Notes under the pieces: model-generated | The model's input: only the letters and a program-made list of their open reading frames with translations | What the model was told of the DNA's origin: nothing | Database searches by the model: none | Shown here: positions 1 through 64,000 of the stretch, piece by piece | How the letters are laid out: each line of letters opens with the position of its first letter | Position numbering within the stretch: the first letter of the stretch is position 1 | NCBI GenBank assembly: GCA_025057155.1 | Contig: JANWYD010000004.1 | Location: 124,001 to 188,000, forward strand | Reading direction: 5' to 3' | Length of the DNA: 64,000 nucleotides | Origin: Chloroflexaceae bacterium | GTDB taxonomy: Bacteria > Chloroflexota > Chloroflexia > Chloroflexales > Chloroflexaceae | Program-made: the position numbers and the translations under genes

Positions 1-879
1 GCTATCGAAGCGGCGCGCCCGCGCATTGAAGGAGCGGACGTGCGCGAATGGCGGACCATCGCCGCCACACTGCGCGAGACCATCGGAGACGTGGGCAGCG
101 CCCGCTGCGCGATTGAAACCGCCGTTCTGGACGCGCTCACCCGCCGCGCGGAGATGCCACTCTACGTCTTCTTCGGCGGTGCCAGCAACGCGCTGGAGAC
201 CGATATGACCATCACCACCGGCACGGTTGAGGCGGCGGCGCTTGCAGCGCGGGGGATACGCAACCGCGGCATTCGCGCGATCAAGGTCAAGATCGGCGCG
301 GGTGATCCGGCCCTTGACCTGGAGCGGATCGGCGCCATTCACGCCGTTGCGCCCGACGCGCCGCTGCTCCTCGACGGCAATGGCGGCATGAGCGCCGACG
401 CCGCCCTGACGCTGCTGGACGAGCTGCGGGCGCGCGGCCTGCGTCCGGCGCTGCTGGAACAGCCCGTGCCCGCCGATGACTGGGACGGTCTGCGGCGACT
501 CACGCGCCTGTCTGGCATCCCGGTGGCTGCCGATGAAAGCGCCGTGAGCGCCGCCAGCGTGCTGCGTCTGGCCGCCGAGCGCGCCGCCGATGTCATCAAC
601 ATCAAACTGATGAAGTGTGGAGTGGTTGAGGCGCTGGAGATGGCAGCCATCGCTCGCGCCGCCGGTCTGGGCCTGATGATCGGCGGGATGGTCGAATCCG
701 TGCTCGCAATGACCATGTCGGCCCACTTCGCCGCCGGCCTGGGTGGCTTCACCTTCGTGGATCTCGATACGCCGATGTTTCTGGCCGAGAATCCCTTCAT
801 GGGCGGCTTCCGCCAGAATGGCGCCTGGCTCAGTCTCGACCACATTACCGCCGGACACGGCGTTGAGCCCCGAGGCTGA
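1..879 (+). CDS. Dipeptide epimerase-like enolase-superfamily enzyme, 5' truncated
   Basis: The frame is open from base 1, so the amino-terminal capping domain begins outside the window. What remains is the enolase-superfamily barrel. A KVK motif (about 283-291) gives the acid/base lysine. Metal-binding acids lie in DGNGG (Asp at 373), EQP (Glu at 457) and ADES (Asp/Glu at 532-537). A second catalytic lysine lies in NIKLMK (about 601-615). The IKLMK context is typical of L-Ala-D/L-Glu and related dipeptide epimerases, which recycle murein peptides. Other members of the muconate/mandelate branch cannot be excluded because substrate specificity sits partly in the missing part. The next gene starts 220 bp downstream and is unrelated. 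Confidence 0.8.
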   Translation, partial: AIEAARPRIEGADVREWRTIAATLRETIGDVGSARCAIETAVLDALTRRAEMPLYVFFGGASNALETDMTITTGTVEAAALAARGIRNRGIRAIKVKIGAGDPALDLERIGAIHAVAPDAPLLLDGNGGMSADAALTLLDELRARGLRPALLEQPVPADDWDGLRRLTRLSGIPVAADESAVSAASVLRLAAERAADVINIKLMKCGVVEALEMAAIARAAGLGLMIGGMVESVLAMTMSAHFAAGLGGFTFVDLDTPMFLAENPFMGGFRQNGAWLSLDHITAGHGVEPRG

Positions 880-936
880 CGCGACGCAGAGGGTCGCGCT
901 GCCGGGTTCCTGCGGCCAGAAGGAGCAACGAGGATG

Positions 937-996
937 TAGATGTTCCATCCAAGTTCAATCGCCTACGCTTGGATCTTCTTACCATAGTCACATCTA
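937..996 (+). other. Nested inverted repeats upstream of the ANTAR gene
   Basis: Two nested pairs of complementary arms are visible: TAGATGT (937-943) with ACATCTA (990-996), and ATCCAAG (947-953) with CTTGGAT (968-974). The inner hairpin has a 14-base loop and is followed by CTTCTT. It could be a terminator of the epimerase gene or a structured leader of the regulator that starts at 1103. The structure is seen; either role is inference. Confidence 0.35.
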
Positions 997-1102
997 GCCG
1001 GTCTTCCTATACTGAAAGGAATACCAGATCTGATCGCACCGAAGCTCCCTCACGCCGGGGCTGGCGTCGAGAGGAGCTTATTGTGTTTTGTGAGCGTGGC
1101 GT

Positions 1103-1681
1103 ATGACGACGCGAATCTTAATCGCCGATGACGATCCGCTGATTCGCATGAACCTGCGAGAGATGCTGCAAGAGCAGGGCTATCTGGTCGTAGGTGAAAC
1201 CGGCGATGGGTTGAGCGCGGTGAATCTCACCCGGCAACTGCGCCCGGAAGTGGTGTTGCTTGATGTGAAGATGCCGCATATGGATGGCATCGCCGCGGCG
1301 AAGATGATACACAACGAACAGCTTGCGCCGGTGTTGTTGCTCACTGCCTACAGTTCGCGCGAGCTGGTTGAGCAGGCGCGGGCCGCCGGAGTGCTGGGAT
1401 ACCTCCTTAAACCGGTGCGTGACGCTGAGTTGATGGCGCTCGTCGAAGTAACTGTGGCTCGCTGGAGCGAACGGGTCCAGCGCCGCAAGGAACTGGCGCA
1501 ATTGCAGGAGCGGCTGGAGACGCGCAAACTGGTGGACCGGGCCAAGGGCTATCTGATGGACCACCAGGGCCTGAGCGAGGCCGAGGCTTTCCGCAAGATC
1601 CAGCAACTGGCGATGAACAGTCGCAAGACGATGCGCGAGGTGGCGCAGGCCATCTTGCTTGCCAGGCAACTGGGCGCCTGA
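1103..1681 (+). CDS. ANTAR-domain response regulator (AmiR/NasT/PdtaR type)
   Basis: 192 residues. The receiver domain occupies about residues 1-120, with acidic pocket Asp10/Asp11, phosphoacceptor Asp54 in LLDVKMP, Thr81 and Lys103. A basic coiled-coil linker (about 120-140) leads to an ANTAR domain (about 140-190; AKGYLMD and LSEAEAFRKIQQLAM motifs). ANTAR proteins bind twin hairpins in mRNA leaders and prevent transcription termination when phosphorylated. An in-frame stop at 1091 makes the ATG at 1103 the first possible ATG start. No partner histidine kinase is next to it, so it is an orphan regulator here. Its RNA targets are unknown; the hairpins just upstream (937-996) could be tested. 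Confidence 0.9.
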   Translation: MTTRILIADDDPLIRMNLREMLQEQGYLVVGETGDGLSAVNLTRQLRPEVVLLDVKMPHMDGIAAAKMIHNEQLAPVLLLTAYSSRELVEQARAAGVLGYLLKPVRDAELMALVEVTVARWSERVQRRKELAQLQERLETRKLVDRAKGYLMDHQGLSEAEAFRKIQQLAMNSRKTMREVAQAILLARQLGA

Positions 1682-1890
1682 CAGCGCTCTGATCCTCTCC
1701 CCGAAACATCTCCCTGTTGGCCCTGCGGTACAGGCGCCTGCCCACGGGAATGGTTCCAGGGCAAACCAGTGATCCTGCGCCCATTCATGAGAAGTGAACG
1801 CTTTCGCGCTCTTCTTTCACCATGTTGTAAAGCTGCGGGCGAGTATGGTTATGGTATCCTCACCTCGCGGAACAAGCGAAGGAGGCGACC

Positions 1891-2976
1891 ATGGCTCACA
1901 TCGCCCCAAAACAACCCTGTCTGACGCGCCATGCCGTGATCCTGGCCGCTGGCGAGTCGACCCGCACTCGCCCGCTCACGCTCCATCGCCCAAAGCCCCT
2001 GATCCCGCTGCTGGGGCGCCCGCTCCTGGCCCACATCCTGGATGCGCTGGCGGGGCTGGTTGAGCGGGTCACGCTGGTGGTTGGATACCGTGCGGAGATG
2101 ATCGAGGCGGCGTTCGGGAAGGAATATCGCGGCATGGCTCTGCGCTACGCACGGCAGGAGGTGATGAACGGCACCGCGGGGGCGCTGCTGGCGGCCGGCC
2201 CGATTGACGAGCCGTTCTTCCTGCTCTATGGTGATAATCTGGTGGCCCACGAGGATATCGTCGGGGTGTGTCGGGGGCGTTACAGCGTGGCCGGGCTACG
2301 TGTGGCCGATGCCCGTTCCTTCGGCGTGCTGGAGATGATTGACGGAACGGTGCGCCGGATCATCGAGAAGCCGGCGGACCCGCCGCCCGACGCCCTGGCC
2401 AATGCTGGTGTATACCACTTTGATGGAGCGGTCTTTCCGCTTCTGGAGCGGATCGAGCCTTCACCGCGCGGGGAGCTGGAACTGACGGACCTGATCGGCG
2501 CCCTGGCGGCGGAGCGGCCCGTGCAGGCCCATCGGTGCACGGGCCACTGGGTTCCGGTGGGAACACCGTGGGAGGCGCTGAGCGCGGCGCAGTTTTTGCT
2601 GGCGCGGCGGGGAGCGGAGCAGGTCTGGCTGCACCCCGAGGCGCGGGTAGAGCCGGGGGCGCGGATCATCGGTCCGGCGGCGCTTGACGCCGGCTGCGTC
2701 GTCGGGGAAGGCGCGATTGTCGCAGCCTCGGTTCTCTGCGCGGGCGCGGTCGTTGGTCCTGGAGCGCGGGTGATTTCCTCGTGGCTCGACGACGAAGCGC
2801 GTGTTGGCGCGGGCGCCACGCTGGAGGCGCGGGTGTTCGAGGAAGTGCGGCCCGTGGCCGAGACGCGGGAGGTGCTGAGCCGCACGCAGTTGATGACGCG
2901 GGGGGCGGTAGTGGCGCGGGGCGCCAGCGTGCCCGACGGAGCGGCGGTGGCGCCGGGGAGCATTATCAGAGCCTGA
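1891..2976 (+). CDS. Sugar-phosphate nucleotidyltransferase with C-terminal beta-helix
   Basis: 361 residues. The N-terminal domain has the nucleotidyltransferase signature LAAGESTRTRPLT (about residues 18-30) followed by PKP, with YGDN (about residue 114) as the metal/nucleotide motif. The C-terminal third has the hexapeptide rhythm of a left-handed beta-helix (repeated ARVEPGA, VVGEGA, VVGPGA type units). This architecture matches GlmU-like or archaeal-type sugar-1-phosphate thymidylyl/uridylyltransferases that make NDP-sugars for envelope glycans. The first signature glycine pair is altered (GES instead of GxG). A strong AAGGAGG site ends about 7 bases before the ATG. The exact sugar and nucleotide cannot be read from sequence alone. 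Confidence 0.85.
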   Translation: MAHIAPKQPCLTRHAVILAAGESTRTRPLTLHRPKPLIPLLGRPLLAHILDALAGLVERVTLVVGYRAEMIEAAFGKEYRGMALRYARQEVMNGTAGALLAAGPIDEPFFLLYGDNLVAHEDIVGVCRGRYSVAGLRVADARSFGVLEMIDGTVRRIIEKPADPPPDALANAGVYHFDGAVFPLLERIEPSPRGELELTDLIGALAAERPVQAHRCTGHWVPVGTPWEALSAAQFLLARRGAEQVWLHPEARVEPGARIIGPAALDAGCVVGEGAIVAASVLCAGAVVGPGARVISSWLDDEARVGAGATLEARVFEEVRPVAETREVLSRTQLMTRGAVVARGASVPDGAAVAPGSIIRA

Positions 2977-2985
2977 GCGGATCTG

Positions 2986-3024
2986 GTGGGGGGCGGGGAA
3001 AGCCGGCTTCTCCGCCCCCCGCCA
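2986..3024 (+). terminator. GC-rich hairpin after the nucleotidyltransferase
   Basis: Arms GGGGGGCGG (2988-2996) and CCGCCCCCC (3012-3020) enclose a loop that itself contains AAGCCGGCTT. It lies in the 190-bp gap between two convergent genes. There is no T-run, so it may act as a bidirectional hairpin terminator or be a diverged copy of the GGGGAAACC/GGTTTCCCC repeat family found elsewhere in the window. Confidence 0.4.
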
Positions 3025-3167
3025 CCCGACTCAGGTCATCCCGGCGGGAATGAGCAGAGGGACAGCGGCTTTCTCGCCCTCTGCATTAGGAATGAAAACC
3101 GGGATGGTCGGGCGGCGCATCCCGTTCATCCCATGCGTCCGGCAAGGCCGGGGCGCGATCGATCCGC

Positions 3168-4322
3168 CTACCACATCCGTTGCAGGAGATTAAGCAGGTC
3201 CTCCTCAGTAGCATCGCGCGGGTTCCAGAACATCGCCGCTTCGACGACGGAGAGGGCGGCAAGTTCAGGAAGGGCCGACTCAGGGATCTCAACATCGCGC
3301 AGGCGGAGGGGCAGGCCGCAGTCGGCGGCCAGGTTCTTAACCGCGGTGATCCCGTCGGCAATGACCTCTTCGTCGCTGCGCCCGCCGACATTCACCCCCA
3401 TCGCGCGGGCGATGCGCACATAGCGCTCGGGCGCCACAGGGGCATTAAACTCCATGCCATAGGGCAGAATAATCGAATTGAGCGTCCCGTGGTGCACAGG
3501 GTAGCGGCCGCCAATGGCGTGGGAGATAGCGTGCACCACGCCGAACCAGCTATTCGAGCACGCCACGCCGGCCATGCACGAGGCCAGCAGCATCTGGCTG
3601 CGGGCCTCAAGGTTGTTGCCCTGGTGCACGGCATCGCGAAGATGGTTGGCAATAATCTCAATTGAAGCCAGGGCCAGGCTATCGCTGAAGGGATTGTTTT
3701 CGGTCGAGACGAAGGACTCGATGGCGTGGGAGAGGGCATCCATCCCGGTGGCAGCCGTCAGACGCGGGGGAAGGGTGAGGGTCAACTCGGGGTCGAGCAC
3801 CGCGATATCGGGCATCAGATAGCGACTGGCGAGACTGATCTTGCGGTTCTCGTCCTCGTCTTTAATCACGGCGACCACGGTGACCTCGCTGCCGGTGCCA
3901 GCGGTGGTCGGGACGGCGATCATAGGCGTCAGCGGCTGGATGATCGTATTGTAGCCTTCATACTGGGGGATCTCGCCGCCGAGGGTGAGCAAGATGCGCA
4001 TCCCCTTGGCCGTATCAATCGGGCTGCCGCCGCCAAGGGCAATGAGCAAGTCGGCGCGGGCGGTGCGGGCCGCCTCGGTGGCCTCATTAACGGTTGCCAG
4101 CGACGAATTGGGGGGCACATTATCGTAGATGCCCACCACTTCGGCGAAGCCTTCGATGCCCGCCAGCACCGGTTCAAGCAAGCCAGCCGCCACCACCCCC
4201 TTGTCGGCGACGATAAACGCGCGTTCCGCGGCAAGTTCCTGTACCAGGGGGCCCAGTTCCCGTGCCAGGCCCGCCTTGTATTGTACTCGCGCCCTCAGGC
4301 CGAACTCGAAAAACTCCTGCAT
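3168..4322 (-). CDS. Iron-containing (group III) alcohol dehydrogenase
   Basis: 384 residues, the normal length of the family. The NAD(P)-binding half carries GGGSPID (residues 97-103) and TTAGTGSEV (139-147). The metal-binding half shows Asp195, His199 (DALSHAIES), His264 (GVVHAISH) and His278 (HHGTLN), the expected Fe2+/Zn2+ ligand set. Such enzymes interconvert alcohols and aldehydes, including lactaldehyde, 1,3-propanediol or butanol; the substrate here is not predictable. The upstream gene on the same strand is a double-HTH regulator 214 bp away, separated by a hairpin, so co-transcription is uncertain. Confidence 0.92.
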   Translation of the reverse strand: MQEFFEFGLRARVQYKAGLARELGPLVQELAAERAFIVADKGVVAAGLLEPVLAGIEGFAEVVGIYDNVPPNSSLATVNEATEAARTARADLLIALGGGSPIDTAKGMRILLTLGGEIPQYEGYNTIIQPLTPMIAVPTTAGTGSEVTVVAVIKDEDENRKISLASRYLMPDIAVLDPELTLTLPPRLTAATGMDALSHAIESFVSTENNPFSDSLALASIEIIANHLRDAVHQGNNLEARSQMLLASCMAGVACSNSWFGVVHAISHAIGGRYPVHHGTLNSIILPYGMEFNAPVAPERYVRIARAMGVNVGGRSDEEVIADGITAVKNLAADCGLPLRLRDVEIPESALPELAALSVVEAAMFWNPRDATEEDLLNLLQRMW

Positions 4323-4420
4323 ACCCCACCGTCCTTTGGCTCACTGCGTCATGCCGTGAGTCCATTATACGCGGCCTGTGAAGGGGGGCGGGGCATCAAC
4401 GGAGGCGACGCACGAAATAG

Positions 4421-4445
4421 TCTGGGAGGGCGCAGCCCTCCCAGG
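4421..4445. terminator. Perfect 10-bp hairpin between the HTH gene and the dehydrogenase
   Basis: Arms CTGGGAGGGC (4422-4431) and GCCCTCCCAG (4435-4444) flank the loop GCA. It is placed to end transcription of the leftward regulator gene. Similar CTGGGA...TCCCAG hairpins recur near 38.5, 43.15 and 46.6 kb, so it also belongs to a dispersed family. Confidence 0.5.
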
Positions 4446-4536
4446 AAGAATCTAGTTTTATGAAGACGGGGGGGCTGCGTCCCTATCAGGTGGAGCGTTA
4501 TTAAGGAATAGGGGGTGGTCGCTAACTCCTGATGCG

Positions 4537-5262
4537 CTAGCGTTCGGCCAGGAGCATAGCGATGTAGTTGAGGGTGGCGCGCCGGGCCTGGGGATGCAAC
4601 TGGCGCCACAGGTCGAGCAGCCGAAGCTCGTCGGCGCTGCTCACCGCGGTTGGAGGAAGGGCAGGCAGGGCGGGAGCGCTCGAGAGAGGCGTATGATTTA
4701 GCCCCGGCTGTGGGGCGGCAAACTCGGGGGTAGCCGGCGCGGAGACTGCTGCGGCGCTCTCTTCGGTAGCGGATCGGGCGGGGGCAAGGGCGCCGCCGTG
4801 TTGCTGCACCGTGTTGGCAATGATCACGCTGGCCATCTCGTAAGCCGGCACGCCAAGCACCTCTGCCAGGCGCCGGGCCTGATCGGCATCGGGGAGGGTC
4901 TGATTGTGCAGGTAGTTGCGCAGCGCTCCATCACTGATTTTGGTCGCACGGGTCAGTTTGGCGCGAGAGAAGCGGCCCTGCATTTTCGACTGGAGCCACT
5001 CGCCGAAGTTAGGAGCGGCAGTCGGCGTGAGTTGCATCCGCCGGCGCACCTCCTCTACCGGCATATCCAGGGCCTGGCCGATCAATTCAAGGGTGCGCTG
5101 GCGGGGGCGCTGGGACGTGCCGCTGATAAACTGGCGGAGCGAGATCGCGCCAACATTGATTGATTGGGCGTAATTGCTGAGCGACTGCCCATTCTCCATA
5201 GCCGCGTAAAAGAGCAAGACCGACAGGGGCGCATTTTCAGGAATAGTGCCATTGTATGGCAT
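4537..5262 (-). CDS. Tandem XRE-type helix-turn-helix regulator
   Basis: 241 residues. Two HTH_3/XRE-like segments are visible. The first is at about 27-60 (LSNYAQSINVGAISLRQFI, followed by TLELIGQALDMPVEEV). The second is at about 97-138 (LTRATKISDGALRNYL, followed by ARRLAEVLGVPAYEM). A low-complexity Ala/Pro/Ser linker (about 150-210) leads to a short helical tail (LRLLDLWRQLHPQARRATLNYIAMLL), possibly a dimerisation or ligand segment. It is divergent from the S9 peptidase across a 711-bp AT-rich gap that contains two perfect inverted repeats, which are good operator candidates. The regulatory target is not known. Confidence 0.75.
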   Translation of the reverse strand: MPYNGTIPENAPLSVLLFYAAMENGQSLSNYAQSINVGAISLRQFISGTSQRPRQRTLELIGQALDMPVEEVRRRMQLTPTAAPNFGEWLQSKMQGRFSRAKLTRATKISDGALRNYLHNQTLPDADQARRLAEVLGVPAYEMASVIIANTVQQHGGALAPARSATEESAAAVSAPATPEFAAPQPGLNHTPLSSAPALPALPPTAVSSADELRLLDLWRQLHPQARRATLNYIAMLLAER

Positions 5263-5572
5263 AGCCAGACTCCTACAGAGCCACGAGCGGCCCTCAAAAC
5301 ATTGCGTAAAACCCGATAAAACCTGTCCGCCATTCTGGCGCCAGCCTCTTCGTTGTCAGCTGGCATCCATACGGCTGCGAGCGAGAGGGTGTCGCGTTCT
5401 GAGGCGTTTCTCTCTGCCGAACCTTCCGCATAGAGAACATGACAACCTGAAGTTGCCACGACGCCAGACATGGCAAAACAACGCCGAGTATAGAGAACGG
5501 CCCGATAGCGGGCGGGAAACCACGGCGCGCGCCGTCTAACCTGGTCGCGATATGCTTCCTCTATGGTTCTAA

Positions 5573-5594
5573 GATAATAGTATTAGCTATTATC
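5573..5594. promoter_or_regulatory. Inverted repeat, candidate operator
   Basis: Perfect 8-bp arms GATAATAG and CTATTATC separated by 6 bases. It sits about 310 bp upstream of the HTH gene start and 380 bp upstream of the peptidase start, in the AT-rich part of the divergent region. Binding by the neighbouring double-HTH protein is inference. Confidence 0.45.
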
Positions 5595-5626
5595 ACGAAC
5601 TATTCGCAGTATACGTCAACAGATCT

Positions 5627-5650
5627 ATCCTGTCAAGTGTTGGACAGGAT
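5627..5650. promoter_or_regulatory. Second inverted repeat in the divergent region
   Basis: Perfect 8-bp arms ATCCTGTC and GACAGGAT with an 8-base spacer. The dyad has no T-run, which speaks for an operator rather than a terminator. A related CCTGTC/GACAGG dyad occurs at 48031-48045. Confidence 0.45.
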
Positions 5651-5973
5651 TATGTTTATCGAAAGATCATTTCCATCGCTGATCAACACGGTTTTCTGTG
5701 GCTGGTCGCTATCGTTGCTGCCAGGGGGCACAGAAGGATGATCTACGAGTATGGCTCAGGCTGTGTTACAATCGGTTTGCCTTACTGGAGCGGCCCCACG
5801 CGTCGGTGTTCATAATGTGGACGTAGGATCATCGCGCATCCCGCGCTGCTGCCTGAAGGGAGGGGGCTGGCACTCTAGCGGAGCGCAACACAACCGCCTG
5901 TTCTCGTCCTCCCGGCATGTTGATGTGCGGCGCAGCTACATAGGGTCTGAAAAACAGGCTATATGCCGTAACA

Positions 5974-8013
5974 ATGACACGTTCACCCTTTAGCGTAGAC
6001 GATCTGTACGAATTGAAGTGGCTGGAGGATGTGCGCATTAGCCCGGACGGGCGAACCGTGGCGTATGTCCAGGTGACGGTTGAGCGACAGGCCAATTCCT
6101 ACCGTCGGGCAATCTACCTGGCGCCGGTCAGGGGCGGGCCGCCGCGCCGGTTCACGGCTGGCGCGCCCCAGGAGCGGCAACCACGCTGGAGTCCGGATGG
6201 GACGCGCCTGGCCTTCGTCTCCGACCGGGACGATGCGCGGGGGCAGATCTACCTCATCGCACGTGACGGCGGCGAAGCCCAGCAACTCACCGCTATGCCC
6301 AACGGTGCGAGCGAACCGGTCTGGAGTCCTGACGGGCGGATGATCGTCTTCCTCGCACCAGTGAGCGAGGAGGAGCGCCGTCGCGAGGATAGCGGCGCGC
6401 CGCCGCCGCCCGCCGACGCCTGGGAAGCGAAACGGGCCGAGGAGCAGCGCCAGCATGACGAAGAGCGCAGCAACGATCCGCGCGTTATTACCCGGCTGCC
6501 CTATCGAAGCGGGACGAGCTTTTTCGACGGGCGCCGCCGGCACCTCTACCTCGTAGAGGCGCCGAAGGGAGATATTGACACCCTGCCAACGCCGCGGCGT
6601 CTCACCGATGGCGACCTGCACTTTGGCCCGCCAACGTGGATGCCCGATGGCACGGCTCTGCTCACTACTGCCATGCGCGACCCTGAGGCTGATTCGCTCT
6701 TTGCCTACTACGACGTGCTACGCGTGCCCCTCACCGGCGAGCAGCCTGTCGTGCTCACCGGTCCAGGCTTCTCATACTTCGATCCGCAGCCCTCGCCTGA
6801 CGGCAGCCTGATCGCCTTTCGCCGCCTGAGCGAGGCGCGGCTGTTCGGTGAAGGCTGCCGGGTGGCGTTCATCCCCGCTGCGGGCGGCGAGGTTACCGAC
6901 CTGACCGCCCATACCGATCTGGACGTCGAACGCTTCCTCTGGCGACCCGACGGCGCCGGGGTGCTCTTCTCCGCCGGCTGGCATGGCGATGCGCACATCT
7001 ACAGCATCGGCCTGCCAGGCACGCCCACCTTTCCCGGCGGGGAGACCGTGGTCGGCGGGCGGCGCATTGTGAGCGAATTTGATGTAGCTCGCGATGGGAG
7101 CATCGCCTTTATCGCCGGGAGCGCCGACAACCCCTGCGATCTCTACATCCGCGCGCCCGACGGCGCCGAGCGCCGCCTGACGGAAATTAACCAGTCGCTT
7201 CTTGATCGGCGTATTATCGTGCCGATTGAGGAGGTGCGCTACCTGGCGCCCGATCAGCAGGAAGTGCAGGGGTGGGTGCTCTATCCGCCGGACGCGGAGG
7301 TCAACGGGTCGCCCGCTCCGCTAATTGTTTGCATCCATGGCGGCCCGCATACAATGTGGGGCCCAGGCTTTCGCACCATGTGGCATGAGTGGCAGACGCT
7401 GGCCGCCGCGGGCTACGTGGTATTCTTCTGCAACCCCCGCGGCAGCGATGGCTACGGCAATGGCTGGCGCGACGCCATTCGCGGGCGCTGGGGTGAGGCC
7501 GATGCCCCGGATATCCTGGCCGGGGTGGAGGCGCTTATTGCTACAGGCCGGGTGGACCCGCAGCGCATCGGGGTGACCGGCGGCTCATATGGGGGCTACA
7601 TGACCGCGTGGCTGCTCAGCCACTCCGACCAGTTCGCCTGTGGCGTGGCCGCCCGTGGCGTCTACAATCTGATCACCCTGCATGGCACCTCGGATGCCCA
7701 TGAATTGATCGAAATTGAGTTTGGCGGCTATCCCTGGGAACTGGCCGAGGAACTGTGGGAGCACTCGCCCCTGGCGCATGCGCACAAGATCAAGGCGCCA
7801 CTGCTGTTGTTGCACAGCGAACTCGATTATCGTGCGCCGATCAGCGAGGCCGAACAACTCTTTGCCTTTCTTCGCCGCCAGAAAAAGGTCGTCGAACTGG
7901 TGCGCTATCCCCGCGAAGGTCATGAACTCACCCGCAGCGGCGAACCTGACCATCGCGCCGACCATCTGCGCCGGACCCTGGACTGGTTCGAGCGTCATTG
8001 CAAGAGGAAATAG
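5974..8013 (+). CDS. S9 family peptidase (acylaminoacyl/dipeptidyl peptidase type)
   Basis: 679 residues. The first 400 or so form a beta-propeller with PD40-like blades (WSPDGTRLAFVSDR, WSPDGRMIVF, PSPDGSLIAF). The C-terminal alpha/beta-hydrolase domain has Ser538 in GGSYGGYMT, Asp618 in HSELDYRAP and His650 in REGHE. These enzymes release N-terminal acylated residues or dipeptides from short peptides. No signal peptide is visible, so it is probably cytoplasmic, unlike the second S9 enzyme at 27.8-30.1 kb. The start agrees with the usual N-terminus of the family, although no strong ribosome-binding site precedes it. Confidence 0.92.
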   Translation: MTRSPFSVDDLYELKWLEDVRISPDGRTVAYVQVTVERQANSYRRAIYLAPVRGGPPRRFTAGAPQERQPRWSPDGTRLAFVSDRDDARGQIYLIARDGGEAQQLTAMPNGASEPVWSPDGRMIVFLAPVSEEERRREDSGAPPPPADAWEAKRAEEQRQHDEERSNDPRVITRLPYRSGTSFFDGRRRHLYLVEAPKGDIDTLPTPRRLTDGDLHFGPPTWMPDGTALLTTAMRDPEADSLFAYYDVLRVPLTGEQPVVLTGPGFSYFDPQPSPDGSLIAFRRLSEARLFGEGCRVAFIPAAGGEVTDLTAHTDLDVERFLWRPDGAGVLFSAGWHGDAHIYSIGLPGTPTFPGGETVVGGRRIVSEFDVARDGSIAFIAGSADNPCDLYIRAPDGAERRLTEINQSLLDRRIIVPIEEVRYLAPDQQEVQGWVLYPPDAEVNGSPAPLIVCIHGGPHTMWGPGFRTMWHEWQTLAAAGYVVFFCNPRGSDGYGNGWRDAIRGRWGEADAPDILAGVEALIATGRVDPQRIGVTGGSYGGYMTAWLLSHSDQFACGVAARGVYNLITLHGTSDAHELIEIEFGGYPWELAEELWEHSPLAHAHKIKAPLLLLHSELDYRAPISEAEQLFAFLRRQKKVVELVRYPREGHELTRSGEPDHRADHLRRTLDWFERHCKRK

Positions 8014-8496
8014 ACTGAAAGAATCATGCCGCGTTCGTACACATATTCTTCGCGCCTTGCTTCACAGTGAAAGGCTTTTTCTTTGTGCTCCCCGGCGGGT
8101 CTCCTGGCAGTAAACCTGATTGCTCAGTTGCATATGCAACTGTTCGTTGAAGTATTACTGTTGAATCATCCTTCAATGCTCTGCTGAGTGTCACACGTTG
8201 CACAATTTTTGCAATTAGTCTGAAAAAAGGACTTCTCAAATGGGCATGGCTGTGGTAAACTTTCGGTTACAAGCAGCGTCACGTAGCAGCGCGAGTTTCC
8301 CCGGTACCCCCGGTCTCCCCGCCCGCACGACCTCCAGGCCCGAGGCACAGCACGGGACGTTGTGACGCCGTTGCACGCCTGTGAGGCGAGGCGTGCGCGG
8401 TGCGCCGCATGGCATAGGCTGAAGTGAGGAGCGCAGGGGATGCCCCTGCCATTGCTGTGCTACGGCGATCGCCTGGCACGCAGGAGTTGGACCGGA
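8014..8496 (+). other. Long leader/intergenic region before the RRM gene
   Basis: 483 bp with no credible gene. It contains an 18-bp perfect palindrome (8125-8142), an AT-rich patch at about 8200-8240 that could hold a promoter, and then a GC-rich 250-bp stretch up to the start codon. Long leaders are common for cold-responsive RNA-binding protein genes, but no specific fold could be confirmed by eye. Confidence 0.4.
8125..8142. promoter_or_regulatory. Perfect 18-bp palindrome CAGTTGCATATGCAACTG
   Basis: Uninterrupted two-fold symmetry, 112 bp after the peptidase stop codon and about 370 bp before the RRM start. The length and spacing resemble operators of winged-helix dimers such as MarR-type proteins. 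The regulator is unknown; the operator role is inference. Confidence 0.5.
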
Positions 8497-8808
8497 ATGC
8501 AAGTGAAGCTCTTTGTCGGCAACCTGGCCTGGAGCGTTGATGATCAAATGCTGGAGGGCGTGTTCAGCCAGCATGGCGATGTCCAGAGCGCGCGCGTCAT
8601 TTATGATCGCGACACCGGCCGCTCGCGCGGGTTCGGGTTTGTCGAAATGGACGTTGAGGATGTGTCGTCTGTGATCCGTGCGACCGATGGCCTGTCCGTG
8701 GCTGGCCGGCCAATCCGTGTCAACGAAGCCGAAGACAAGGGCGGTTTCCGCGGTCCCCGCCGTGACAGCGGCGAACGCGGCGGGTATAGTGGCCCACGAC
8801 GGTACTAG
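8497..8808 (+). CDS. RRM-domain RNA-binding protein, glycine/arginine-rich tail
   Basis: 103 residues if started at the ATG at 8497, which has AGGAG 10 bases upstream and gives the canonical short N-terminus. An upstream in-frame ATG at 8440 would add 19 unlike residues. RNP2 is LFVGNL (5-10) and RNP1 is RGFGFVEM (44-51), so RNA binding is well supported. The tail (GGFRGPRRDSGERGGYSGPRRY) resembles the RGG-type tails of cyanobacterial and Chloroflexus Rbp proteins, known as cold-induced RNA chaperones. It is followed by an intrinsic terminator, so it is probably monocistronic. Confidence 0.93.
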   Translation: MQVKLFVGNLAWSVDDQMLEGVFSQHGDVQSARVIYDRDTGRSRGFGFVEMDVEDVSSVIRATDGLSVAGRPIRVNEAEDKGGFRGPRRDSGERGGYSGPRRY

Positions 8809-8864
8809 TCGCCCTCATCGAACTGGAGTGCGCCTCGGCCAGTTCCTTAGCGTTTGCAACCTTC

Positions 8865-8893
8865 ACCCTCTGTCGCATGACAGGGGGTTTTTC
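8865..8893 (+). terminator. Intrinsic terminator of the RRM gene
   Basis: ACCCTCTGTC pairs with GACAGGGGG around a GCAT loop and is followed by a run of five T. It lies 57 bp after the stop codon. Confidence 0.8.
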
Positions 8894-9006
8894 TTATGGG
8901 TATTGCTTAGTGGTCTGTAAATGAGGCATCTTGATTTTTTACCACTGAGGACGCTGAGGCACTGAGGACGCTGAGCGGGTCGATCGTTTCGTGATAACCT
9001 TATAGT

Positions 9007-10023
9007 ATGTATGAGACGCTGCTCCAACTGGCTCCGCAGGGGCTATACTGCCCGCCGGGCGATTTTTTCGTTGACCCCTGGCAACCGGTGCCTCGCGCGG
9101 TCGTTACCCATGCCCATAGCGATCACGCCCGTCCCGGTATGCGGGCGTATCTGACCGTCCGCGAGGGTGAGGCGACACTCCGCGCCCGCGTTGGCCCTGA
9201 TGCCTCCATCCAGACGCTGGCCTACGGCGAGCCGCTGCGCGTGAATGGCGTAGAACTGTCGCTGTACCCTGCCGGGCACATCCTCGGCGCGGCTCAGGTG
9301 CGTGTCGCCTATCGAGGCGAGGTATGGGTCGTCTCTGGTGATTACAAGACCGAAGCCGATCCCACCTGCGTCCCGTTTGAGCCGGTGCGTTGCCACACTT
9401 TCGTTACCGAAGCGACCTTTGGCCTGCCGATCTACCGCTGGCGTCCTCAGGCCGAGGTTTTTGCCGGCATTCATAGGTGGTGGCGGGCGAATCAGGAGGC
9501 CGGGCGCGCCAGCCTGCTGTTTGCCTATGCACTGGGCAAAGCCCAGCGCATCCTGGCGGGCCTCGATCCTTCGATTGGCCCCATTTTCTGCCACGGGGCA
9601 GTTGAACGCTTCAACGGCGTCTATCGCGCCGCCGGGGTCGCCCTGCCACCTGCCGCCTACACCGGCGCAGCCGGGCGTGAGGTAGACTGGTCTCGCGCCC
9701 TGATTATCGCGCCGCCCGCGGCGCAAGCGAGCGCCTGGACGCGCCGCTTCGGCGAAGTTTCGACCGCCTTCGTCTCGGGATGGATGCGAATTCGCGGGGC
9801 GCGCCGCCGGCGCGCCGTGGATCGCGGCTTCGTGCTGTCCGACCACGCCGACTGGCCCGGTCTGCTCGCCGCGATCGCGGCCACCGGCGCCGAGCGGGTG
9901 TGGGTGACCCACGGCTACAGCGCCGTGCTGGCCCGCTGGCTGGCAGAGCAAGGACTTGACGCCCGCGCGATCGCCACGCGCTTCGAGGGCGAGCAGGGCG
10001 CAGCAATGGGTGAGGAGGGGTGA
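9007..10023 (+). CDS. Ligase-associated MBL-fold DNA exonuclease
   Basis: 338 residues. The metallo-beta-lactamase signature THAHSDHARPG gives zinc ligands His35, His37, Asp39 and His40. GHILGA (about residue 91) and VSGDYKTE (about 109) follow, as in the SNM1/CPSF-like exonucleases annotated as ligase-associated DNA exonuclease. A late LSDHADWPGLL motif supplies a further histidine. It is directly upstream of an ATP-dependent DNA ligase (166 bp), the standard partner. The pair is thought to act in bacterial DNA end processing and repair. The helicase and phosphoesterase members often seen with them are not next to it here. Confidence 0.88.
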   Translation: MYETLLQLAPQGLYCPPGDFFVDPWQPVPRAVVTHAHSDHARPGMRAYLTVREGEATLRARVGPDASIQTLAYGEPLRVNGVELSLYPAGHILGAAQVRVAYRGEVWVVSGDYKTEADPTCVPFEPVRCHTFVTEATFGLPIYRWRPQAEVFAGIHRWWRANQEAGRASLLFAYALGKAQRILAGLDPSIGPIFCHGAVERFNGVYRAAGVALPPAAYTGAAGREVDWSRALIIAPPAAQASAWTRRFGEVSTAFVSGWMRIRGARRRRAVDRGFVLSDHADWPGLLAAIAATGAERVWVTHGYSAVLARWLAEQGLDARAIATRFEGEQGAAMGEEG

Positions 10024-10026
10024 TTC

Positions 10027-10109
10027 CTCACCCTCCCCCCAACCCCCTCCCTCTCCACCGTAGGTGGAGAGGGAGGGGGCGCCGAGCGCAGCGAGGCGGG
10101 GAGGGTGAG
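10027..10109. repeat. Palindromic intergenic repeat, family A copy 1
   Basis: CCTCACCCTCC...CCTCTCCACC, then GGTGGAGAGGGAGG, then a GAGCGCAGCGAGGCGGGGAGGGTGAG tail. It fills most of the gap between the exonuclease and ligase genes. Related copies sit at 15384-15468, 16587-16673 and 18250-18307, with shorter relatives at 41860-41885 and 46420-46446. Confidence 0.75.
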
Positions 10110-10188
10110 AAGCAGCACCCCGCTGCCGGGTAGAGGGGCGTGCGGAACCCCGGTTGTTCCATACCCTAGAAGTGCAGGAGATCGATGG

Positions 10189-11787
10189 ATGCGCGCTTTT
10201 GCCGAATTGTATGCCGCGCTGGACGAGACGACACGGACCAATGAGAAGGTCGCCGCTTTGGCGCGCTACTTTGCCGCCGCGCCAGCGGACGATGCAGCGT
10301 GGGCGCTCTACTTTCTTAGCGGGCGCAAGCCGCGCCAGGTGATCAGCTCGCGCCGTCTGAGCGAGTGGGCGATCGAGGCTGCCGGCGTGCCTGCCTGGCT
10401 CTTCGGGGAGTGTTACGACGCAGTGGGCGATTTTGCCGAGACTGTGGCCCTCCTGCTGGCCGATACACCGCTGGCGTCTGCCACGGGCGCGCCCGCCGGG
10501 CTGGCCTTCTGGATCGAGGAGCGCCTGCTGCCTCTCCGCGAGGCGGATGAGGCCACCCAGCGGGCGGCAGTATTGCGGGCCTGGTCCGAACTCGACCAGC
10601 CGCAGCGGTTCTTGTGGAACAAGCTGATCACCGGCGGCTTTCGCGTGGGGGTGTCGCAGCGGCTGGTGGTTCGCGCCCTGGCCCAGGTAAGCGGCGTGGA
10701 GGATACCGTGATCGCCCACCGTCTGATGGGCGACTGGACGCCGTCAGCGGACTGGTACCGCAGCCTGCTCGCCGTTGAACAGGCCGACGCCGATGCGAGC
10801 CGGCCCTACCCCTTCTTCCTGGCCCATCCGCTGGAGGATGACCCGGTCAGCCTGGGGGCGCCCGAGGAGTGGCAGGCCGAGTGGAAGTGGGACGGCATCC
10901 GCGCCCAGCTCATCCGCCGCGAAAGGCACTGCTTTCTCTGGTCGCGCGGCGAGGAGTTGATCACTGAACGTTTTCCCGAGCTGGTCGCGGCGGCCGCGCG
11001 TCTCCCCGATGGCACAGTGCTCGACGGCGAGGTATTGCCCTTCCGCGACGGGGCCGTGCTGCCCTTCAGCCAGTTGCAGCGCCGCATCGGGCGCAAGCAG
11101 CTCACCCGCAAGATCCTTGCCGAGGTTCCGGCGGCGCTGTTTGCCTACGACCTGCTGGAGGCAGAGGGCCACGACCTGCGCGGCGCGCCGTTGCACGAGC
11201 GCCGTGCGCGGCTCGAACAGATCCTTGATTCCGGCGACGATGCCATTCGCCTTTCGCCCCTGGTGGCGGGGAGCACCTGGGAAGAACTGGCCGCGGCGCG
11301 GGAGCGCAGCCGCGAAGTGAATGCCGAGGGGCTGATGCTCAAGCGTCGCGCCTCGCCTTACCGGGTCGGGCGGGTGCGGGGCGATTGGTGGAAGTGGAAG
11401 GTGGCGCCGTACACAGTGGACGCGGTGCTGATCTATGCCCAGCGCGGCAGCGGCAAACGGGCCAGTCTCTACACCGATTACACCTTCGGGGTGTGGGACG
11501 GGGATGCGCTCGTGCCCTTCGCCAAGGCCTACTCCGGACTGACCGACGCCGAGATCCGCGAGGTGGACGCCTTCGTGCGCCGCAACACCGTCGAGCAGTT
11601 TGGACCGGTACGAACGGTGCGCCCGGAGCTGGTGTTTGAACTGGCCTTCGAGGGGCTACAGCCATCAACGCGCCACAAAGCGGGCATCGCGGTGCGTTTC
11701 CCGCGCATCCTGCGCTGGCGCCGCGATAAACCGCCGCGTGAAGCCGACACCCTGGACGCGGTGAGGGCGATGGTGAGGGAGGGGTGA
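10189..11787 (+). CDS. ATP-dependent DNA ligase
   Basis: 532 residues from the ATG at 10189, which has CAGGAG 8 bases upstream. An earlier in-frame start would translate repeat DNA. An N-terminal helical DNA-binding domain (about 1-200) precedes the nucleotidyltransferase core with motif I EWKWDG (Lys233 is the adenylated lysine). The core continues with LDGEV, AYDLLEAEG, AEGLMLKR and WWKWKV motifs, and ends in an OB-fold tail. It matches the bacterial LigB/LigC-like group that travels with MBL exonucleases. Its role is a repair ligase, separate from the NAD-dependent replicative enzyme, which is not in the window. Confidence 0.93.
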   Translation: MRAFAELYAALDETTRTNEKVAALARYFAAAPADDAAWALYFLSGRKPRQVISSRRLSEWAIEAAGVPAWLFGECYDAVGDFAETVALLLADTPLASATGAPAGLAFWIEERLLPLREADEATQRAAVLRAWSELDQPQRFLWNKLITGGFRVGVSQRLVVRALAQVSGVEDTVIAHRLMGDWTPSADWYRSLLAVEQADADASRPYPFFLAHPLEDDPVSLGAPEEWQAEWKWDGIRAQLIRRERHCFLWSRGEELITERFPELVAAAARLPDGTVLDGEVLPFRDGAVLPFSQLQRRIGRKQLTRKILAEVPAALFAYDLLEAEGHDLRGAPLHERRARLEQILDSGDDAIRLSPLVAGSTWEELAAARERSREVNAEGLMLKRRASPYRVGRVRGDWWKWKVAPYTVDAVLIYAQRGSGKRASLYTDYTFGVWDGDALVPFAKAYSGLTDAEIREVDAFVRRNTVEQFGPVRTVRPELVFELAFEGLQPSTRHKAGIAVRFPRILRWRRDKPPREADTLDAVRAMVREG

Positions 11788-11795
11788 TGCTATTT

Positions 11796-11850
11796 CGGAT
11801 TGTGGATTTTGGATTTTAGATTGCCGTACATGGCGTCCCGAGGAGATCTG
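11796..11850 (+). repeat. TTTTGGA-type heptamer repeat, copy 1
   Basis: Immediately after the ligase stop. Degenerate units of GGATTNTGGATTTTGGATTTTAGATT are followed by GGCGTCCCG. The same order (stop codon, TGC, heptamers, then ATGGCGTCCCG) is found at 49785-49835, and a reverse-oriented tract lies at 63097-63134. Confidence 0.65.
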
Positions 11851-11998
11851 GCGATGATGGATGTGTCCTGTGCAACACTGGTTTAAGCAGCGTCGAGCTG
11901 CAGCAGAGAGGGGAGCCACGCTCCCCTCTCTGCTGTAGCTTCGGATGCGATGAGTCTTGTGCGGTTCCAGGCGCCGATTGGCAATCCGCAGTCGCGCC

Positions 11999-14197
11999 CT
12001 ACGGGGCTTTCTTCACCGCCTCCAGCAGCAACTCAGCGATGTCGCGGCGTTGCAGGGTTTCGTCGCGGCCGGTATTTTTGGCGGCGTCCTCAAACATCAC
12101 CATGCAGAAGGGGCAGCTCATCGCCAGCGTCTGGGGCTGGTTCTGGACCAGTTGCTCCAGACGGAGGTAATTGACCTGCTCCTTGCCCCAGCCCTCCAAC
12201 CAGACGTTCCCGCCGCCGCCGCCGCAGCACATCGCCCGCTCGCGGTTGCGCTCCGGCGCTTCGACCAGCTTGATGCCGGGAATGCTCTGCAATACCTGGC
12301 GGGGTGGTTCGAACACATCATTGTAGCGCCCGATGTAGCACGGGTCGTGGTAGACCACGGTCTGGTTGATTGGCTGAAGCGGTTTGAGTTTGCCGCTCTT
12401 CACCAGTTCATCGAGCAACTGGGTGTGGTGCACGACTTCATACTCCGTGCCGGCCCCGCCGCCGAACTGGGGATACTCGTTCTTGATGGTGTTGAAGCAG
12501 TGGGGGCAGGTCGTCACGACGCGTTTGAAGCGGTACTGCTTCATCGTCTCGATGTTCTGCTGCACCTGGGACTGGTAGAGCAGTTCCTCGCCCATACGCC
12601 GGGCCGGGTCGCCGTTGCAGGTCTCTTCTTCACCGAGGATGGCGAAATCCACGCCTGCCAGTTGCATGAGCTGAACGAAGGCGCGAGCGACGCGCTTGCT
12701 ACGCTCGTCGTAGCTGGGGGCGCAACCGACCCAGTAGAGCACTTCGGCCTCTTCCTTTTCGGCCATCACCGGCACGTGAAGCCCCTCGGCCCAGGCGGTG
12801 CGCTCGCGCTGGGGCAGACGCCAGGGGTTGCCGGCCCGCTCGATGCCTTCAAGCACCCGTTTGACCCCGGCGGGCACCTCGCTGGCAATCATCGTCAGAT
12901 GGCGCCGGGCGCCCACGATATCGTCCACGTGCTCGATCATCGCCGGGCACTCGTAGACGCAGGCATAGCAGGTGGTGCAGCTCCAGAGTTCATTCTCGGT
13001 GAACAGATTGCCATAGAGCGGCACGGTTTCCACGTCAATCGCGGCGTGGCCATTGCCGTTCCCGTTGCGCTTCCCGTGCTCTTCGCCGGCCTCCAGATCC
13101 TTGACCAGCTTGACCGTGCCGTCCTTGAAGCGGATCGGCTCCTCGCGCATCAGGTCGTGCAGCTTGGTGATAATATACTTCGGCGACAGGTCGGCGCCGG
13201 AGGCGTGAGCCGGGCAATTGGCCTGGCAGCGCCCGCAGCGCATACAGGCATCCAGGTCGAGGCGCTGCTTCCAGCTCAGGTCGGCGAGGGTGGCGATACC
13301 CAGGCGCGGCTCGTCCTTCTCGATCTCCGCCTCCAGGTCAGGGATGGGGTCGAGGGCGCCCTGGGGGGTGGTGTCGCGGAAGAAGGTATTGAGGGGCGTA
13401 TAGAAGATGTGTTTGAACTTGCTGAACGGCAGAGTGGCGATGAAAGCGGCGGTGGCGCCGGCGTGGGTGAACCAGAGCGCCTGATGCAACCCCAGGGCCA
13501 CGGGATTGCCGTCGCCCAGACCGATAGCGCGGAACAACCCTGCCAGGCCGAAGCCTACGAAGGACAGGAGCGCCCAGCTCTGCTCGTAGGTGTAAGTCAG
13601 ACACTGCTCGTGGCTGGGCCAGCACTGGTTGGCGATGCGCAGCCCTTCGATCAGGAACCCGCCAATGCCGAGAAAGAGCAGCACCGCGAGCACCCAGGCG
13701 TCGGTGCGGCGGCTGTCGAGGCGGGGTTCCTTGCGCTGGTAGCGCCGCAGGGTCGCCCAGAGCAGCCCCAGGACGAAGACCAGGCCCAGGGTGTCGAGAA
13801 TAAGTTCATACGCCTGGTAGAAACCGCCAACCAGGATCTTGCCTGCTTCTTCACCCATCAGCGGAACGGTAAAATCCTCTTCCACGGCGATGATATCCGT
13901 GCCGATGAAGAGCGCCAGGAAGCCGAAGAAGATCAGCGCGTGCATCGAGCCGGGCCGGCGGTCGCGCAGCACCTTCTTCTGGCCAAAGAGTTGCACCAGA
14001 AACTCCGCCGCGCGGGAGGGGATCTGGTCGAGCCGGGGATCTGGACGTCCTTTGCGCCAGCGGCTAATGTCGCGGATAATGCCCCAGGACATCACGACCG
14101 TGGTGACGATGATGAGACTGTAGAGGAAGAGCGAACCGTAGGGTTGGGGGATGTTCCAGTAGATTTCGCGGAGCGCAATGACTTGCTCTTGCTGCAT
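11999..14197 (-). CDS. Membrane-anchored CCG-domain iron-sulfur oxidoreductase (EMO/HdrD-like)
   Basis: 732 residues in one chain. The N-terminal 260 residues contain about five or six hydrophobic spans of NarI-like b-type cytochrome character. Two [4Fe-4S] motifs follow: Cys318/321/324/328 and Cys407/410/413/417. The C-terminal 230 residues carry two CCG-type cysteine-rich segments (CPHCFNT...DPCYIGR...CCGGGGG, and a final CPFC). This architecture matches the heterodisulfide-reductase-like proteins that act as electron-transferring-flavoprotein:menaquinone oxidoreductases. The likely role is passing electrons from acyl-CoA dehydrogenases to the quinone pool; no etfAB genes are adjacent, so this is inference. 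A short Asn/Gly-rich loop (about 378-384) separates the two cluster domains. Confidence 0.85.
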   Translation of the reverse strand: MQQEQVIALREIYWNIPQPYGSLFLYSLIIVTTVVMSWGIIRDISRWRKGRPDPRLDQIPSRAAEFLVQLFGQKKVLRDRRPGSMHALIFFGFLALFIGTDIIAVEEDFTVPLMGEEAGKILVGGFYQAYELILDTLGLVFVLGLLWATLRRYQRKEPRLDSRRTDAWVLAVLLFLGIGGFLIEGLRIANQCWPSHEQCLTYTYEQSWALLSFVGFGLAGLFRAIGLGDGNPVALGLHQALWFTHAGATAAFIATLPFSKFKHIFYTPLNTFFRDTTPQGALDPIPDLEAEIEKDEPRLGIATLADLSWKQRLDLDACMRCGRCQANCPAHASGADLSPKYIITKLHDLMREEPIRFKDGTVKLVKDLEAGEEHGKRNGNGNGHAAIDVETVPLYGNLFTENELWSCTTCYACVYECPAMIEHVDDIVGARRHLTMIASEVPAGVKRVLEGIERAGNPWRLPQRERTAWAEGLHVPVMAEKEEAEVLYWVGCAPSYDERSKRVARAFVQLMQLAGVDFAILGEEETCNGDPARRMGEELLYQSQVQQNIETMKQYRFKRVVTTCPHCFNTIKNEYPQFGGGAGTEYEVVHHTQLLDELVKSGKLKPLQPINQTVVYHDPCYIGRYNDVFEPPRQVLQSIPGIKLVEAPERNRERAMCCGGGGGNVWLEGWGKEQVNYLRLEQLVQNQPQTLAMSCPFCMVMFEDAAKNTGRDETLQRRDIAELLLEAVKKAP

Positions 14198-14292
14198 GGT
14201 GCCGCTGCACCTTTCTAGAGCTTCGGGTCGTGGAATTCTTGCGTATCATAACATCTGCGTCGTAGAGCGTCAAAGCGAGGTTTGTTAACGAA

Positions 14293-15357
14293 ATGCGCGA
14301 CAATCATCACTATTTGGACGAGACTGGTTTGCTCGAAGCCCTGCTGCGCATTCCCTCGCCTTCAGGTCAGGAGGAGGCGGCGGCCCGGTTCCTGGTCGAA
14401 CAGATGCGTTCGTTTGGCTGGGAAGCCTTTGTTGATGCGGCGGGCAATGCGGTAGGGCTGGTTGGCGCGAGGGGGCCGCTGGTGGTATTGCTGGGGCACA
14501 TTGACACCGTACCCGGCGCCGTGCCGGTGCGGATCGAGGCGGGTAAGCTCTACGGTCGCGGAGCGGTGGACGCCAAGGGGCCGTTCGCGGCCTTCATCGC
14601 CGCGACGCGCCGCGTCGAGCTGGCCGGGCGCCTGCGCTGCCGTGTGGCCCTCATTGGTGCTACGGAGGAGGAGGCTGCCAGTTCCCGGGGCGCGCACTAC
14701 GCCCGCGACCGCTACGCCCCGGCCTTTTGCGTGATCGGCGAGCCGAGCGGCTGGGATCGGGTGACCCTGGGCTACAAGGGTCGGTTGCTGGTCCACTACC
14801 GCCTGGAGCAACCCGCGGCCCATAGCGCTGGCGAGCTGCCCGCAGCCCCCGAGGTGATGGTGGCCTTCTGGCGGGCAGTGGAGGCTCACTGCGCCGTCTA
14901 CAATGCCGGGCGTGAGCGGCTCTTCGAGCGGTTGACCCCCTCGCTGCGCCGGGTAGCCAGCGGCGGCGACGGTCTTACCGACTGGGTGGAGGCCACGGTG
15001 GGGTTGCGTCTGCCCGAAGGGGTGGATCCGGCCACCCTGGTCGAGACTCTTTCCACCCTGGCCGGCGAGGCCGCCCTGCGCTTCGAGGGGGCCTGTCCCG
15101 CCTTTCGCAGCCCCCGCACCACGCCGCTGGCGAGCGCCTTCGTGCGGGCCATTCGCGCCCAGGGGGGCCAGCCGGGCTTCCTCCACAAAACCGGCACCGC
15201 CGATATGAACGTGGTTGGCCCGGCCTGGGGCTGCCCGATCGTCGCCTATGGCCCCGGCGACTCGCGGCTGGACCATACGCCCGATGAGCACCTGGATCTC
15301 GCTGAGTACCAGCGGGCCATCGCCGTGCTGACCGAGGTCCTGGCGGGGTTGGAGTGA
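14293..15357 (+). CDS. lysK: [LysW]-lysine/ornithine hydrolase, M20 family
   Basis: 354 residues. Metallopeptidase M20 features: His69 and Asp71 in GHIDTVPG, bridging Asp93 in GAVDAKGP, and the general base pair Glu125/Glu126. The [17 protein letters not shown] segment is typical of LysK. LysK releases lysine or ornithine from the carrier protein LysW in the alpha-aminoadipate route. No lysW, lysX or lysJ lies nearby. It is divergent from the iron-sulfur oxidoreductase (95 bp). Other M20 amidohydrolases are the alternative, but length and motifs favour LysK. Confidence 0.82.
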
Positions 15358-15383
15358 GAACATCCCACGAGGGGAAATGTAGT

Positions 15384-15468
15384 CCTCACCCACTCCCCGG
15401 CCCCCTCCCTCTCCACTGCAGTGGAGAGGGAGGGGGCGCCAAGCAGAGCGAGGCAGGGGAGGGTGAGG
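15384..15468. repeat. Family A palindromic repeat, copy 2
   Basis: CCCCCTCCCTCTCCACTGCAGTGGAGAGGGAGGGGG is a near-perfect dyad, flanked by CCTCACC on the left and GGGTGAGG on the right. It is followed at once by a GGGGAAACCTGGTTTCC (family B) copy at 15484-15500. Confidence 0.8.
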
Positions 15469-15483
15469 TGCGGGCGGGGGCGT

Positions 15484-15500
15484 GGGGAAACCTGGTTTCC
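15484..15500. repeat. Family B palindrome GGGGAAACCTGGTTTCC
   Basis: Short dyad recurring in intergenic DNA at 18202, 24895, 24952, 25004, 25060, 38406, 40644, 40717 and 61601. This copy lies 16 bp after a family A element. Confidence 0.7.
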
Positions 15501-15622
15501 TCATGCTCCTGCCAGACGAGAGGGCGAAGGTCTTCCAGGAAAATCCTTCGGCCTCCCACCGAGGCGTAACTGGTGCGAACAAGTGTTTCACGTGAAACGG
15601 GCTGGACGGAGGGCATGGGAGC

Positions 15623-16579
15623 ATGTCCGTGATCCTGATCACCGGAGCGGGCGGTTACATTGGTTGCAGCCTGGCCCGCGCTCTACGCGCCCGCGGGGCC
15701 GCGGTGCGCGGTCTCGACCGCAATGGCGCCGCGCTGGAGGCACTGGCCGCCCTGGGGGTGGAGCCGCTGGTCGCCGATGCCAGTGACGCCTCGGCGCTGG
15801 CGGCGGCCCTGAAGGATGTGGAGGTGGTGTACCATCTCGCCGGCTCGGCTCTGGGCAGCCCGGAGATGATCCGGCGCTCGAACGTAGGTGGCGCGGAGGC
15901 CCTGGCTGCAGCTTGCGCGGGCCGGCGCCTGCGCGCGGTCGTGTTCGCCAGCAGCGGGGCGCTCTACCCCAGTAGTTCGAGCTGGCTCACCGAGGAGACG
16001 CCGCCTGCGCCTTCGTTTCATTACGCCCGGGCCAAAGCCGAGGCTGAAGGGGTGCTGCTGGAGGCGTACCGGCGCGATGGCACGCCAGCGCAGATCGCCC
16101 GCATCGCCGCCGTGTATGGCCCGGACAGCCCGGCGTTAATGATCGAGCAGGTGCGACGGGGGCGCTTTCCACTGATCGGCGGCGGGAAGGGCTTTGCCTC
16201 CAACATCCACCTTGATGATCTGATCGAGGCCCTGCTGGCCATGCCTGAGCGGGGCCAGCCCGGGCGGATCTACAATCTGGCCGATGATCAGCCCGCGCCG
16301 GTCCGCGAGTTCTACAACTACCTGGCGGCCCTGCTCGGCGCGCCGCCTCCGCCTTCCATGCCTCCCCTCGCCGGGCGCATCCTGGTGCGGCTGATCGACG
16401 CCGTGAGCCGCCTGCGCGGCCGGTCCAACCCGCTGCCGGTGGATCTGGTGGCGATGGCTTCAGTGTCGCACCGCATGGCGAACCGGCGCATGCGTGAGGA
16501 GTTAGGGGTGCGCTTGCGCTATCCTTCGTACCGTGAGGGCCTCCCGGCGGCGCTGAAAGTCGAAGTGACGTTGAGGTAA
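15623..16579 (+). CDS. NAD-dependent epimerase/dehydratase family protein
   Basis: 318 residues, extended short-chain dehydrogenase fold. GAGGYIG (residues 8-14) binds the dinucleotide. Asp in VADASD (about 50-55) is the expected adenine contact. YARAK (about residue 134) supplies the catalytic Tyr/Lys pair, and FASSGALYP precedes it. The family modifies nucleotide sugars or related substrates; there is no pathway partner beside it to fix the substrate. Translation begins at an ATG preceded by GGGAG. Confidence 0.85.
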   Translation: MSVILITGAGGYIGCSLARALRARGAAVRGLDRNGAALEALAALGVEPLVADASDASALAAALKDVEVVYHLAGSALGSPEMIRRSNVGGAEALAAACAGRRLRAVVFASSGALYPSSSSWLTEETPPAPSFHYARAKAEAEGVLLEAYRRDGTPAQIARIAAVYGPDSPALMIEQVRRGRFPLIGGGKGFASNIHLDDLIEALLAMPERGQPGRIYNLADDQPAPVREFYNYLAALLGAPPPPSMPPLAGRILVRLIDAVSRLRGRSNPLPVDLVAMASVSHRMANRRMREELGVRLRYPSYREGLPAALKVEVTLR

Positions 16580-16586
16580 TTTGTTG

Positions 16587-16673
16587 TCCTCACTCGCCCC
16601 CAAACCCTGTGCCTCCCCGCCGCGGATGCAGTAGGAGCGGGCGCTGAGCGCAGCGAGGCGGGGAGGGTGAGAA
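16587..16673. repeat. Family A repeat, copy 3 (diverged)
   Basis: TCCTCACTCGCCCCC...GAGCGCAGCGAGGCGGGGAGGGTGAG. The central dyad has decayed but both flanks match copies 1 and 2. Confidence 0.65.
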
Positions 16674-16710
16674 GTGGCGCGGTCGCGTTTCCATCAGGAG
16701 GTGCACCGGC

Positions 16711-17325
16711 ATGCGAACCAGCGTCTGGCTTGTGCGCCACGGGCAGACCCGCGCCAACCTGGAGCGGCGCTACCTGGGCGTCGGCGACAGTCCGCTCACC
16801 AGCTACGGGCGCCTGCAGATTGAGGCGCTGGCTGCCCGCCTGCGCCCCGTGCCCTTTGGCGTCGCCCTGGTCAGTCCGACCGAGCGCGCGCGTCTGACCG
16901 CGGAGGCCATCCTCGCGGGACGGGCCGGGGTGGACGTGCGCCTGGATGCGCAGTGGGCCGAGGCGCACCAGGGCCGCTGGGAGGGATTGACCTACCGCGA
17001 GGTGCTGGCGCGTTACCCCGATGAAGCCCGCGCGCGCTGGGCCGACGGTCTTGATGGACGGCCTCAGGGAGGGGAGAGCCTCGCCGAGGTGCACGCGCGC
17101 GTGTCGGCAGCCTGGGTCCGCCTGATCGAGGAGCATCGAGGGGGGCGCGTGCTGGTGGTCTCCCACGCCACGCCCATCCAGTTGGCGCTCTGCATCTGTC
17201 TGGGCCTCGCTCCCGACGCATACTGGCACTGGCGCATTGACCTCGGCGGCATCACCGCGATTGATGTGTATGCTTCAGGACCCATCGTGCGCATGGTCAA
17301 CGAAGTGCCGCGGATCGGGCGATAG
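16711..17325 (+). CDS. Histidine phosphatase, probable alpha-ribazole phosphatase
   Basis: 204 residues. The RHGQTRAN motif (about residues 9-16) contains the phosphohistidine; a second Arg in SPTERARLTAE, Glu in WAEAHQGRWEGL and His in SHATP complete the pocket. The next gene, 33 bp downstream, is cobS, so a CobC-type role (removing the 5'-phosphate of alpha-ribazole phosphate or of adenosylcobalamin phosphate) is the most likely reading. A generic phosphoglycerate-mutase-like enzyme is possible. AGGAGG lies 12 bases before the ATG. Confidence 0.8.
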   Translation: MRTSVWLVRHGQTRANLERRYLGVGDSPLTSYGRLQIEALAARLRPVPFGVALVSPTERARLTAEAILAGRAGVDVRLDAQWAEAHQGRWEGLTYREVLARYPDEARARWADGLDGRPQGGESLAEVHARVSAAWVRLIEEHRGGRVLVVSHATPIQLALCICLGLAPDAYWHWRIDLGGITAIDVYASGPIVRMVNEVPRIGR

Positions 17326-17358
17326 CGGGGCAGAACATGACCAGCGAAAGAATAAGCT

Positions 17359-18153
17359 ATGCAGCACGACCCGTATCACAATTACCGCTGGAATCCCTGG
17401 TCAGTCGTAGTAGGCATTGGCGAGGCCATCCGCTTCTTAACAATCATCCCGCAGCCCTGGCTGCCTCCGACGCATGAGCGCAGCGCCGTCATAGCCATCC
17501 CCTGGTTCCCCGTCGCGGGACTGGTCATTGGCGCGCTGCTCTGCCTGGTGGGCTGGCTGGCCGGCTGGTTCTGGAGTGATCTGGTAGCGGCGGCGCTGGT
17601 CGTGGTAAGCTGGGAAGTAATTACGGGCGGGCTGCATCTGGACGGCTTGAGCGACACCTTCGACGGGGTGTTGAGCTGGCGCTCGCCCGAGCGTAAACTG
17701 GAGATCATGAAAGACAGCCGCATCGGGGTTATGGGCGCGCTGGCCCTGATCGCCGTGCTGCTGTTGAAGGTCGCCCTGCTCGCCGGCGGCGGCGCGGCCT
17801 GGTGGCAGGCCGCGCTCCTGGCCCCGGTGCTCGGGCGCTGGGCCGCTTGCTACGCGATCTTCTTCTTCCCGGCAGCGGCGGCGGGGGGCCTGGGACGCGC
17901 TTTGCACGACCAGGCGCGGCGCGCCGACGTCATGGTCGCCAGCGCCACCACGGTGGCGCTGGCGGCGCTGGTGGCCGGCGCGGGGGGCCTGGCGGCCCTG
18001 CTGGCCGTCTGGGCTGCGACGCACCTCCTCGCTCGCTGGTGGACGCGCAGCCTTGGCGGGTTGACGGGTGACACCTACGGCGCCCTCTGTGAGATCGCCG
18101 AGGTAGTAGCCCTGGCGACCCTGACCGCCAGGCCGATCTTTGGAGGGGGGTAA
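17359..18153 (+). CDS. cobS: Adenosylcobinamide-GDP ribazoletransferase
   Basis: 264 residues, polytopic membrane protein with about six hydrophobic spans. The conserved GGLHLDGLSDTFDG motif (about residues 91-104) and the following RKLEIMKDSRIGVMG are diagnostic of CobS. The enzyme joins alpha-ribazole to adenosylcobinamide-GDP, the last assembly step of the cobalamin nucleotide loop. It pairs with the phosphatase gene just upstream. No other cobalamin genes or cobalamin riboswitch are in the window, so this looks like a salvage/late-step pair. Confidence 0.92.
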   Translation: MQHDPYHNYRWNPWSVVVGIGEAIRFLTIIPQPWLPPTHERSAVIAIPWFPVAGLVIGALLCLVGWLAGWFWSDLVAAALVVVSWEVITGGLHLDGLSDTFDGVLSWRSPERKLEIMKDSRIGVMGALALIAVLLLKVALLAGGGAAWWQAALLAPVLGRWAACYAIFFFPAAAAGGLGRALHDQARRADVMVASATTVALAALVAGAGGLAALLAVWAATHLLARWWTRSLGGLTGDTYGALCEIAEVVALATLTARPIFGGG

Positions 18154-18201
18154 AGGCGATTCTGGGGGGCGTTCTCCCAAACCCTCCCTGCGGGCCGGGG
18201 C

Positions 18202-18307
18202 GTGGGGAAGCCAGGTTTCCCCACCTCCCTCCAACCGGTAATCGGCGTCGCTCCTCCCCCCCTCTCCACTATAGGTGGAGAGGGAGGGGAATTGGGGGAG
18301 GGTTAGG
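18202..18307. repeat. Family B (18202-18224) followed by family A (18250-18307)
   Basis: GGGGAAGCCAGGTTTCCCC within GTG...CAC, then CTCTCCACTATAGGTGGAGAG. Together they fill the 226-bp gap between cobS and tsaD. The B-then-A order is the reverse of the arrangement at 15.4 kb. Confidence 0.75.
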
Positions 18308-18379
18308 AAAATCCAGCTTCGCCGCCGGGAGGGCCTGGCTCTCCCGCCATGGCGTATTCTTACCTCAGGAATCACGCGT

Positions 18380-19441
18380 ATGAATGAACTTCCCCCCAGC
18401 TTTACCATTCTGGCCCTGGAGACCTCGTGCGATGAAACCGCGGCGGCAGTGGTGCGCGGGGGGCGCGAGGTGCTGGCCAATATCGTCGCCTCACAGATGG
18501 ACATGCACCAGCGCTACGGCGGGGTGGTGCCGGAGGTGGCCTCGCGCCACCACATCGTGACCCTCGTTCCAGTAGTGGAGGCCGCTCTGCAGGCCCTGCC
18601 GGGGGGGTGGAACGCCGTGCATGCCGTCGCCGCCACCCATGGCCCCGGTCTGAGCGGGGCGTTGCTCACCGGCCTCAACGCCGCCAAGGCCATGGCCTGG
18701 CAGCGCGGCTTGCCCTTCGTCGGCGTGAACCACCTCGAGGCGCACATCTACGCCAACTGGCTCGACACGACCCCGCCGCAGTTTCCCATCGTCGCCCTGG
18801 TGGTATCTGGCGGTCACACCGTGCTCGCCCTGCTGCGCGACCACGGCGACTACACCCTGCTCGGACAGACCCGTGACGATGCCGTGGGTGAGGCCTTCGA
18901 CAAGGTTGCGCGCATTCTAGGCCTGGGGTATCCCGGCGGGCCGGCTATTCAGCAGGCGGCGGCGGGGGTGACCGGTGCGCCAGCCCTGCCCCGCGCATGG
19001 TTGCGCGACAGTTACGACTTCTCTTTCAGCGGCCTGAAGACGGCGGTGCTGCACCGGGTGCAGGAGCGGCAGGCGCGTGAGTCCCGCCTCCCTCGCACAC
19101 AGGGGGCCACGCCCGCCCCGGCGCTTGATCCACAATTCGTGCGCCAGATGGCCTGGGCCTTTCAGGAGTCGGTGGTGGATGTGCTGGCGACCAAGACCGT
19201 AGACGCGGCGCAGCGGTACGGGGCCGCCGAAATCCTGCTGGCGGGAGGCGTTGCGGCTAACCTGCGCCTGCGCGACGAACTGGCGCGCCGCGCGCCGGTT
19301 CCGGTGCGTTACCCGCCTCTGGCATTCTGTACCGATAATGCGGCAATGGTGGCCGGGGCCGCGTTCTACCGCTTCGCCGCGGGAGTGCAGAGCGACTGGG
19401 ATCTCGATGTGACCCCCGCGTTGCGTCTGGGGGCTACTTGA
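18380..19441 (+). CDS. tsaD: tRNA N6-adenosine threonylcarbamoyltransferase
   Basis: 353 residues from the ATG at 18380, which has CAGGA 9 bases upstream and gives the normal N-terminus (LALETSCDETAAAV). An upstream frame extension runs into repeat DNA. The NHLEAHIY motif provides the metal-binding histidines; the ASKHA-fold motifs VSGGHT, DDAVGEAFDK, GGVAANLRLR and FCTDNAAM are all present. It installs t6A37 on ANN-decoding tRNAs together with TsaB, TsaC and TsaE, which are not here. Its last 8 bases overlap the end of the convergent pgpH-like gene. Confidence 0.96.
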   Translation: MNELPPSFTILALETSCDETAAAVVRGGREVLANIVASQMDMHQRYGGVVPEVASRHHIVTLVPVVEAALQALPGGWNAVHAVAATHGPGLSGALLTGLNAAKAMAWQRGLPFVGVNHLEAHIYANWLDTTPPQFPIVALVVSGGHTVLALLRDHGDYTLLGQTRDDAVGEAFDKVARILGLGYPGGPAIQQAAAGVTGAPALPRAWLRDSYDFSFSGLKTAVLHRVQERQARESRLPRTQGATPAPALDPQFVRQMAWAFQESVVDVLATKTVDAAQRYGAAEILLAGGVAANLRLRDELARRAPVPVRYPPLAFCTDNAAMVAGAAFYRFAAGVQSDWDLDVTPALRLGAT

Positions 19442-21623
19442 CCAGTTGTGGCGCGTAATCCACGCGCGGATGGTAGATGGACTGCAAACTGTTGACGAAG
19501 GCCTGTTTGATCAGGGTCAGTTCGCGCATGGTGAGCGGTGCGTTATCGAGTTCACCCTCGCGCACGCGGGCCTCGATGATCGAGTGCACCAGTTCTTCCA
19601 GCACCTGCACCCCGGCGGGAGCCCCGTTGCGACCGCCGTTGCCATTGGCAGCGACCAGCTTCCCATTCTGCGCCTTCGAGCGCACCGTGGCCTCCACCGA
19701 GTCGGCCAGCATCAGGATTGCCTGCTCGCGTGTGTGAGGGCGCGGGCCCGGGTAGCGGAAATCGGCCTCGCTCACGCTATCCTCTTTCTGAAGGGCCTGC
19801 TGGTAGAAGTGGCGGATCAGACCGGTCCCGTGGTGCGTGGCGATGAAGTCCACGATCTGTTCCGGAAGGCCCGCGCTGCGGGCCATTTTGATGCCTTCGC
19901 GCACGTGATCAATAATGATCTGGGCGCTGGTGAAGGGGTCCAGGTCATTGTGGACGTTCTCGCGACCCATCTGGTTATCGGTGAAGAAATAGGGCCGGAT
20001 GGTTTTGCCAATGTCGTGGTAGTACGCGGCGACCCGCAGCAGCAACGCGTCGGCCCCCACTGCCTCGGCGGCGGCTTCGGCCAGGTTGCCCACGGCGACG
20101 CTATGGTAATAGGTGCCCGGCGCCTCGCGGATCAGCTTGCGCAGGAGCGGGCGGGAGGGATGGGCCAGTTCCATGAGTTGCAGAGGCGTGACCAGGCCGG
20201 CGGCGCGGCTCACCACGTTGAAGACGCCAATCGCGAAGATGGCCGAGAGCGCTCCGTTCATGCCCGCGAAGAGGGTGACGGGCGCCAGATGCGTCATCAG
20301 GCTTCTGGCCGGTAGCGTCGGCTGGCTGATCAACCAGAAGGCCAGTTCGGCCACCAGCACTACGGCTGCCACACTCACTCCGGCCAGCAAGAAGGAGCGC
20401 AGGCGCTCGGCGTCGTGGGTCATCAGCACGGCGGCCACGCAACTGGCAAACAGCGTCAGCGCCAGGCTCAGAGCATTGTGCTCCATTACCCCGATGGTCG
20501 CACTCATCAGCACGGCGGCGGCCAGGCTGACGCGCCCGTTGAAGACGACGGTGAACGTGATCGCCACGGCGGCCAGTGGGTAGAAGAAGGTCCAATCGCC
20601 GACCGCGGGCAGCACCAGGCGCGCGACGATCAGCGTGAAGACGATCAGGCTGATCATTACCAGCAACGCGCGCGGGCGCCGGGCAATGGGGGGTTCAAAA
20701 CTCAGCAAGTAAGCCATGAACCCAACGCTCATCAACGCCGCGAAGAGACCGCGACCGGCGATCCCTGCCCAGCTCAGGGGCGCGGGCATGGCGCCGGTCT
20801 GTTGCAGTTTCTCGATCGTCTCTGGGGTGATAATCTCACCCTCGCGCACGATGGCCTCGCCGGCCAGCACCCGCACCTGCTGCGGCGGCACGCTGTCGCG
20901 GGCGCGCTGACGGCGCTCGGCGGTGGCGACCTCATCGAGAGTGCGGTTGACCCGCAGGAACGCCTCGGTGAAGAAGCGAGCCAGATCGCGCTCCGGAGGG
21001 GACAGGTCGGTGGTGGCGAGCCAGTAGGCCAGCCAGCGCTCGCGCAACTGAAGCAGGGCGCGTTCGTCGAGGGCGTAGTCGTAGCGCTCGATGGCCCGGT
21101 CGTAGAGGGCGAGGGTTTGCCGGTGCACCTGCTCCCAGCGAGCGTCGCTGAGGGCGAGGATCTGCTCGGCCTGGTCCTCCGAGATTTGCAGAGTGGCGTT
21201 AGGCAGCGCCGCCAGTCTTGCTACTTGATCCTCGCGCTGAAGCGAAGGATCATCACGCACGCGGGTGATCGTCTCGATCAGCGCGCTGAGATCATGACGT
21301 TGCTGTACCGGGATCAGCGGATCGAAGACGTAGACCAGCGTATCGGGGTTGTTCTCGGCCTGCGCCCGGCGTTCAGCAGTACGCACCTCGCTAACGTAGG
21401 TCACCTCTTTAGGCGCCCAGATGCTCGTCGGGCTGGGTTGCCCCACTTCGAGGCGCCCATACTCGCCAGGGAGACTGAGGGTCAGCGCCACCCAGATCCC
21501 GATGAACAACAACAGACCCTCGAGGGTCAGAGTCAGGCGCAACCGACGGGAGAACGCTTCGGCCGGCTGGAGGGGGCGGAAGCGTGGCAGGCTGGAAACC
21601 CAGCGTCGTCGCGTGATATTCAT
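19434..21623 (-). CDS. pgpH: 7TM-HD phosphodiesterase (PgpH/YqfF type)
   Basis: 729 residues. Order: an N-terminal membrane span (about 33-55), a long extracytoplasmic helical 7TMR-HDED-like domain (about 60-280), a seven-span membrane block (about 285-480), and a cytoplasmic HD domain with His536-Asp537 in YYHDIGK, followed by HHGTG. PgpH enzymes hydrolyse cyclic di-AMP to pApA. In many bacteria the gene sits next to ybeY/phoH, which are not seen here. A Gly/Asn/Ala-rich insertion (NGNGGRNGAPAG) lies near the C-terminus. Confidence 0.9.
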   Translation of the reverse strand: MNITRRRWVSSLPRFRPLQPAEAFSRRLRLTLTLEGLLLFIGIWVALTLSLPGEYGRLEVGQPSPTSIWAPKEVTYVSEVRTAERRAQAENNPDTLVYVFDPLIPVQQRHDLSALIETITRVRDDPSLQREDQVARLAALPNATLQISEDQAEQILALSDARWEQVHRQTLALYDRAIERYDYALDERALLQLRERWLAYWLATTDLSPPERDLARFFTEAFLRVNRTLDEVATAERRQRARDSVPPQQVRVLAGEAIVREGEIITPETIEKLQQTGAMPAPLSWAGIAGRGLFAALMSVGFMAYLLSFEPPIARRPRALLVMISLIVFTLIVARLVLPAVGDWTFFYPLAAVAITFTVVFNGRVSLAAAVLMSATIGVMEHNALSLALTLFASCVAAVLMTHDAERLRSFLLAGVSVAAVVLVAELAFWLISQPTLPARSLMTHLAPVTLFAGMNGALSAIFAIGVFNVVSRAAGLVTPLQLMELAHPSRPLLRKLIREAPGTYYHSVAVGNLAEAAAEAVGADALLLRVAAYYHDIGKTIRPYFFTDNQMGRENVHNDLDPFTSAQIIIDHVREGIKMARSAGLPEQIVDFIATHHGTGLIRHFYQQALQKEDSVSEADFRYPGPRPHTREQAILMLADSVEATVRSKAQNGKLVAANGNGGRNGAPAGVQVLEELVHSIIEARVREGELDNAPLTMRELTLIKQAFVNSLQSIYHPRVDYAPQLVK

Positions 21624-21699
21624 ATTTCCCGTGTCGCCGGTCGCGGGCGCAGGCCCTCTCCGGCGCGTGGCGGCGCGTGGCCGCGTTCACAGGTACCAA

Positions 21700-22251
21700 T
21701 CATGCGCCTGAAAGCAACTCGCGCGCCACCTGGTTGAGGGTGCGTCCCTCGGCGCGGCCCTTGAAGCGCTCTATCAATACCGGCATCAGTTTGCCGATGG
21801 CAGCGGGGCCGCTCAGTCCCAGCTCCGCGATGATTGCGGCCACTTCGGGGCGCAGTTCCTCGGCGCTCAGCATTCGTGGCAGGTAGGCTTCAAGGACGGC
21901 GATCTCGGCCTCCTCCTGTGCGGCGAGATCAGGCCGACCTCCCTTGCGATACATCTCCGCAGCCTCCTGGCGCCGCTTCACCTCTTTGGCAATCACCGCT
22001 ACCTGCTCGGCTGGATCGAGGGCCTCCTGACCGCCGGCCTCGATCGCCGCCAGGGCTGCGTCGCGCGCGGCGGCATCATGGGCGAATTGCTGCTCTATCG
22101 TCCGCGCCGCCGCTTCGTAGCGCGCCCGCGCCGCTTCGAGCCGGGCGCTCTGCAGGGCCGCGCGGGCGCTGCGGATCGCTTCAACCCGCACCTTGTCACC
22201 CGCTTTCATCGCCGTTTTCAGATCGGCTGCCAGTTGCTCGTCGATCGTCAT
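21700..22251 (-). CDS. yqeY: GatB/YqeY-family protein
   Basis: 183 residues from the ATG at 22251, giving MTIDEQLAADLKTAMKAGDK, the usual family start. The upstream frame overlaps gmk and is not used. The C-terminal half (VLEAYLPRMLSAEELRPEVAAIIAELG...GKLMPVLIERFKGRAEGRTLNQVARELL) is the YqeY/GatB C-terminal domain thought to bind tRNA-like RNA. A coiled, Ala/Arg-rich insertion (about 25-75) is longer than in most homologues. It begins 10 bases after the gmk stop, so the two are an operon. Confidence 0.88.
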   Translation of the reverse strand: MTIDEQLAADLKTAMKAGDKVRVEAIRSARAALQSARLEAARARYEAAARTIEQQFAHDAAARDAALAAIEAGGQEALDPAEQVAVIAKEVKRRQEAAEMYRKGGRPDLAAQEEAEIAVLEAYLPRMLSAEELRPEVAAIIAELGLSGPAAIGKLMPVLIERFKGRAEGRTLNQVARELLSGA

Positions 22252-22261
22252 GGCCCTACCT

Positions 22262-22894
22262 CTATAACGTAACCTGGCGCGGAAATACGCGCTGCTTCTC
22301 GGCGATGATGATCGCCCGGATCTGCCCGACCGCCTCATCCAGCCGGTCTTCCCGGTTGATCACCACGTAGTCAAAGTGCCGCACCTGTTCCATCTCCTGG
22401 CTCGCCATAGCCAGGCGCTGCTCAATCTCCTGCGGGCTCTCCGTGCGGCGCACGGTCAGCCGCCAGCGCAACTCCTCGGTGCTGGCGGGAGCCAGGAAGA
22501 TGAACACCGCCTCCGGGGCCAGCCGCTTGATCGTGGCTGCTCCATCAACGTTGATCCGCAGCACTACATCCCGTCCGCTGGCCATTGCCTGGCGCACCTC
22601 GGATTTAGGAATGCCCTTGTACTGGCCATAGACCTTCGCCCACTCCAGGAGTTCGTCGTTGCGGATCATCTCCTCGAAACGCTCCACCGAGACAAAGTGG
22701 TAGTCGTAGCCGTCAATCTCTCCCGGACGGATGGGCCGGCTCGTCGCTGTCACCACGAAGTGGAAAGGGAAGGCCAGTTCCCGCATACGCATCAGCACCG
22801 AGTCCTTCCCCACTCCCGACGGCCCTGAGATGACAACCAGCAGCGGCACGGGTGGCTTCCCGTCAAGCAGGGGATTGCGGAGCAGTGGGGACAT
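22262..22894 (-). CDS. gmk: Guanylate kinase
   Basis: 210 residues. P-loop GPSGVGKDS (residues 24-32), GMP-binding TSRPIRPGEIDGYDYHFV (about 51-68), and the lid VRRTES. It phosphorylates GMP to GDP. Downstream neighbour yqeY is probably co-transcribed. Divergent from the rqcH-like gene across 132 bp that must hold both promoters. Confidence 0.96.
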   Translation of the reverse strand: MSPLLRNPLLDGKPPVPLLVVISGPSGVGKDSVLMRMRELAFPFHFVVTATSRPIRPGEIDGYDYHFVSVERFEEMIRNDELLEWAKVYGQYKGIPKSEVRQAMASGRDVVLRINVDGAATIKRLAPEAVFIFLAPASTEELRWRLTVRRTESPQEIEQRLAMASQEMEQVRHFDYVVINREDRLDEAVGQIRAIIIAEKQRVFPRQVTL

Positions 22895-23026
22895 CTGTAG
22901 CGCGCGTCCTCGTTTCAGGTGTGCCGTCGCTGGCTTCAGCGCCCGCGCGAAGCCTCGTCACAAATGATCACTGGCACTCACGATTTGCTATGATACCATC
23001 AGGGTCTTGTAGTAGTGGAAACCCGT

Positions 23027-24856
23027 ATGTACTTTGACGCTCTAACGCTTGCCGCTGTTGCCGATGAACTGCGTGAGACTGTGCTCGGCGGACGGGTGCA
23101 GCGGGTGATCCTTACCGGTCCCCTCAGCCTGGGCCTGGAGGTCTACGCCCACCGCCAGCGCGTGCAGGTGCTCGCGTCGGCCCATTCGCAACTGGCCCGC
23201 GTGCACCTGGTACGCGAGCGGCTCACACGGGGAGTTGAACAGGAGACGCCACTGCTCCTGCTGTTGCGCAAATATGTGCTGGGCGGGCGGATCGTAGGCG
23301 TCGAGCAGCCGCTGCTCGAACGAGTGCTTGTGTTAAGTATAGTCAAACCACTGTCTTTCCGCAACCGCAATGCGCCTGCCAGCGATCCTGACTTTGATGA
23401 GGCTGAATTCGAGGCCGATGAGGATGATGCCAATCCCTCGACCGCCCTCGACGTGCTGCGCTGCGACCTGGTTATCGAGCCGCAGGACCGGCGCAGTAAC
23501 ATTATTCTGGTGGATGATGATAACCGTATTCTCGACAGCGTCAAGCGCGTCACCCCGCGCATGAGCAGCAGGGTGGTGCTGCCGCGCCACGTCTACGAAT
23601 TGCCGCCACCGCCCGATAAGCGTGACCCTGCCCGCGCTACCGCTGCCGGTATCGCCACCCTTGCCACCGGGCGCGAGCGCGACCTGGCCCGAGCGTTGGT
23701 AGCGGCCTATCGCGGGGTTTCCCCGCAGGTGGCTCGCGAGGCGATCTTCCGCGCCCTGGGGCGCGTTACCGCCAGCGTGGATGAGCCGCTGCCCCATTAC
23801 ATCCTGGCGGCGCGGCTGCGCGAGTTGTTTGCCGCCCCTCCCGAGCCGACTCTGGCCCTCGACGAGGAGGGACGGCCCGCGGCCTACGCGCCCTACGCCC
23901 TCACCCATCTGCCGCGCACCGTCGCTGTCGCCAGCATGAGCGAGGCCCTGGAGCGTTTCTACCTTGCTCACGAGCGGTTGACCGGCCACCAGCAGCGACG
24001 CGAGGCCCTGAGCGGGCAGCTTCGAGCGGCGCGGGCGCGCCTCGAACGCCAGCGCGCTCAGATCGCCGCAGAACTGGAGAAGGCCCGTGAGGTGGAAACC
24101 CTGCGCTGGGAGGGTGAGATGATCTTTGCCTTCATGCATACCCTGCGCCCCGGCCAGGAGGCGCTCGAAGTGGAGGGACGCCGCATCGCCCTCGACCCGC
24201 GCCAGAACCTGGTCGAGCAGGCTCAAGCCCGCTTCCGCGCCTACGATAAGGCCCGCAGCGCCCTCAGCGGCCTCCCGGAGCGGCTCGAAGCCGTCGAGAA
24301 CCGTATCCGCGGCCTTGATGAGCTGGAGGCTCTGCTGCAGCTTAGCGACGGCTACGACCAGATCGAGCAACTTGCCCGTGAGGCCGAGGAACTGGGCTAC
24401 CTCCACGAAGCCACTGGCATTGCCTCCGCGCGCCGTGTGGCCCGCCCCGCCCGCCTGCGACCCCTGCAACTTCTCTCCGCTGACGGCCTGGAGATCGCTG
24501 TAGGACGGAGCGCCCTCGAGAACGAACACGTCACCTTTCGCCTTGCCCAGGGCAACGATCTCTGGCTCCACGCCCGCGGTCTCCCTGGCAGTCACGTGAT
24601 TGTGCGTTGCGGCGGGCGCGATGTGCCGGAGACGACTCTGGTGGAAGCCGCCGGTCTGGCAGCCTACTTTAGCCCGGCGCGGGCCGAGCCGGCGGTGGAG
24701 GTGGATGTCTGTCGCCGCGCCCTGGTGCGCAAGCTGCCCGGCGGCCCCCCCGGTCTGGTGACTTACCGCGCCGAGCGTACCCTGCGTGTCGCCCCGCGAG
24801 CGCCGCGCGCCCGCGGCGCAGCGCAAGGCTCCATCAGCCGGGACGGGACGGGTTGA
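23027..24856 (+). CDS. rqcH: NFACT-family ribosome quality-control protein
   Basis: 609 residues from the ATG at 23027. A GTG at 23015 in frame would add four residues. The N-terminal NFACT-N domain (about 1-260) starts MYFDALTLAAVADELR; an acidic insertion (DPDFDEAEFEADEDD, about 120-140) interrupts it. Helix-hairpin-helix and long coiled coil (about 310-450) follow, then an NFACT-R domain with LWLHARGLPGSHVIVR (about 517-532). RqcH binds stalled 50S-peptidyl-tRNA and adds alanine tails; the family is often mis-named fibronectin-binding protein. The acidic insertion is a local peculiarity. Confidence 0.9.
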   Translation: MYFDALTLAAVADELRETVLGGRVQRVILTGPLSLGLEVYAHRQRVQVLASAHSQLARVHLVRERLTRGVEQETPLLLLLRKYVLGGRIVGVEQPLLERVLVLSIVKPLSFRNRNAPASDPDFDEAEFEADEDDANPSTALDVLRCDLVIEPQDRRSNIILVDDDNRILDSVKRVTPRMSSRVVLPRHVYELPPPPDKRDPARATAAGIATLATGRERDLARALVAAYRGVSPQVAREAIFRALGRVTASVDEPLPHYILAARLRELFAAPPEPTLALDEEGRPAAYAPYALTHLPRTVAVASMSEALERFYLAHERLTGHQQRREALSGQLRAARARLERQRAQIAAELEKAREVETLRWEGEMIFAFMHTLRPGQEALEVEGRRIALDPRQNLVEQAQARFRAYDKARSALSGLPERLEAVENRIRGLDELEALLQLSDGYDQIEQLAREAEELGYLHEATGIASARRVARPARLRPLQLLSADGLEIAVGRSALENEHVTFRLAQGNDLWLHARGLPGSHVIVRCGGRDVPETTLVEAAGLAAYFSPARAEPAVEVDVCRRALVRKLPGGPPGLVTYRAERTLRVAPRAPRARGAAQGSISRDGTG

Positions 24857-25184
24857 CGCTACCCGTTGCCCTCGGTACAATCGGGCAGGGGGATGGAGAA
24901 ATCCGGTTTCCCCCAGATCACAACCAACCCTGTTAACTCTGTTAGGGGTGCGGGGAAACCCGGTGGCCCCGCGATCATAGTCAGCCCTTCTGCCTGGCAG
25001 GGGCGCGGGACCACCGGGTTTCGCCAGTTCATAGCCGACCTCCAGCCGGTCAGGGGTGCGGGGAAGCCCGGTTTCTCCATATCTCTCCAACCAACTCTGT
25101 GAATACCCATGCGGCTTTGCCGCACAAAGACGGGATGCAATTGTGAGGGCGACGCCCTCCCGGACCTCCTGCGCGGAGCCTGTT
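24857..25184. repeat. Four-copy array of family B palindromes
   Basis: Copies of the GGGGAAACCCGGTTTCCCC type at about 24895-24914, 24952-24970, 25004-25024 and 25060-25078, start-to-start distances 57, 52 and 56 bp. Spacers share a second element, CNGTTAGGGGTGCGG or CAGGGGTGCGG, before copies 2 and 4. The region is otherwise without a gene. It is a degenerate tandem array, not a CRISPR: units vary and are palindromic throughout. Confidence 0.75.
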
Positions 25185-25433
25185 ATGTTCAAACGCCCCA
25201 GACCGAAAGAGACCGAGCAGGATCGCCTCTGGCTGCGCCAGTTAAAGGCGGTGATCGAGACCCAGATCGCCCGGCGCCCTTTTCTGTTCCAGATGCGCGC
25301 CGTGGCGCGCCAGCTCCGCTACGAGCGCGCGCACTGGCCGGTGCTGATCCCTTTCTTGCTGCTAGTCTTCCTGGTGGTTTACCGCCGCGAACGCGCCCGC
25401 GTCCTGGAAGTCGCCCGCCGGCTGGCCCAGTAG
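25185..25433 (+). CDS. Small basic single-span membrane protein, unknown function
   Basis: 82 residues from the ATG at 25185, with GGAG 8 bases upstream. The first 50 residues are charged and helical (MFKRPRPKETEQDRLWLRQLK...). One hydrophobic span (WPVLIPFLLLVFLVVY, about residues 51-66) is followed by an Arg-rich tail. I do not recognise a family. The charge pattern suggests the long N-terminal part lies in the cytoplasm, or that the protein is tail-anchored. Position between a repeat array and terminator-like hairpins supports a separate transcript. Confidence 0.55.
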   Translation: MFKRPRPKETEQDRLWLRQLKAVIETQIARRPFLFQMRAVARQLRYERAHWPVLIPFLLLVFLVVYRRERARVLEVARRLAQ

Positions 25434-25515
25434 GGCAACCTTCCAAGGTTGCCGCAGGGCGACCTTCGGGGTTGCAGTAGCGTAACCTTAGGTGCGCAAC
25501 CTTGTAAGGTTGCGC
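25434..25515. terminator. Pair of GCAACCTT/AAGGTTGC hairpins between convergent genes
   Basis: The first dyad is GGCAACCTT-CC-AAGGTTGCC (25434-25453). The second has 10-bp arms GCGCAACCTT and AAGGTTGCGC (25494-25515) and lies directly before the stop of the leftward lipoprotein gene. A weaker copy lies between them. They are placed as bidirectional terminators; related GCAACC...GGTTGC words occur at 31.78, 37.81, 40.69 and 51.42 kb (family C). Confidence 0.6.
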
Positions 25516-25517
25516 TA

Positions 25518-27719
25518 CTATGGCGCCCCCGGAAGCGGTCGCGGGTAAGGTTGCGGCGCCACCTGGAGCCGCACCGACGCCTCGGCCAGGATGACGTTGG
25601 TGATGTCGTTGCGGTCGAAGATCATCACCACGATCGGGCCGCCCTGCGGCGGCAAGGTGAAGGTGAGCTGGGCGCTGAAGATGATCGGCGCACCCACGAT
25701 GCGTGGCTGGGGGACAGTGAACTCACCGGCCCCCAGTTCGCGGTTGGCCCCGTGGGTAACGCGGTATAGAAGCCGGCCCTGGTAGGGTGTCAGGGCGACC
25801 TGCCCGTCAATCGTCATCGGGCTGCCCACCAGCGTGTCGGTGACCGGCGCGGTGATCGTGATACGCTGGTTGCCGCCCTGCCCGACCGGCGCCGTGGTCG
25901 GCGTCGCCGTGGCTCGCGGTCGCACCTGGAGCCGCACGTTGGCGCTGGCGAGGATCTGGCCTGCCCCGTCGCGGTCGTAGATCTCGACGATGATTGCCCC
26001 GCCCTGAAGCGGTTCAGCGAAGGTGAGCGAGGCGACGAAGGGCACGTTGGCGGTCTGGCCTGGAGCCGGGCGCACCGGGAAGCTGCCCTGGCCGAGGTTC
26101 TCGCGCGCCGGGGTGCGAATGACGTAGTACAGCTCGCCAAACTGCGGCGGCAGGGCGGCGCGACCGGTGATGACTACCGGGCTGCCGACCACTGTATCGG
26201 CGGGCGGGGTTTCAATGGTGATCGCCTGCCGCGTCGGAAGCGGCGTGGGCGTGGCGGTCGGCGGCGGCCCGGCCACCACCAGCGGCAGGGTGGCGCTGGC
26301 GCGCACCTGGCCATTGCCCGGGTCGAGTTCCAACAATTCAAGGGTGATCGGCCCGCCCCCCGGCGGCAGGTTGAAGAACACCTGGGCCGTGAAGCGCCCG
26401 CCGCCCTCCTGGGTGCCGGCCACGCCGAACTGCCCTGCGCCGATCTGTTGTCCCCGCGCGTCACGCACCCGGTAGGTGAGCTGGCTGCCCAGCGGGAGCC
26501 GCACTGTGCGCCCCACCACCGTCATCGGGCTGCCCACCTGCTGGTTGGCTGGCGGCGACTCGATGATGATCGCCTGCTGCTGCGGAGCGACGTTCAGGTC
26601 AATGCGCGCGCTGGCGGCGATCTGGCCTGTGCTCGCGTCCTGGTCCACGATCTCAATTGTAATGCGCCCGCCCGCTGGCGGCAGCGCGAAGGTCAGGCTG
26701 GCGTTGAAACTGCCCGGCCCGTCCGGCGCGCTGGCGACGGGGAAGGCGCCCTGGCCGATCTGATTGCCGGCGGCGTTCAGGATGCGGTAGCCCAGCGCGC
26801 CCTGGAAGGGGGAGCGCGCCGTTCGTCCGGTGATCACCACCGGGCTGCCCACAGTAGTGCCCGGCGGCGGGGTGTCAATCAGAATGGCCTGCGGCGGCGC
26901 GATGACCAGCACCAGGCTGGCGCGGGCCACTGGCGGCGCGCCGCCGGCCCCCGGCTCGAACACCTCCAGGGTGATGTCGCCAGCGCTAGGAGGCAGGTTG
27001 AAGGTCAGCGAGGCGTTGAAGACGCTCGTGCCCTCCGCCGTGGCCGACACCGGGAAGGCGCCGCTGCCGAGCAGTCCCCCCGCCGCGTCGCGGAAGGCAT
27101 AGCTCAGGCTGTTGCCGGCGGGCAGCCTTGCCGTGCGCCCGGTGATCACCACCGGGCTACCCACCACCGTGCGCGGCGGGGGCGACTCAATCACGATCTC
27201 CTGCTGTGGCGCGGGCGATGCCACGGGCGTGGTTGTTCCGGGGCCGGGGGTGGGCGCCTGGGCCGCGCTGAGGCGCAGCATCACCGAGGCGATCGCCCGG
27301 ATCGTGCCGTCGGCCGCGTTGATCTCCACCACTTCGAGCCGTCCCATCCCCGGCTGTGCCAGCGTGTAGGGGACGGCGCCGCTGAAGGCCCCGGGGCCGT
27401 TCTCCGGCCCCGTGGTGGTGAAGTAGCCCTGGGCCAGTAGCGCCCCATCGGGGCCGAAGAGGCGGTAATTGAGGTTGCGCTCGAAGGGTTGCAGGGCGAC
27501 CGTACCGCTCACCGCGATGGGCGAGGCGACGGTGGAGTCGCTCAACGGCGTGAGGATGGTAATCTGCTGGGTCGCGCCTCCCGGCAAGGCGGGCGTCGCC
27601 GTGGGCTGGCGGCCCAGGGTCCCGCAACCGGCCAGGAGCAGGCTTACGCAGCACAGCGCTACGATGCGCCATCGTAGCTCGCGCCGCGGACGAGCGGTTA
27701 ACCGGCACATATCAGGCAC
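25518..27719 (-). CDS. Lipoprotein with six Gmad2-like immunoglobulin repeats
   Basis: 733 residues. A signal peptide with lipobox LLAGC (Cys32) predicts membrane anchoring outside the cell. The mature protein is six repeats of about 105-115 residues, each starting with an I.I.(S/T)P....VGSP..I.G motif and ending R(L/I).L.V. They resemble the Gmad2 immunoglobulin-like domain of sporulation/germination-linked proteins. Repeats 2, 3 and 5 are closest to each other. Thr/Pro linkers (TPTPLPT, TATPTTAP) separate some units. No catalytic domain is visible, so an adhesive or polymer-binding stalk is the inference. A second in-frame ATG nine bases later is an alternative start. Confidence 0.8.
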   Translation of the reverse strand: MPDMCRLTARPRRELRWRIVALCCVSLLLAGCGTLGRQPTATPALPGGATQQITILTPLSDSTVASPIAVSGTVALQPFERNLNYRLFGPDGALLAQGYFTTTGPENGPGAFSGAVPYTLAQPGMGRLEVVEINAADGTIRAIASVMLRLSAAQAPTPGPGTTTPVASPAPQQEIVIESPPPRTVVGSPVVITGRTARLPAGNSLSYAFRDAAGGLLGSGAFPVSATAEGTSVFNASLTFNLPPSAGDITLEVFEPGAGGAPPVARASLVLVIAPPQAILIDTPPPGTTVGSPVVITGRTARSPFQGALGYRILNAAGNQIGQGAFPVASAPDGPGSFNASLTFALPPAGGRITIEIVDQDASTGQIAASARIDLNVAPQQQAIIIESPPANQQVGSPMTVVGRTVRLPLGSQLTYRVRDARGQQIGAGQFGVAGTQEGGGRFTAQVFFNLPPGGGPITLELLELDPGNGQVRASATLPLVVAGPPPTATPTPLPTRQAITIETPPADTVVGSPVVITGRAALPPQFGELYYVIRTPARENLGQGSFPVRPAPGQTANVPFVASLTFAEPLQGGAIIVEIYDRDGAGQILASANVRLQVRPRATATPTTAPVGQGGNQRITITAPVTDTLVGSPMTIDGQVALTPYQGRLLYRVTHGANRELGAGEFTVPQPRIVGAPIIFSAQLTFTLPPQGGPIVVMIFDRNDITNVILAEASVRLQVAPQPYPRPLPGAP

Positions 27720-27767
27720 CTCGTGTAGCCACGGCGGTCGCTGCCGTGGCCATGAACCGCGGGAACA

Positions 27768-30101
27768 CTACTTCAAGTACGCGCGGAACCAGGCCACCTG
27801 CTCCTGCGCCGCGTAGAGCTGGTTGGCCGGATCTTCCAGACCGTGCCCCTCGCCGATGAAGCGGAGCATCCGCGCTGGCAACCCCCGGTTCACCAGTTGC
27901 AGGTGCAGGTTCTCGTTCTGGGTGATTGGTAAGAAGTCCTCGGTGCCATGAAACGTGAGCACCGCCGCCTTGATTCGGGCAGCGTTGTAGGCCGGCGAGT
28001 CGCGCCGGTACTCCTCCGGGATGTTGTAGGGCGGCAGGCCCTGCAGGTAGGGAACCAGTCGGTCGTAGCCGCGTGTCCAATCGGTTATCAGATCGATGAA
28101 CGCGCACTGGGGGTTGGCCGCGGCGTAGAGGTCGGGGTGGCGCACCACGCTCTGCAGGGCGAAGTAGCCGCCGTAGGAACAGCCGGTAATGCCGACCCTG
28201 CCCTGCCGCGTCCAGCCGCGGGCGATCATCTGGCGCACGATCTCGGCCTGCTCGTCAATGTCAAGCGCGCCGAAGTTGCTGCCGTCGGCCAGGGCGTTGA
28301 AGACTGCCGGGGTATAGCCGGCGCGCCCGGCCAGTGGGGTGATCAGCAGCGGAAAACCCATGGCCGGCAGGAGCGTGGAGGGGTTTTCGACGTTCACCAG
28401 CCAGCGGTTCACCATAGCTACGCCCGGTCCGCCCTCCTGCCACACCACCAGCGGCGCATGACGGGGCGGAAACGGAGCATCGGCGGGCTGGACGAGCACG
28501 CCCACGCGGGTCTGGCCGTTGCGCAGAGTGAAGCGCACCGGGTCCTGGCGCAGATTGGCGAACAGCCGCAACTCCTCGTTGAACCAGGTCACGCGCTTGA
28601 GGCCCTGCCCGTCCCAGCCGAGCCGGTAGATCTCCGGCGGCTCGGTGTAGGAGCTGAACATAAAGACGATCTCACGGCTGGTATTGGTGGGGTAGATGTT
28701 GAAGTACGAGCCGGCCCGGTCAGCCAGGTTACGCAACTCGCCGCTGACGCGGTTGTAGTAGTAGGGGTGGCGGTCGGTGCCCTTCTGGGCGCGGAAAATG
28801 ATCTCGTCGGGAGAGATAAATTCCGCCGCGGCGCGCGAGAAGGCCCCGCTGCTAAACAGATCGCTCTCCAGCCGTCCAACCTCCTGGCCGGAAAGATCGT
28901 AGAAGCGGAACGAGGTGCGTTCCGAAAACTGCGGCGTGTAGATCGGGTGGCGCCGGCCCTTGAGGCGCGCCGGGTGCCAGGCCTTGACCATCAGCGTGCG
29001 ATGATCCGGTGACCAGGCATGGGCGGCCAGGATGGGCGGCAGCGTTCCACTCGGCTGGATGATCTGCACCGCGCCGCTGGCCCAGTCAACCATGTAGGTG
29101 TTGTTGTACTGCAGAATGGGGTTCTCGGACGGGGCCAGGTTGCCGGTCACGTCGCGGTAGACCTGCTCGGAGAGCAAAGCCCCGTCCAGCTCAGGGCGCT
29201 CCTGGTCCGGGTCAAACAGGCCAAAAATTGATATGGCGAACCGGGACGAGTCGCGCGTCCAGGTCTCACCGAAGAGCACCGACGCAGCAGGCACGGTGGT
29301 CATGTAGCGCAGGCTGCCATCGCGGCGATCAAAGAGCGTCAGGTCAAGCGTTTCGGGCGTGGCGGCCACCTCTCCTGTCTCGCCCTCGTGGCGCATCCAC
29401 AGATGATCGAAGGCCGGGTGGCGACGCATCCGCTCAACAGCCTGTTGCAGCCTGGGAGGCAGAGGGATTGCTTCCGCACGGGCGGCGCCGGGAGCCATGC
29501 GGGCAATCGGCACGCGGATCGGGCGCGCCATCTGCGCGTCCTCCTCAGCTTCGGGCGGCAGGAGCACCAGGAGAAAACGATCAAGGTCGGGCGCGACTGA
29601 GACGATATCGCAGTCTGGCGGCAGGGTGATCCGTTCGCCGCTTACCTTCAGCGTGTCGCGGTTGATGCGCAACTTGACAAAGGCTTCTTGAAGGGAGTCG
29701 GCGCGTTCATCAATCGCCAGCGCCCCCAGGTGCTGCCCGTCGAGCCAGGCGAAGCGCGAGAAGCCTGCCAGCGGCAGCGGCGTCAGGCGCCCGAACGCCT
29801 CCGGGTCAATCGTCCGTATCGTCCCATCGCTCAGGTTCATGAAACCTACCTGCTCTTCGGAGACGACGAGGATCGTCTGGTCGTCGGGACTGGGCGGGCT
29901 GAAGGGCAGGTAGAGCGCCGTCTGCGTCTGGATGCGTTCGAGACGATCGACCTCCTCGGGTTCCAGCAGATCCTGCTGCTGGCCAGACCGCGAGGCGTCA
30001 ATGTTGAGGACATTGTTTCGTGCTTGCTGGGCCTGGGCCGGGGCGACGACTGCCAAGCAGGCGAGGATCAGCAACAGGGGCAACCACCGCGGGAGGTGCA
30101 T
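27768..30101 (-). CDS. Secreted S9-family prolyl-oligopeptidase-like peptidase
   Basis: 777 residues from the ATG at 30101, chosen because AAGGAG lies nine bases upstream; an ATG 27 bases earlier would include the ribosome-binding site. A signal peptide ends near AQAQQ (about residue 25). The N-terminal 480 residues are a propeller; the C-terminal hydrolase has Ser642 (GCSYGG), Asp722 (HGTEDF) and His753 (GEGHGLED). It is thus predicted active and exported, in contrast to the cytoplasmic-looking S9 enzyme at 6-8 kb. It ends 48 bp before the lipoprotein gene on the same strand, so the two may be co-transcribed. Confidence 0.88.
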   Translation of the reverse strand: MHLPRWLPLLLILACLAVVAPAQAQQARNNVLNIDASRSGQQQDLLEPEEVDRLERIQTQTALYLPFSPPSPDDQTILVVSEEQVGFMNLSDGTIRTIDPEAFGRLTPLPLAGFSRFAWLDGQHLGALAIDERADSLQEAFVKLRINRDTLKVSGERITLPPDCDIVSVAPDLDRFLLVLLPPEAEEDAQMARPIRVPIARMAPGAARAEAIPLPPRLQQAVERMRRHPAFDHLWMRHEGETGEVAATPETLDLTLFDRRDGSLRYMTTVPAASVLFGETWTRDSSRFAISIFGLFDPDQERPELDGALLSEQVYRDVTGNLAPSENPILQYNNTYMVDWASGAVQIIQPSGTLPPILAAHAWSPDHRTLMVKAWHPARLKGRRHPIYTPQFSERTSFRFYDLSGQEVGRLESDLFSSGAFSRAAAEFISPDEIIFRAQKGTDRHPYYYNRVSGELRNLADRAGSYFNIYPTNTSREIVFMFSSYTEPPEIYRLGWDGQGLKRVTWFNEELRLFANLRQDPVRFTLRNGQTRVGVLVQPADAPFPPRHAPLVVWQEGGPGVAMVNRWLVNVENPSTLLPAMGFPLLITPLAGRAGYTPAVFNALADGSNFGALDIDEQAEIVRQMIARGWTRQGRVGITGCSYGGYFALQSVVRHPDLYAAANPQCAFIDLITDWTRGYDRLVPYLQGLPPYNIPEEYRRDSPAYNAARIKAAVLTFHGTEDFLPITQNENLHLQLVNRGLPARMLRFIGEGHGLEDPANQLYAAQEQVAWFRAYLK

Positions 30102-30139
30102 AGAGATGTGCTCCTTACATGACGACATAGTGTAAAGCA

Positions 30140-30185
30140 GAATCGAATAAATAATATCAAATTTTTGGGGAAAATGGTATACTAT
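30140..30185. promoter_or_regulatory. AT-rich divergent promoter region
   Basis: The gap between the S9 peptidase and the LCP gene contains an AT-rich core in an otherwise GC-rich neighbourhood. On the plus strand TATACT (30178-30183) is a reasonable -10 element, but no good -35 lies 16-18 bp upstream. Confidence 0.4.
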
Positions 30186-30272
30186 GTAGCGAATAGTCTT
30201 TACGGTTCGGCGACACCGGCAAGTGTTGCCCCTGATGGGTCGTCACCGCAGGGGCGCGAAGGCAGCGCTGAT

Positions 30273-31763
30273 ATGGAGTGCGCCGAGGCGCGGCAGTTGC
30301 TTGACGCGGGGGTGGCGCCAGGGTCCACCGATCCGCGTCGCGCGGCGTTGGGGTTCCATTTGTCTCGTTGTGCCGCCTGCCGCGCTTATCGGGAGCATCC
30401 GGGGGATCTGGGGCTGCTCGCCGCGCTGCTGCTGGAGTCGCCGCCACCTGCCCCGCCTGCGCCGCTACCTCCCCCTATGCCCCGCACGAGTCGTGGGCGC
30501 GCTCGTCCGGCCCAAAGGCGCTACGCGGCCTGGGTTGCGGCGATCGCCCTGCTGGCCGGTTTGGGTCTCGTGGTGGGACGTATCGCCGTGGCTGCGTACA
30601 CCATCCAGAGCAATCTGGCAGCAATGCGGGTGACCGGCGCGCCCCCGGTTGTGGCGACACCGGCGTTGCCGGGGGTCGCGACGTTGCCGTCCACTCCGAC
30701 AGCGCCGCCCGTTCGCCCGGCGACCGGCGCCGCCCCCGCCGAGGCAGGCCTCGCTACTGCCGTGGCGCCCGGGTTGACCCTTTCCGTGACCGCCCTGCCT
30801 GCCATCGGCGCCGGCGCCACGCCGGTGCGCCTGCCGGCGATTGACGGGCGGCCCATTCCCACCTTGCCCGCAATCAGCGCCACGCCGGTGCGCCTGCCAG
30901 CGATCGGCGGGCAGCCCCTCCCCACCCTGATGCCGACTGTCCCGGTGCGGCCGATCCCCCGCGAGCCGCTTAACATCCTCCTCCTCGGCAGCGACCGCCG
31001 CCCCGGCGAGAGCTGGCAGACCCGCTCCGATGCGATTGTGGTCGTGCGCCTGGACCCGGCCCGGCAGCGTATCGCCCTGCTCTCGATCCCGCGCGACCTG
31101 GTGGTGAACATCCCCGGCTACGGCTACGCCCGCATCAATGCCGCCACTGTGTACGGCGAGTCTGATCCGTATTTTGGCGGCGGGATGGAACTGGCCCGCG
31201 CCACAGTGAGCGAGTTATTGGGCTTGCCCATTCATCACGTCGTGCGCGCCGATTTTAGCGCCTTCATCGCCGCGATTGACGCCATCGGCGGGGTGGACGT
31301 GGTGGTCGAGCAAGAGTTGTACGATCCGGCCTACCCCACCATGGACTACGGCTACATGGTGGCGCACTTCCTGCCGGGGCCGTACCATATGGACGGTGAG
31401 ACGGCGCTGATCTACAGCCGCATGCGCCACATGGACAGCAACTACGCTCGCAATCGGCGTCAGCAACAGGTGCTCGTCGCCGCCTTCCAGCGCGTGCGCG
31501 AACAGAACCTGATCGGCCAGGTGGAGATGCTGGCCGATCTCACCACCGCTCTGCGCGACCATATCCAGACCGATCTGAGCGTGGAGCAGATGATCGGCCT
31601 GGCCTGGGCCTTCCGCAACGTTGCCCCGGAGATGATTGAACGCTACGCCATTGATGAAAACCGGGTCTATGAAGGGGCCATTCCGGGCGACCCGTATGCG
31701 ACGCTGCCCCTGCCGGGCGCAGTGGAGACCGTGGTGGCGCAGTTTGTGCAGGGAGGGGAATGA
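30273..31763 (+). CDS. LytR-CpsA-Psr (LCP) protein with N-terminal zinc-finger segment
   Basis: 496 residues from the ATG at 30273; the open frame extends 36 residues further upstream but without family character. Residues 1-42 look like an anti-sigma-type zf-HC2 element (MECAEARQLLDAG...HLSRCAACRAY). A membrane span (about 88-106) follows, then a Thr/Pro/Ala linker of about 130 residues with an internal duplication (TPVRLPAI.G.P.PTL). The LCP catalytic domain (about 230-420) has ILLLGSDRR, RSDAIVVVRLDP, LLSIPRDL and IYSRMRHMDSNYARNRRQQ. LCP enzymes transfer undecaprenyl-linked polymers to peptidoglycan or protein. The cytoplasmic zinc finger could sense or bind a partner, which is inference. 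Confidence 0.87.
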   Translation: MECAEARQLLDAGVAPGSTDPRRAALGFHLSRCAACRAYREHPGDLGLLAALLLESPPPAPPAPLPPPMPRTSRGRARPAQRRYAAWVAAIALLAGLGLVVGRIAVAAYTIQSNLAAMRVTGAPPVVATPALPGVATLPSTPTAPPVRPATGAAPAEAGLATAVAPGLTLSVTALPAIGAGATPVRLPAIDGRPIPTLPAISATPVRLPAIGGQPLPTLMPTVPVRPIPREPLNILLLGSDRRPGESWQTRSDAIVVVRLDPARQRIALLSIPRDLVVNIPGYGYARINAATVYGESDPYFGGGMELARATVSELLGLPIHHVVRADFSAFIAAIDAIGGVDVVVEQELYDPAYPTMDYGYMVAHFLPGPYHMDGETALIYSRMRHMDSNYARNRRQQQVLVAAFQRVREQNLIGQVEMLADLTTALRDHIQTDLSVEQMIGLAWAFRNVAPEMIERYAIDENRVYEGAIPGDPYATLPLPGAVETVVAQFVQGGE

Positions 31764-31831
31764 GCGCCCTGCGGGAAACCAGTAGCGCAACTCTCCCGGT
31801 TGCGCTCAACCGCGATCCGCCGGGTTGCGCC

Positions 31832-32884
31832 TCACCGCCGCAGATAGACGGCGATGGCATCGGGGACGGGACGCTGGGGCCGCGGCCAGAGAGCTTGCCC
31901 CCGCCAGACCGCCTGGGTAGAGGTGTCGTCATCGCCGCCGAGGGCGTCGTAGCAGCCCATATCGCGCATGGCGCGCGCCAGTTCCACCCCCGTGATGCCG
32001 GCGGAATTGGCCAGCACCAGGAACGAACGCCCGCCCGCCAGATCGCCGACGCAGACGGCGGTCTTTGGATAGGCGCCGCTGTACACGGTAATACGCCAGT
32101 CGAGTTGCACAAAGTCCTCCCCCAGCGGATTGAAGGGGAGAAACTCGTCGGTCTCAGCGCTGACGGCAGGATTGGCGATCTTGCCTTTCCAGAGGATCAC
32201 CGGCCCGCCGCCCACGGCCTGCTGGCAACGCCGCAGTTCCTCAGCGTCAAAGAGACCGATCATCGCCCGCCAGTCGGCAGTGATACACAGCGCGCCGCGC
32301 CAGGGGTTTACCCGATGCACCACGCCGTTAATCACCACGCTGCCCTCGTTGGAGGTGCGCACCGCGCCGTGGAAGCCGAAGGCCATTGCCCAGAGGAGGT
32401 CCATGCCCTCGCGGACGGCGAAGGGTGCGCGGACCATCTCCACTACTGGTTGCAGGTGCCGCCGCCCATCGAGCCAGATGGTGTCGCCGCTGGCGTCGCT
32501 GCCGGGAATGGCCCCGTCGGCGTTGATCACCTCGACGTGCACGCGCTCATCTAGGCGCGCCACGGCGTACAACAGCTCGCCGCCGCCGACGCCGCGCCGG
32601 TAAAATTCCACCCGGCCCTCGCCGGCTCGCTCTTGCAGGGCGCTCTCGCGGTTGAACGCTTCCAGGCGTTCGTGGGCAGCCAGGGGCGCCCGCCGCGGCG
32701 CCAGATGGTCAACCAGACCTTCCGTTCCGGCCTGGCTCGCCATGGCCGCCGTCAGCCCATAGCGCGAGAGCACCGTGGCGTCAGGCGTGAACCAGGCAAA
32801 CAGGAAGTACGCCCCCAGGATGGCGAGGAACATCTGGGCAATAAAATAGATGGTTCGCCGCGACATTCGAGCACTCTGTGCCAT
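31832..32884 (-). CDS. Phosphodiester glycosidase (NAGPA-like) family protein
   Basis: 350 residues. A single N-terminal span (about 12-32) anchors it outside the membrane. The C-terminal part (ITVYSGAYPKTAVCVGDLAGGRSFLVLANSAGITGVELARAMRDMGCYDALGGDDDTST) follows the pattern of DUF2233/NAGPA domains, which cleave GlcNAc-1-phosphodiesters. The usual LDGGGS ending is LGGDDDTST here, so activity is uncertain. Start at 32884 is the first ATG; 32866 is possible and neither has a strong ribosome-binding site. It converges with the LCP gene (68 bp). Confidence 0.65.
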   Translation of the reverse strand: MAQSARMSRRTIYFIAQMFLAILGAYFLFAWFTPDATVLSRYGLTAAMASQAGTEGLVDHLAPRRAPLAAHERLEAFNRESALQERAGEGRVEFYRRGVGGGELLYAVARLDERVHVEVINADGAIPGSDASGDTIWLDGRRHLQPVVEMVRAPFAVREGMDLLWAMAFGFHGAVRTSNEGSVVINGVVHRVNPWRGALCITADWRAMIGLFDAEELRRCQQAVGGGPVILWKGKIANPAVSAETDEFLPFNPLGEDFVQLDWRITVYSGAYPKTAVCVGDLAGGRSFLVLANSAGITGVELARAMRDMGCYDALGGDDDTSTQAVWRGQALWPRPQRPVPDAIAVYLRR

Positions 32885-33291
32885 CAGGAGGCGAAAGGAT
32901 TTTTCGAGACGGAACGCAGCCCTCCCCGTGTCACCTCGGAATGATAGCGTAAGGTTGATGCAGAGGGTGCATGTTCAGATGCGCCGCCGAGCACGCGGAT
33001 GAACGTAGAGGGTGAACTTTTTGAAGCCCTTCACAGCCTCTGCAGTGCAAATGTGTTCGGCAGATGTGAACATATATTACAGATGGTCAAGTCCTGGCCT
33101 CCGGTTTTCGCTGTTTCTCGCGCCTATGCTGCCAGAACCGGCAAAAAACCCAATCCCTCGGATGGCGTAGCCGCTCCAGATCTCCTGCCGAGGGCATACT
33201 TGCGTCAGTGCTACATGGTAACGTAGGCGTGAACCGCGGTTATGTGATATTATAGCACAAAAGTTCTGATCATCTGCCGGAGGAGGCGCGC
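32885..33291. other. Divergent intergenic region before the CapA-like gene
   Basis: 407 bp with no credible gene. TATTAT at 33248-33253 is a possible -10 element for the rightward gene but lacks a convincing -35. An excellent GGAGGAGG site (33279-33286) precedes the ATG at 33292. Confidence 0.45.
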
Positions 33292-35511
33292 ATGGCTCGC
33301 CCAATCTCCCTCGCCCTGCTGCTGCTCGCGCTGCTCGTTGCCCTGCCGCCGGGCGCGCTCGCTCGCGCCCAGCCCGCCGACGGGCTTGACCAGCCCCTGC
33401 TCGCCGCCAATCTGTGCGGCGCGGGCGATGGTTCCGAGACCCACTTCACCATTGCAGCCACCGGCGATACTTTTCCCCACGACAACATCCAGGCCGTCGG
33501 CGAGAGCCAGGGCTACGACGTGCTCTTCGATGTCGTGCGCCCCTTCCTCCAGGCTGCCGACCTGGCGTATACCAACTTCGATGGAGCGATGCTCGAAGGC
33601 TCCCCTATCAGCGGCTATCCCCTGTTCAACTTCAATCCGGCCCTGGCTACGGCGCTGCGCAACGCCGGGATTGACGTGGTCTCCACTGCCAACAACCATA
33701 TTCTCGACCGCGGCCCTGAAGGCATCGACGCCACCCTGCGCGTGCTGGAGGCTAATGGCATCCTGCAACACGGCACGGCCCCGGTTGGCGCCGTCCGCCC
33801 GCCGTATTTGCCGCTGACCCTCACCCGCGACGGCGTTAGCCTGACAATTGGCTTTATTTCAGCCACCTGGGGCACCAACGGCATCCCCGATCCCCACGGG
33901 CAGGTCAATCTGCTGTACGAGTCGACTGAGTACGGCCAGCAGGGGGGCGTGCGCCAGAGCATCCTCGACGCCATCGCCCAGGCTGACCGGGAGACCGACC
34001 TGGTGCTGGTCGCGGCGCACTTCGGCTTCGAGTATCAGTTCTACCCCCACGAGAGCCAGATTGATGCCGCGCGGCGCATGGCCGAGGCCGGGGCCGACGT
34101 GATCATTGGCGCGCAGTCGCATACCCTGCAACCGGTGGACATTCTTGACGTTGGCGGGCGCAAGACGCTGGTAATCTACTCCCTGGCGAACTTTCTGGCC
34201 TCCCAGGGCGCCTTTCAGTCCAGCTCCTACTCGGCCACGTCAGTGATCTTCTACGTCGGGCTGGCCCGCGGCGCCGACGGCCACGTGCGCGTGACGGGCT
34301 ACCGCTATCTGCCCATCATTCACATTGACAATGACACGCGCCCGGCGCCCATTCAGCCTGGCAGCGCCGACGACGTGATCGCCCACGTGCGAACGATTAT
34401 GCGCGATCCCGGCGGCCTGCGGCAGGTGTCGCCGGAGCCGCCTGCGCCCGGCGCGATCATTCCGGTATGCCCTTCGACCACCCTGGCCGAAACGCCAGAA
34501 ACGCCGCTCACCGGCGACTTTGCCCAGCACTACGCCACACTGGGCGAAACGGTCCCTCGACCGCTAACTGACGCGATCGCCGTGCTGGGGTTGCCCCTGG
34601 GGCCGCCGGTGACTGAGCCTGCCGGTGATTGCGCCACGCCCGTGCCGGTGCTCTACACCGAGCGGCAGCGTCTCGAACTCCACGCCGCCGAGCCGTGGCC
34701 CTATCGCGTCTCTGGCTCGCTCCTCGGCGTCGAGACCTTCACCCGCCGCTACCCCGGCGTGGCGCTCCAGCGGCGCGCCGATCTCGCAGCAGCAGACGCC
34801 TTCGCCGATCCGCGCTTTCGGGCCTTCTACGAGCAGTTCGGCGGTCTGCCCATCTTCGGCTATCCCATCTCCGGCCCGCTCAACGAGTATCATCCCGAGA
34901 CGGGCGCGCCCGTGACGGTGCAGTACTTCGAGCGCGCCCGCTTTGAAGTCGCGCCCAACGTCCCTCCCGGCGCGCCGTTGACCGATCAGGTGCGCCTCGG
35001 CCTGCTCGGGCGCGAGTTGCTGGCCGCCGGTGGCGTGGCTATGCTCTGCCCCGGCGCTCCGGCGACTGACCTGAACGCCCCGGCGGGGACGGACCGCGCC
35101 GGTCGGAACGGTGATGGAGCGCCGCGCAGCGCCGCGGATGGCGGGCGCGGGTGGTTCGGTGGCCCGTTCAACTGGAGGTTTAACGGGGATGGCTGGTGGT
35201 TGCCGATGCTGGCTCTGGCCGCGCTGCTGGTGGCGCTGGCAACCCTGGTGGGGTTCGCGGTGGCCGACTGGCGCTCCTTCCGCCGCCACGGCGCCCGACG
35301 GCGGCGCGCCTACCGGCGCCGACGCAGCGCCTTTGAACGGCTGGGTCAGGCCCCTGCTTCCCCTGTTCAGCATGCGTCTGCCCGCGGGCCCCGAGAAACC
35401 CGCGCCTCGGCCCATACTGGCACGACCGTCCGCCAGGCGCCGCCCGTTCCGCCGCCGCCCGCCCCGGACGAAGATGACGACGCGTTGCTGCGGCGTCTGT
35501 TGGAGGAGTAA
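33292..35511 (+). CDS. Secreted CapA-like metallophosphatase with membrane-anchored tail
   Basis: 739 residues. Signal peptide 1-25, then a CapA/PgsA-type calcineurin-like domain (about 45-370): ATGDTFPHDN, TNFDGAML, STANNHILDRG and HFGFEYQFYPHESQ are the metal-binding motifs. Two copies of a repeat-like module follow (about 400-470 and 480-580), each ending in YTERQRLELH or QYFERARFEV. A hydrophobic span (about 635-660) precedes a basic, then Pro-rich cytoplasmic tail. CapA proteins act in poly-gamma-glutamate or capsule systems; no pgsBC genes are beside it, so its substrate is open. The YERxRxE modules look like a surface-binding add-on. Confidence 0.82.
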   Translation: MARPISLALLLLALLVALPPGALARAQPADGLDQPLLAANLCGAGDGSETHFTIAATGDTFPHDNIQAVGESQGYDVLFDVVRPFLQAADLAYTNFDGAMLEGSPISGYPLFNFNPALATALRNAGIDVVSTANNHILDRGPEGIDATLRVLEANGILQHGTAPVGAVRPPYLPLTLTRDGVSLTIGFISATWGTNGIPDPHGQVNLLYESTEYGQQGGVRQSILDAIAQADRETDLVLVAAHFGFEYQFYPHESQIDAARRMAEAGADVIIGAQSHTLQPVDILDVGGRKTLVIYSLANFLASQGAFQSSSYSATSVIFYVGLARGADGHVRVTGYRYLPIIHIDNDTRPAPIQPGSADDVIAHVRTIMRDPGGLRQVSPEPPAPGAIIPVCPSTTLAETPETPLTGDFAQHYATLGETVPRPLTDAIAVLGLPLGPPVTEPAGDCATPVPVLYTERQRLELHAAEPWPYRVSGSLLGVETFTRRYPGVALQRRADLAAADAFADPRFRAFYEQFGGLPIFGYPISGPLNEYHPETGAPVTVQYFERARFEVAPNVPPGAPLTDQVRLGLLGRELLAAGGVAMLCPGAPATDLNAPAGTDRAGRNGDGAPRSAADGGRGWFGGPFNWRFNGDGWWLPMLALAALLVALATLVGFAVADWRSFRRHGARRRRAYRRRRSAFERLGQAPASPVQHASARGPRETRASAHTGTTVRQAPPVPPPPAPDEDDDALLRRLLEE

Positions 35512-35529
35512 CGTTTCGAGCAAGGCAAC

Positions 35530-35566
35530 GCAGGGCAAGCCTCAGGTTTGCCCTGCATCGTTTTCC
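35530..35566 (+). terminator. Hairpin terminator after the CapA-like gene
   Basis: Arms GCAGGGCAA (35530-35538) and TTGCCCTGC (35548-35556), followed by ATCGTTTTCCCC. It lies in the 56-bp gap to the convergent deacetylase gene. Confidence 0.7.
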
Positions 35567-35567
35567 C

Positions 35568-37667
35568 CTACCGCAATACCGCGCTTAACGTAGTCGGCTG
35601 CAACCCCAGAGCCTTCATGCGATCGAGGTAGCCGGGCAGCGCCGCGGCGCTGCTGTGGCGTCCGTGCAGCAAGAGAATGGCCCCCCTGGCCTGGGCGGGA
35701 TCAGCCGCGACGCGCTCCAGCCAGGCTGGAAGGCCTGCGTCGTCGGCGCTCCAGTGGTAGGCGATGTAGCCGGCCCGGCCGATCGTCTCGACCATCTGCG
35801 GGGTGGAGTCGCCGTAGGGGAAGCGGAAGTACGGGCGAGTGCTGGCCCCGGTGATCTCGCGCACGATGCGCTCCGTTTCCGCCAGTTCGTTGACCGCGCC
35901 GTCGGCGCCAATGGCCGAGAAGGCCGGGTGGGTCAACGAGTGATTGCCAAGCTCGTGGCCGCGACGCACGATCGCCTTCGCCGCCTCCGGGAACGACTTT
36001 ACCCAGCGACCGGTCACGAAAAAGGTGCCCTTGATCTGGCGCGCGTCGAGCGCGTCGAGGATGGCGTAGAGGCTGGCGTCGTCAATTTCAATATCGAAGG
36101 TCATCGCCACCAGTGGCTGGTCGGGGTTGCCCTGTTTAATGATCGGCGCAGGTGGCAGACTCTCGCCGTCGTGGTAGACCGGCACGACCAGGGGCCGTCC
36201 AGGGCGCAGCGCTTCGCCTGGCGCCAGACGATTGAGGGCGGCGAGAGCGGCAGGGTCGCTGCCGGCGCGCCGGGCGACGCTTTCCAGAGTGTCACCGGAG
36301 GCGACCACGGTGCTGAAGAAGGTTCGCGGTTCGGGGACGCTGGCGGGACCGGGCGGCGGACCCGGCCGGGCCGACGGGCCCAGGGTAGGCACAGGCGTCA
36401 GACCTGGTTTTTCGTCCCCGGCAGCGTTCGATGGCAGCACCCGGCTCACCAGGGTGATCAGCACCAGAATGGCTGCGGCCAGAGCGATCAGTTGCGGCTG
36501 GAGCAGCGGATTGTGCGAGTGTGCTGCCCGAGGCGGGTGTTTCATCGGCTTGCCCACCGTGGTCGTATCCACCACAAACGCGCGCGCCGCTTGCAGGGCG
36601 CGACTCATCGCCATCGCGGCGCGGCGCGGGCGCAGGGGCGCGCCGACGGGCATGCGCGGGGGTGTGGCAGCAACCTCTGGCGGTGGTTCCGCGCGCGCCG
36701 GACGGGGAACGAACGTGAACAGCGCCTCAGTGCCCGGCACGAGCCAGAGGCGCGGCGCGCCCCATGCCCCCGCTTGGCCCTCCAGCGCTGCCCGCCCATC
36801 GGTAACCGCCAGATCCACAGGGTCGCCTGCGGCGATGGCCGTGTAGCACGGCCCGCAGAACGCTGCAACCTGCGCGGTATCGAGACCGCCAAGGGCGATG
36901 GCGCTGATGCCAAGATCGTCGTGCAGGCGGTTGGCCACCGCGCTCAGAGCCGCAGCATCGGCGTCGGCGCTGGCCGCCAGCGTCACCAGGCGCAGATCGG
37001 CATGGTCGGAGAGCATGCTGGCCAGCCCTGCCCCGTCCAGACCTCGTCCGAGCCGCAGACGCGCGGCGTCTCCCTGGCCCCAGGCATCAGCGGCGATGAT
37101 GTGCAGCATGTGGCAGGGTTCTTCGGCCAGGGCCTCGCGCAGGGCGAGGGGGTCAGCGTCGCGCAACAGGTCAATCACCATGCGCCCGGAGCGTGCGGCC
37201 TCGGCGAGGGCGTGGCCCAGGGGGGCGATGGCCGTTTCGGCATCGGGCGCGCAGGCGATCAACAGGCGAACCGGGCCGCTGAGGGGCAAAGGGCGCGGCG
37301 GCGGGCGCAGTTCTCCCGACCGCACCAGCGTGTAATCCTCGCGCACGGCGGGGCGCCAGAGGCGACTCTGGCCGAGAGTGGCCAGTTCCCATGGCAGGTC
37401 GGCCAGGTCCGGCGCAGCATAGAGCTGGATCTGAATGCGCGCGCCGGCCTCGTCGGCGCCCCGGGCCACGTCAATCAACAACTGCCGCACCGGATTGGGA
37501 AATAAGGACCGCCCGACGGCCAGGCTCAGCGCATCGGGGTCCGCCTGCGGGTCGGGCAGGGCCAGGGGCGCCTCGGCCCCCCGCCCGGCAGCAAAGGCCC
37601 GCACCACATAGTTCGCCGGACCACGCCCGCTGACGCTCAGCTGAAAGGGGATCACAGCAGAGCTCAT
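35568..37667 (-). CDS. CHAT-like pseudopeptidase / LysM / NodB deacetylase fusion
   Basis: 699 residues with an unusual order. Residues 1-320 follow the CHAT (caspase-like) pattern: LPWELA (91-96), a CHMLHII strand (185-191), LRLVTLAAS (225-233) and a C-terminal FCGPCYTAIAAGDPVDLAVTDGRAAL. The catalytic His-Gly after the first strand and the Cys after the second are absent (AADAW and AASAD), so the domain is predicted inactive. A membrane span (391-411) follows, then a LysM domain (about 450-498). The NodB polysaccharide deacetylase (517-699) keeps MTFD (Asp525), NHSLTH (His576, His580), RFPYGD and LLLHGRH (His668). Topology predicts CHAT inside, LysM and deacetylase outside. The likely outer role is de-N-acetylating peptidoglycan or another aminosugar polymer. 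The inner role is unknown, perhaps binding a partner. Confidence 0.82.
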   Translation of the reverse strand: MSSAVIPFQLSVSGRGPANYVVRAFAAGRGAEAPLALPDPQADPDALSLAVGRSLFPNPVRQLLIDVARGADEAGARIQIQLYAAPDLADLPWELATLGQSRLWRPAVREDYTLVRSGELRPPPRPLPLSGPVRLLIACAPDAETAIAPLGHALAEAARSGRMVIDLLRDADPLALREALAEEPCHMLHIIAADAWGQGDAARLRLGRGLDGAGLASMLSDHADLRLVTLAASADADAAALSAVANRLHDDLGISAIALGGLDTAQVAAFCGPCYTAIAAGDPVDLAVTDGRAALEGQAGAWGAPRLWLVPGTEALFTFVPRPARAEPPPEVAATPPRMPVGAPLRPRRAAMAMSRALQAARAFVVDTTTVGKPMKHPPRAAHSHNPLLQPQLIALAAAILVLITLVSRVLPSNAAGDEKPGLTPVPTLGPSARPGPPPGPASVPEPRTFFSTVVASGDTLESVARRAGSDPAALAALNRLAPGEALRPGRPLVVPVYHDGESLPPAPIIKQGNPDQPLVAMTFDIEIDDASLYAILDALDARQIKGTFFVTGRWVKSFPEAAKAIVRRGHELGNHSLTHPAFSAIGADGAVNELAETERIVREITGASTRPYFRFPYGDSTPQMVETIGRAGYIAYHWSADDAGLPAWLERVAADPAQARGAILLLHGRHSSAAALPGYLDRMKALGLQPTTLSAVLR

Positions 37668-38644
37668 ATTCGTTAACGGTTGTCTCGGTGAAGGTTGACA
37701 CTTGTAGAGCTACTATAGCATACCAACAAGAACTTTACTAGCCCTGGCGCATGAATTTCTGTCAGGGGTTTTAAGAGAGGAACCTTGCTGGCTGCTGGAG
37801 CAACACTGTGGGCAACCTTCCGGGTTGCCATTACGGCGCAGGCACTGCAAAAACAGGTTTCATGACGCTGTTTCCCGGCTTTAGATGGCAAAGCCTGGCG
37901 GCTGCAACTGCAAGAAATGTGTCCGCAGGACTACCTTATTCATGTATCCCTGCCTGTCTTTGGCAACATCAACACAGGCGCTCGATGAGTCCGTGAACCG
38001 GGTTTTTCGGTAAACATCCGCCCCATTCCCAGTCCCCTCTCGCTTCGCGGGCTGACAGAACCTCCGAGCCAGAGTGGTCTCTGCCTCATCGGGACGCCCT
38101 GATGCGCGGGTCTGCCCTCTCCGCTCCCGCGCGGCAGAGGCCTGCCCTGAGCGTAACCGAAGGGGGAGAGAGTGAGGATGACATCGTGTATCCCGGCATC
38201 ATAAACCTCCTCGAAGCTCATGCGTTCTGTCCGTCCCTGCCCCCTCCCTCGCTAAAGTGAGGACGCCTGGCGTCGCCTCTTGCCGGGGGAGGCCGGGCGG
38301 AGGCCGGAAATGCAAGGAGACTCTGTTCACCGACTGGTAAAGCGGCGTCAAGGAGTGTGCCGGGAAAGACGAAGCTCTCCCTACACTTCCATCGGACAGG
38401 AGCGCGAGGAAACCTGGTTTCTCCACGCCCCTACAGCCGTCTCTTTATCCTGTGAGGCGCCGGGCGCCTTCGCCCGATCACAACGGGATGAAGCAGCATT
38501 CTCCTGGGAGGACGCAGCCTTTCCCAAATTTCCGGTCTCCAGCCGTTTTCTTAACAGCCGTTGATTGCAGGATCGTTATATAAGTCGCCGACTCGACTGT
38601 CGGACAACGACAACAGAAACATTCCATCTCGAGAGGAGGTGCGT
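37668..38644. other. Near-1-kb divergent intergenic region
   Basis: 977 bp between the CHAT/NodB gene and the BTAD gene. It contains a GCAACCTTCCGGGTTGC word (37812-37828, family C), fragments resembling family A (38030-38175), one family B dyad (38406-38424) and a weak CTGGGA/TCCCA hairpin (about 38507-38527). No RNA gene or credible coding frame was recognised. Confidence 0.5.
38406..38424. repeat. Family B palindrome copy
   Basis: GAGGAAACCTGGTTTCTCC, a symmetric variant of the GGGGAAACCNGGTTTCCCC consensus, flanked by CACGCCCC as in the 40.66-kb copy. Confidence 0.65.
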
Positions 38645-40360
38645 ATGAGCGATGGCTCCCGGTCGCGCTTTCCGCCCGACTCGCGAGAGCGCCTGCAACA
38701 TCCGGGATGGGAACACTACCACCGAGCAATTGAGCTTCTTGAACATTCTGAATGGTTGCTGGCGCTCCAGTCGTTAGCAATCGCCGAGACCGAGTTTCGC
38801 GCCCACAACGACCAGCCGGGGATGTGGCGCTCCTTAAGCGGCCAGGCGCTGGCGCACTGGTGCGTGGGTGATACGGCCCTGGCCATCGCCCGCGTATCGG
38901 CAGCCATTCGCATCGCTGAAACCGCGCAGGACATCCTTGGGGTCGGGTTGACCGCCTGGCAGATGGCCATGCTGATGGTGCTGCAGGGCGACTATCAGCG
39001 GAGCGCTGGCTTCCTGATGCATGCGGCGCGCGCACTGGAGTTGCGCGGGGCCGCCAACCAGACATCGGACCTGAAGACTGCGGCGCATCTGTGCCTGGAG
39101 ATCCTGCGCTGGCAAGACCTGTACAAACACGGTCTAATCGCACCCGGCACCGCCACCGAGGTCACGCAGGCCGTGCAACGCGATCTGCAAAAACGCCTGG
39201 CCCAGGCCGCCGCCGATCTGCGCGCTCACACCGGCGAACGTCTGTGTTCGGTCCAGGCGCCGATGCTGACCCTGGGGCCAGGGCCCGCCTCCGAACTTCT
39301 AGTGCCGTCCATGTCGCTGGGACAGCGCGTGGCGCGCTGGTGGCGCGGCTTACGGGCGGGTCAGGTCCGTCCGGCAACCTTGCCGCCCGTTGTGACGCCG
39401 GTTCCTACGGCGCCCCCGCTACCGTTCGCCAGCGCTTCGCCCTCCTCACCGGCGACGCTGCCGCCCGCGCCAGATACTGCTCCCTCCGCCGAACCCCTCC
39501 CCACTCCCCAGGTTCTTTCTTCTTCTCCCTCCCATCCGTCAGATCCTCCCGCCAGCATGTCGCCTGAGGTCGAGCTTCGTCCGTCTCCACAGCCCCACAG
39601 CGGGGCCAGGATCGCCGTCACGTGTTTCGGCCATTTCCGCGTGACGATTGACGACCAGCCGGTGGAGCGCTGGGAGAGCAGCCGCGCCCGGACCATCTTT
39701 AAGTACCTGGCCGTCCGTCGGGCTACGCCGGCGCCGAAAGAGTTGCTGGCCGAACTGTTCTGGCACGAGTCAGAGCCGGACCTCGCCCGGCGCAGCCTGC
39801 ACCAGGCGATCTACTGTCTGCGCCAGTCCCTCAAACGCGTGGCTCCCGACCTGGCGATTGTCATGTTTGCCAATGACTGCTATTACCTGAATCCTGAGGC
39901 GATGATGTGGATTGACGCCGAGGAGTTTACGCGCCTCATCTCCGCGGCCCGGACGCACCTGGCGGCGGGCGAGCATGCGGCAGCGATGAATGCCTATGCA
40001 ACCGCGGTGGATCTGGTACGTGGCGAGTTTCTGGAGGAAGAGCGTTACGAAGCCTGGGCCGAAGAGTTGCGCCATACCTATCAGGCCATGATCAGCGAGG
40101 CCCTGCACCGCCTGGCCAGTTACTACGCCGGCCAGCGCGAGTTCGCTACGTCCATCCTGTACGCCCAGCGCATTCTCGCCCAGGAGCGCTGCGATGAAGA
40201 GGCCCACCTGCTGCTGATGCGCGCCTATGTGGCCCAGGGCCTGCGCCATCTGGCAGTGCGCCAGTACCAGATCTGCCTCAATGCCCTGCGCACCGAACTG
40301 GGCCTGGATCCCTCTCCCGAACTCGAACAGTTCTACCGCCAGGTTATCGCGGTCGAATAG
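38645..40360 (+). CDS. BTAD/SARP-type transcriptional activator
   Basis: 571 residues from the ATG at 38645, preceded by GAGGAGGTGCGT. Residues 1-190 are helical and TPR-like (HYHRAIELLEHSEWLLALQSLAIAE, GDTALAIARVSAAIRIAE, GDYQRSAGFLMHAARALE). A Pro/Ser/Ala linker of about 100 residues follows. Residues 320-420 form the winged-helix DNA-binding domain (CFGHFRVTIDD, RTIFKYLAVRRATPAPKELLAELFWHES, LRQSLKRVAPD). The rest is the bacterial transcriptional activation domain (ID..EF, GEFLEEERYEAWAEELR, ALRTELGLDPSPELEQFYRQVI). Such activators read signals through their TPRs. The trio starting 637 bp downstream on the same strand is a reasonable but unproven target. Confidence 0.88.
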   Translation: MSDGSRSRFPPDSRERLQHPGWEHYHRAIELLEHSEWLLALQSLAIAETEFRAHNDQPGMWRSLSGQALAHWCVGDTALAIARVSAAIRIAETAQDILGVGLTAWQMAMLMVLQGDYQRSAGFLMHAARALELRGAANQTSDLKTAAHLCLEILRWQDLYKHGLIAPGTATEVTQAVQRDLQKRLAQAAADLRAHTGERLCSVQAPMLTLGPGPASELLVPSMSLGQRVARWWRGLRAGQVRPATLPPVVTPVPTAPPLPFASASPSSPATLPPAPDTAPSAEPLPTPQVLSSSPSHPSDPPASMSPEVELRPSPQPHSGARIAVTCFGHFRVTIDDQPVERWESSRARTIFKYLAVRRATPAPKELLAELFWHESEPDLARRSLHQAIYCLRQSLKRVAPDLAIVMFANDCYYLNPEAMMWIDAEEFTRLISAARTHLAAGEHAAAMNAYATAVDLVRGEFLEEERYEAWAEELRHTYQAMISEALHRLASYYAGQREFATSILYAQRILAQERCDEEAHLLLMRAYVAQGLRHLAVRQYQICLNALRTELGLDPSPELEQFYRQVIAVE

Positions 40361-40996
40361 CCCCCGGCGGCCCGCTCCGCTGCTCCTCTCCGCCTCCTTC
40401 CCCATCTCCCGGCCACGCTCGCCCGCTGTTCGCACAGCTTCCGCTCAGACGAGCCTTGCCTGCTCTTGGAAACGCTCACGGCGCGCTGAATGCGCAATCG
40501 CCGCCCGTGGTCCCGCTCGTCCGGTGCTCACGAAACGCTCAACGGGTGCGAGAGCGTCGCTCGCCGGTCGGTCACGAACCACCCGGAACGGGAAGGACAG
40601 GCCCTTCCAGAAACTTTCACTTCTCGCTCAAGGTGAGAAGGGTGGCGCAACCAGGTTTCTCCACGCCCCCGCCTGAGGGCGCTTCGACGGTAACGCAACC
40701 CTTCGGGTTGGGAGCTGGGGAAACCCGGTTTCCCCGCCCCCCGCCACGACCATCCAGTCGCTCTGCGAATGGCCCTTGCAACCCCAGACTGACTCTGTAA
40801 CCCTCCGCGTCCTCCGCGGTGAAGATCAGCAAGCAGCGTTCAGAGATGACTCATCACTCCACTTGATCAGCGGCGAGCCGGATTTGTGTGGCCGTTAGCA
40901 ACGTAACTGAGACGCCGGTGAGCGGAGCTTCCTATCCTGGCTTCCGTGACGATGCAGCGGGCATCGCTCGAGACGTATCAAACTGGAGGTGTAACG
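40361..40996. repeat. Repeat-rich intergenic region between BTAD gene and trio
   Basis: 636 bp without a credible gene. Family B copies at 40644-40664 and 40717-40735 (the latter, GGGGAAACCCGGTTTCCCC, is a perfect dyad) flank a family C word CGCAACCCTTCGGGTTG (40694-40710). No strong promoter was recognised; AACTGGAGGTGTAACG just before 40997 is the ribosome-binding site of the next gene. Confidence 0.6.
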
Positions 40997-41629
40997 ATGA
41001 CAGCAGTGGCAACCCGTGGCGAGTTGGCAGTGAGCCGGAGCGGCGCCATCGAGGTGTCGGCCGAGCAGATCCGCGCCGCGATTGAAGCGAAGCTCCAGGC
41101 CATCCACGACGAGATGATGGCCGGGGGAGCGCCTCAGATTGCCGGCCCGGCCCTGTGGTGGGACATGTATGCCTACGGTCCGTTCAAGCCCCCCGTTCCA
41201 CCCTTCCCCGCCCCCAACCAGGTCGTGCGGCTGGGTGAGACCGTCTACGTCGCCTCGATCCTCTACCTGAACGAGTTCTTCCCCGTGCCGACCTCCGCGT
41301 CCATCCTGTCCAACTTCGCTCTGCCCTACACCATCTCGTGGGACACCAACAACGTTACGACCCTGTCAAAGGAGCTTGCCCTCTCCGGCTCGCGTACCAG
41401 CAACTTCGTGCCCGGCCAGGCCTGGTACGTGGACATCATCGAACTCAAGCCGGAGCATGAGGGCATCCACGAGGTGAACCTGCGCGGCCGCATCACCGGC
41501 TGCAATGGCGAACTGGCGCCTCCCTTCGCGGGCTACGCCGCCCTGGTCTACGAGTTCGACAGCTCGCTCTTCACCCTCGGTTCGCACTCGCGCTACCAGG
41601 GCCCGGTCCGCTTCGACGTGTACCGCTAG
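40997..41629 (+). CDS. Unknown 210-residue beta-rich protein
   Basis: 210 residues from the ATG at 40997, with GGAGG 9 bases upstream. After a helical N-terminus (SAEQIRAAIEAKLQAIHDEMM, about 22-42) the rest alternates short hydrophobic strands with Pro/Gly turns (VVRLGETVYVASILYLNEFF, YTISWDTNNVTTLSKELALSG, AWYVDIIELKPEHEGIHEVNLRGRI, ALVYEFDSSLFTLG), suggesting an immunoglobulin- or jelly-roll-like sandwich. One Cys, no signal peptide, no membrane span. I do not recognise the family. It heads a same-strand trio with a trypsin-like protease and a helix-hairpin-helix protein. Confidence 0.7.
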   Translation: MTAVATRGELAVSRSGAIEVSAEQIRAAIEAKLQAIHDEMMAGGAPQIAGPALWWDMYAYGPFKPPVPPFPAPNQVVRLGETVYVASILYLNEFFPVPTSASILSNFALPYTISWDTNNVTTLSKELALSGSRTSNFVPGQAWYVDIIELKPEHEGIHEVNLRGRITGCNGELAPPFAGYAALVYEFDSSLFTLGSHSRYQGPVRFDVYR

Positions 41630-42096
41630 GCATGCCCGCAGGCGTCGAACGTCCTTCCGCGCGAGCATGGATGCGGGGAACCTCGGGTTCCCCGCATCAT
41701 ACGGGTAGAGGTTTATGGCAAGCCCGTACAGCACATTGCCCGTATGGGGCATTGGAACGCCCGGGCTCCCCTCTCCAGCGCGCGTTTAAGGGCGGACGGA
41801 ACACCCGAGCGAACACTGCCGCTCCCGCATTCGGACGGCCCCGAGCACGGCTCTGGCCTCCCCTCTCCCGCACGCGGGAGAGGGGCAGGAGGAAAGGGTG
41901 AAACGGCGCATCCCGGCGCCATGAAACACATCTACGCTCATGCGTTCTGTCCGCCCCTAAACCCGTGCGCGGGAGAGGGGGCCCAAGGGGGTGAGGGTCG
42001 TTAGCGGGTAGGAATACGAAAAACGCCCTTTTCATTCAAAAAAACCTTACACCTGTGAGACTCCTCGCACCCCCTGCCTGAAGAAAGCTCCTCCCT
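41630..42096. repeat. Intergenic region with a 12-bp-arm palindrome
   Basis: 467 bp without a gene. Arms CCCCTCTCCCGC (41860-41871) and GCGGGAGAGGGG (41874-41885) form a near-perfect hairpin with a 2-base loop; a half copy (GCGCGGGAGAGGGGG) lies at about 41966-41980. It is related to family A by the GAGAGGGG core. The protease gene that follows has no clear Shine-Dalgarno sequence. Confidence 0.6.
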
Positions 42097-43101
42097 ATGA
42101 TAAGCGTTGACCCGCGCCAGATCGAACAGGCCCGTCTCAGCTTGCAGGGCATGGTTCAGGAGTATCTACTTAGCCCTGAGTACAGTATCAATCTGATTGA
42201 CTTCGGGTTCCCCCGGCGTACCGATCCGGTTACGCGGCGGCGCTTCTGGGACACTGAGAGCGTGAGCCTGCGCTTTCATGTGACCAAAAAATACACCCTG
42301 GATGAACTTGAGGCCCTGAAGCTCAAAGTGTTGCCCCGGCGCATCGGGCAGTTCGAAACCGACGTGATCGAAGCCGAGTACAGTGTGCCCCTCCTGGCGG
42401 AGGTTCCGTCCGGTGCGCGCACAGCGCCCCGCGCGCGGCTCTGCGGCGGGCTGGGCATTTCGGCCTTCGCCGATATTCATGGCACCCTCGGCGGGATCGT
42501 TCGCGATCGCCAGACAGGCGCCCCGATGATCCTGAGCAACTGGCACGTGCTCTACGCCACCCGGAACGCCCGTACTGGCCAGCCGATCTACCAGCCAATC
42601 TTGCGTTCGGGCAAACCCCAGACGGCCATCGTTGCTCGCGCGGCGCGCGAGCGGCTCTCGGCCCCCGTGACCGGCTCTTTCTCCCTGGATGTGGCCGTGG
42701 CTGAGCTGATTGACCCCCGCTCCGAGCGATGGGAAAACTTCCAGCTCGAGATCGGCACGGTCGCCGGAGTGACCAGGCCGCAGTTGGGGATGCAGGTCGT
42801 CAAATCCGGCTTGACCAGCGGCAGAACCTCTGGCGTGGTCACCGGCATTGAAGGGTACGGCAAGATGACCTACCAGGGCAACTGGTTGCGGCTTATCCAG
42901 CGCGTGGTCACCATCAGCCGCTACCCCCTTGATCGCAGTACGGCTCTGGTCAGTATGCCGGGCGACTCGGGATCGTGGTGGCTCGACGCCGCCACGCAGC
43001 GGGCCGTTGCCGTGCACTACGCCGGTCTGCGCGATGGCACCCGCGGTCAGGGCATGGATATGCAGGCGGTCCTCGACGCGCTGGCGGTGGACCTGGCGTG
43101 A
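42097..43101 (+). CDS. Trypsin-like serine protease without signal peptide
   Basis: 334 residues. A helical N-terminus of about 110 residues (LSLQGMVQEYLL, TLDELEALKLKVLP) precedes a chymotrypsin-fold domain. The catalytic triad is visible: His150 in SNWHVLY, Asp198 in SLDVAVAEL, Ser291 in PGDSGSWW. The HV-DVAVA-GDSGS spacing is that of PA-clan serine proteases. No signal peptide or membrane span is present, so it should act in the cytoplasm or after release by an unknown route. The N-terminal region (FWDTESVSLRFHVTKKYTLDELEALKL) might be a pro- or substrate-binding domain. It lies between the 210-residue protein and the helix-hairpin-helix protein. Confidence 0.85.
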   Translation: MISVDPRQIEQARLSLQGMVQEYLLSPEYSINLIDFGFPRRTDPVTRRRFWDTESVSLRFHVTKKYTLDELEALKLKVLPRRIGQFETDVIEAEYSVPLLAEVPSGARTAPRARLCGGLGISAFADIHGTLGGIVRDRQTGAPMILSNWHVLYATRNARTGQPIYQPILRSGKPQTAIVARAARERLSAPVTGSFSLDVAVAELIDPRSERWENFQLEIGTVAGVTRPQLGMQVVKSGLTSGRTSGVVTGIEGYGKMTYQGNWLRLIQRVVTISRYPLDRSTALVSMPGDSGSWWLDAATQRAVAVHYAGLRDGTRGQGMDMQAVLDALAVDLA

Positions 43102-43150
43102 GCCGCGCGCCTGCGAAATATGGCAAAACCCGCCGTCGCGAACGGCAGGG

Positions 43151-43175
43151 TCTGGGATGGCTTCGCCATCCCAGA
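43151..43175. terminator. Perfect 11-bp hairpin between protease and HHH gene
   Basis: Arms TCTGGGATGGC (43151-43161) and GCCATCCCAGA (43165-43175) around TTC. There is no T-run; it may attenuate read-through or belong to the CTGGGA...TCCCAG hairpin family (also at 4421-4445). Confidence 0.5.
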
Positions 43176-43255
43176 AATCCTCCTCGCCGACCATTCGTGT
43201 ACTGGCGCTTGTCGGATGCGCAGATGAGCCTCTCATATGCGAACAGGAGCGAGCA

Positions 43256-44371
43256 ATGAGCGAATCTGAGGAAACGCCCCCGGCCCGGAGCGGGCCGGAT
43301 CCATCAGAAGGCCACAGTCCGCCGACAGTCTGGCGCGAACGGGCAGCGTTCCACGTCACCATTCACTCGGCAACCGTGGAGGGAGAGGCTCTCGTCTGGG
43401 AGACGCGGGCCGATCAGGAAGAGCGTGGCATCTCGATGGTCTGGTCAGGTCTGCCTGGCCAGGAATTGCTGGAATGGATGATCCAGATGGTTGGACTGAG
43501 TGAAACCTCCGAGGCTGGCCGTCCGCCGGCTGAGGTTTCCGAGGCGACCCTCACCGGGGCGTCGGCTCCAGGCGATGCGGCTGGAGCCGTAGCGCCGGAG
43601 ACGCCGGTTGACGATCTGACCCGCATCAACGGTATCACCGCCACGACGGCGCAGCGACTGCGCAAGGCCGGAATTGGCACTTTTGCCCGACTGGCGGCCA
43701 GTACGCCCGAAGAGCTGGGCGAATTGCTTAAGCGACCGGCGGAGTCGATTGCGAAACGCGGCTGGATCGAACAGGCTAGAATGCTGGCAGAGAGCGGCGC
43801 CGCGCACGTTTCGCCAACCGGCTTGACCGAATCTCCGGAAGAGACAGCCGCGAATGTGGTGATCGAAGTGCATCTCGACGCTACTGGCGACATACTCGAC
43901 CAGCGCATTATCCGCGAGGGCGAGCCGCTCGGTTCGGAACCCCTGCCTGGAGAAGGGCGGTTGGTGCGCTTCTTCGCCCAGGCGCCGGCCCCGCAGCACG
44001 AACTGGCGCGTGGCGGGCTGTATGAATTGTTCCTCGACGAACTCGCTCTGGAGCGCCTGCCTGACCCGTCGCCGGCTGGCGTGACCCGGCTATGCGCCCG
44101 TTCGACCCTCCATGTAACCGCGCCTGGCGGAGGGCCAGGCGCGCCGGCATCCTACATCGTGTTCGTGGTTGCCTCCAATCTCGAAACCGGAGCGACAACC
44201 CTGCTCCAGAGCGCGCGCGGACATCTGGATCCCACGGTCGAGGCCGTGCCGCTGGAACTGACCTTTGAATTGCCGCCGGTGGGGCGCTATCACACGCTTC
44301 TGGTAGCCATGCTGGCCGATATGACCGCCCCGACCGCGGTGGCAGGGCCGCGGTTGCGGGTGTTGCCGTAA
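43256..44371 (+). CDS. Helix-hairpin-helix protein with beta-rich flanks, unknown function
   Basis: 371 residues from the ATG at 43256, preceded by CAGGAG. Residues 27-78 form a small mixed domain (FHVTIHSATVEGEALVWETRA...LEWMIQMVGL). After an Ala/Pro linker comes a helix-hairpin-helix/DUF4332-like segment (about 121-177: DLTRINGITATTAQRLRKAGIGTFARLAASTPEELGELL). The C-terminal 170 residues are beta-rich (VVIEVHLDATGDIL, GRLVRFFAQAP, YELFLDELALERLP, YIVFVVASNLETGATTLLQSARGHL, RYHTLLVAML). HHH segments usually bind DNA non-specifically or act as protein-protein scaffolds. No known family for the whole chain comes to mind. Confidence 0.75.
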   Translation: MSESEETPPARSGPDPSEGHSPPTVWRERAAFHVTIHSATVEGEALVWETRADQEERGISMVWSGLPGQELLEWMIQMVGLSETSEAGRPPAEVSEATLTGASAPGDAAGAVAPETPVDDLTRINGITATTAQRLRKAGIGTFARLAASTPEELGELLKRPAESIAKRGWIEQARMLAESGAAHVSPTGLTESPEETAANVVIEVHLDATGDILDQRIIREGEPLGSEPLPGEGRLVRFFAQAPAPQHELARGGLYELFLDELALERLPDPSPAGVTRLCARSTLHVTAPGGGPGAPASYIVFVVASNLETGATTLLQSARGHLDPTVEAVPLELTFELPPVGRYHTLLVAMLADMTAPTAVAGPRLRVLP

Positions 44372-44418
44372 GCAGGGGCGACCTGGTTGCTCCATCTCCC
44401 CGCTGCCGGGCGCCGCAG

Positions 44419-44769
44419 TTAAAAACCGGTCAGGTCGAGGCCTTCGTCTTCAAGCGCCTTGAGCGCCTTGAGCCAGGGGCGGAGCCAGTCGTGTCCCCGA
44501 TCATCGTCCGGGCTGGCGCCGCCGGATCCCTGGTTTTCGCTTGCCGCGAAGGGGTGCAGCTTGTCTGCGACCGGGGATGGCGCCATCGCCGTCCCGGCGA
44601 GACCGCCGCAGTGAGTAGCCCGAGTGTTCCCCGGCGTCAGCACCTGGATGCGCCAGACCGGTCGAAGCTGAATCTCCAGCCGGTGGCCGCAATCGGGGCA
44701 CACCCACTCTTCCGCGCCCGTCGCATTCATTCCTGCTCGCTGCATGACGTGGTGTTCGTGCGTGACCAT
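44419..44769 (-). CDS. Small zinc-ribbon protein
   Basis: 116 residues. CPDCGH (about residues 24-29) is half of a zinc ribbon; THCGG (about 52-56) may supply a third cysteine. The rest is low complexity until a helical end (WLRPWLKALKALEDEGLDLTGF). Function is not recognisable. It faces the HHH gene convergently (47-bp gap). Coding status is moderately supported by the zinc motif and by the structured C-terminus. Confidence 0.5.
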   Translation of the reverse strand: MVTHEHHVMQRAGMNATGAEEWVCPDCGHRLEIQLRPVWRIQVLTPGNTRATHCGGLAGTAMAPSPVADKLHPFAASENQGSGGASPDDDRGHDWLRPWLKALKALEDEGLDLTGF

Positions 44770-44848
44770 GGTCCTCTTGAAAACTCCTTACTGTCCGTCG
44801 CCTTCGCGTAAAGGCGGCTTATCCGCAATCCGAAATGATAAGGAATGC

Positions 44849-46384
44849 CTACAGGCTGGTAACCAGCCCTGGCCGCACCTCCACCCCTTCACGCCATGCC
44901 TGGCGCCCATCGGGATGAGTGAAGGCAATGCTGTAGAGACCGGGCGGCAGTTCGACGGCTCCGAACCAGCCGTCGCCCGCCGCGGTAAGGTCCCGGAGCC
45001 AGGCGCCGTTGTGGAAGAGCGTCACCCTGGCGCCAGGGGCGATCTGCCCGTCAATAACAGCGATGCCTTGCAGATGGCCGCCGGTGGGCGCGACGATCCA
45101 CGGCCAGGCCGGGACCACGGCCGGCTGCGCGAACACGGTCGCGCGCAACTGGTCCATAAACGCTCGCCGCGCGGTGTCGTTGGAACCGGCGAAGGGCCTG
45201 GCGTAGGAGAAGAACGCCACCCCCGCCGTGCCGCGCCCCCGATCGTCGGCGGCCAGCGCCCGCTGCACCTGGCTCACGTTCTGCTCAGGCGTGTTGAGCC
45301 ACGCGCCGATGCCGGGCACAATCGCCCGCCGCCCCGCCCGCTCGCGGCTGAAGCGCAACCAGCCGTCGTACCAGTCGCGCGACCGGGGGTTCCCCTCGGC
45401 GAAGTAGTACATCGGAACGGCGAAGTCGAGGATGCCCTCCTCGAGCCAGGCCGGCCAGTCCTGGAAGACGCGATCATAGGCCGCCGAGCGCCACCACTCG
45501 CCGTTGTTGCCCAGGCCCCCCCAGGCGATGGTCGCCGCACTGACCTGAATGGCCGGGTTTTCGGCCTTGGCGCGCAGGTACAACCGCCGGGCCAGTTCGC
45601 TCACCCGGTCGCGCCGCCACTGCGACCAGGCCGGATCGTCAGGCGTGGGGCGGTTGTCGAGAGGCCGGCCCTGGGCCTGATTGAAGCGCTCCACACTCAC
45701 CTGGTTGTAACCGTACTCCTTGCCGGCGAAGCGAATGTAGTCCCAGTGGATCCCGTCCAGCGCCGGGTATGCTCGCAGCAGGTGCTGGACCAGCCGTTCC
45801 AGGTAGGTGATGGATTCGGGATGCCCAAAATCCAGGTCTCCCACCTGAATGCCGCTGTAGGTCGCCGTGGTCCAGCGTTCGGCGCCCCTGGCTTCCGGGC
45901 CGTGGGCGGTGCAGACGTGCTGCGGGTGGTTCCAGAGCGGATCAGACGGGCGACAGGTCACCGAAATGACCAGCCAGGCGTGGACCTGCACGCCGCGCGA
46001 ATGGGCCTTTTCAATCAGGTACTCCAGGGGATCGAACTCGTGGGCCGGCGCCAGGCGCGGGTCGGCGCCCCGCGGCTCGAAGGCCCGGTTGTACCAGGCG
46101 TCGCCGTGACGGCGAGCCTGCACGAAGATGACGTTGGCGCCGGCGCGCACGACGTTCTCGACCAGTTCGTCAACCTGCGGGTGGTTGTAGAAGCCAGGGT
46201 TAAGGTTATCCACCCAGAAGGCGCGCAGTTGCGCGAGCGGCGCCTGGGCCGCCGCCGGGCGGGAGGCGGATGGGGCAAGAAGCATCACGAGGAACAGGAA
46301 GGTGGTCAGCACGAGCGCAACATAAGGGCGACGGCGGATGCTCTCAGGTGTAGGGTTTTTCGAGCGAGAAGGGGTTTTCGGCAT
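44849..46384 (-). CDS. Secreted GHL10-type glycoside hydrolase-like protein
   Basis: 511 residues from the ATG at 46384; the frame upstream is repeat DNA. An N-terminal signal/anchor (YVALVLTTFLFLVMLLAP, then AAAQAP) exports it. The body is a TIM-barrel of the GHL10/YngK type: LRAFWVDNLNPGFYNHPQVDELVENVVRAGANVIFVQAR, GVQVHAWLVISV, LDGIHWDYIRFAG and FAVPMYYFAEGN. A C-terminal beta-sandwich (about 435-511, LQGIAVIDGQIAPGARVTLFHNG...) ends the protein. Members are predicted to cleave cell-surface polysaccharide. Asp and Glu candidates sit in IHWDYIRF and at strand ends, but the catalytic pair is not established. Confidence 0.82.
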   Translation of the reverse strand: MPKTPSRSKNPTPESIRRRPYVALVLTTFLFLVMLLAPSASRPAAAQAPLAQLRAFWVDNLNPGFYNHPQVDELVENVVRAGANVIFVQARRHGDAWYNRAFEPRGADPRLAPAHEFDPLEYLIEKAHSRGVQVHAWLVISVTCRPSDPLWNHPQHVCTAHGPEARGAERWTTATYSGIQVGDLDFGHPESITYLERLVQHLLRAYPALDGIHWDYIRFAGKEYGYNQVSVERFNQAQGRPLDNRPTPDDPAWSQWRRDRVSELARRLYLRAKAENPAIQVSAATIAWGGLGNNGEWWRSAAYDRVFQDWPAWLEEGILDFAVPMYYFAEGNPRSRDWYDGWLRFSRERAGRRAIVPGIGAWLNTPEQNVSQVQRALAADDRGRGTAGVAFFSYARPFAGSNDTARRAFMDQLRATVFAQPAVVPAWPWIVAPTGGHLQGIAVIDGQIAPGARVTLFHNGAWLRDLTAAGDGWFGAVELPPGLYSIAFTHPDGRQAWREGVEVRPGLVTSL

Positions 46385-46865
46385 TCCAGCGCGCTTACGA
46401 CCCTCACTCCCCCGCCACCCTCTCTCGCGCGCGGGAGAGGGGGGAGTTGGGCGTCCCGATGCCCTGGATGGCGTATGCGACGCGAGGATGCGCCGGAAAA
46501 CCCTATACCTGAGAAGACGGCGGATGGGGGATGCGCGCATAGGGCCTCCTCCGGGCGGATTTTTGTTGCGGCATTATGCATAGGCGCGGGGTTCTTGTCA
46601 ACTGTGGCGCAAGCAAGCCCTGCGCGGGAGCGTCTGGGAAGGCGCTGCGCTCCCAGGTAAAAAGCCCGAAATGGCGCACGGGTTCCGCCCCCGAATTCCT
46701 GCCCATCTAGACCGGCGAAGGCGCCCGACGCTCCGCAGGCGCCATTCGCCGGAGCAGCGTTCAGAATGCGGGGCGACTCTGAGTAGTTCATAGGACAAAA
46801 GCGGCGGGTCCGGGAGGAGCATTGCCCCTCCCGGACCCGCCGCTCGATTTTCTGCTCGCTGGACT
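46385..46865. other. Intergenic region between htpX and the GHL10-like gene
   Basis: 481 bp with no credible gene. It holds a family A-like dyad CCCTCTCTCGCGCGCGGGAGAGGG (about 46418-46442) immediately upstream of the GHL10 start, an imperfect CTGGGA/TCCCAG hairpin (46633-46656) and the htpX terminator. Confidence 0.5.
46797..46843 (-). terminator. Strong intrinsic terminator of htpX
   Basis: 17-bp perfect arms (46801-46817 and 46827-46843, GCGGCGGGTCCGGGAGG and its complement) with a 9-base loop; on the minus strand four T follow (46797-46800). It sits 22 bp after the htpX stop. Confidence 0.88.
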
Positions 46866-47750
46866 TCAGGCAGCCATCATGGGGGTGCGAGTGGCCATGC
46901 TGCGCAGCCGGGCGATCCGCTCCGCCGTGTCGGGGTGGGTGCGGAACAGACCGGCCAGCCCGCCCACCAGGGGGTTGACGATGTACATGTGCGAGGTGGC
47001 AGGGCTGGTCTCCATTGGCAGGCGCCCTGCGGCCCACTCTAGCTTCTCCAGGGCGCTGGCCAGGGGGAGCGGATCACCGAGGATGCGCGCGCCGCCAGCG
47101 TCGGCCAGGTACTCGCGGGAGCGCGAGATGGCCATCTGAATGATCACCGCGGCGATGGGCGCAAGGATCATCATCAGGATGCCACCGACCATCTCGGCGA
47201 TGCCACCGCCCTCTTCCTCATCACTCTGCCCGGTGAGGCCGGCGAACATCATCCCCCACATCGCCATATCGGCGAGCATCGTGATAGCGCCTGCGATGGT
47301 TGCGGCGATGCTGGAGATCAGCGTGTCGCGATGCTTGATATGGGCCAGTTCGTGGGCGATGACCCCGGCCAGCTCATCGCGGGTGAGCAGGCGCGCGATG
47401 CCGGTGGTTACCGCGACCGCGCCATTGGCGGGATTGCGGCCCGTGGCAAAGGCGTTGGGCGTCTCGCTCTCAATGATGTAGACCCGCGGCTTGGGGATGC
47501 CCGCCCGCTGTGAAAGCACCTCGACCATCTGGTGCAGTTCCGGCGCCTCGGCCGGGCTGACTTCGCGGGCTCCGCTCATCCGCAGGGCCAGTTTATCGGA
47601 GAACCACCAGGCGCCCATATTCATCGCCACGGCGATCACCAGGGCGATGATCATACCCGCCTGCCCGCCCAGGGCGCCGCCGATGACAATGAACAGCGCC
47701 GTCAGGCCGGCCAGCAGAATAGTTGTCTTGAAAGTGTTCCAGATTTGCAT
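46866..47750 (-). CDS. htpX: HtpX-type M48 membrane zinc metalloprotease
   Basis: 294 residues from the ATG at 47750, preceded by GGAG eight bases upstream; an ATG 24 bases earlier lacks this. Two N-terminal spans (about 10-50), then the zinc motif His133-Glu134-His137 in AHELAHIKH, two further hydrophobic segments (about 145-200) and the third ligand region [13 protein letters not shown]. HtpX degrades misfolded membrane proteins and overlaps in function with FtsH. The gene is monocistronic to judge from its terminator. Confidence 0.93.
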
Positions 47751-48115
47751 AGCATCGCTCCAGAGCATTCTCACTACTATCAGTCCGTTGCCAGAGGAGA
47801 CTTCGTCTCAGCGGGAGAAGCGCAGACCCTCTCTGCTTGTCCCTTGCCGGTGCGACGCGCGCCATTGCTCCGCCACACCGGCAAGAGAGAATTGCGGAGG
47901 GGCGAAGCTCCTCCGAGCCTCCTCAACGGCGAGAAGGCGCGCTGCGTCTGGTAGTAGATATACCTGATGCCTGGGATGAACAAAAGAGCGCTGATCCCTA
48001 CGTGCCAGGGGGAGAATCTCATCATTGGTCCCTGTCCCGGACAGGCCCGTGAGGACAACCCTTCGGGCTATCCCCAGTGTCAGGAGCGGAAGGGGAAACA
48101 GGAGCTGCCGGCCCC
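47751..48115. other. Intergenic region between htpX and the NarL-type regulator
   Basis: 365 bp without a credible gene. A CCTGTC-CCG-GACAGG dyad (48031-48045) is present, related to the arms of the 5627-5650 repeat, and a short AACCCTTCGGGCTATCC stretch follows. Confidence 0.45.
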
Positions 48116-48784
48116 TCAGAGCATGTCCGGCGGGGGGACCAGACCGCGCTGCACGGCGACGATGGCCGCCTGGGTGCGATTGCTCACGCCGAGCTTCTGG
48201 AAGATCTCGCTCAGGCGATTGCCGACCGTCTTTTCGGACAGGCTCAGTTTGAGGGCGATGGCGCGATTATCATCGCCCTGCGCCACCAGGGCCAGAATGT
48301 CGCGCTCGCGGGGGGTAAGCAGATCGGCGGCCACCGGAGTTGCATCGCCGCGCCGCAGCAGGTCGAGCACGCGAGCCGCGGCGCTGCCGGCCAGGGTCGC
48401 CTCGCCGCGGTGGACCACCTGAATGGCCTCGATCAGTTCGCTCGAGTCGGCGTCTTTGAGCAGATAGGCGTTGGCCCCGGCGCGCAGGGCCTCGAGCACC
48501 GTTCGCTCGTCGCGGTGCATCGTCAGCACCACGGTGCGGGTGCGCGGACTGATGGCGGCGATCTGCCGCGCCGCCTCGATGCCGGTGATGCCGGGCATGG
48601 AGATGTCGAGGAGGGCGATGTCAGGCCGGTGCTGGCGGGCCTGAGCCACCGCGGCGAGACCATCGCTCACCTCGGCCACCACCTTGAAGCCGCCCTTGCG
48701 CTCCAGCAGCTCGCGCAGTCCCTGGCGGAACATGGTGTGGTCATCGGCAATCAGAATGGTGATCTGCTCGCTGCTCGTGGTCAT
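48116..48784 (-). CDS. NarL/FixJ-type response regulator
   Basis: 222 residues. The receiver domain (about 1-125) has Asp14/Asp15, phosphoacceptor Asp60 in ALLDISMPG, Thr in VVLTMHRDE and Lys in AYLLKDADS. The LuxR-type HTH (about 155-215) contains LTPRERDILALVAQGDDNRAIALKLSLSEKTVGNRLSEIFQKLGVSNRTQA. GAGGAG precedes the ATG by four or five bases. No histidine kinase is adjacent. The target genes are not known. Confidence 0.93.
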   Translation of the reverse strand: MTTSSEQITILIADDHTMFRQGLRELLERKGGFKVVAEVSDGLAAVAQARQHRPDIALLDISMPGITGIEAARQIAAISPRTRTVVLTMHRDERTVLEALRAGANAYLLKDADSSELIEAIQVVHRGEATLAGSAAARVLDLLRRGDATPVAADLLTPRERDILALVAQGDDNRAIALKLSLSEKTVGNRLSEIFQKLGVSNRTQAAIVAVQRGLVPPPDML

Positions 48785-49220
48785 AGGCTCCTCACTGGCC
48801 CGCTCTGGAATGGCGCCCGCTCAATCGCGCGGTGCAGGACACAGCCGGTATCCTCGCGAGAACCGCGAAAACCGAGTCTTCAAGGCCATGATACCACCTT
48901 CGGAAGGGTTTGGGAGAGCAAGGCCTCCCGGCCTCGACGTTCCTCGCCTTGCGAGGGCGCAACGGCGCCGCATCAGCCGCTGATCGCCAGTTGAAGGATG
49001 GTTGGGCAAGGTGTGCAGGTTCGTCACCGTTTGCGGCGCTCTGTCTCTGTCCCCCCCGGTTCAGGGGCCGACAGCGCATCCGGGGATGGCAACGCAGGCA
49101 GAGCGCTTCTGACAGCTTCACCCGCACTTTGATAACAGATTACGATCCCTTGTCGTTACCGTGTAAAGTTAACATAAAGATGACATTTACATCTGAAGGG
49201 CAATTGTTGCCGAAAAATGC

Positions 49221-49249
49221 TTGAAATGGTGGGGCCAGTGGGTTATAAT
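49221..49249 (+). promoter_or_regulatory. Predicted sigma-70-type promoter of the dcw cluster
   Basis: TTGAAA (49221-49226) and TATAAT (49244-49249) separated by exactly 17 bp. It is the best consensus promoter in the window, and transcription would start near 49256, inside the MraZ boxes. Confidence 0.85.
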
Positions 49250-49285
49250 GTGGGGCACAGTGGGGAAAAGTGGGATAAAGTGGGG
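49230..49285 (+). promoter_or_regulatory. MraZ operator: 10-bp-phased TGGGG boxes
   Basis: TGGGG at 49251-49255, 49261-49265 and 49281-49285 with TGGGA at 49271-49275 are exactly one helical turn apart; further TGGGG (49230-49234) and TGGGT (49239-49243) lie within the promoter spacer. MraZ proteins are known to bind direct GTGGG-type repeats at their own promoter. Six boxes is more than the three or four usually described. Confidence 0.85.
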
Positions 49286-49352
49286 ATAGAACACACGTTT
49301 GCATCAGTATGGGTGTCACACCATGGTGATGCGAACGTCCGGGGCCGGGTCA

Positions 49353-49784
49353 ATGTTCCTGGGCGAGTTCGAGCACACCATTGACGAGAAGGGCCGCGTT
49401 GCCATTCCCGCCCGCTTCCGCGAGGAACTGGGCGAGGGATTTGTGTTGACGCGGGGCTTCGATGTGTGCTTGCAGGGGTTTCCGCGCCCGATCTGGCAGC
49501 AACTCTCGGAGCGTATCAGCAGCCTGCCAATTTCCAGCGCCGAGGCGCGCAACATGCGCCGCATCCTCTTCGGCTCCGCCGCCGAAGTGGAGATTGACCG
49601 TCAGGGCCGCATCCTCATTCCCCAGAACCTGCGCGAATACGCCGGGCTGGCCGAACAGGTCGTGATTACCGGGATGAACACCTATTTTGAACTCTGGTCG
49701 AGCGAGCGCTGGCGCGAGGTGCAGGCCAATCTGGCCGACAATGGCGCGGCGATTGCCGAACAATGGGCCAATCTGGGAATCTGA
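49353..49784 (+). CDS. mraZ: Transcriptional regulator MraZ
   Basis: 143 residues from the ATG at 49353 (MFLGEFEHTIDEKGRVAIPARFRE), the family's conserved start; upstream in-frame ATGs at 49299 and 49323 would add 18 or 10 unlike residues, and none has a strong ribosome-binding site. Two AbrB-like swapped-hairpin halves are visible, each with a DxxGR signature (DEKGRVAIP and DRQGRILIP). MraZ is a ring-shaped DNA-binding protein that controls the dcw cluster. It is first in the cluster, downstream of matching operator boxes. Confidence 0.95.
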   Translation: MFLGEFEHTIDEKGRVAIPARFREELGEGFVLTRGFDVCLQGFPRPIWQQLSERISSLPISSAEARNMRRILFGSAAEVEIDRQGRILIPQNLREYAGLAEQVVITGMNTYFELWSSERWREVQANLADNGAAIAEQWANLGI

Positions 49785-49835
49785 TGCCATTTTGGATTTT
49801 GGATTTTGGATTTTGGATTGGCGTTAATGGCGTCC
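49785..49835 (+). repeat. TTTTGGA heptamer repeat, copy 2
   Basis: Four units of the heptamer (from 49793) followed by GGCGTTAATGGCGTCCCGG. Directly after the mraZ stop. The flanking sequence matches copy 1 at 11796-11850, so the repeat is larger than the heptamers alone. Confidence 0.75.
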
Positions 49836-49924
49836 CGGTGCAACTTTGGGATGAGGCTTGTGGGCCGTTCGACAGGAACTGGTTCTGGCAGGGTCGGGCG
49901 ACGCACTGGACGTGAAAGGGCCGT

Positions 49925-50980
49925 ATGTTCAGGAGCAATAGCTGGCAACTGACGTTCGCTCCCCGCCGCCTTCCGGCGCCGGGGCTGGCCCGCGCCCGCG
50001 CGCCCTGGCTGCCGGCCGGTCGCGCCATCAGATGGGCGCTGGACGAGTCCCGGCCAGCCCCCTTCCACCACGTTCCGGTGCTGCTGGAGGCGGTGCTTGA
50101 GGCGCTGCGCCCGGCGCCGGGGGCCCTGGTGATTGACGCGACAGTGGGCGGCGGCGGGCACGCCCTGGCGCTGCTCCGCGCGGCCCAGCCCGGCGGCCGG
50201 CTCCTGGGGATTGACGCTGATCCGGCGGCCCTCGCTGCGGCCCGCGCTCGCCTTGACGCCGCCGGTCTGCCTCCGGGCAGCTTTGTGCTGCATCACGGCC
50301 GCTTTGTTGATCTTCAATCCATTGCGACGGCCTACGGCTTCGCGCCGGTTGATGCCGTTCTGCTCGACCTGGGCGTCTCGTCATACCAGCTCGACACTCC
50401 CGAACGCGGCTTCAGTTTCTCCGCCGAGGGGCCCCTCGATATGCGCATGGACCCCACCGGCGGCCCGACCGCCGCCGATCTGGTCAACCGGCTCGATGAG
50501 CGTGAACTGGCCGATCTGATCTATCGCTACGGCGAAGAGCGCGCCTCGCGCCGCATCGCCCGCCTGATCGTCGAACGGCGACGCCAGGCGCCCATCACGA
50601 CCACCGCCGACCTGGCCAGCCTGGTGCTCCGCGCGGTCGGACGGGGCGGGCGCGAGCGGATTCACCCGGCCACGCGCACCTTTCAGGCGCTGCGGATCGC
50701 GGTGAACCGCGAACTCGAGCAACTCGAGGCGGCGCTGCCTCAGGCCGTGGAGTTGTTGCGCCCCGGCGGCCGCCTGGCGGTGATCAGCTTCCATTCACTT
50801 GAAGATCGCATCGTCAAGCAGTTCTTCCGCGCCGAGTCAGGCTATGGCGGCAGCGCTGGCGAGCGCCCGCCCCGCCTGACAATCATTACCCGTAAGCCCA
50901 TCGAAGCGGCGCCGTCCGAGGTGGCCGCCAACCCTCGCGCCCGCAGCGCTCGCCTGCGGGTCGCCGAACGGCGCGCGTGA
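49925..50980 (+). CDS. rsmH: 16S rRNA (cytosine1402-N4)-methyltransferase
   Basis: 351 residues. The core begins [15 protein letters not shown] (about residue 47), with SAM-binding [10 protein letters not shown] (about 73-82), [12 protein letters not shown] and [15 protein letters not shown]. It methylates C1402 of 16S rRNA. About 45 residues of basic, Pro/Ala-rich sequence precede the normal start; no alternative ATG or GTG lies closer in frame, so the extension may be real. It is separated from mraZ by a heptamer repeat and 90 bp. Confidence 0.95.
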
Positions 50981-51016
50981 GCGCCCGCGCTAGCGTACAG
51001 GAACAGGAGCTCGCAG

Positions 51017-51406
51017 ATGGCCGTCAACACGCGTCGTCTCTCATCCATTGAAAGCGCCCGTGCACGGCGCCTGGCCCTGCCTCGCTACCTGCGCCTTGAT
51101 GGCGCGCGCTACCTGCTTGGCATGGTGATCCTCCTGTGCCTGATGAGCCTGATCGTGCTGGTGCAGACCGGCGTGGTCGCCACCCGCGGGTACGCCATCA
51201 GCACCCTTGAGGCGCAGAAAGTCAGCCTGCTGCGCGAACGCACCCGGCTGCAGGAGCGGCAGGCCCGCGCGCAGTCGCTCGAACGCATCCGCCGCCGCGC
51301 CGAGCAGATCGGCATGATGCCGGTGCAGGACAGGCAGATCCGCTACATCGAATTGCCCGCCGTGGCGGAGAGCACGCCCGTTGCGCCTGATACTGGTTCC
51401 GATTGA
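51017..51406 (+). CDS. ftsL: FtsL-like septum protein
   Basis: 129 residues, bitopic. Basic N-terminus, one membrane span (about 35-53, LLGMVILLCLMSLIVLVQT), then a coiled coil (EAQKVSLLRERTRLQERQARAQSLERIRRRAEQIGM). Length, topology and position between rsmH and the PBP gene identify FtsL, which recruits and activates the septal synthase. CAGGAG lies 10 bases before the ATG. Confidence 0.85.
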   Translation: MAVNTRRLSSIESARARRLALPRYLRLDGARYLLGMVILLCLMSLIVLVQTGVVATRGYAISTLEAQKVSLLRERTRLQERQARAQSLERIRRRAEQIGMMPVQDRQIRYIELPAVAESTPVAPDTGSD

Positions 51407-51486
51407 CAGGATGTAGGGCGACCCTCCGGGTTGCCCTGCTGCAAGCCCGGATCCTGTGACTCCGGCAACGTCTGGGTAAAAGGTTC

Positions 51487-53298
51487 ATGAGCGTCCAGAG
51501 CACATCGCGTTTCAACCAGTCCGCTGCGGTCGCCGCTGGCAGACCGTGGGTGCGCCTCTCGCGCTGGCGCATCAATCTGCTGCTCTTCCTGTGCCTGGTG
51601 TTGATGGCCCGCATCGTGCTGCGCCTTGGCGAGTTGCAGGTGTTGCGCCACGCCGAGTTGCGCGACCTGGCCAATCGCGAAATTGCCCGGCAGATCACCC
51701 TGATGCCGACCCGGGGCACGATTACCGATCGCCAGGGGAACGTGCTGGCGATAGATGTTGATCGCGAGAGCCTCTGGGTGGTGCCGTCGCAGGTGAACCA
51801 GGAACGGGCGCCCCGTCTCGCCCTGACCCTTTCCACCCTCGTCGGCAAGCCGGTCGAAGAGATCCTGGCTGCCCTTACTGCCACCGATCGCTACTGGCTG
51901 CCGGTGGCCCGCTGGCTCGAACCCGAGGTGGCCGCCCAGATCGAGACGCTCAACGAACCGGGCCTGCGGCTGGAGTATGAGCCGCGGCGGGTCTATCCGC
52001 AGGGAACCCTCGCCGCCCACGTGGTCGGTGCGGTGAACTTCAACGGCGATGGCATCAGCGGGATCGAGGCCTTCTACAACTCGCAGCTTAAAGGCATTAC
52101 CGGCACCCTGGAGGCCGAATTCGACGGCGCCCGCAATCCTATCGCCATCGCCCCCTCGCGCACCGTGCCGCCCCGCCACGGGATCAACATCCAGACCACC
52201 CTCGATCCCTTTATCCAGTACATGATCGAGCGTGAGTTGAAGAAGGCGGTTGAGGAGCATGACGCCGACGGCGGCTCGATTATCGTCATGGACCCGCGCA
52301 CCGGCGCCATTCGCGGCATGGCGAGCTGGCCCATCTTTGACCCGAACCGCTACGGCGACTACCCGCCGGAGATCTACGGACGCAATCCGGCGGTCAACAA
52401 TCTCTATGAACCAGGCAGCACCTTCAAGATCGTCACCGTGGCCGCCGGGTTGCAGGCGCGGGCCTTTACCGCCGATACCACCGTGAACGACACCGGCGTG
52501 ATCTACCGCTACGGCTACTCGCTCAGCAACTGGAACAGCGGCGCCAATGGCCCGCTCACGCCCGAAGGGGTGCTGTACTTCTCCAGCAACGTCGGCGCGC
52601 TGCAATTGAACGAACTGATCGGTCCTGAGAAGTTTTACGCGCTCCTGCGCGATTTCGGCTTCGGGCGCCCCACCGGGGTTGAGCTCGGCGGCGAGGAGCA
52701 GGGGATCATCAATAGCTGGGGCAGCCCGACCTACAACGACCTGAACTTCCTGACCAACGCCTACGGCCAGGGCATCTCCGTCACTCCATTGCAGATGGTG
52801 CAGGCCATGGCGGCCATCGCCAATGATGGCGTGATGATGCGGCCCTATGTGGTTGAACGCCGCTGCGATGGCCCCGTCTGCACCGACACCGAGCCGGTGG
52901 AGGCGGGACGGCCGGTAGAGCCAGGCGTGGCCTGGACGGTGCGGCGGATGCTGGTGCACTCGGCCAACCATTACGCGCCCGTGGTCTGGGCGCCGATCAC
53001 CGGCAGTTATGCCGATGCCTGGCTCGTGCCCGGCTATCAGGTGGGCGCGAAGACGGGCACCTCCAGCATTCCTATCGAGGGTGGGGGCTACGACCCCAAC
53101 TACACCATCGGCTCGGTGCTGGGCTTCGGTCCGCTCGATAATGCCCACTTCGCCGTACTGGTGAAGATTGATCGGCCCAAAGATGACATCTGGGGCGTCG
53201 GCACGGCCATCCCCGTCTTCTATAAGGTGATGGACGAATTGCTGCGTTACGAACGCCTCCCGCCCGATCCGGCCCTGGTCAGTCCGGGGCAATCCTAG
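51487..53298 (+). CDS. ftsI: Class B penicillin-binding protein (FtsI/PBP2 type)
   Basis: 603 residues. One N-terminal span (about 32-50), pedestal domain from about 55 to 240 (RGTITDRQGNVLAIDVDR), then the transpeptidase domain. Catalytic motifs: Ser311-Thr-Phe-Lys314, Ser366-Ser-Asn368 and Lys522-Thr-Gly524. It cross-links septal peptidoglycan with FtsW. Position after ftsL in the dcw cluster fits the division-specific enzyme. No PASTA domains are present. Confidence 0.94.
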   Translation: MSVQSTSRFNQSAAVAAGRPWVRLSRWRINLLLFLCLVLMARIVLRLGELQVLRHAELRDLANREIARQITLMPTRGTITDRQGNVLAIDVDRESLWVVPSQVNQERAPRLALTLSTLVGKPVEEILAALTATDRYWLPVARWLEPEVAAQIETLNEPGLRLEYEPRRVYPQGTLAAHVVGAVNFNGDGISGIEAFYNSQLKGITGTLEAEFDGARNPIAIAPSRTVPPRHGINIQTTLDPFIQYMIERELKKAVEEHDADGGSIIVMDPRTGAIRGMASWPIFDPNRYGDYPPEIYGRNPAVNNLYEPGSTFKIVTVAAGLQARAFTADTTVNDTGVIYRYGYSLSNWNSGANGPLTPEGVLYFSSNVGALQLNELIGPEKFYALLRDFGFGRPTGVELGGEEQGIINSWGSPTYNDLNFLTNAYGQGISVTPLQMVQAMAAIANDGVMMRPYVVERRCDGPVCTDTEPVEAGRPVEPGVAWTVRRMLVHSANHYAPVVWAPITGSYADAWLVPGYQVGAKTGTSSIPIEGGGYDPNYTIGSVLGFGPLDNAHFAVLVKIDRPKDDIWGVGTAIPVFYKVMDELLRYERLPPDPALVSPGQS

Positions 53299-53421
53299 CG
53301 GGCGCCGGTTTATCAGCTTCTTCTCATTAGGCGCGGCTGCGCCGCGGCGAATGGGGAAGGAGAACATGGACTATAATTGCCCTCGGTTTTTCCCTGGTTT
53401 CTGCCGGGACTGGAGGGCAAG

Positions 53422-54900
53422 GTGCTGCCGTTGATTGATGTCTTGATCGGGGTGCAGCCGCGCTGGTCGCGCGCGACGCCGTCGCTCCCGGCCTTCTGGC
53501 AAACGGTGAGCTTCGGCGAGGCGGTGACCGACTCGCGGGAAGTGGAGCCGGGAACGCTCTTCCTCGCCCTGGCGGGCGAACGCACCGATGGACACAATTT
53601 TCTGCCCGATGTGCTGGCGCGCGGCGCGCGGGGGGCCCTGGTCACCCGCGCCGCGGTCGAGGCTCGACGCGCGACCCTTGACGGGGTCGCCCGCCCCTGG
53701 GTCATCGTCGAACCTGCCACCGCCGATGGCCTGGCCGAGGCGCCGCCCGATGCGTGCCTGCTCATCGCCGTAGACGACCCGCTGATGGCTGTTCAGCGCC
53801 TGGCCGTCTACCATCGCCGAAAGCTCACGCCTACCGTTGTTGGTATCACCGGAAGCGTGGGCAAGACCTCCACCAAGGAGGTCGTGGCGGCTGTGTTGAG
53901 CCGCCGCTTCCGAACCTTAAAAAGTAAACGCAGTTTTAATAGCGAGGCCACCCTTCCGACCACCCTGCTCCGGTTAACGCCCGACCACGATGTCGCCGTG
54001 CTGGAGATGGGGATGTGGGCGCCGGGCGAGATCCGCTTCCTGGCGGCCCTCGCCCGGCCCCAGGTCGGGATCGTCACCAATGTCGGCCCGTCGCATCTGG
54101 AGCGCCTCGGCAGCCTCGAGGCCATCGGCTGGGCCAAGAGCGAGTTGCCCGAGAGTCTGCCCGCCGAGGGCTGGGCTATTCTCAACGCCGATGATCCGCG
54201 CGTGCGGGCCATGGCCGCGGCTACGCCGGCCCGCGTCTTTACCTATGGCTGCTCTCCCGATGCCGACCTGCGCGCCGAGGCGATCGCCAGCTTCGGCCTG
54301 GAGGGCATCGCCTTTGTCGCCCATCACGCCGGCGCCAGCGTGCCGCTCCGTTTGCCCATGATCGGCAAACATCATGTGTACACCGCCCTGGCCGCGGCGA
54401 GCGCTGGCCTGGTGCTCGGTCTGAGCTGGCACGAGATTATCGAGGGTCTCTGTGACCGGCAAGCCGACTCGCGCGTCAACGTGATGACAACCCCCGCCGG
54501 CGCGACCCTGATTGACGACACCTACAATGCCGCGCCACTCTCGACCCTCGCGGCCCTCGATGTGCTGGCCGACCTCGATGGTCCCCGCATTGCCATCCTC
54601 GGCGATATGCTGGAACTTGGCGCCGTCGAAGAAGAGGGGCACCGCCGCGTCGGGCGCCGGGTCGCCAGCGTCGCCGAGCGCCTGATCACCCTTGGGCAGC
54701 GAGGGCGCTGGATCGCCGATGAGGCCCTGAAGTCTGGCATGCCTCCCGAACGGGTGCTGGTCTGCAGCCGTCACGAAGAAGTAGTCGCCGCTGCACGCCC
54801 GCTGCTGGCCCCCGGCGTTCGCGTGCTGGTCAAAGGCTCGCGGGCCATGGAGATGGAACGCATCGTCGCAGCTTTACAACGGCGACTGGAGGAGGAGTGA
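53422..54900 (+). CDS. murF: UDP-N-acetylmuramoyl-tripeptide:D-alanyl-D-alanine ligase
   Basis: 492 residues from a GTG at 53422 with GGAGGG six bases upstream; a TTG 45 bases earlier is less likely. Mur-ligase core GITGSVGKTSTKE (about 150-162), EMGMWAPGEI, TNVGPSHLERLG and the MurF-type IDDTYNAAPLSTLAAL and GDMLELG. It adds D-Ala-D-Ala to the UDP-MurNAc tripeptide. The murE gene usual before murF is missing, so murF follows the PBP gene directly. Its end overlaps the ribosome-binding site of mraY. Confidence 0.95.
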   Translation: MLPLIDVLIGVQPRWSRATPSLPAFWQTVSFGEAVTDSREVEPGTLFLALAGERTDGHNFLPDVLARGARGALVTRAAVEARRATLDGVARPWVIVEPATADGLAEAPPDACLLIAVDDPLMAVQRLAVYHRRKLTPTVVGITGSVGKTSTKEVVAAVLSRRFRTLKSKRSFNSEATLPTTLLRLTPDHDVAVLEMGMWAPGEIRFLAALARPQVGIVTNVGPSHLERLGSLEAIGWAKSELPESLPAEGWAILNADDPRVRAMAAATPARVFTYGCSPDADLRAEAIASFGLEGIAFVAHHAGASVPLRLPMIGKHHVYTALAAASAGLVLGLSWHEIIEGLCDRQADSRVNVMTTPAGATLIDDTYNAAPLSTLAALDVLADLDGPRIAILGDMLELGAVEEEGHRRVGRRVASVAERLITLGQRGRWIADEALKSGMPPERVLVCSRHEEVVAAARPLLAPGVRVLVKGSRAMEMERIVAALQRRLEEE

Positions 54901-54901
54901 G

Positions 54902-55999
54902 GTGGACGTCCTACGTGCGGTGCTGGTGCAGGATATGGCCCGCGCGCTGCTGCTTGCCGCAGCCGCGTTCGCGCTGACCCTGATCGTCGGCGCGTGGTAC
55001 GTGCCGTTTGCCCGCCGGCATAAACTCGGCAAACAGATCCGCGCCGACGGCCCCCAGAGCCACCTGGCTAAAACGGGCACCCCGACAATGGGCGGCATCA
55101 TGATCGTCAGCACGGTCGTGATACTCACCGTGCTGTTCAATCTGGTGGATCGCTGGTCAATGCTGCTGCCCCTGGCTGTGCTGGTGAGCTTCGCCGTGCT
55201 CGGCGGGGTGGATGACTGGATGACCCTGACCGGCTCGCGCTCCAGAACCTATGGCTTTACTGTTCGTTATAAGTTCTGGCTGATGATGGCGGTGGCCTTC
55301 ATCGCCTCGCTGGCTCTCTACCTGCCGCCGCCGTTCGGCCTTGGACACGAAGGGCGCTTGCAGATCCCCTTCGTTGGCGAGCGCGATATCGGGGTGTTCT
55401 TCATCCCCATCGCTACGCTGATTATCGTCTTCATCGCCAATGCGGTAAACCTCACCGATGGCCTCGATAGCCTCGCCGGCTGGAACCTGACCCTGGCCTT
55501 CGGCGCCTATGGGGTGATGACCTTCCTGGCCGAGCCGCGCCTCACTAACCTGATGGCCTTTAGTTTCACCCTGGTCGGGGCCTGCGCCGCCTTTCTCTGG
55601 TACAACGCCCACCCGGCGCAGGTCTTCATGGGCGATCTCGGCGCGCTGTCCCTCGGCGCAACCCTCGCCCTGGTCGCCCTGCAGTCGCAGCAGTGGCTCC
55701 TGCTGCCGGTAGTCGGCTTCGTCTTCGTCATCGAGGCGCTGTCGGTGATCATCCAGACCGGCTACTTCAAATGGACGAAGTGGCGTTATGGCCAGGGCCG
55801 CCGCATCTTCAAGATGGCGCCGCTGCACCATCACTTCGAGTTGCTCGGCTGGAGCCAGGTGCAGGTGACTCAGCGGTTCGTGTTGATCGCCACGGTCGCG
55901 GCAATGATCGGCATCTCGCTGGCCATTCTCTTTGCTCCGCCGGCGCCAAAACAGGCCGAACAGAATCCAACCACCCTCGTGGTTGAGACCAACCCGTAA
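54902..55999 (+). CDS. mraY: Phospho-N-acetylmuramoyl-pentapeptide-transferase
   Basis: 365 residues from a GTG one base after the murF stop; GGAGGAGGAG in the murF end serves as ribosome-binding site. Ten hydrophobic spans; DGPQSHLAKTGTPTMGG (about 40-56), NLTDGLDSLAG (about 184) and FMGDLGALSLG are the metal/undecaprenyl phosphate motifs, followed by HHHFEL. It makes lipid I. The stop codon overlaps the murD ATG by one base, so the two are translationally coupled. Confidence 0.96.
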   Translation: MDVLRAVLVQDMARALLLAAAAFALTLIVGAWYVPFARRHKLGKQIRADGPQSHLAKTGTPTMGGIMIVSTVVILTVLFNLVDRWSMLLPLAVLVSFAVLGGVDDWMTLTGSRSRTYGFTVRYKFWLMMAVAFIASLALYLPPPFGLGHEGRLQIPFVGERDIGVFFIPIATLIIVFIANAVNLTDGLDSLAGWNLTLAFGAYGVMTFLAEPRLTNLMAFSFTLVGACAAFLWYNAHPAQVFMGDLGALSLGATLALVALQSQQWLLLPVVGFVFVIEALSVIIQTGYFKWTKWRYGQGRRIFKMAPLHHHFELLGWSQVQVTQRFVLIATVAAMIGISLAILFAPPAPKQAEQNPTTLVVETNP

Positions 56000-57471
56000 T
56001 GATAGACCTTCGCGGCAAGCGCGTGCTGGTGATGGGCCTGGGGGTCCACGGCGGCGGTCTGGGGGTCGCACAGTGGTTGTTGCGTCAGGGGGCGGCGATC
56101 ACCGTTACCGACCTGGCCTCCCCCGAAGCGCTGGCCGCGCCCCTGGCCCTCCTGAACGCCGCCGCCGCCCGGATCGGGGCCAGCGTAACTTATGCCCTTG
56201 GCGAACACCGCGCCGAGGATTTCACTTCCCACGATCTGATCGTCGCCAATCCTGCCGTTCGTCCCGACTCGCCCTGGCTGGCCCTGGCTCGCGCCGCCGG
56301 GACGCCGGTCGAGACGGAGATGACCCTCTTCTTTCGCGCCTGTCGCGGCCCCATTCTCGGCGTTACGGGCACCAAGGGCAAGACCACCACGGCTCTGCTT
56401 CTCGCCGCGATGCTGCGCGAAGACTTTCCCGATACGGTGGCGGCGGGGAACATGCGCGTCTCGGCCCTGGCGGCCCTCGATAACATCGGCCCTGCCACGC
56501 CCGTAGTGCTGGAACTGTCGAGCTTTCAGCTTGAGCGCCTCGGCGCCGCCGGCCTCAGTCCGCCCTATGCGCTGGTCACCAATCTCTCGCCCGACCACCT
56601 GAACTGGCACGGCTCGATGGAGGCCTATGCCGCTGCCAAGCGCCAGATCTACTGGCATCAGACCGCCGATGGGGTCGTGGCGCTCAATGGCGCTGATGAT
56701 GCGTCGGTCGAGTATTTTCCGCCTCCCGACCCGGGCGGCCGGCTGATCCAGGTCTGCGCCGGCCCGGCCTGGTCAGGGGCCGCCTGCCGCTACCCCCGCT
56801 CGTCGCGACGTCCCGCGGCGACCGTGGTGTTGCGTGATGATCAGGTGATCTGGGACGACCCGGACGGCGCCTTTGGCCCGCCCTCGCCGCCGGGAGGTGA
56901 AGCGCTCTTCGCCCGCGACGAGGTGCGACTGCCCGGAGCGCACAATCTAGCCAACGCGATGATGGCCGCCGCCCTGGCGCGGGCCTTCGGGGTCGCCGCC
57001 GCTTCCCTTCGCGCCGCCCTGCGCGGCTTCGGCGGCGTCGAGCATCGTCTGGAACTGGTGCGCGAACTCGACGGGGTGCGCTACGTCAACGACACGACCG
57101 CCACCAATCCCGCTGCCGCCCTCGCCGCGCTGGAGACCATCGCCCCGCCGGTGGTGTTGATCGCCGGGGGCGCCGATAAGCAACTTGAGTTCGCCGCCCT
57201 GGGCGCGGCGATTGCCCGGCGGGTCAGGGCCCTGGTTCTGCTGGAGGGCAGCGCCACGCCGCGCCTGCTCGAGGCCGTGCGCGCCGCAGCCTCCGACCCG
57301 CCGCTTATCGCCGGGCCGTATGACGACTTCGCGACGGCGATCCAGACGGCCCGCAGCCTCGCCGCGCCCGGCGATACGGTGCTCCTCTCGCCCGGCTGCG
57401 CCAGTTTCGGCATGTTCCGCAATGAGTTCCATCGCGGCGAGGAATTTCGGCGTCTGGTGGGCGAGTTGTAA
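55999..57471 (+). CDS. murD: UDP-N-acetylmuramoylalanine:D-glutamate ligase
   Basis: 490 residues. N-terminal Rossmann-like VMGLGVHGGGLG, ATP-binding GVTGTKGKTTTALL (about 118-131), ELSSFQLERL and NLSPDHLNWHGS in the core, and a C-terminal domain with GGVEHRLELVRELDGVRYVNDTTATNP. It adds D-Glu in the second peptide step. Its ATG overlaps the mraY stop. A GC-rich insertion near SSRRPAATVVL (about 270-280) is the only unusual stretch. Confidence 0.95.
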   Translation: MIDLRGKRVLVMGLGVHGGGLGVAQWLLRQGAAITVTDLASPEALAAPLALLNAAAARIGASVTYALGEHRAEDFTSHDLIVANPAVRPDSPWLALARAAGTPVETEMTLFFRACRGPILGVTGTKGKTTTALLLAAMLREDFPDTVAAGNMRVSALAALDNIGPATPVVLELSSFQLERLGAAGLSPPYALVTNLSPDHLNWHGSMEAYAAAKRQIYWHQTADGVVALNGADDASVEYFPPPDPGGRLIQVCAGPAWSGAACRYPRSSRRPAATVVLRDDQVIWDDPDGAFGPPSPPGGEALFARDEVRLPGAHNLANAMMAAALARAFGVAAASLRAALRGFGGVEHRLELVRELDGVRYVNDTTATNPAAALAALETIAPPVVLIAGGADKQLEFAALGAAIARRVRALVLLEGSATPRLLEAVRAAASDPPLIAGPYDDFATAIQTARSLAAPGDTVLLSPGCASFGMFRNEFHRGEEFRRLVGEL

Positions 57472-57651
57472 AGCTGCGATCCGGGGTCGCTGCGCGGTCT
57501 TGCGTAACACGAGGTTCCGGCCAGCCCCTCTCTCCTGCCTTCCCCCGTTGGGCCTGCCCCTTCCACCAGCGGGAGAGGGCCGGTGAAGAGGCCGAACGAC
57601 GCTCCGACCCTCCAGTTGCCGCCGGTTCCCGTTCCGGCTATGCTGTAGCCT

Positions 57652-58533
57652 ATGACACAACCACCTGACGAATCCGATGACCTGAACGGGGTTCTGCGGC
57701 GCCTGCAAGAGGAATTCGGGACGCGCCGGTTCACGGAAGAGCCTGAAGATGAGGATCCCCGCCCCTCTCCGCCAGGAAGCGACCCGCCGCTGCAAGCGGC
57801 CGGGCCGCCTCCGCCACGGACGCCAGTGTTGCTGGCCAGGCGGCCCCGGGCTACCTGGGTGTTAATGGCGGCGATTCTGTTGATGTACGGCCTGAGCGTC
57901 CTGCTCAGCGGGGCCCTGTTTCAGCCCGATCTGCGGGCGTTGCTCGCGCTGGGGGCCAAGGAGAACAGCCTGATTGATGCCGGCCAGTACTGGCGCCTCG
58001 TCAGCGCCACGTTTCTGCACGCCAACCTGGTGCATATCTTCTTCAACAGTTTCGCCCTCTACGTCCTTGGCCCCGAAACGGAACGGATCTACGGCACGCC
58101 GCGCTTCCTGGCCCTCTACTTCCTGGCCGGGATCGGCGGGAGCGTGGCGTCGTACCTGCTCTCACCCGCACCCGCTGTCGGGGCCAGCGGGGCGATCTTC
58201 GGGCTGATCGGCGGCCTGGGGATCTTCTACTTCCTGAACCGCGCCATCCTGGGCGAGTTCGGGCGCGCCCAACTGCAGAGCATGGTCGCGATTGCGGTGA
58301 TCAACCTGATCATCGGCTTTTCCTCCGCGGGGGTGATTGACAACTGGGGACACCTGGGCGGGCTGATCGTGGGCGCGCTGGCGGCGCTGGCCCTGGCGCC
58401 GCGTCTGCGGCTGGATCCGCGTTTCTCCGCGCCGCTGCTGGTCCGCAGCGCGCCGCCGTGGGGATGGGCCGTCGCGGCGGCGCTGTGCATCGCGATGATC
58501 GCGCTCGCCGTGCTCCTGCCGGGGGCCAGATGA
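57652..58533 (+). CDS. Rhomboid-family intramembrane serine protease
   Basis: 293 residues. A soluble, Pro/Asp-rich N-terminus of about 65 residues precedes six or seven spans. Ser179 in GASGAIFG and His234 in NWGHLGG form the catalytic dyad; HxxxN-like HANLVHIFFNSFALY (about 123-137) is the second conserved element. Rhomboids cleave membrane proteins within the bilayer. Its place between murD and ftsW is unusual for the dcw cluster and suggests a link to envelope growth, which is inference. A 180-bp gap with a repeat-like stretch separates it from murD. Confidence 0.9.
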   Translation: MTQPPDESDDLNGVLRRLQEEFGTRRFTEEPEDEDPRPSPPGSDPPLQAAGPPPPRTPVLLARRPRATWVLMAAILLMYGLSVLLSGALFQPDLRALLALGAKENSLIDAGQYWRLVSATFLHANLVHIFFNSFALYVLGPETERIYGTPRFLALYFLAGIGGSVASYLLSPAPAVGASGAIFGLIGGLGIFYFLNRAILGEFGRAQLQSMVAIAVINLIIGFSSAGVIDNWGHLGGLIVGALAALALAPRLRLDPRFSAPLLVRSAPPWGWAVAAALCIAMIALAVLLPGAR

Positions 58534-58560
58534 GCGCGCCTGGGCAATCAGGGGGAACCT

Positions 58561-59820
58561 GTGACCGAACGCACCTCCCGACCGGATTATGTGCTGCTCG
58601 CCACTGTAGGCTCACTGGTGGCTCTGGGCCTGGTGATGGTCTATAGCGCGAGCTTTATTGAGGCTTTCCGCGATCACCAGAATCAGTACTATTATCTGGT
58701 GCGCCAGACGATCGGCGCTATCATTGGCGCGATCGGAATGTATGTCGCTATTCGGATCGATTATCGAATCTGGCGAAGGTATTCGGTGCATCTTATGGCG
58801 GCGGCGCTCCTGCTGCTCTTCCTGGTGCTGATCCTGCCCGATTCGATGACGAAGGTGAATAACTCGCGCTCGTGGATCCGTTTTGGCGAAGGCGTGCTCG
58901 GCCTGGTCAGCGTCCAGCCCGCCGAACTGGCCAAGCTGGCGATTATCATCTACTTCGCCGACTGGCTCTCACGGCGCAGCGAGAAGCTGAGCAATGTGAC
59001 CTATGGTTTGATCCCCTTCAGTGTGATGCTCGGCCTGGTCTGCGGCCTGGTGATGCTCCAGCCCGACCTGGGCACCACGGTCGTGCTGGTGCTGATCGGC
59101 GGGGTGATCTACTTCGCCGCCGGCGCCAATCTCTGGCACGTGGCCGGCGCCGCCGCGCTGGGGGTGGGGGCCTTCTGGTTCCTGGTCTTTGTGATGGGAG
59201 TGCGCAACTATCGCATCCTGGCCTTTCTCGACCCCTGGAAGTACTACGACACCTTCGGCTTCCAGCCTATTCATGCCATGCTGGCCCTGGGCAGCGGGGG
59301 CATCTTCGGCCAGGGGCTGGGCCAGGGGCGCCAGAAGTTCCAGTGGCTGCCGCAGGCCTATACCGATACCATTTTTGCTATCATTGGCGAAGAACTGGGA
59401 TTGATCGGCGCCCTGGCGGTGATTGCGGCCTTCGTGGTCTTCACCTATCGCGGGTTTCGCATCGCCGGGCGCGCGCCAAACCCCTTCGCCGCCCTGGTGG
59501 CCGTGGGCGTCACGAGCTGGATCTGCCTCCAGGCGCTGATCAATATCGGGGTGACTACCTCGCTGTTGCCCTTCACCGGGTTGACGCTGCCGTTTCTTTC
59601 ATATGGCAATACGTCGCTCTACACCAGCATGATCGCCGTTGGCATCCTGTTGAACATCTCGAAACATACTGTGCAGCACCACTCGCAGGAGATTACCGAT
59701 GCCCCGCCTCTTCGGCGCTTCCCCGCTTTCCTCGCCCTGCAGCATCGTTTTGTCTGGCGGGGGCACGGGCGGTCACGTGTACCCGGCTCTGGCGGTCGCC
59801 GCGGCTATCGCCGCCGCTAG
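58561..59820 (+). CDS. ftsW: FtsW/RodA-family SEDS glycosyltransferase
   Basis: 419 residues from a GTG. Ten spans; the SEDS signature appears as WIRFGEGVLGLVSVQPAELAKLAIIIYFADWLS (about 102-134) and TSLLPFTGLTLPFLSYGNTSL (about 337-357). It polymerises glycan from lipid II with the class B PBP. The last 122 bases overlap the beginning of murG in another frame, so the C-terminal tail (RRFPAFLALQHRFVWRGHGRSRVPGSGGRRGYRRR) is basic and not family-conserved. Confidence 0.93.
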   Translation: MTERTSRPDYVLLATVGSLVALGLVMVYSASFIEAFRDHQNQYYYLVRQTIGAIIGAIGMYVAIRIDYRIWRRYSVHLMAAALLLLFLVLILPDSMTKVNNSRSWIRFGEGVLGLVSVQPAELAKLAIIIYFADWLSRRSEKLSNVTYGLIPFSVMLGLVCGLVMLQPDLGTTVVLVLIGGVIYFAAGANLWHVAGAAALGVGAFWFLVFVMGVRNYRILAFLDPWKYYDTFGFQPIHAMLALGSGGIFGQGLGQGRQKFQWLPQAYTDTIFAIIGEELGLIGALAVIAAFVVFTYRGFRIAGRAPNPFAALVAVGVTSWICLQALINIGVTTSLLPFTGLTLPFLSYGNTSLYTSMIAVGILLNISKHTVQHHSQEITDAPPLRRFPAFLALQHRFVWRGHGRSRVPGSGGRRGYRRR

Positions 59821-60898
59821 GCCAGGCTACGAGGCGCCGCATCTGGTGTATGTGGGGAGCGTCGGTGGTATGGAGGAACGCATCGTGGCCAGCGAGAGCC
59901 GGTTGCCCTTCCGGGGGCTGCCCGCGGCGGCCCTGCGCGGGCGCGGGCCGTTGGGTATGCTCCGTGGAGTTGTGACCATCGCCGCTGGCGTGCGCGCGGC
60001 CCGGCGCCTGCTCGCCGAGGTGCGCCCGGCGGCCATTCTGGGCACCGGTGGCTACGTCTGCGTGCCGCTGTTCCTCGCCGCGCGCAGCCGCGGCGTGCCT
60101 ACCCTGATCTATCTGCCCGACGTTGTGCCCGGGCTGGCCGTGCGCTTCCTCTCACGCATCGCCACCCTTACGGCGACGAGCGTCGAGGAGTCTCTGCCGC
60201 GCCTCGGCCTGCGGCCCGGCCATCCCCGCGCCCTGGTCACTGGCTACCCGGTGCGCCCGGAGTTGTTCGCCCAGGACCGGGCAACCTGCCGGCGGGCCTT
60301 CGACCTCTCGGACGATCTGCCGGTGCTGCTGGTGTACGGCGGGAGTCGCGGCGCGCGCAGCCTCAACCGGGCGATGGAGGCCTTGCTGCCGGATCTGCTC
60401 GCCCACTGCCAGATCATCCACGTCTGCGGCCGCGAAGGCGATGAGGTCTGGCTGCGGGAAGCGGCAGAGCGCCTCCCGGCCGGCTTGCAGGCCCGCTACC
60501 GGCTCTTTCCCTATCTCAGCAGCAATGCCGGGTCGCATTCAATGGTGCGCGCTTTCGGGGCGGCCGACCTGGCCGTGTGTCGGAGCGGCGCCTCCACCCT
60601 TGCAGAGTTGCCCGCCGCGGGACTCCCGGCTGTCCTGGTTCCGTACCCGTATGTTCATCAAGATGAAAATGCGGATTATCTGGTGCGTCGCGGCGCCGCG
60701 GTTAAGGTGCCCGACGGGGAAATGCTCGGCAGCGGGCCGCCGCAGGCAGGGCCGCTTTACCAGACCATTCTCCGCCTGGTCCGCGATCCGGCAGAACGCG
60801 CGCGGATGGCTGCTCGCAGTCGGGAGCTGGCCCGGCCTGACGCCGCGCAGAACCTGGCTGAGGCACTGCTTGGTCTCGCTGCAAGGAGGGGTGGCTGA
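59699..60898 (+). CDS. murG: UDP-GlcNAc:undecaprenyl-diphospho-muramoylpentapeptide GlcNAc transferase
   Basis: 399 residues from the ATG at 59699, inside ftsW. The first motif SGGGTGGHVYPALA begins about residue 19, so no later start would preserve it and the overlap must be real. GTGGYVCVPLFLAA, VYGGSRGARSLN and CRSGASTLAELPAAGLPAVLVPYPYVHQDENADYL define the acceptor and UDP-GlcNAc sites. It converts lipid I to lipid II at the membrane. The stop shares one base with the next start. Confidence 0.95.
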   Translation: MPRLFGASPLSSPCSIVLSGGGTGGHVYPALAVAAAIAAARPGYEAPHLVYVGSVGGMEERIVASESRLPFRGLPAAALRGRGPLGMLRGVVTIAAGVRAARRLLAEVRPAAILGTGGYVCVPLFLAARSRGVPTLIYLPDVVPGLAVRFLSRIATLTATSVEESLPRLGLRPGHPRALVTGYPVRPELFAQDRATCRRAFDLSDDLPVLLVYGGSRGARSLNRAMEALLPDLLAHCQIIHVCGREGDEVWLREAAERLPAGLQARYRLFPYLSSNAGSHSMVRAFGAADLAVCRSGASTLAELPAAGLPAVLVPYPYVHQDENADYLVRRGAAVKVPDGEMLGSGPPQAGPLYQTILRLVRDPAERARMAARSRELARPDAAQNLAEALLGLAARRGG

Positions 60899-61554
60899 TG
60901 GATCTTTCTAGAGCAGGCCAGCTTATACCAATCGCCCAGGCTTCGATCACCCTGACCCTTACCGGGGCGGCCCTCTTGTTGATCGTCCTCGCCATCGGCG
61001 GCTACTGGGGCTTCCAGCAGGGCTTTCGCAACATGCTTACCGTGACCCTCTGGACGATTGCCGCCTATGTGCTCACGGTGCAGGGTGGCAACTTCGTGAT
61101 CGGGGTCATCAACCGCCTCTGGCAGAATGGCCCCGCCCTGATCGCCTTCTTGCTCGGCCAGGACCCTGACGCCGCACCGCAACTCGATCCGCTGATCAGC
61201 CCGACGTTGCAGATCCCGCTCTTCTTCCGGTTGATCACCTTCGTGGCTCTGGTGTTCCTGGGCTTCTTCTTCAACAAGACCGCCGGCTGGCGCGGCAACC
61301 CCAGCCCTAAAGAGCCGCTAGCCCAGCCTCTGGGTCTCTTCGCGGGCGCGCTGGTGGTTCTGCTCTGGTCCAACGCGGCGGTGAACTTCTGGACAGAGTA
61401 TCGGGAGGCTGGCGGCGCCCGGCTCGCTCCGTTGGACAGCTTCCTGAACACCCTGCCCGACGTGCGCGCCTTCATCCCGTCGCTGATTACGATCTTCTTT
61501 CTGATCTTGATCATCCTGGTGATTGTCAACTTCCCGAAGGTCTGGAAACCCTGA
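60898..61554 (+). CDS. Unknown polytopic membrane protein in the dcw cluster
   Basis: 218 residues with four clear hydrophobic spans (about 20-40, 47-68, 106-125 and 138-158) and a fifth at the C-terminus (ITIFFLILIILVIVNF). The pattern recalls CvpA/colicin-V-production-type proteins but no signature is certain. The ATG shares one base with the murG stop (TGATG), so it is translated with murG. It lies between murG and murC, where division genes are expected. Function unknown. Confidence 0.8.
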   Translation: MDLSRAGQLIPIAQASITLTLTGAALLLIVLAIGGYWGFQQGFRNMLTVTLWTIAAYVLTVQGGNFVIGVINRLWQNGPALIAFLLGQDPDAAPQLDPLISPTLQIPLFFRLITFVALVFLGFFFNKTAGWRGNPSPKEPLAQPLGLFAGALVVLLWSNAAVNFWTEYREAGGARLAPLDSFLNTLPDVRAFIPSLITIFFLILIILVIVNFPKVWKP

Positions 61555-61600
61555 GCCGGGAGGCGCGAAAGGGTCAATCTCTGCCATCGGGTGGGGGCGT

Positions 61601-61617
61601 GGGGAAACCCGGTTGCC
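61601..61617. repeat. Family B half-palindrome
   Basis: GGGGAAACCCGGTTGCC in the gap between the unknown membrane gene and murC, the only family B copy inside the dcw cluster. Confidence 0.5.
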
Positions 61618-61647
61618 CTGCACGCTCGGAGGGGCGCGCACAAAGGC

Positions 61648-63057
61648 ATGCATTACCACATCATCGGCATCGCCGGGTCGGGCATGAGCGCCATTGCTGC
61701 GATCTTGCTCGACCAGGGCCACACCGTCAGCGGGTCGGATCTGAATGCCAACCGCCTTACCGCGGCCCTGGCCGTCCGCGGGGCCGTAATCTACCAGGGC
61801 CACGCTCCGGCCCACGTCGCCGGCGCTGATGCAGTGCTGGCCACCGCCGCCGTGCGTCCCGACCATCTGGAGCTCGTCGCGGCGCGCGACGCGGGCATTC
61901 CCGTGCTCGGTCGGGCCGACCTGTGGCGCGAGTGGTCGCGGCAACGGCTGGTGGTGGCCGTCGCCGGCACCCATGGCAAGACGACCACCAGCGCCATGAT
62001 CGCCGTGGCCCTGCGCGGGGCCGGTATCGAGGCGGGCTACCTGATCGGCGCCGAAGTCCCTGACCTGGGTGGCAACGCCGCCTGGGGCCGCCCCGAGGCG
62101 CCTCTGGTGATCGAGGCCGATGAGTACGACCGGGTTTTCCTGGCCCTGCGCCCCGCCATCGCGGTGATCACTAACGTAGAGTGGGATCATCCCGACATCT
62201 ACCCCTCCGCCGAGGAGTACGCCGCGGCCTTCGCCCGCTTCGCCGCCCTGGCGCCTTCCCCCGACCGGGTGGTGCTCTGCAGCGATGATCCGGGGGCCCT
62301 TGGCCTCGGTCTGGCCGGGGCGATGCTCTACGGCATCGAGGAGGCCATGGCCGCCGATCCGGTCTCGTGCCGCCTGGCGCCATTCGACTGGTCGGCCAGC
62401 GGCGTGGCGCCCACTGCTGACGGCGGCGTGCGCTTCGATCTGTGGCGCTACAACCGGCAACGCTTCGCCCAGCAGCGCCTTGGCAGCCTCAGCCTGCGCC
62501 TGCCCGGTTCCCATAACGTCCGCAATGCCCTGGCGGCCCTGGCCGTCTGCGCGCTGCTTCAGGCGCCCCTCGACGCTGGCGCGCGCGCCCTCGCCGCTTT
62601 CCGCGGCACGGCGCGGCGCTTCGAGATCAAGGGCGAAGCTGCGGGCGTTACCGTAGTTGATGACTACGCTCACCACCCTACCGAGGCCCGCGCGACGCTG
62701 GAAGCGGCGCGGATGCGCTTTCCAGGTCGGCGGCTGGTGCTCTACCTGCAGCCGCACACCTTCAGCCGCACCGCCGCCCTGCTCGATGAGTGGCCCGCCG
62801 CCTGCGCCGCTGCCGATCTGGTGCGCGTTGGCGATGTATACGCCGCTCGCGAGCAGGGCGACGCCCCGGGCCTTGCCCGCGCCCTGGCCGAACGGGTCGC
62901 CGCCCTCGGCCTCGACGCTCGCTACGCTGGTGGCCTCGAAGCCGCCGCCCGCCTCCTCGCCGTCGAGGTGCAATCGGGCGATGTCGTGCTCACCCTTGGC
63001 GCCGGCGATGGCGACCGCGTCGGTGTCCTGCTGCTGGAGCATTTGCGTGCCAGATGA
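61648..63057 (+). CDS. murC: UDP-N-acetylmuramate:L-alanine ligase
   Basis: 469 residues from the ATG at 61648 ([17 protein letters not shown]), the normal family start; the in-frame extension upstream lies in repeat DNA. ATP-binding [11 protein letters not shown] (about 109-119), [20 protein letters not shown] and the C-terminal [24 protein letters not shown] are present. It catalyses the first peptide addition to UDP-MurNAc. It is followed after 77 bp by murB, with a heptamer repeat in between. Confidence 0.96.
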
Positions 63058-63096
63058 TTGAGTGCCGTAGCGCGCCATAATCCAGAAGCACCACGC

Positions 63097-63134
63097 CCAA
63101 TCTAAAATCCAAAATCTAAAATCCAAAATCCAAA
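63097..63134 (-). repeat. TTTTGGA heptamer repeat, copy 3, abutting murB
   Basis: TCTAAAATCC and TCCAAAA units, the reverse complement of the heptamers in copies 1 and 2, run up to and include the A of the murB ATG. There is therefore no Shine-Dalgarno sequence of normal type before murB. Confidence 0.8.
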
Positions 63135-64000
63135 ATGAATCTCACCACCGCTCCGCTCCCCATCCGCGAACACGAGCCGATGGACCGCCACACTTCCTGG
63201 CGCGCTGGCGGCGTCGCCCGCTACTATGCCGAAATCGGTGCCCGCGCCGAGGCGCTGGCCCTGGCGGCCTGGGCGCGGGAGCATGCGCTTGCCACGATCT
63301 GGGTGGGGCGCGGCACCAATCTCCTGGTGCGCGACGCGGGCTATCCCGGCCTGGTCGCGGTGTATCGGGCCCAGCAGTGGCGGATTGACGAACACGGCGA
63401 TACCGCCGCCTTGAACGTCGAAGCCGGCGCGCCGATGGCCGGTCTGGCCCGCCGCCTCGCCGCTATGGGCTGGGCCGGCCTGGAGTGGGCCGAGGGGCTG
63501 CCGGGGGCCGTCGGCGGGGCTGTGGTCGGCAATGCCGGGTGCTACGGCGGCGATACCGCCAGTGTGCTGCTCAGCGCTGAGGTGCTGGTGGACAACGTGG
63601 TTGAAACCTGGCCCGTCGAACGGCTGGCCTACAGCTACCGCACCAGCGCCCTCAAAGAGGCCTGCATGTCTCCAGGCGCGCTCCCGCCCCTGGTGCTCTC
63701 GGCCACCTTCCGGCTCACCCGCGACGACCCGGCCAGGCTCATGGCCTCCATGCAACGCATTGCTGCTGAACGCAAGCGCAAAACTCCCGCCGGAAGCTCC
63801 TGCGGCAGCGTCTTCAAGAACCCGCCCGGCGACAGCGCCGGGCGCCTCATCGAGCGCGCAGGGTTAAAGGGACGCCGGGCGGGCGGGGCGATTATCAGCC
63901 CCGTTCACGCCAACTATATCGTCAATACCGGCGGTGCCACCGCCGCCGACATCATGACCCTGATTGACCTCGCCCGGAGTGAAGTGCTGCGCCAGTTCGG
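63135..64000 (+). CDS. murB: UDP-N-acetylenolpyruvoylglucosamine reductase, 3' truncated
   Basis: 288 residues are visible; the frame runs off the right edge. The FAD-binding domain has HTSWRAGG (about 17-24), GRGTNLLV and [33 protein letters not shown] (about 218-227) holds the proton-donor serine, and [31 protein letters not shown] follows. It reduces UDP-GlcNAc-enolpyruvate to UDP-MurNAc. The expected missing part is small. ATG at 63135 is chosen because it gives the family N-terminus; no ribosome-binding site is seen. Confidence 0.94.

Follow-up and report, generated by a model that had tools for sequence, protein, structure and literature searches.

Caspase relatives in bacteria are usually read as immune or death proteases. 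The locus described here raises the question of what such a relative does once its catalytic residues are lost and it is joined, across a membrane span, to a LysM domain and a NodB-type domain. The window, that is, the whole stretch of 64,000 nucleotides analysed, comes from a Chloroflexaceae bacterium and encodes a protein of this kind. Its reading frame, its position and the motifs quoted in the original prediction all proved exact on re-examination. The parts of the gene are as follows.

35568 to 37667, minus strand: whole open reading frame, 699 amino acids, in the order pseudo-CHAT, linker, membrane span, LysM, NodB
36708 to 37667, minus strand: pseudo-CHAT domain, residues 1-320 (hhalign, 8tl0 profile match, AlphaFold2, VIA)
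37089 to 37091, minus strand: codon of Ala193, at the catalytic-His position of CHAT in alignments (GHG to AAD)
36969 to 36971, minus strand: codon of Ser233, at the catalytic-Cys position of CHAT in alignments (xAC to AAS)
36504 to 36707, minus strand: basic linker, residues 321-388, containing the motif FVVxTTTVGxP
36435 to 36503, minus strand: one predicted membrane span, about residues 389-411 (hydropathy)
36180 to 36308, minus strand: LysM domain, residues 454-496 (Pfam PF01476, E 1.9e-8)
35571 to 36155, minus strand: NodB/CE4 domain, residues 505-699 (Pfam, 3.7e-26)

Domain organisation and the CHAT fold

A Pfam scan of the full protein returned LysM at residues 454-496 and Polysacc_deac_1 at 513-634. 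The N-terminal half, run alone against the Pfam CHAT model PF12770, scored 20.5 bits, under the cut-off of 24, and the protein was absent from the results of a whole-genome CHAT search, which found seven other CHAT proteins above the Pfam cut-off. Among its homologues, 12 of 25 matched Pfam CHAT at E≤1, the best at 2e-8. A profile (A1) was built from the aligned N-terminal halves of the 25 homologues, taken from related genomes, and compared by hhalign with CHAT domains of the same order, drawn from the window genome and one related genome. The two matched with a probability of 99.1 and an E-value of 3.9e-19, and the same profile matched the SAVED-CHAT chain 8tl0 in the PDB at E 1.9e-8.

An AlphaFold2 model of the N-terminal half, built from A1, had a pLDDT of 89 and a pTM of 0.89. 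Aligned with the CHAT domain of Csx29 using VIA, the model gave a Z score of 19.0 over 271 residues, spanning residues 4-314. The best Foldseek matches were SAVED-CHAT (E 2e-9) and TPR-CHAT/Csx29 chains, and separases, gingipains and caspases came next, in line with a caspase-type fold. A search of a viral library gave no strong match, the two hits at E about 1e-4 having TM-scores below 0.45. Profile comparison and predicted structure thus agree on the CHAT scaffold that had been proposed for residues 1-320, and on these two kinds of evidence we assign the region firmly as a CHAT homologue. The predicted fold is of the caspase type, not one unrelated to caspases.

The protein has one hydrophobic span, placed at about residues 389-411 in agreement with the single span expected earlier, and no N-terminal signal was seen. 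The pseudo-CHAT domain lies on the N-terminal side of this predicted span and LysM-NodB on the other side. The window protein shows only a weak charge bias on the two flanks of the span (four versus two basic residues). We infer an N-in/C-out orientation from the missing N-terminal signal and from the LysM and NodB domains having to be outside; the pseudo-CHAT domain would then face the cytoplasm. The juxtamembrane motif FVVxTTTVGxP is common to the window protein and Chloroploca, with a looser form in Chloroflexus. Across the folded domains of the protein, dN/dS was 0.08-0.2 in pairs of congeneric genomes.

Loss of the catalytic dyad

The stretch CHMLHIIAADAW aligns with the CHAT pattern xxxLHxxGHGxx, which puts Ala193 in the place of the catalytic His, and LRLVTLAASAD aligns with xLVVLxACxx, which puts Ser233 in the place of the catalytic Cys. 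Both catalytic positions are altered in the alignments, as the original prediction had said. The alteration extends to the family. No row of the Chloroflexales clade has Cys at the catalytic column (0/43), and His occurs at its column in one row of the 43, L025, as a stray residue without Cys. Outgroup CHAT domains mostly retain GHG and AC, the exceptions being dead copies or altered ones. The pseudo-CHAT clade has a support of 100/100 in a maximum-likelihood tree. Its topology follows taxonomy, and the domain is conserved across whole genera.

Two ways of explaining the altered residues away are a protease that uses other residues and a gene in decay. The first has in its favour that Cys274 is clade-specific and conserved in most members, and that His186 and His189 are nearly always conserved in the clade. 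However, three members (L012, L021 and L121) have another residue in place of Cys274, and both histidines are also found in most active CHATs, whose catalytic motif is GHG. No alternative His/Cys pair is conserved in the 43-row clade in place of the lost dyad, and an active protease working through other residues was rejected on this ground. A decaying gene was rejected on dN/dS values well below 1. Between congeneric genomes, dN/dS was 0.13-0.20 for the pseudo-CHAT domain (residues 1-320) and 0.09-0.15 for NodB; the former lies near the NodB value, and purifying selection on the pseudo-CHAT domain is clear. Taken together, either explanation is very improbable. A sequencing or frame artefact was also rejected, the same reading frame being present in five congeneric genomes.

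Other CHAT proteins of altered make-up were seen. L141:3144-8435 (plus strand, genome G086), an outgroup member, encodes 1764 amino acids with two CHAT domains, the first keeping GHG/DAC and the second dead (GPA/NIN); this active-plus-dead pair in one chain matches the NCBIfam HetF model. L142:1281-6629 (plus strand, G085) encodes 1783 amino acids with two CHAT domains, both lacking the dyad. L044:3279-5651 (plus strand, G033) encodes a response-regulator-like protein with an AAA-type middle and a C-terminal CHAT in which the His is kept (GHS) and the Cys position reads NTS.

The NodB half and its distribution among relatives

The LysM-NodB half had been described as apparently intact. This holds for LysM, which scored 34.6 bits against a Pfam cut-off of 20.9, but in NodB motif 1 reads TFDI instead of TFDD. 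The NodB domain retains D525, E527, H576, H580, R615, D642/D643 and H668, the second Asp of motif 1 being replaced by Ile526. Measured against the CE4 family, motifs 2, 3 and 5 are present (the two metal His, the Arg and the last His) and the tandem-Asp motif 1 is absent; in CE4 enzymes motif 1 has two Asp in tandem, which PMC10967932 describes as a catalytic/metal pair. Motif 1 is TFDIE across the whole fused clade, and HS-x-x-HP, R-x-P, W-S-x-D-D and the last His vary little or not at all in 15 members. Other LysM-NodB paralogues of the order mostly read TLDAG at the motif 1 position. Judged by these motifs, the NodB half is strongly constrained yet not classical, and deacetylase activity is plausible but uncertain.

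The AlphaFold2 model of the NodB half had a pLDDT of 90.5. The nearest PDB structures were those of BA3943, both mutants and wild type, with active peptidoglycan deacetylases next; Foldseek matched the model to the BA3943 mutant 6hm9 at E 6.5e-17. The PDB titles of the BA3943 structures name a CE4 pseudoenzyme. The restored-activity mutant 6hm9 has TIDD and FRPP in place of the TINV and FAPP of wild-type 7bkf.

These structures, together with the TFDI motif of the whole fused clade, would fit an outside-in receptor built of two pseudoenzymes, in which LysM, together with a NodB-like domain that is inactive, would bind envelope glycan and pass the signal to the cytoplasmic pseudo-CHAT. The anti-sigma factor DdvA, a membrane signalling protein with a CHAT-like fold, also speaks for such a receptor. 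On the other hand, little or no variation is seen at D525, the metal His pair, the Arg, the W/D motif and the last His, which suggests catalysis, and the conserved Glu527 or Asp529 could stand in for the missing ligand. We regard a receptor of this type as unlikely, and slightly more so the specific version in which LysM and an inactive, deacetylase-like glycan sensor outside, with a pseudo-caspase inside, form an envelope receptor particular to the Chloroflexales.

The family was searched for in 158 genomes of the class and in a phylum sample of 301 genomes (E 1e-40), and turned up in just two families of the Chloroflexales, an order of filamentous, green non-sulfur bacteria: the Chloroflexaceae-type family and the Roseiflexaceae. 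The named genera carrying it are Chloroflexus, Chloroploca, Viridilinea, Oscillochloris and Roseiflexus. Members with the CHAT-LysM-NodB fusion belong to the window genus, Roseiflexus and a relative, g32 and part of Oscillochloris, and in genome G009 the pseudo-CHAT and NodB halves are separate adjoining genes. A standalone form, in which only a short tail follows the pseudo-CHAT, linker and span, is found in Chloroflexus, Chloroploca, Viridilinea, some Oscillochloris, g21 and g31; many such pseudo-CHAT proteins with a span, of about 390-490 amino acids, carry no enzyme. The fusion is thus conserved in some genera, while its NodB part is missing in many relatives. In L013 (genome G016) an in-frame TAG at about residue 208 interrupts the fused reading frame, through either a sequencing error or a real split.

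The NodB halves of fused or adjacent genes, with one from G017 that has another N-terminus, form one clade (100/100) apart from other LysM-NodB proteins. The simplest reading of the trees is an old fusion followed by repeated loss of NodB, though the tree alone leaves the direction unfixed.

On the inside-out control suggested in the original prediction, the pseudo-CHAT would sense a state of the cytoplasm and, across the membrane, control the NodB deacetylase fused to it. Consistent with such control, the fusion is conserved in Roseiflexus and relatives, in the window genus and in part of Oscillochloris; the strongly conserved NodB motifs and the adjacent genes of G009 also fit. However, motif 1 lacks its second Asp, and a conformational change would pass poorly through just one span joined to long flexible linkers. 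Nor can inside-out wall control describe the whole family, since the pseudo-CHAT and span occur without an attached deacetylase in Chloroflexus, Chloroploca, Viridilinea, some Oscillochloris, g21 and g31. As an account of the family it seems rather doubtful. Since several genera keep only the pseudo-CHAT and the span, the pseudo-CHAT cannot merely regulate an attached deacetylase; standalone members retain it without one, and it therefore has a role apart from that enzyme, probably in binding or scaffolding.

Gene neighbourhoods, proposed function and known systems

In the Roseiflexaceae genera g21, g23, g27, g30, g31 and g32, a GT4 glycosyltransferase gene lies upstream of the pseudo-CHAT gene on the same strand. 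The gap is -4 to 42 bp in g21, g30, g31 and g32; in g23 and g27 it is wider, from 70 bp up to 1.8 kb. In the Chloroflexaceae genomes tested, the window genome included, the GT4 orthologue is unlinked and encoded elsewhere. In the window genus the pseudo-CHAT gene is convergent with a CapA-like gene, and LCP and NAGPA genes are near; two further genera partly share these neighbours. No obvious operon joins the window gene to its adjoining genes, no conserved operon partner was found among the neighbourhoods compared within the window's own family, and the standalone members of Chloroflexus adjoin unrelated metabolic genes. The glycan-related neighbours point to an envelope function, although linkage is no proof. 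The LCP-family glycopolymer transferase of the window (30165 to 31763, plus strand) has a weak N-terminal match of zf-HC2/anti-sigma-like type. A 334-amino-acid reading frame at 42097 to 43101, plus strand, contains GDSGSWW as in trypsin-like peptidases and has no Pfam match above cut-off.

The reading that we prefer, with a probability of about one half, is that the family is a membrane-anchored pseudoprotease scaffold, specific to the Chloroflexales, that serves envelope-glycan enzymes. The pseudo-CHAT would act as a protein-binding scaffold or adaptor rather than as a protease, and would recruit or tune enzymes of envelope-glycan synthesis or remodelling. Candidates suggested by gene organisation are the upstream GT4 in Roseiflexaceae and the outside LysM-NodB in fused members. 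HetF, which interacts with FtsI, is a precedent from wall synthesis for a CHAT protein of the membrane.

An immune or cell-death role, with the inactive CHAT acting as an inhibitor of, or a scaffold for, the cell's active CHAT proteases, was also considered. The seven further CHAT proteins of the window genome would provide partners, and catalytic CHATs work in CRISPR-linked defence. Such a role is nevertheless improbable, given the genus-wide conservation, the taxonomy-following tree and the envelope-glycan genes nearby; no defence genes were noticed among the neighbours. Lineage-wide retention of the fold, loss of catalysis, and ties to the membrane and to glycan enzymes suggest that the caspase fold has also been put to use in envelope biology. 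The family offers a testable pseudoprotease case in a bacterial group whose envelope is unusual and whose genetic tools are scarce.

No description of the order CHAT, membrane span, LysM, NodB was found in the papers searched, in agreement with the earlier statement that no described system of this order was known. Each part has relatives. The caspase-like fold over the whole domain is common to the window protein and to CHAT proteins (PF12770) such as Csx29/TPR-CHAT and SAVED-CHAT, and the LPWE, HxLH and C-terminal motifs are common to it and to active CHATs of the same order. Unlike Csx29/TPR-CHAT and SAVED-CHAT, it lacks the His and Cys of the dyad and any TPR or SAVED domain, and has a membrane anchor. 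The CE4/NodB deacetylases nearest to it (BA3943, PdaB-like, PdaC) share the NodB fold and the HSxxHP, RFPYG and last-His motifs, but the window protein has TFDIE without the tandem Asp, and its NodB domain is fused behind a pseudo-CHAT, a span and LysM.

Among membrane CHAT proteins, HetF of filamentous cyanobacteria is recruited by way of FtsI, and septal wall synthesis requires it (PMC8406250). HetF has TPRs, whereas the window protein has none and carries LysM-NodB instead; it gave no match to the NCBIfam HetF model NF045509 at E 0.01. Residues 706-991 of DdvA (PDB 8rot, 8rw5) align with the pseudo-CHAT with a Z score of 17.3 over 253 residues at 18% identity. DdvA, a transmembrane anti-sigma factor, is comparable as a membrane signalling protein but differs in architecture, and Pfam and NCBIfam detected no anti-sigma or zinc-finger domain in the window protein. 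Pseudo-orthocaspases are conserved bacterial caspase homologues without the His-Cys dyad; they belong to the C14/p20 family, have Tyr-Ser as their commonest replacement and are reported to be nearly absent in Chloroflexi (PMC6426788). They are not CHAT proteins, whereas the window protein is of the CHAT type. Pseudo-caspases are thus a kind already known (PMC6426788), to which the pseudo-CHAT membrane family adds a variant.
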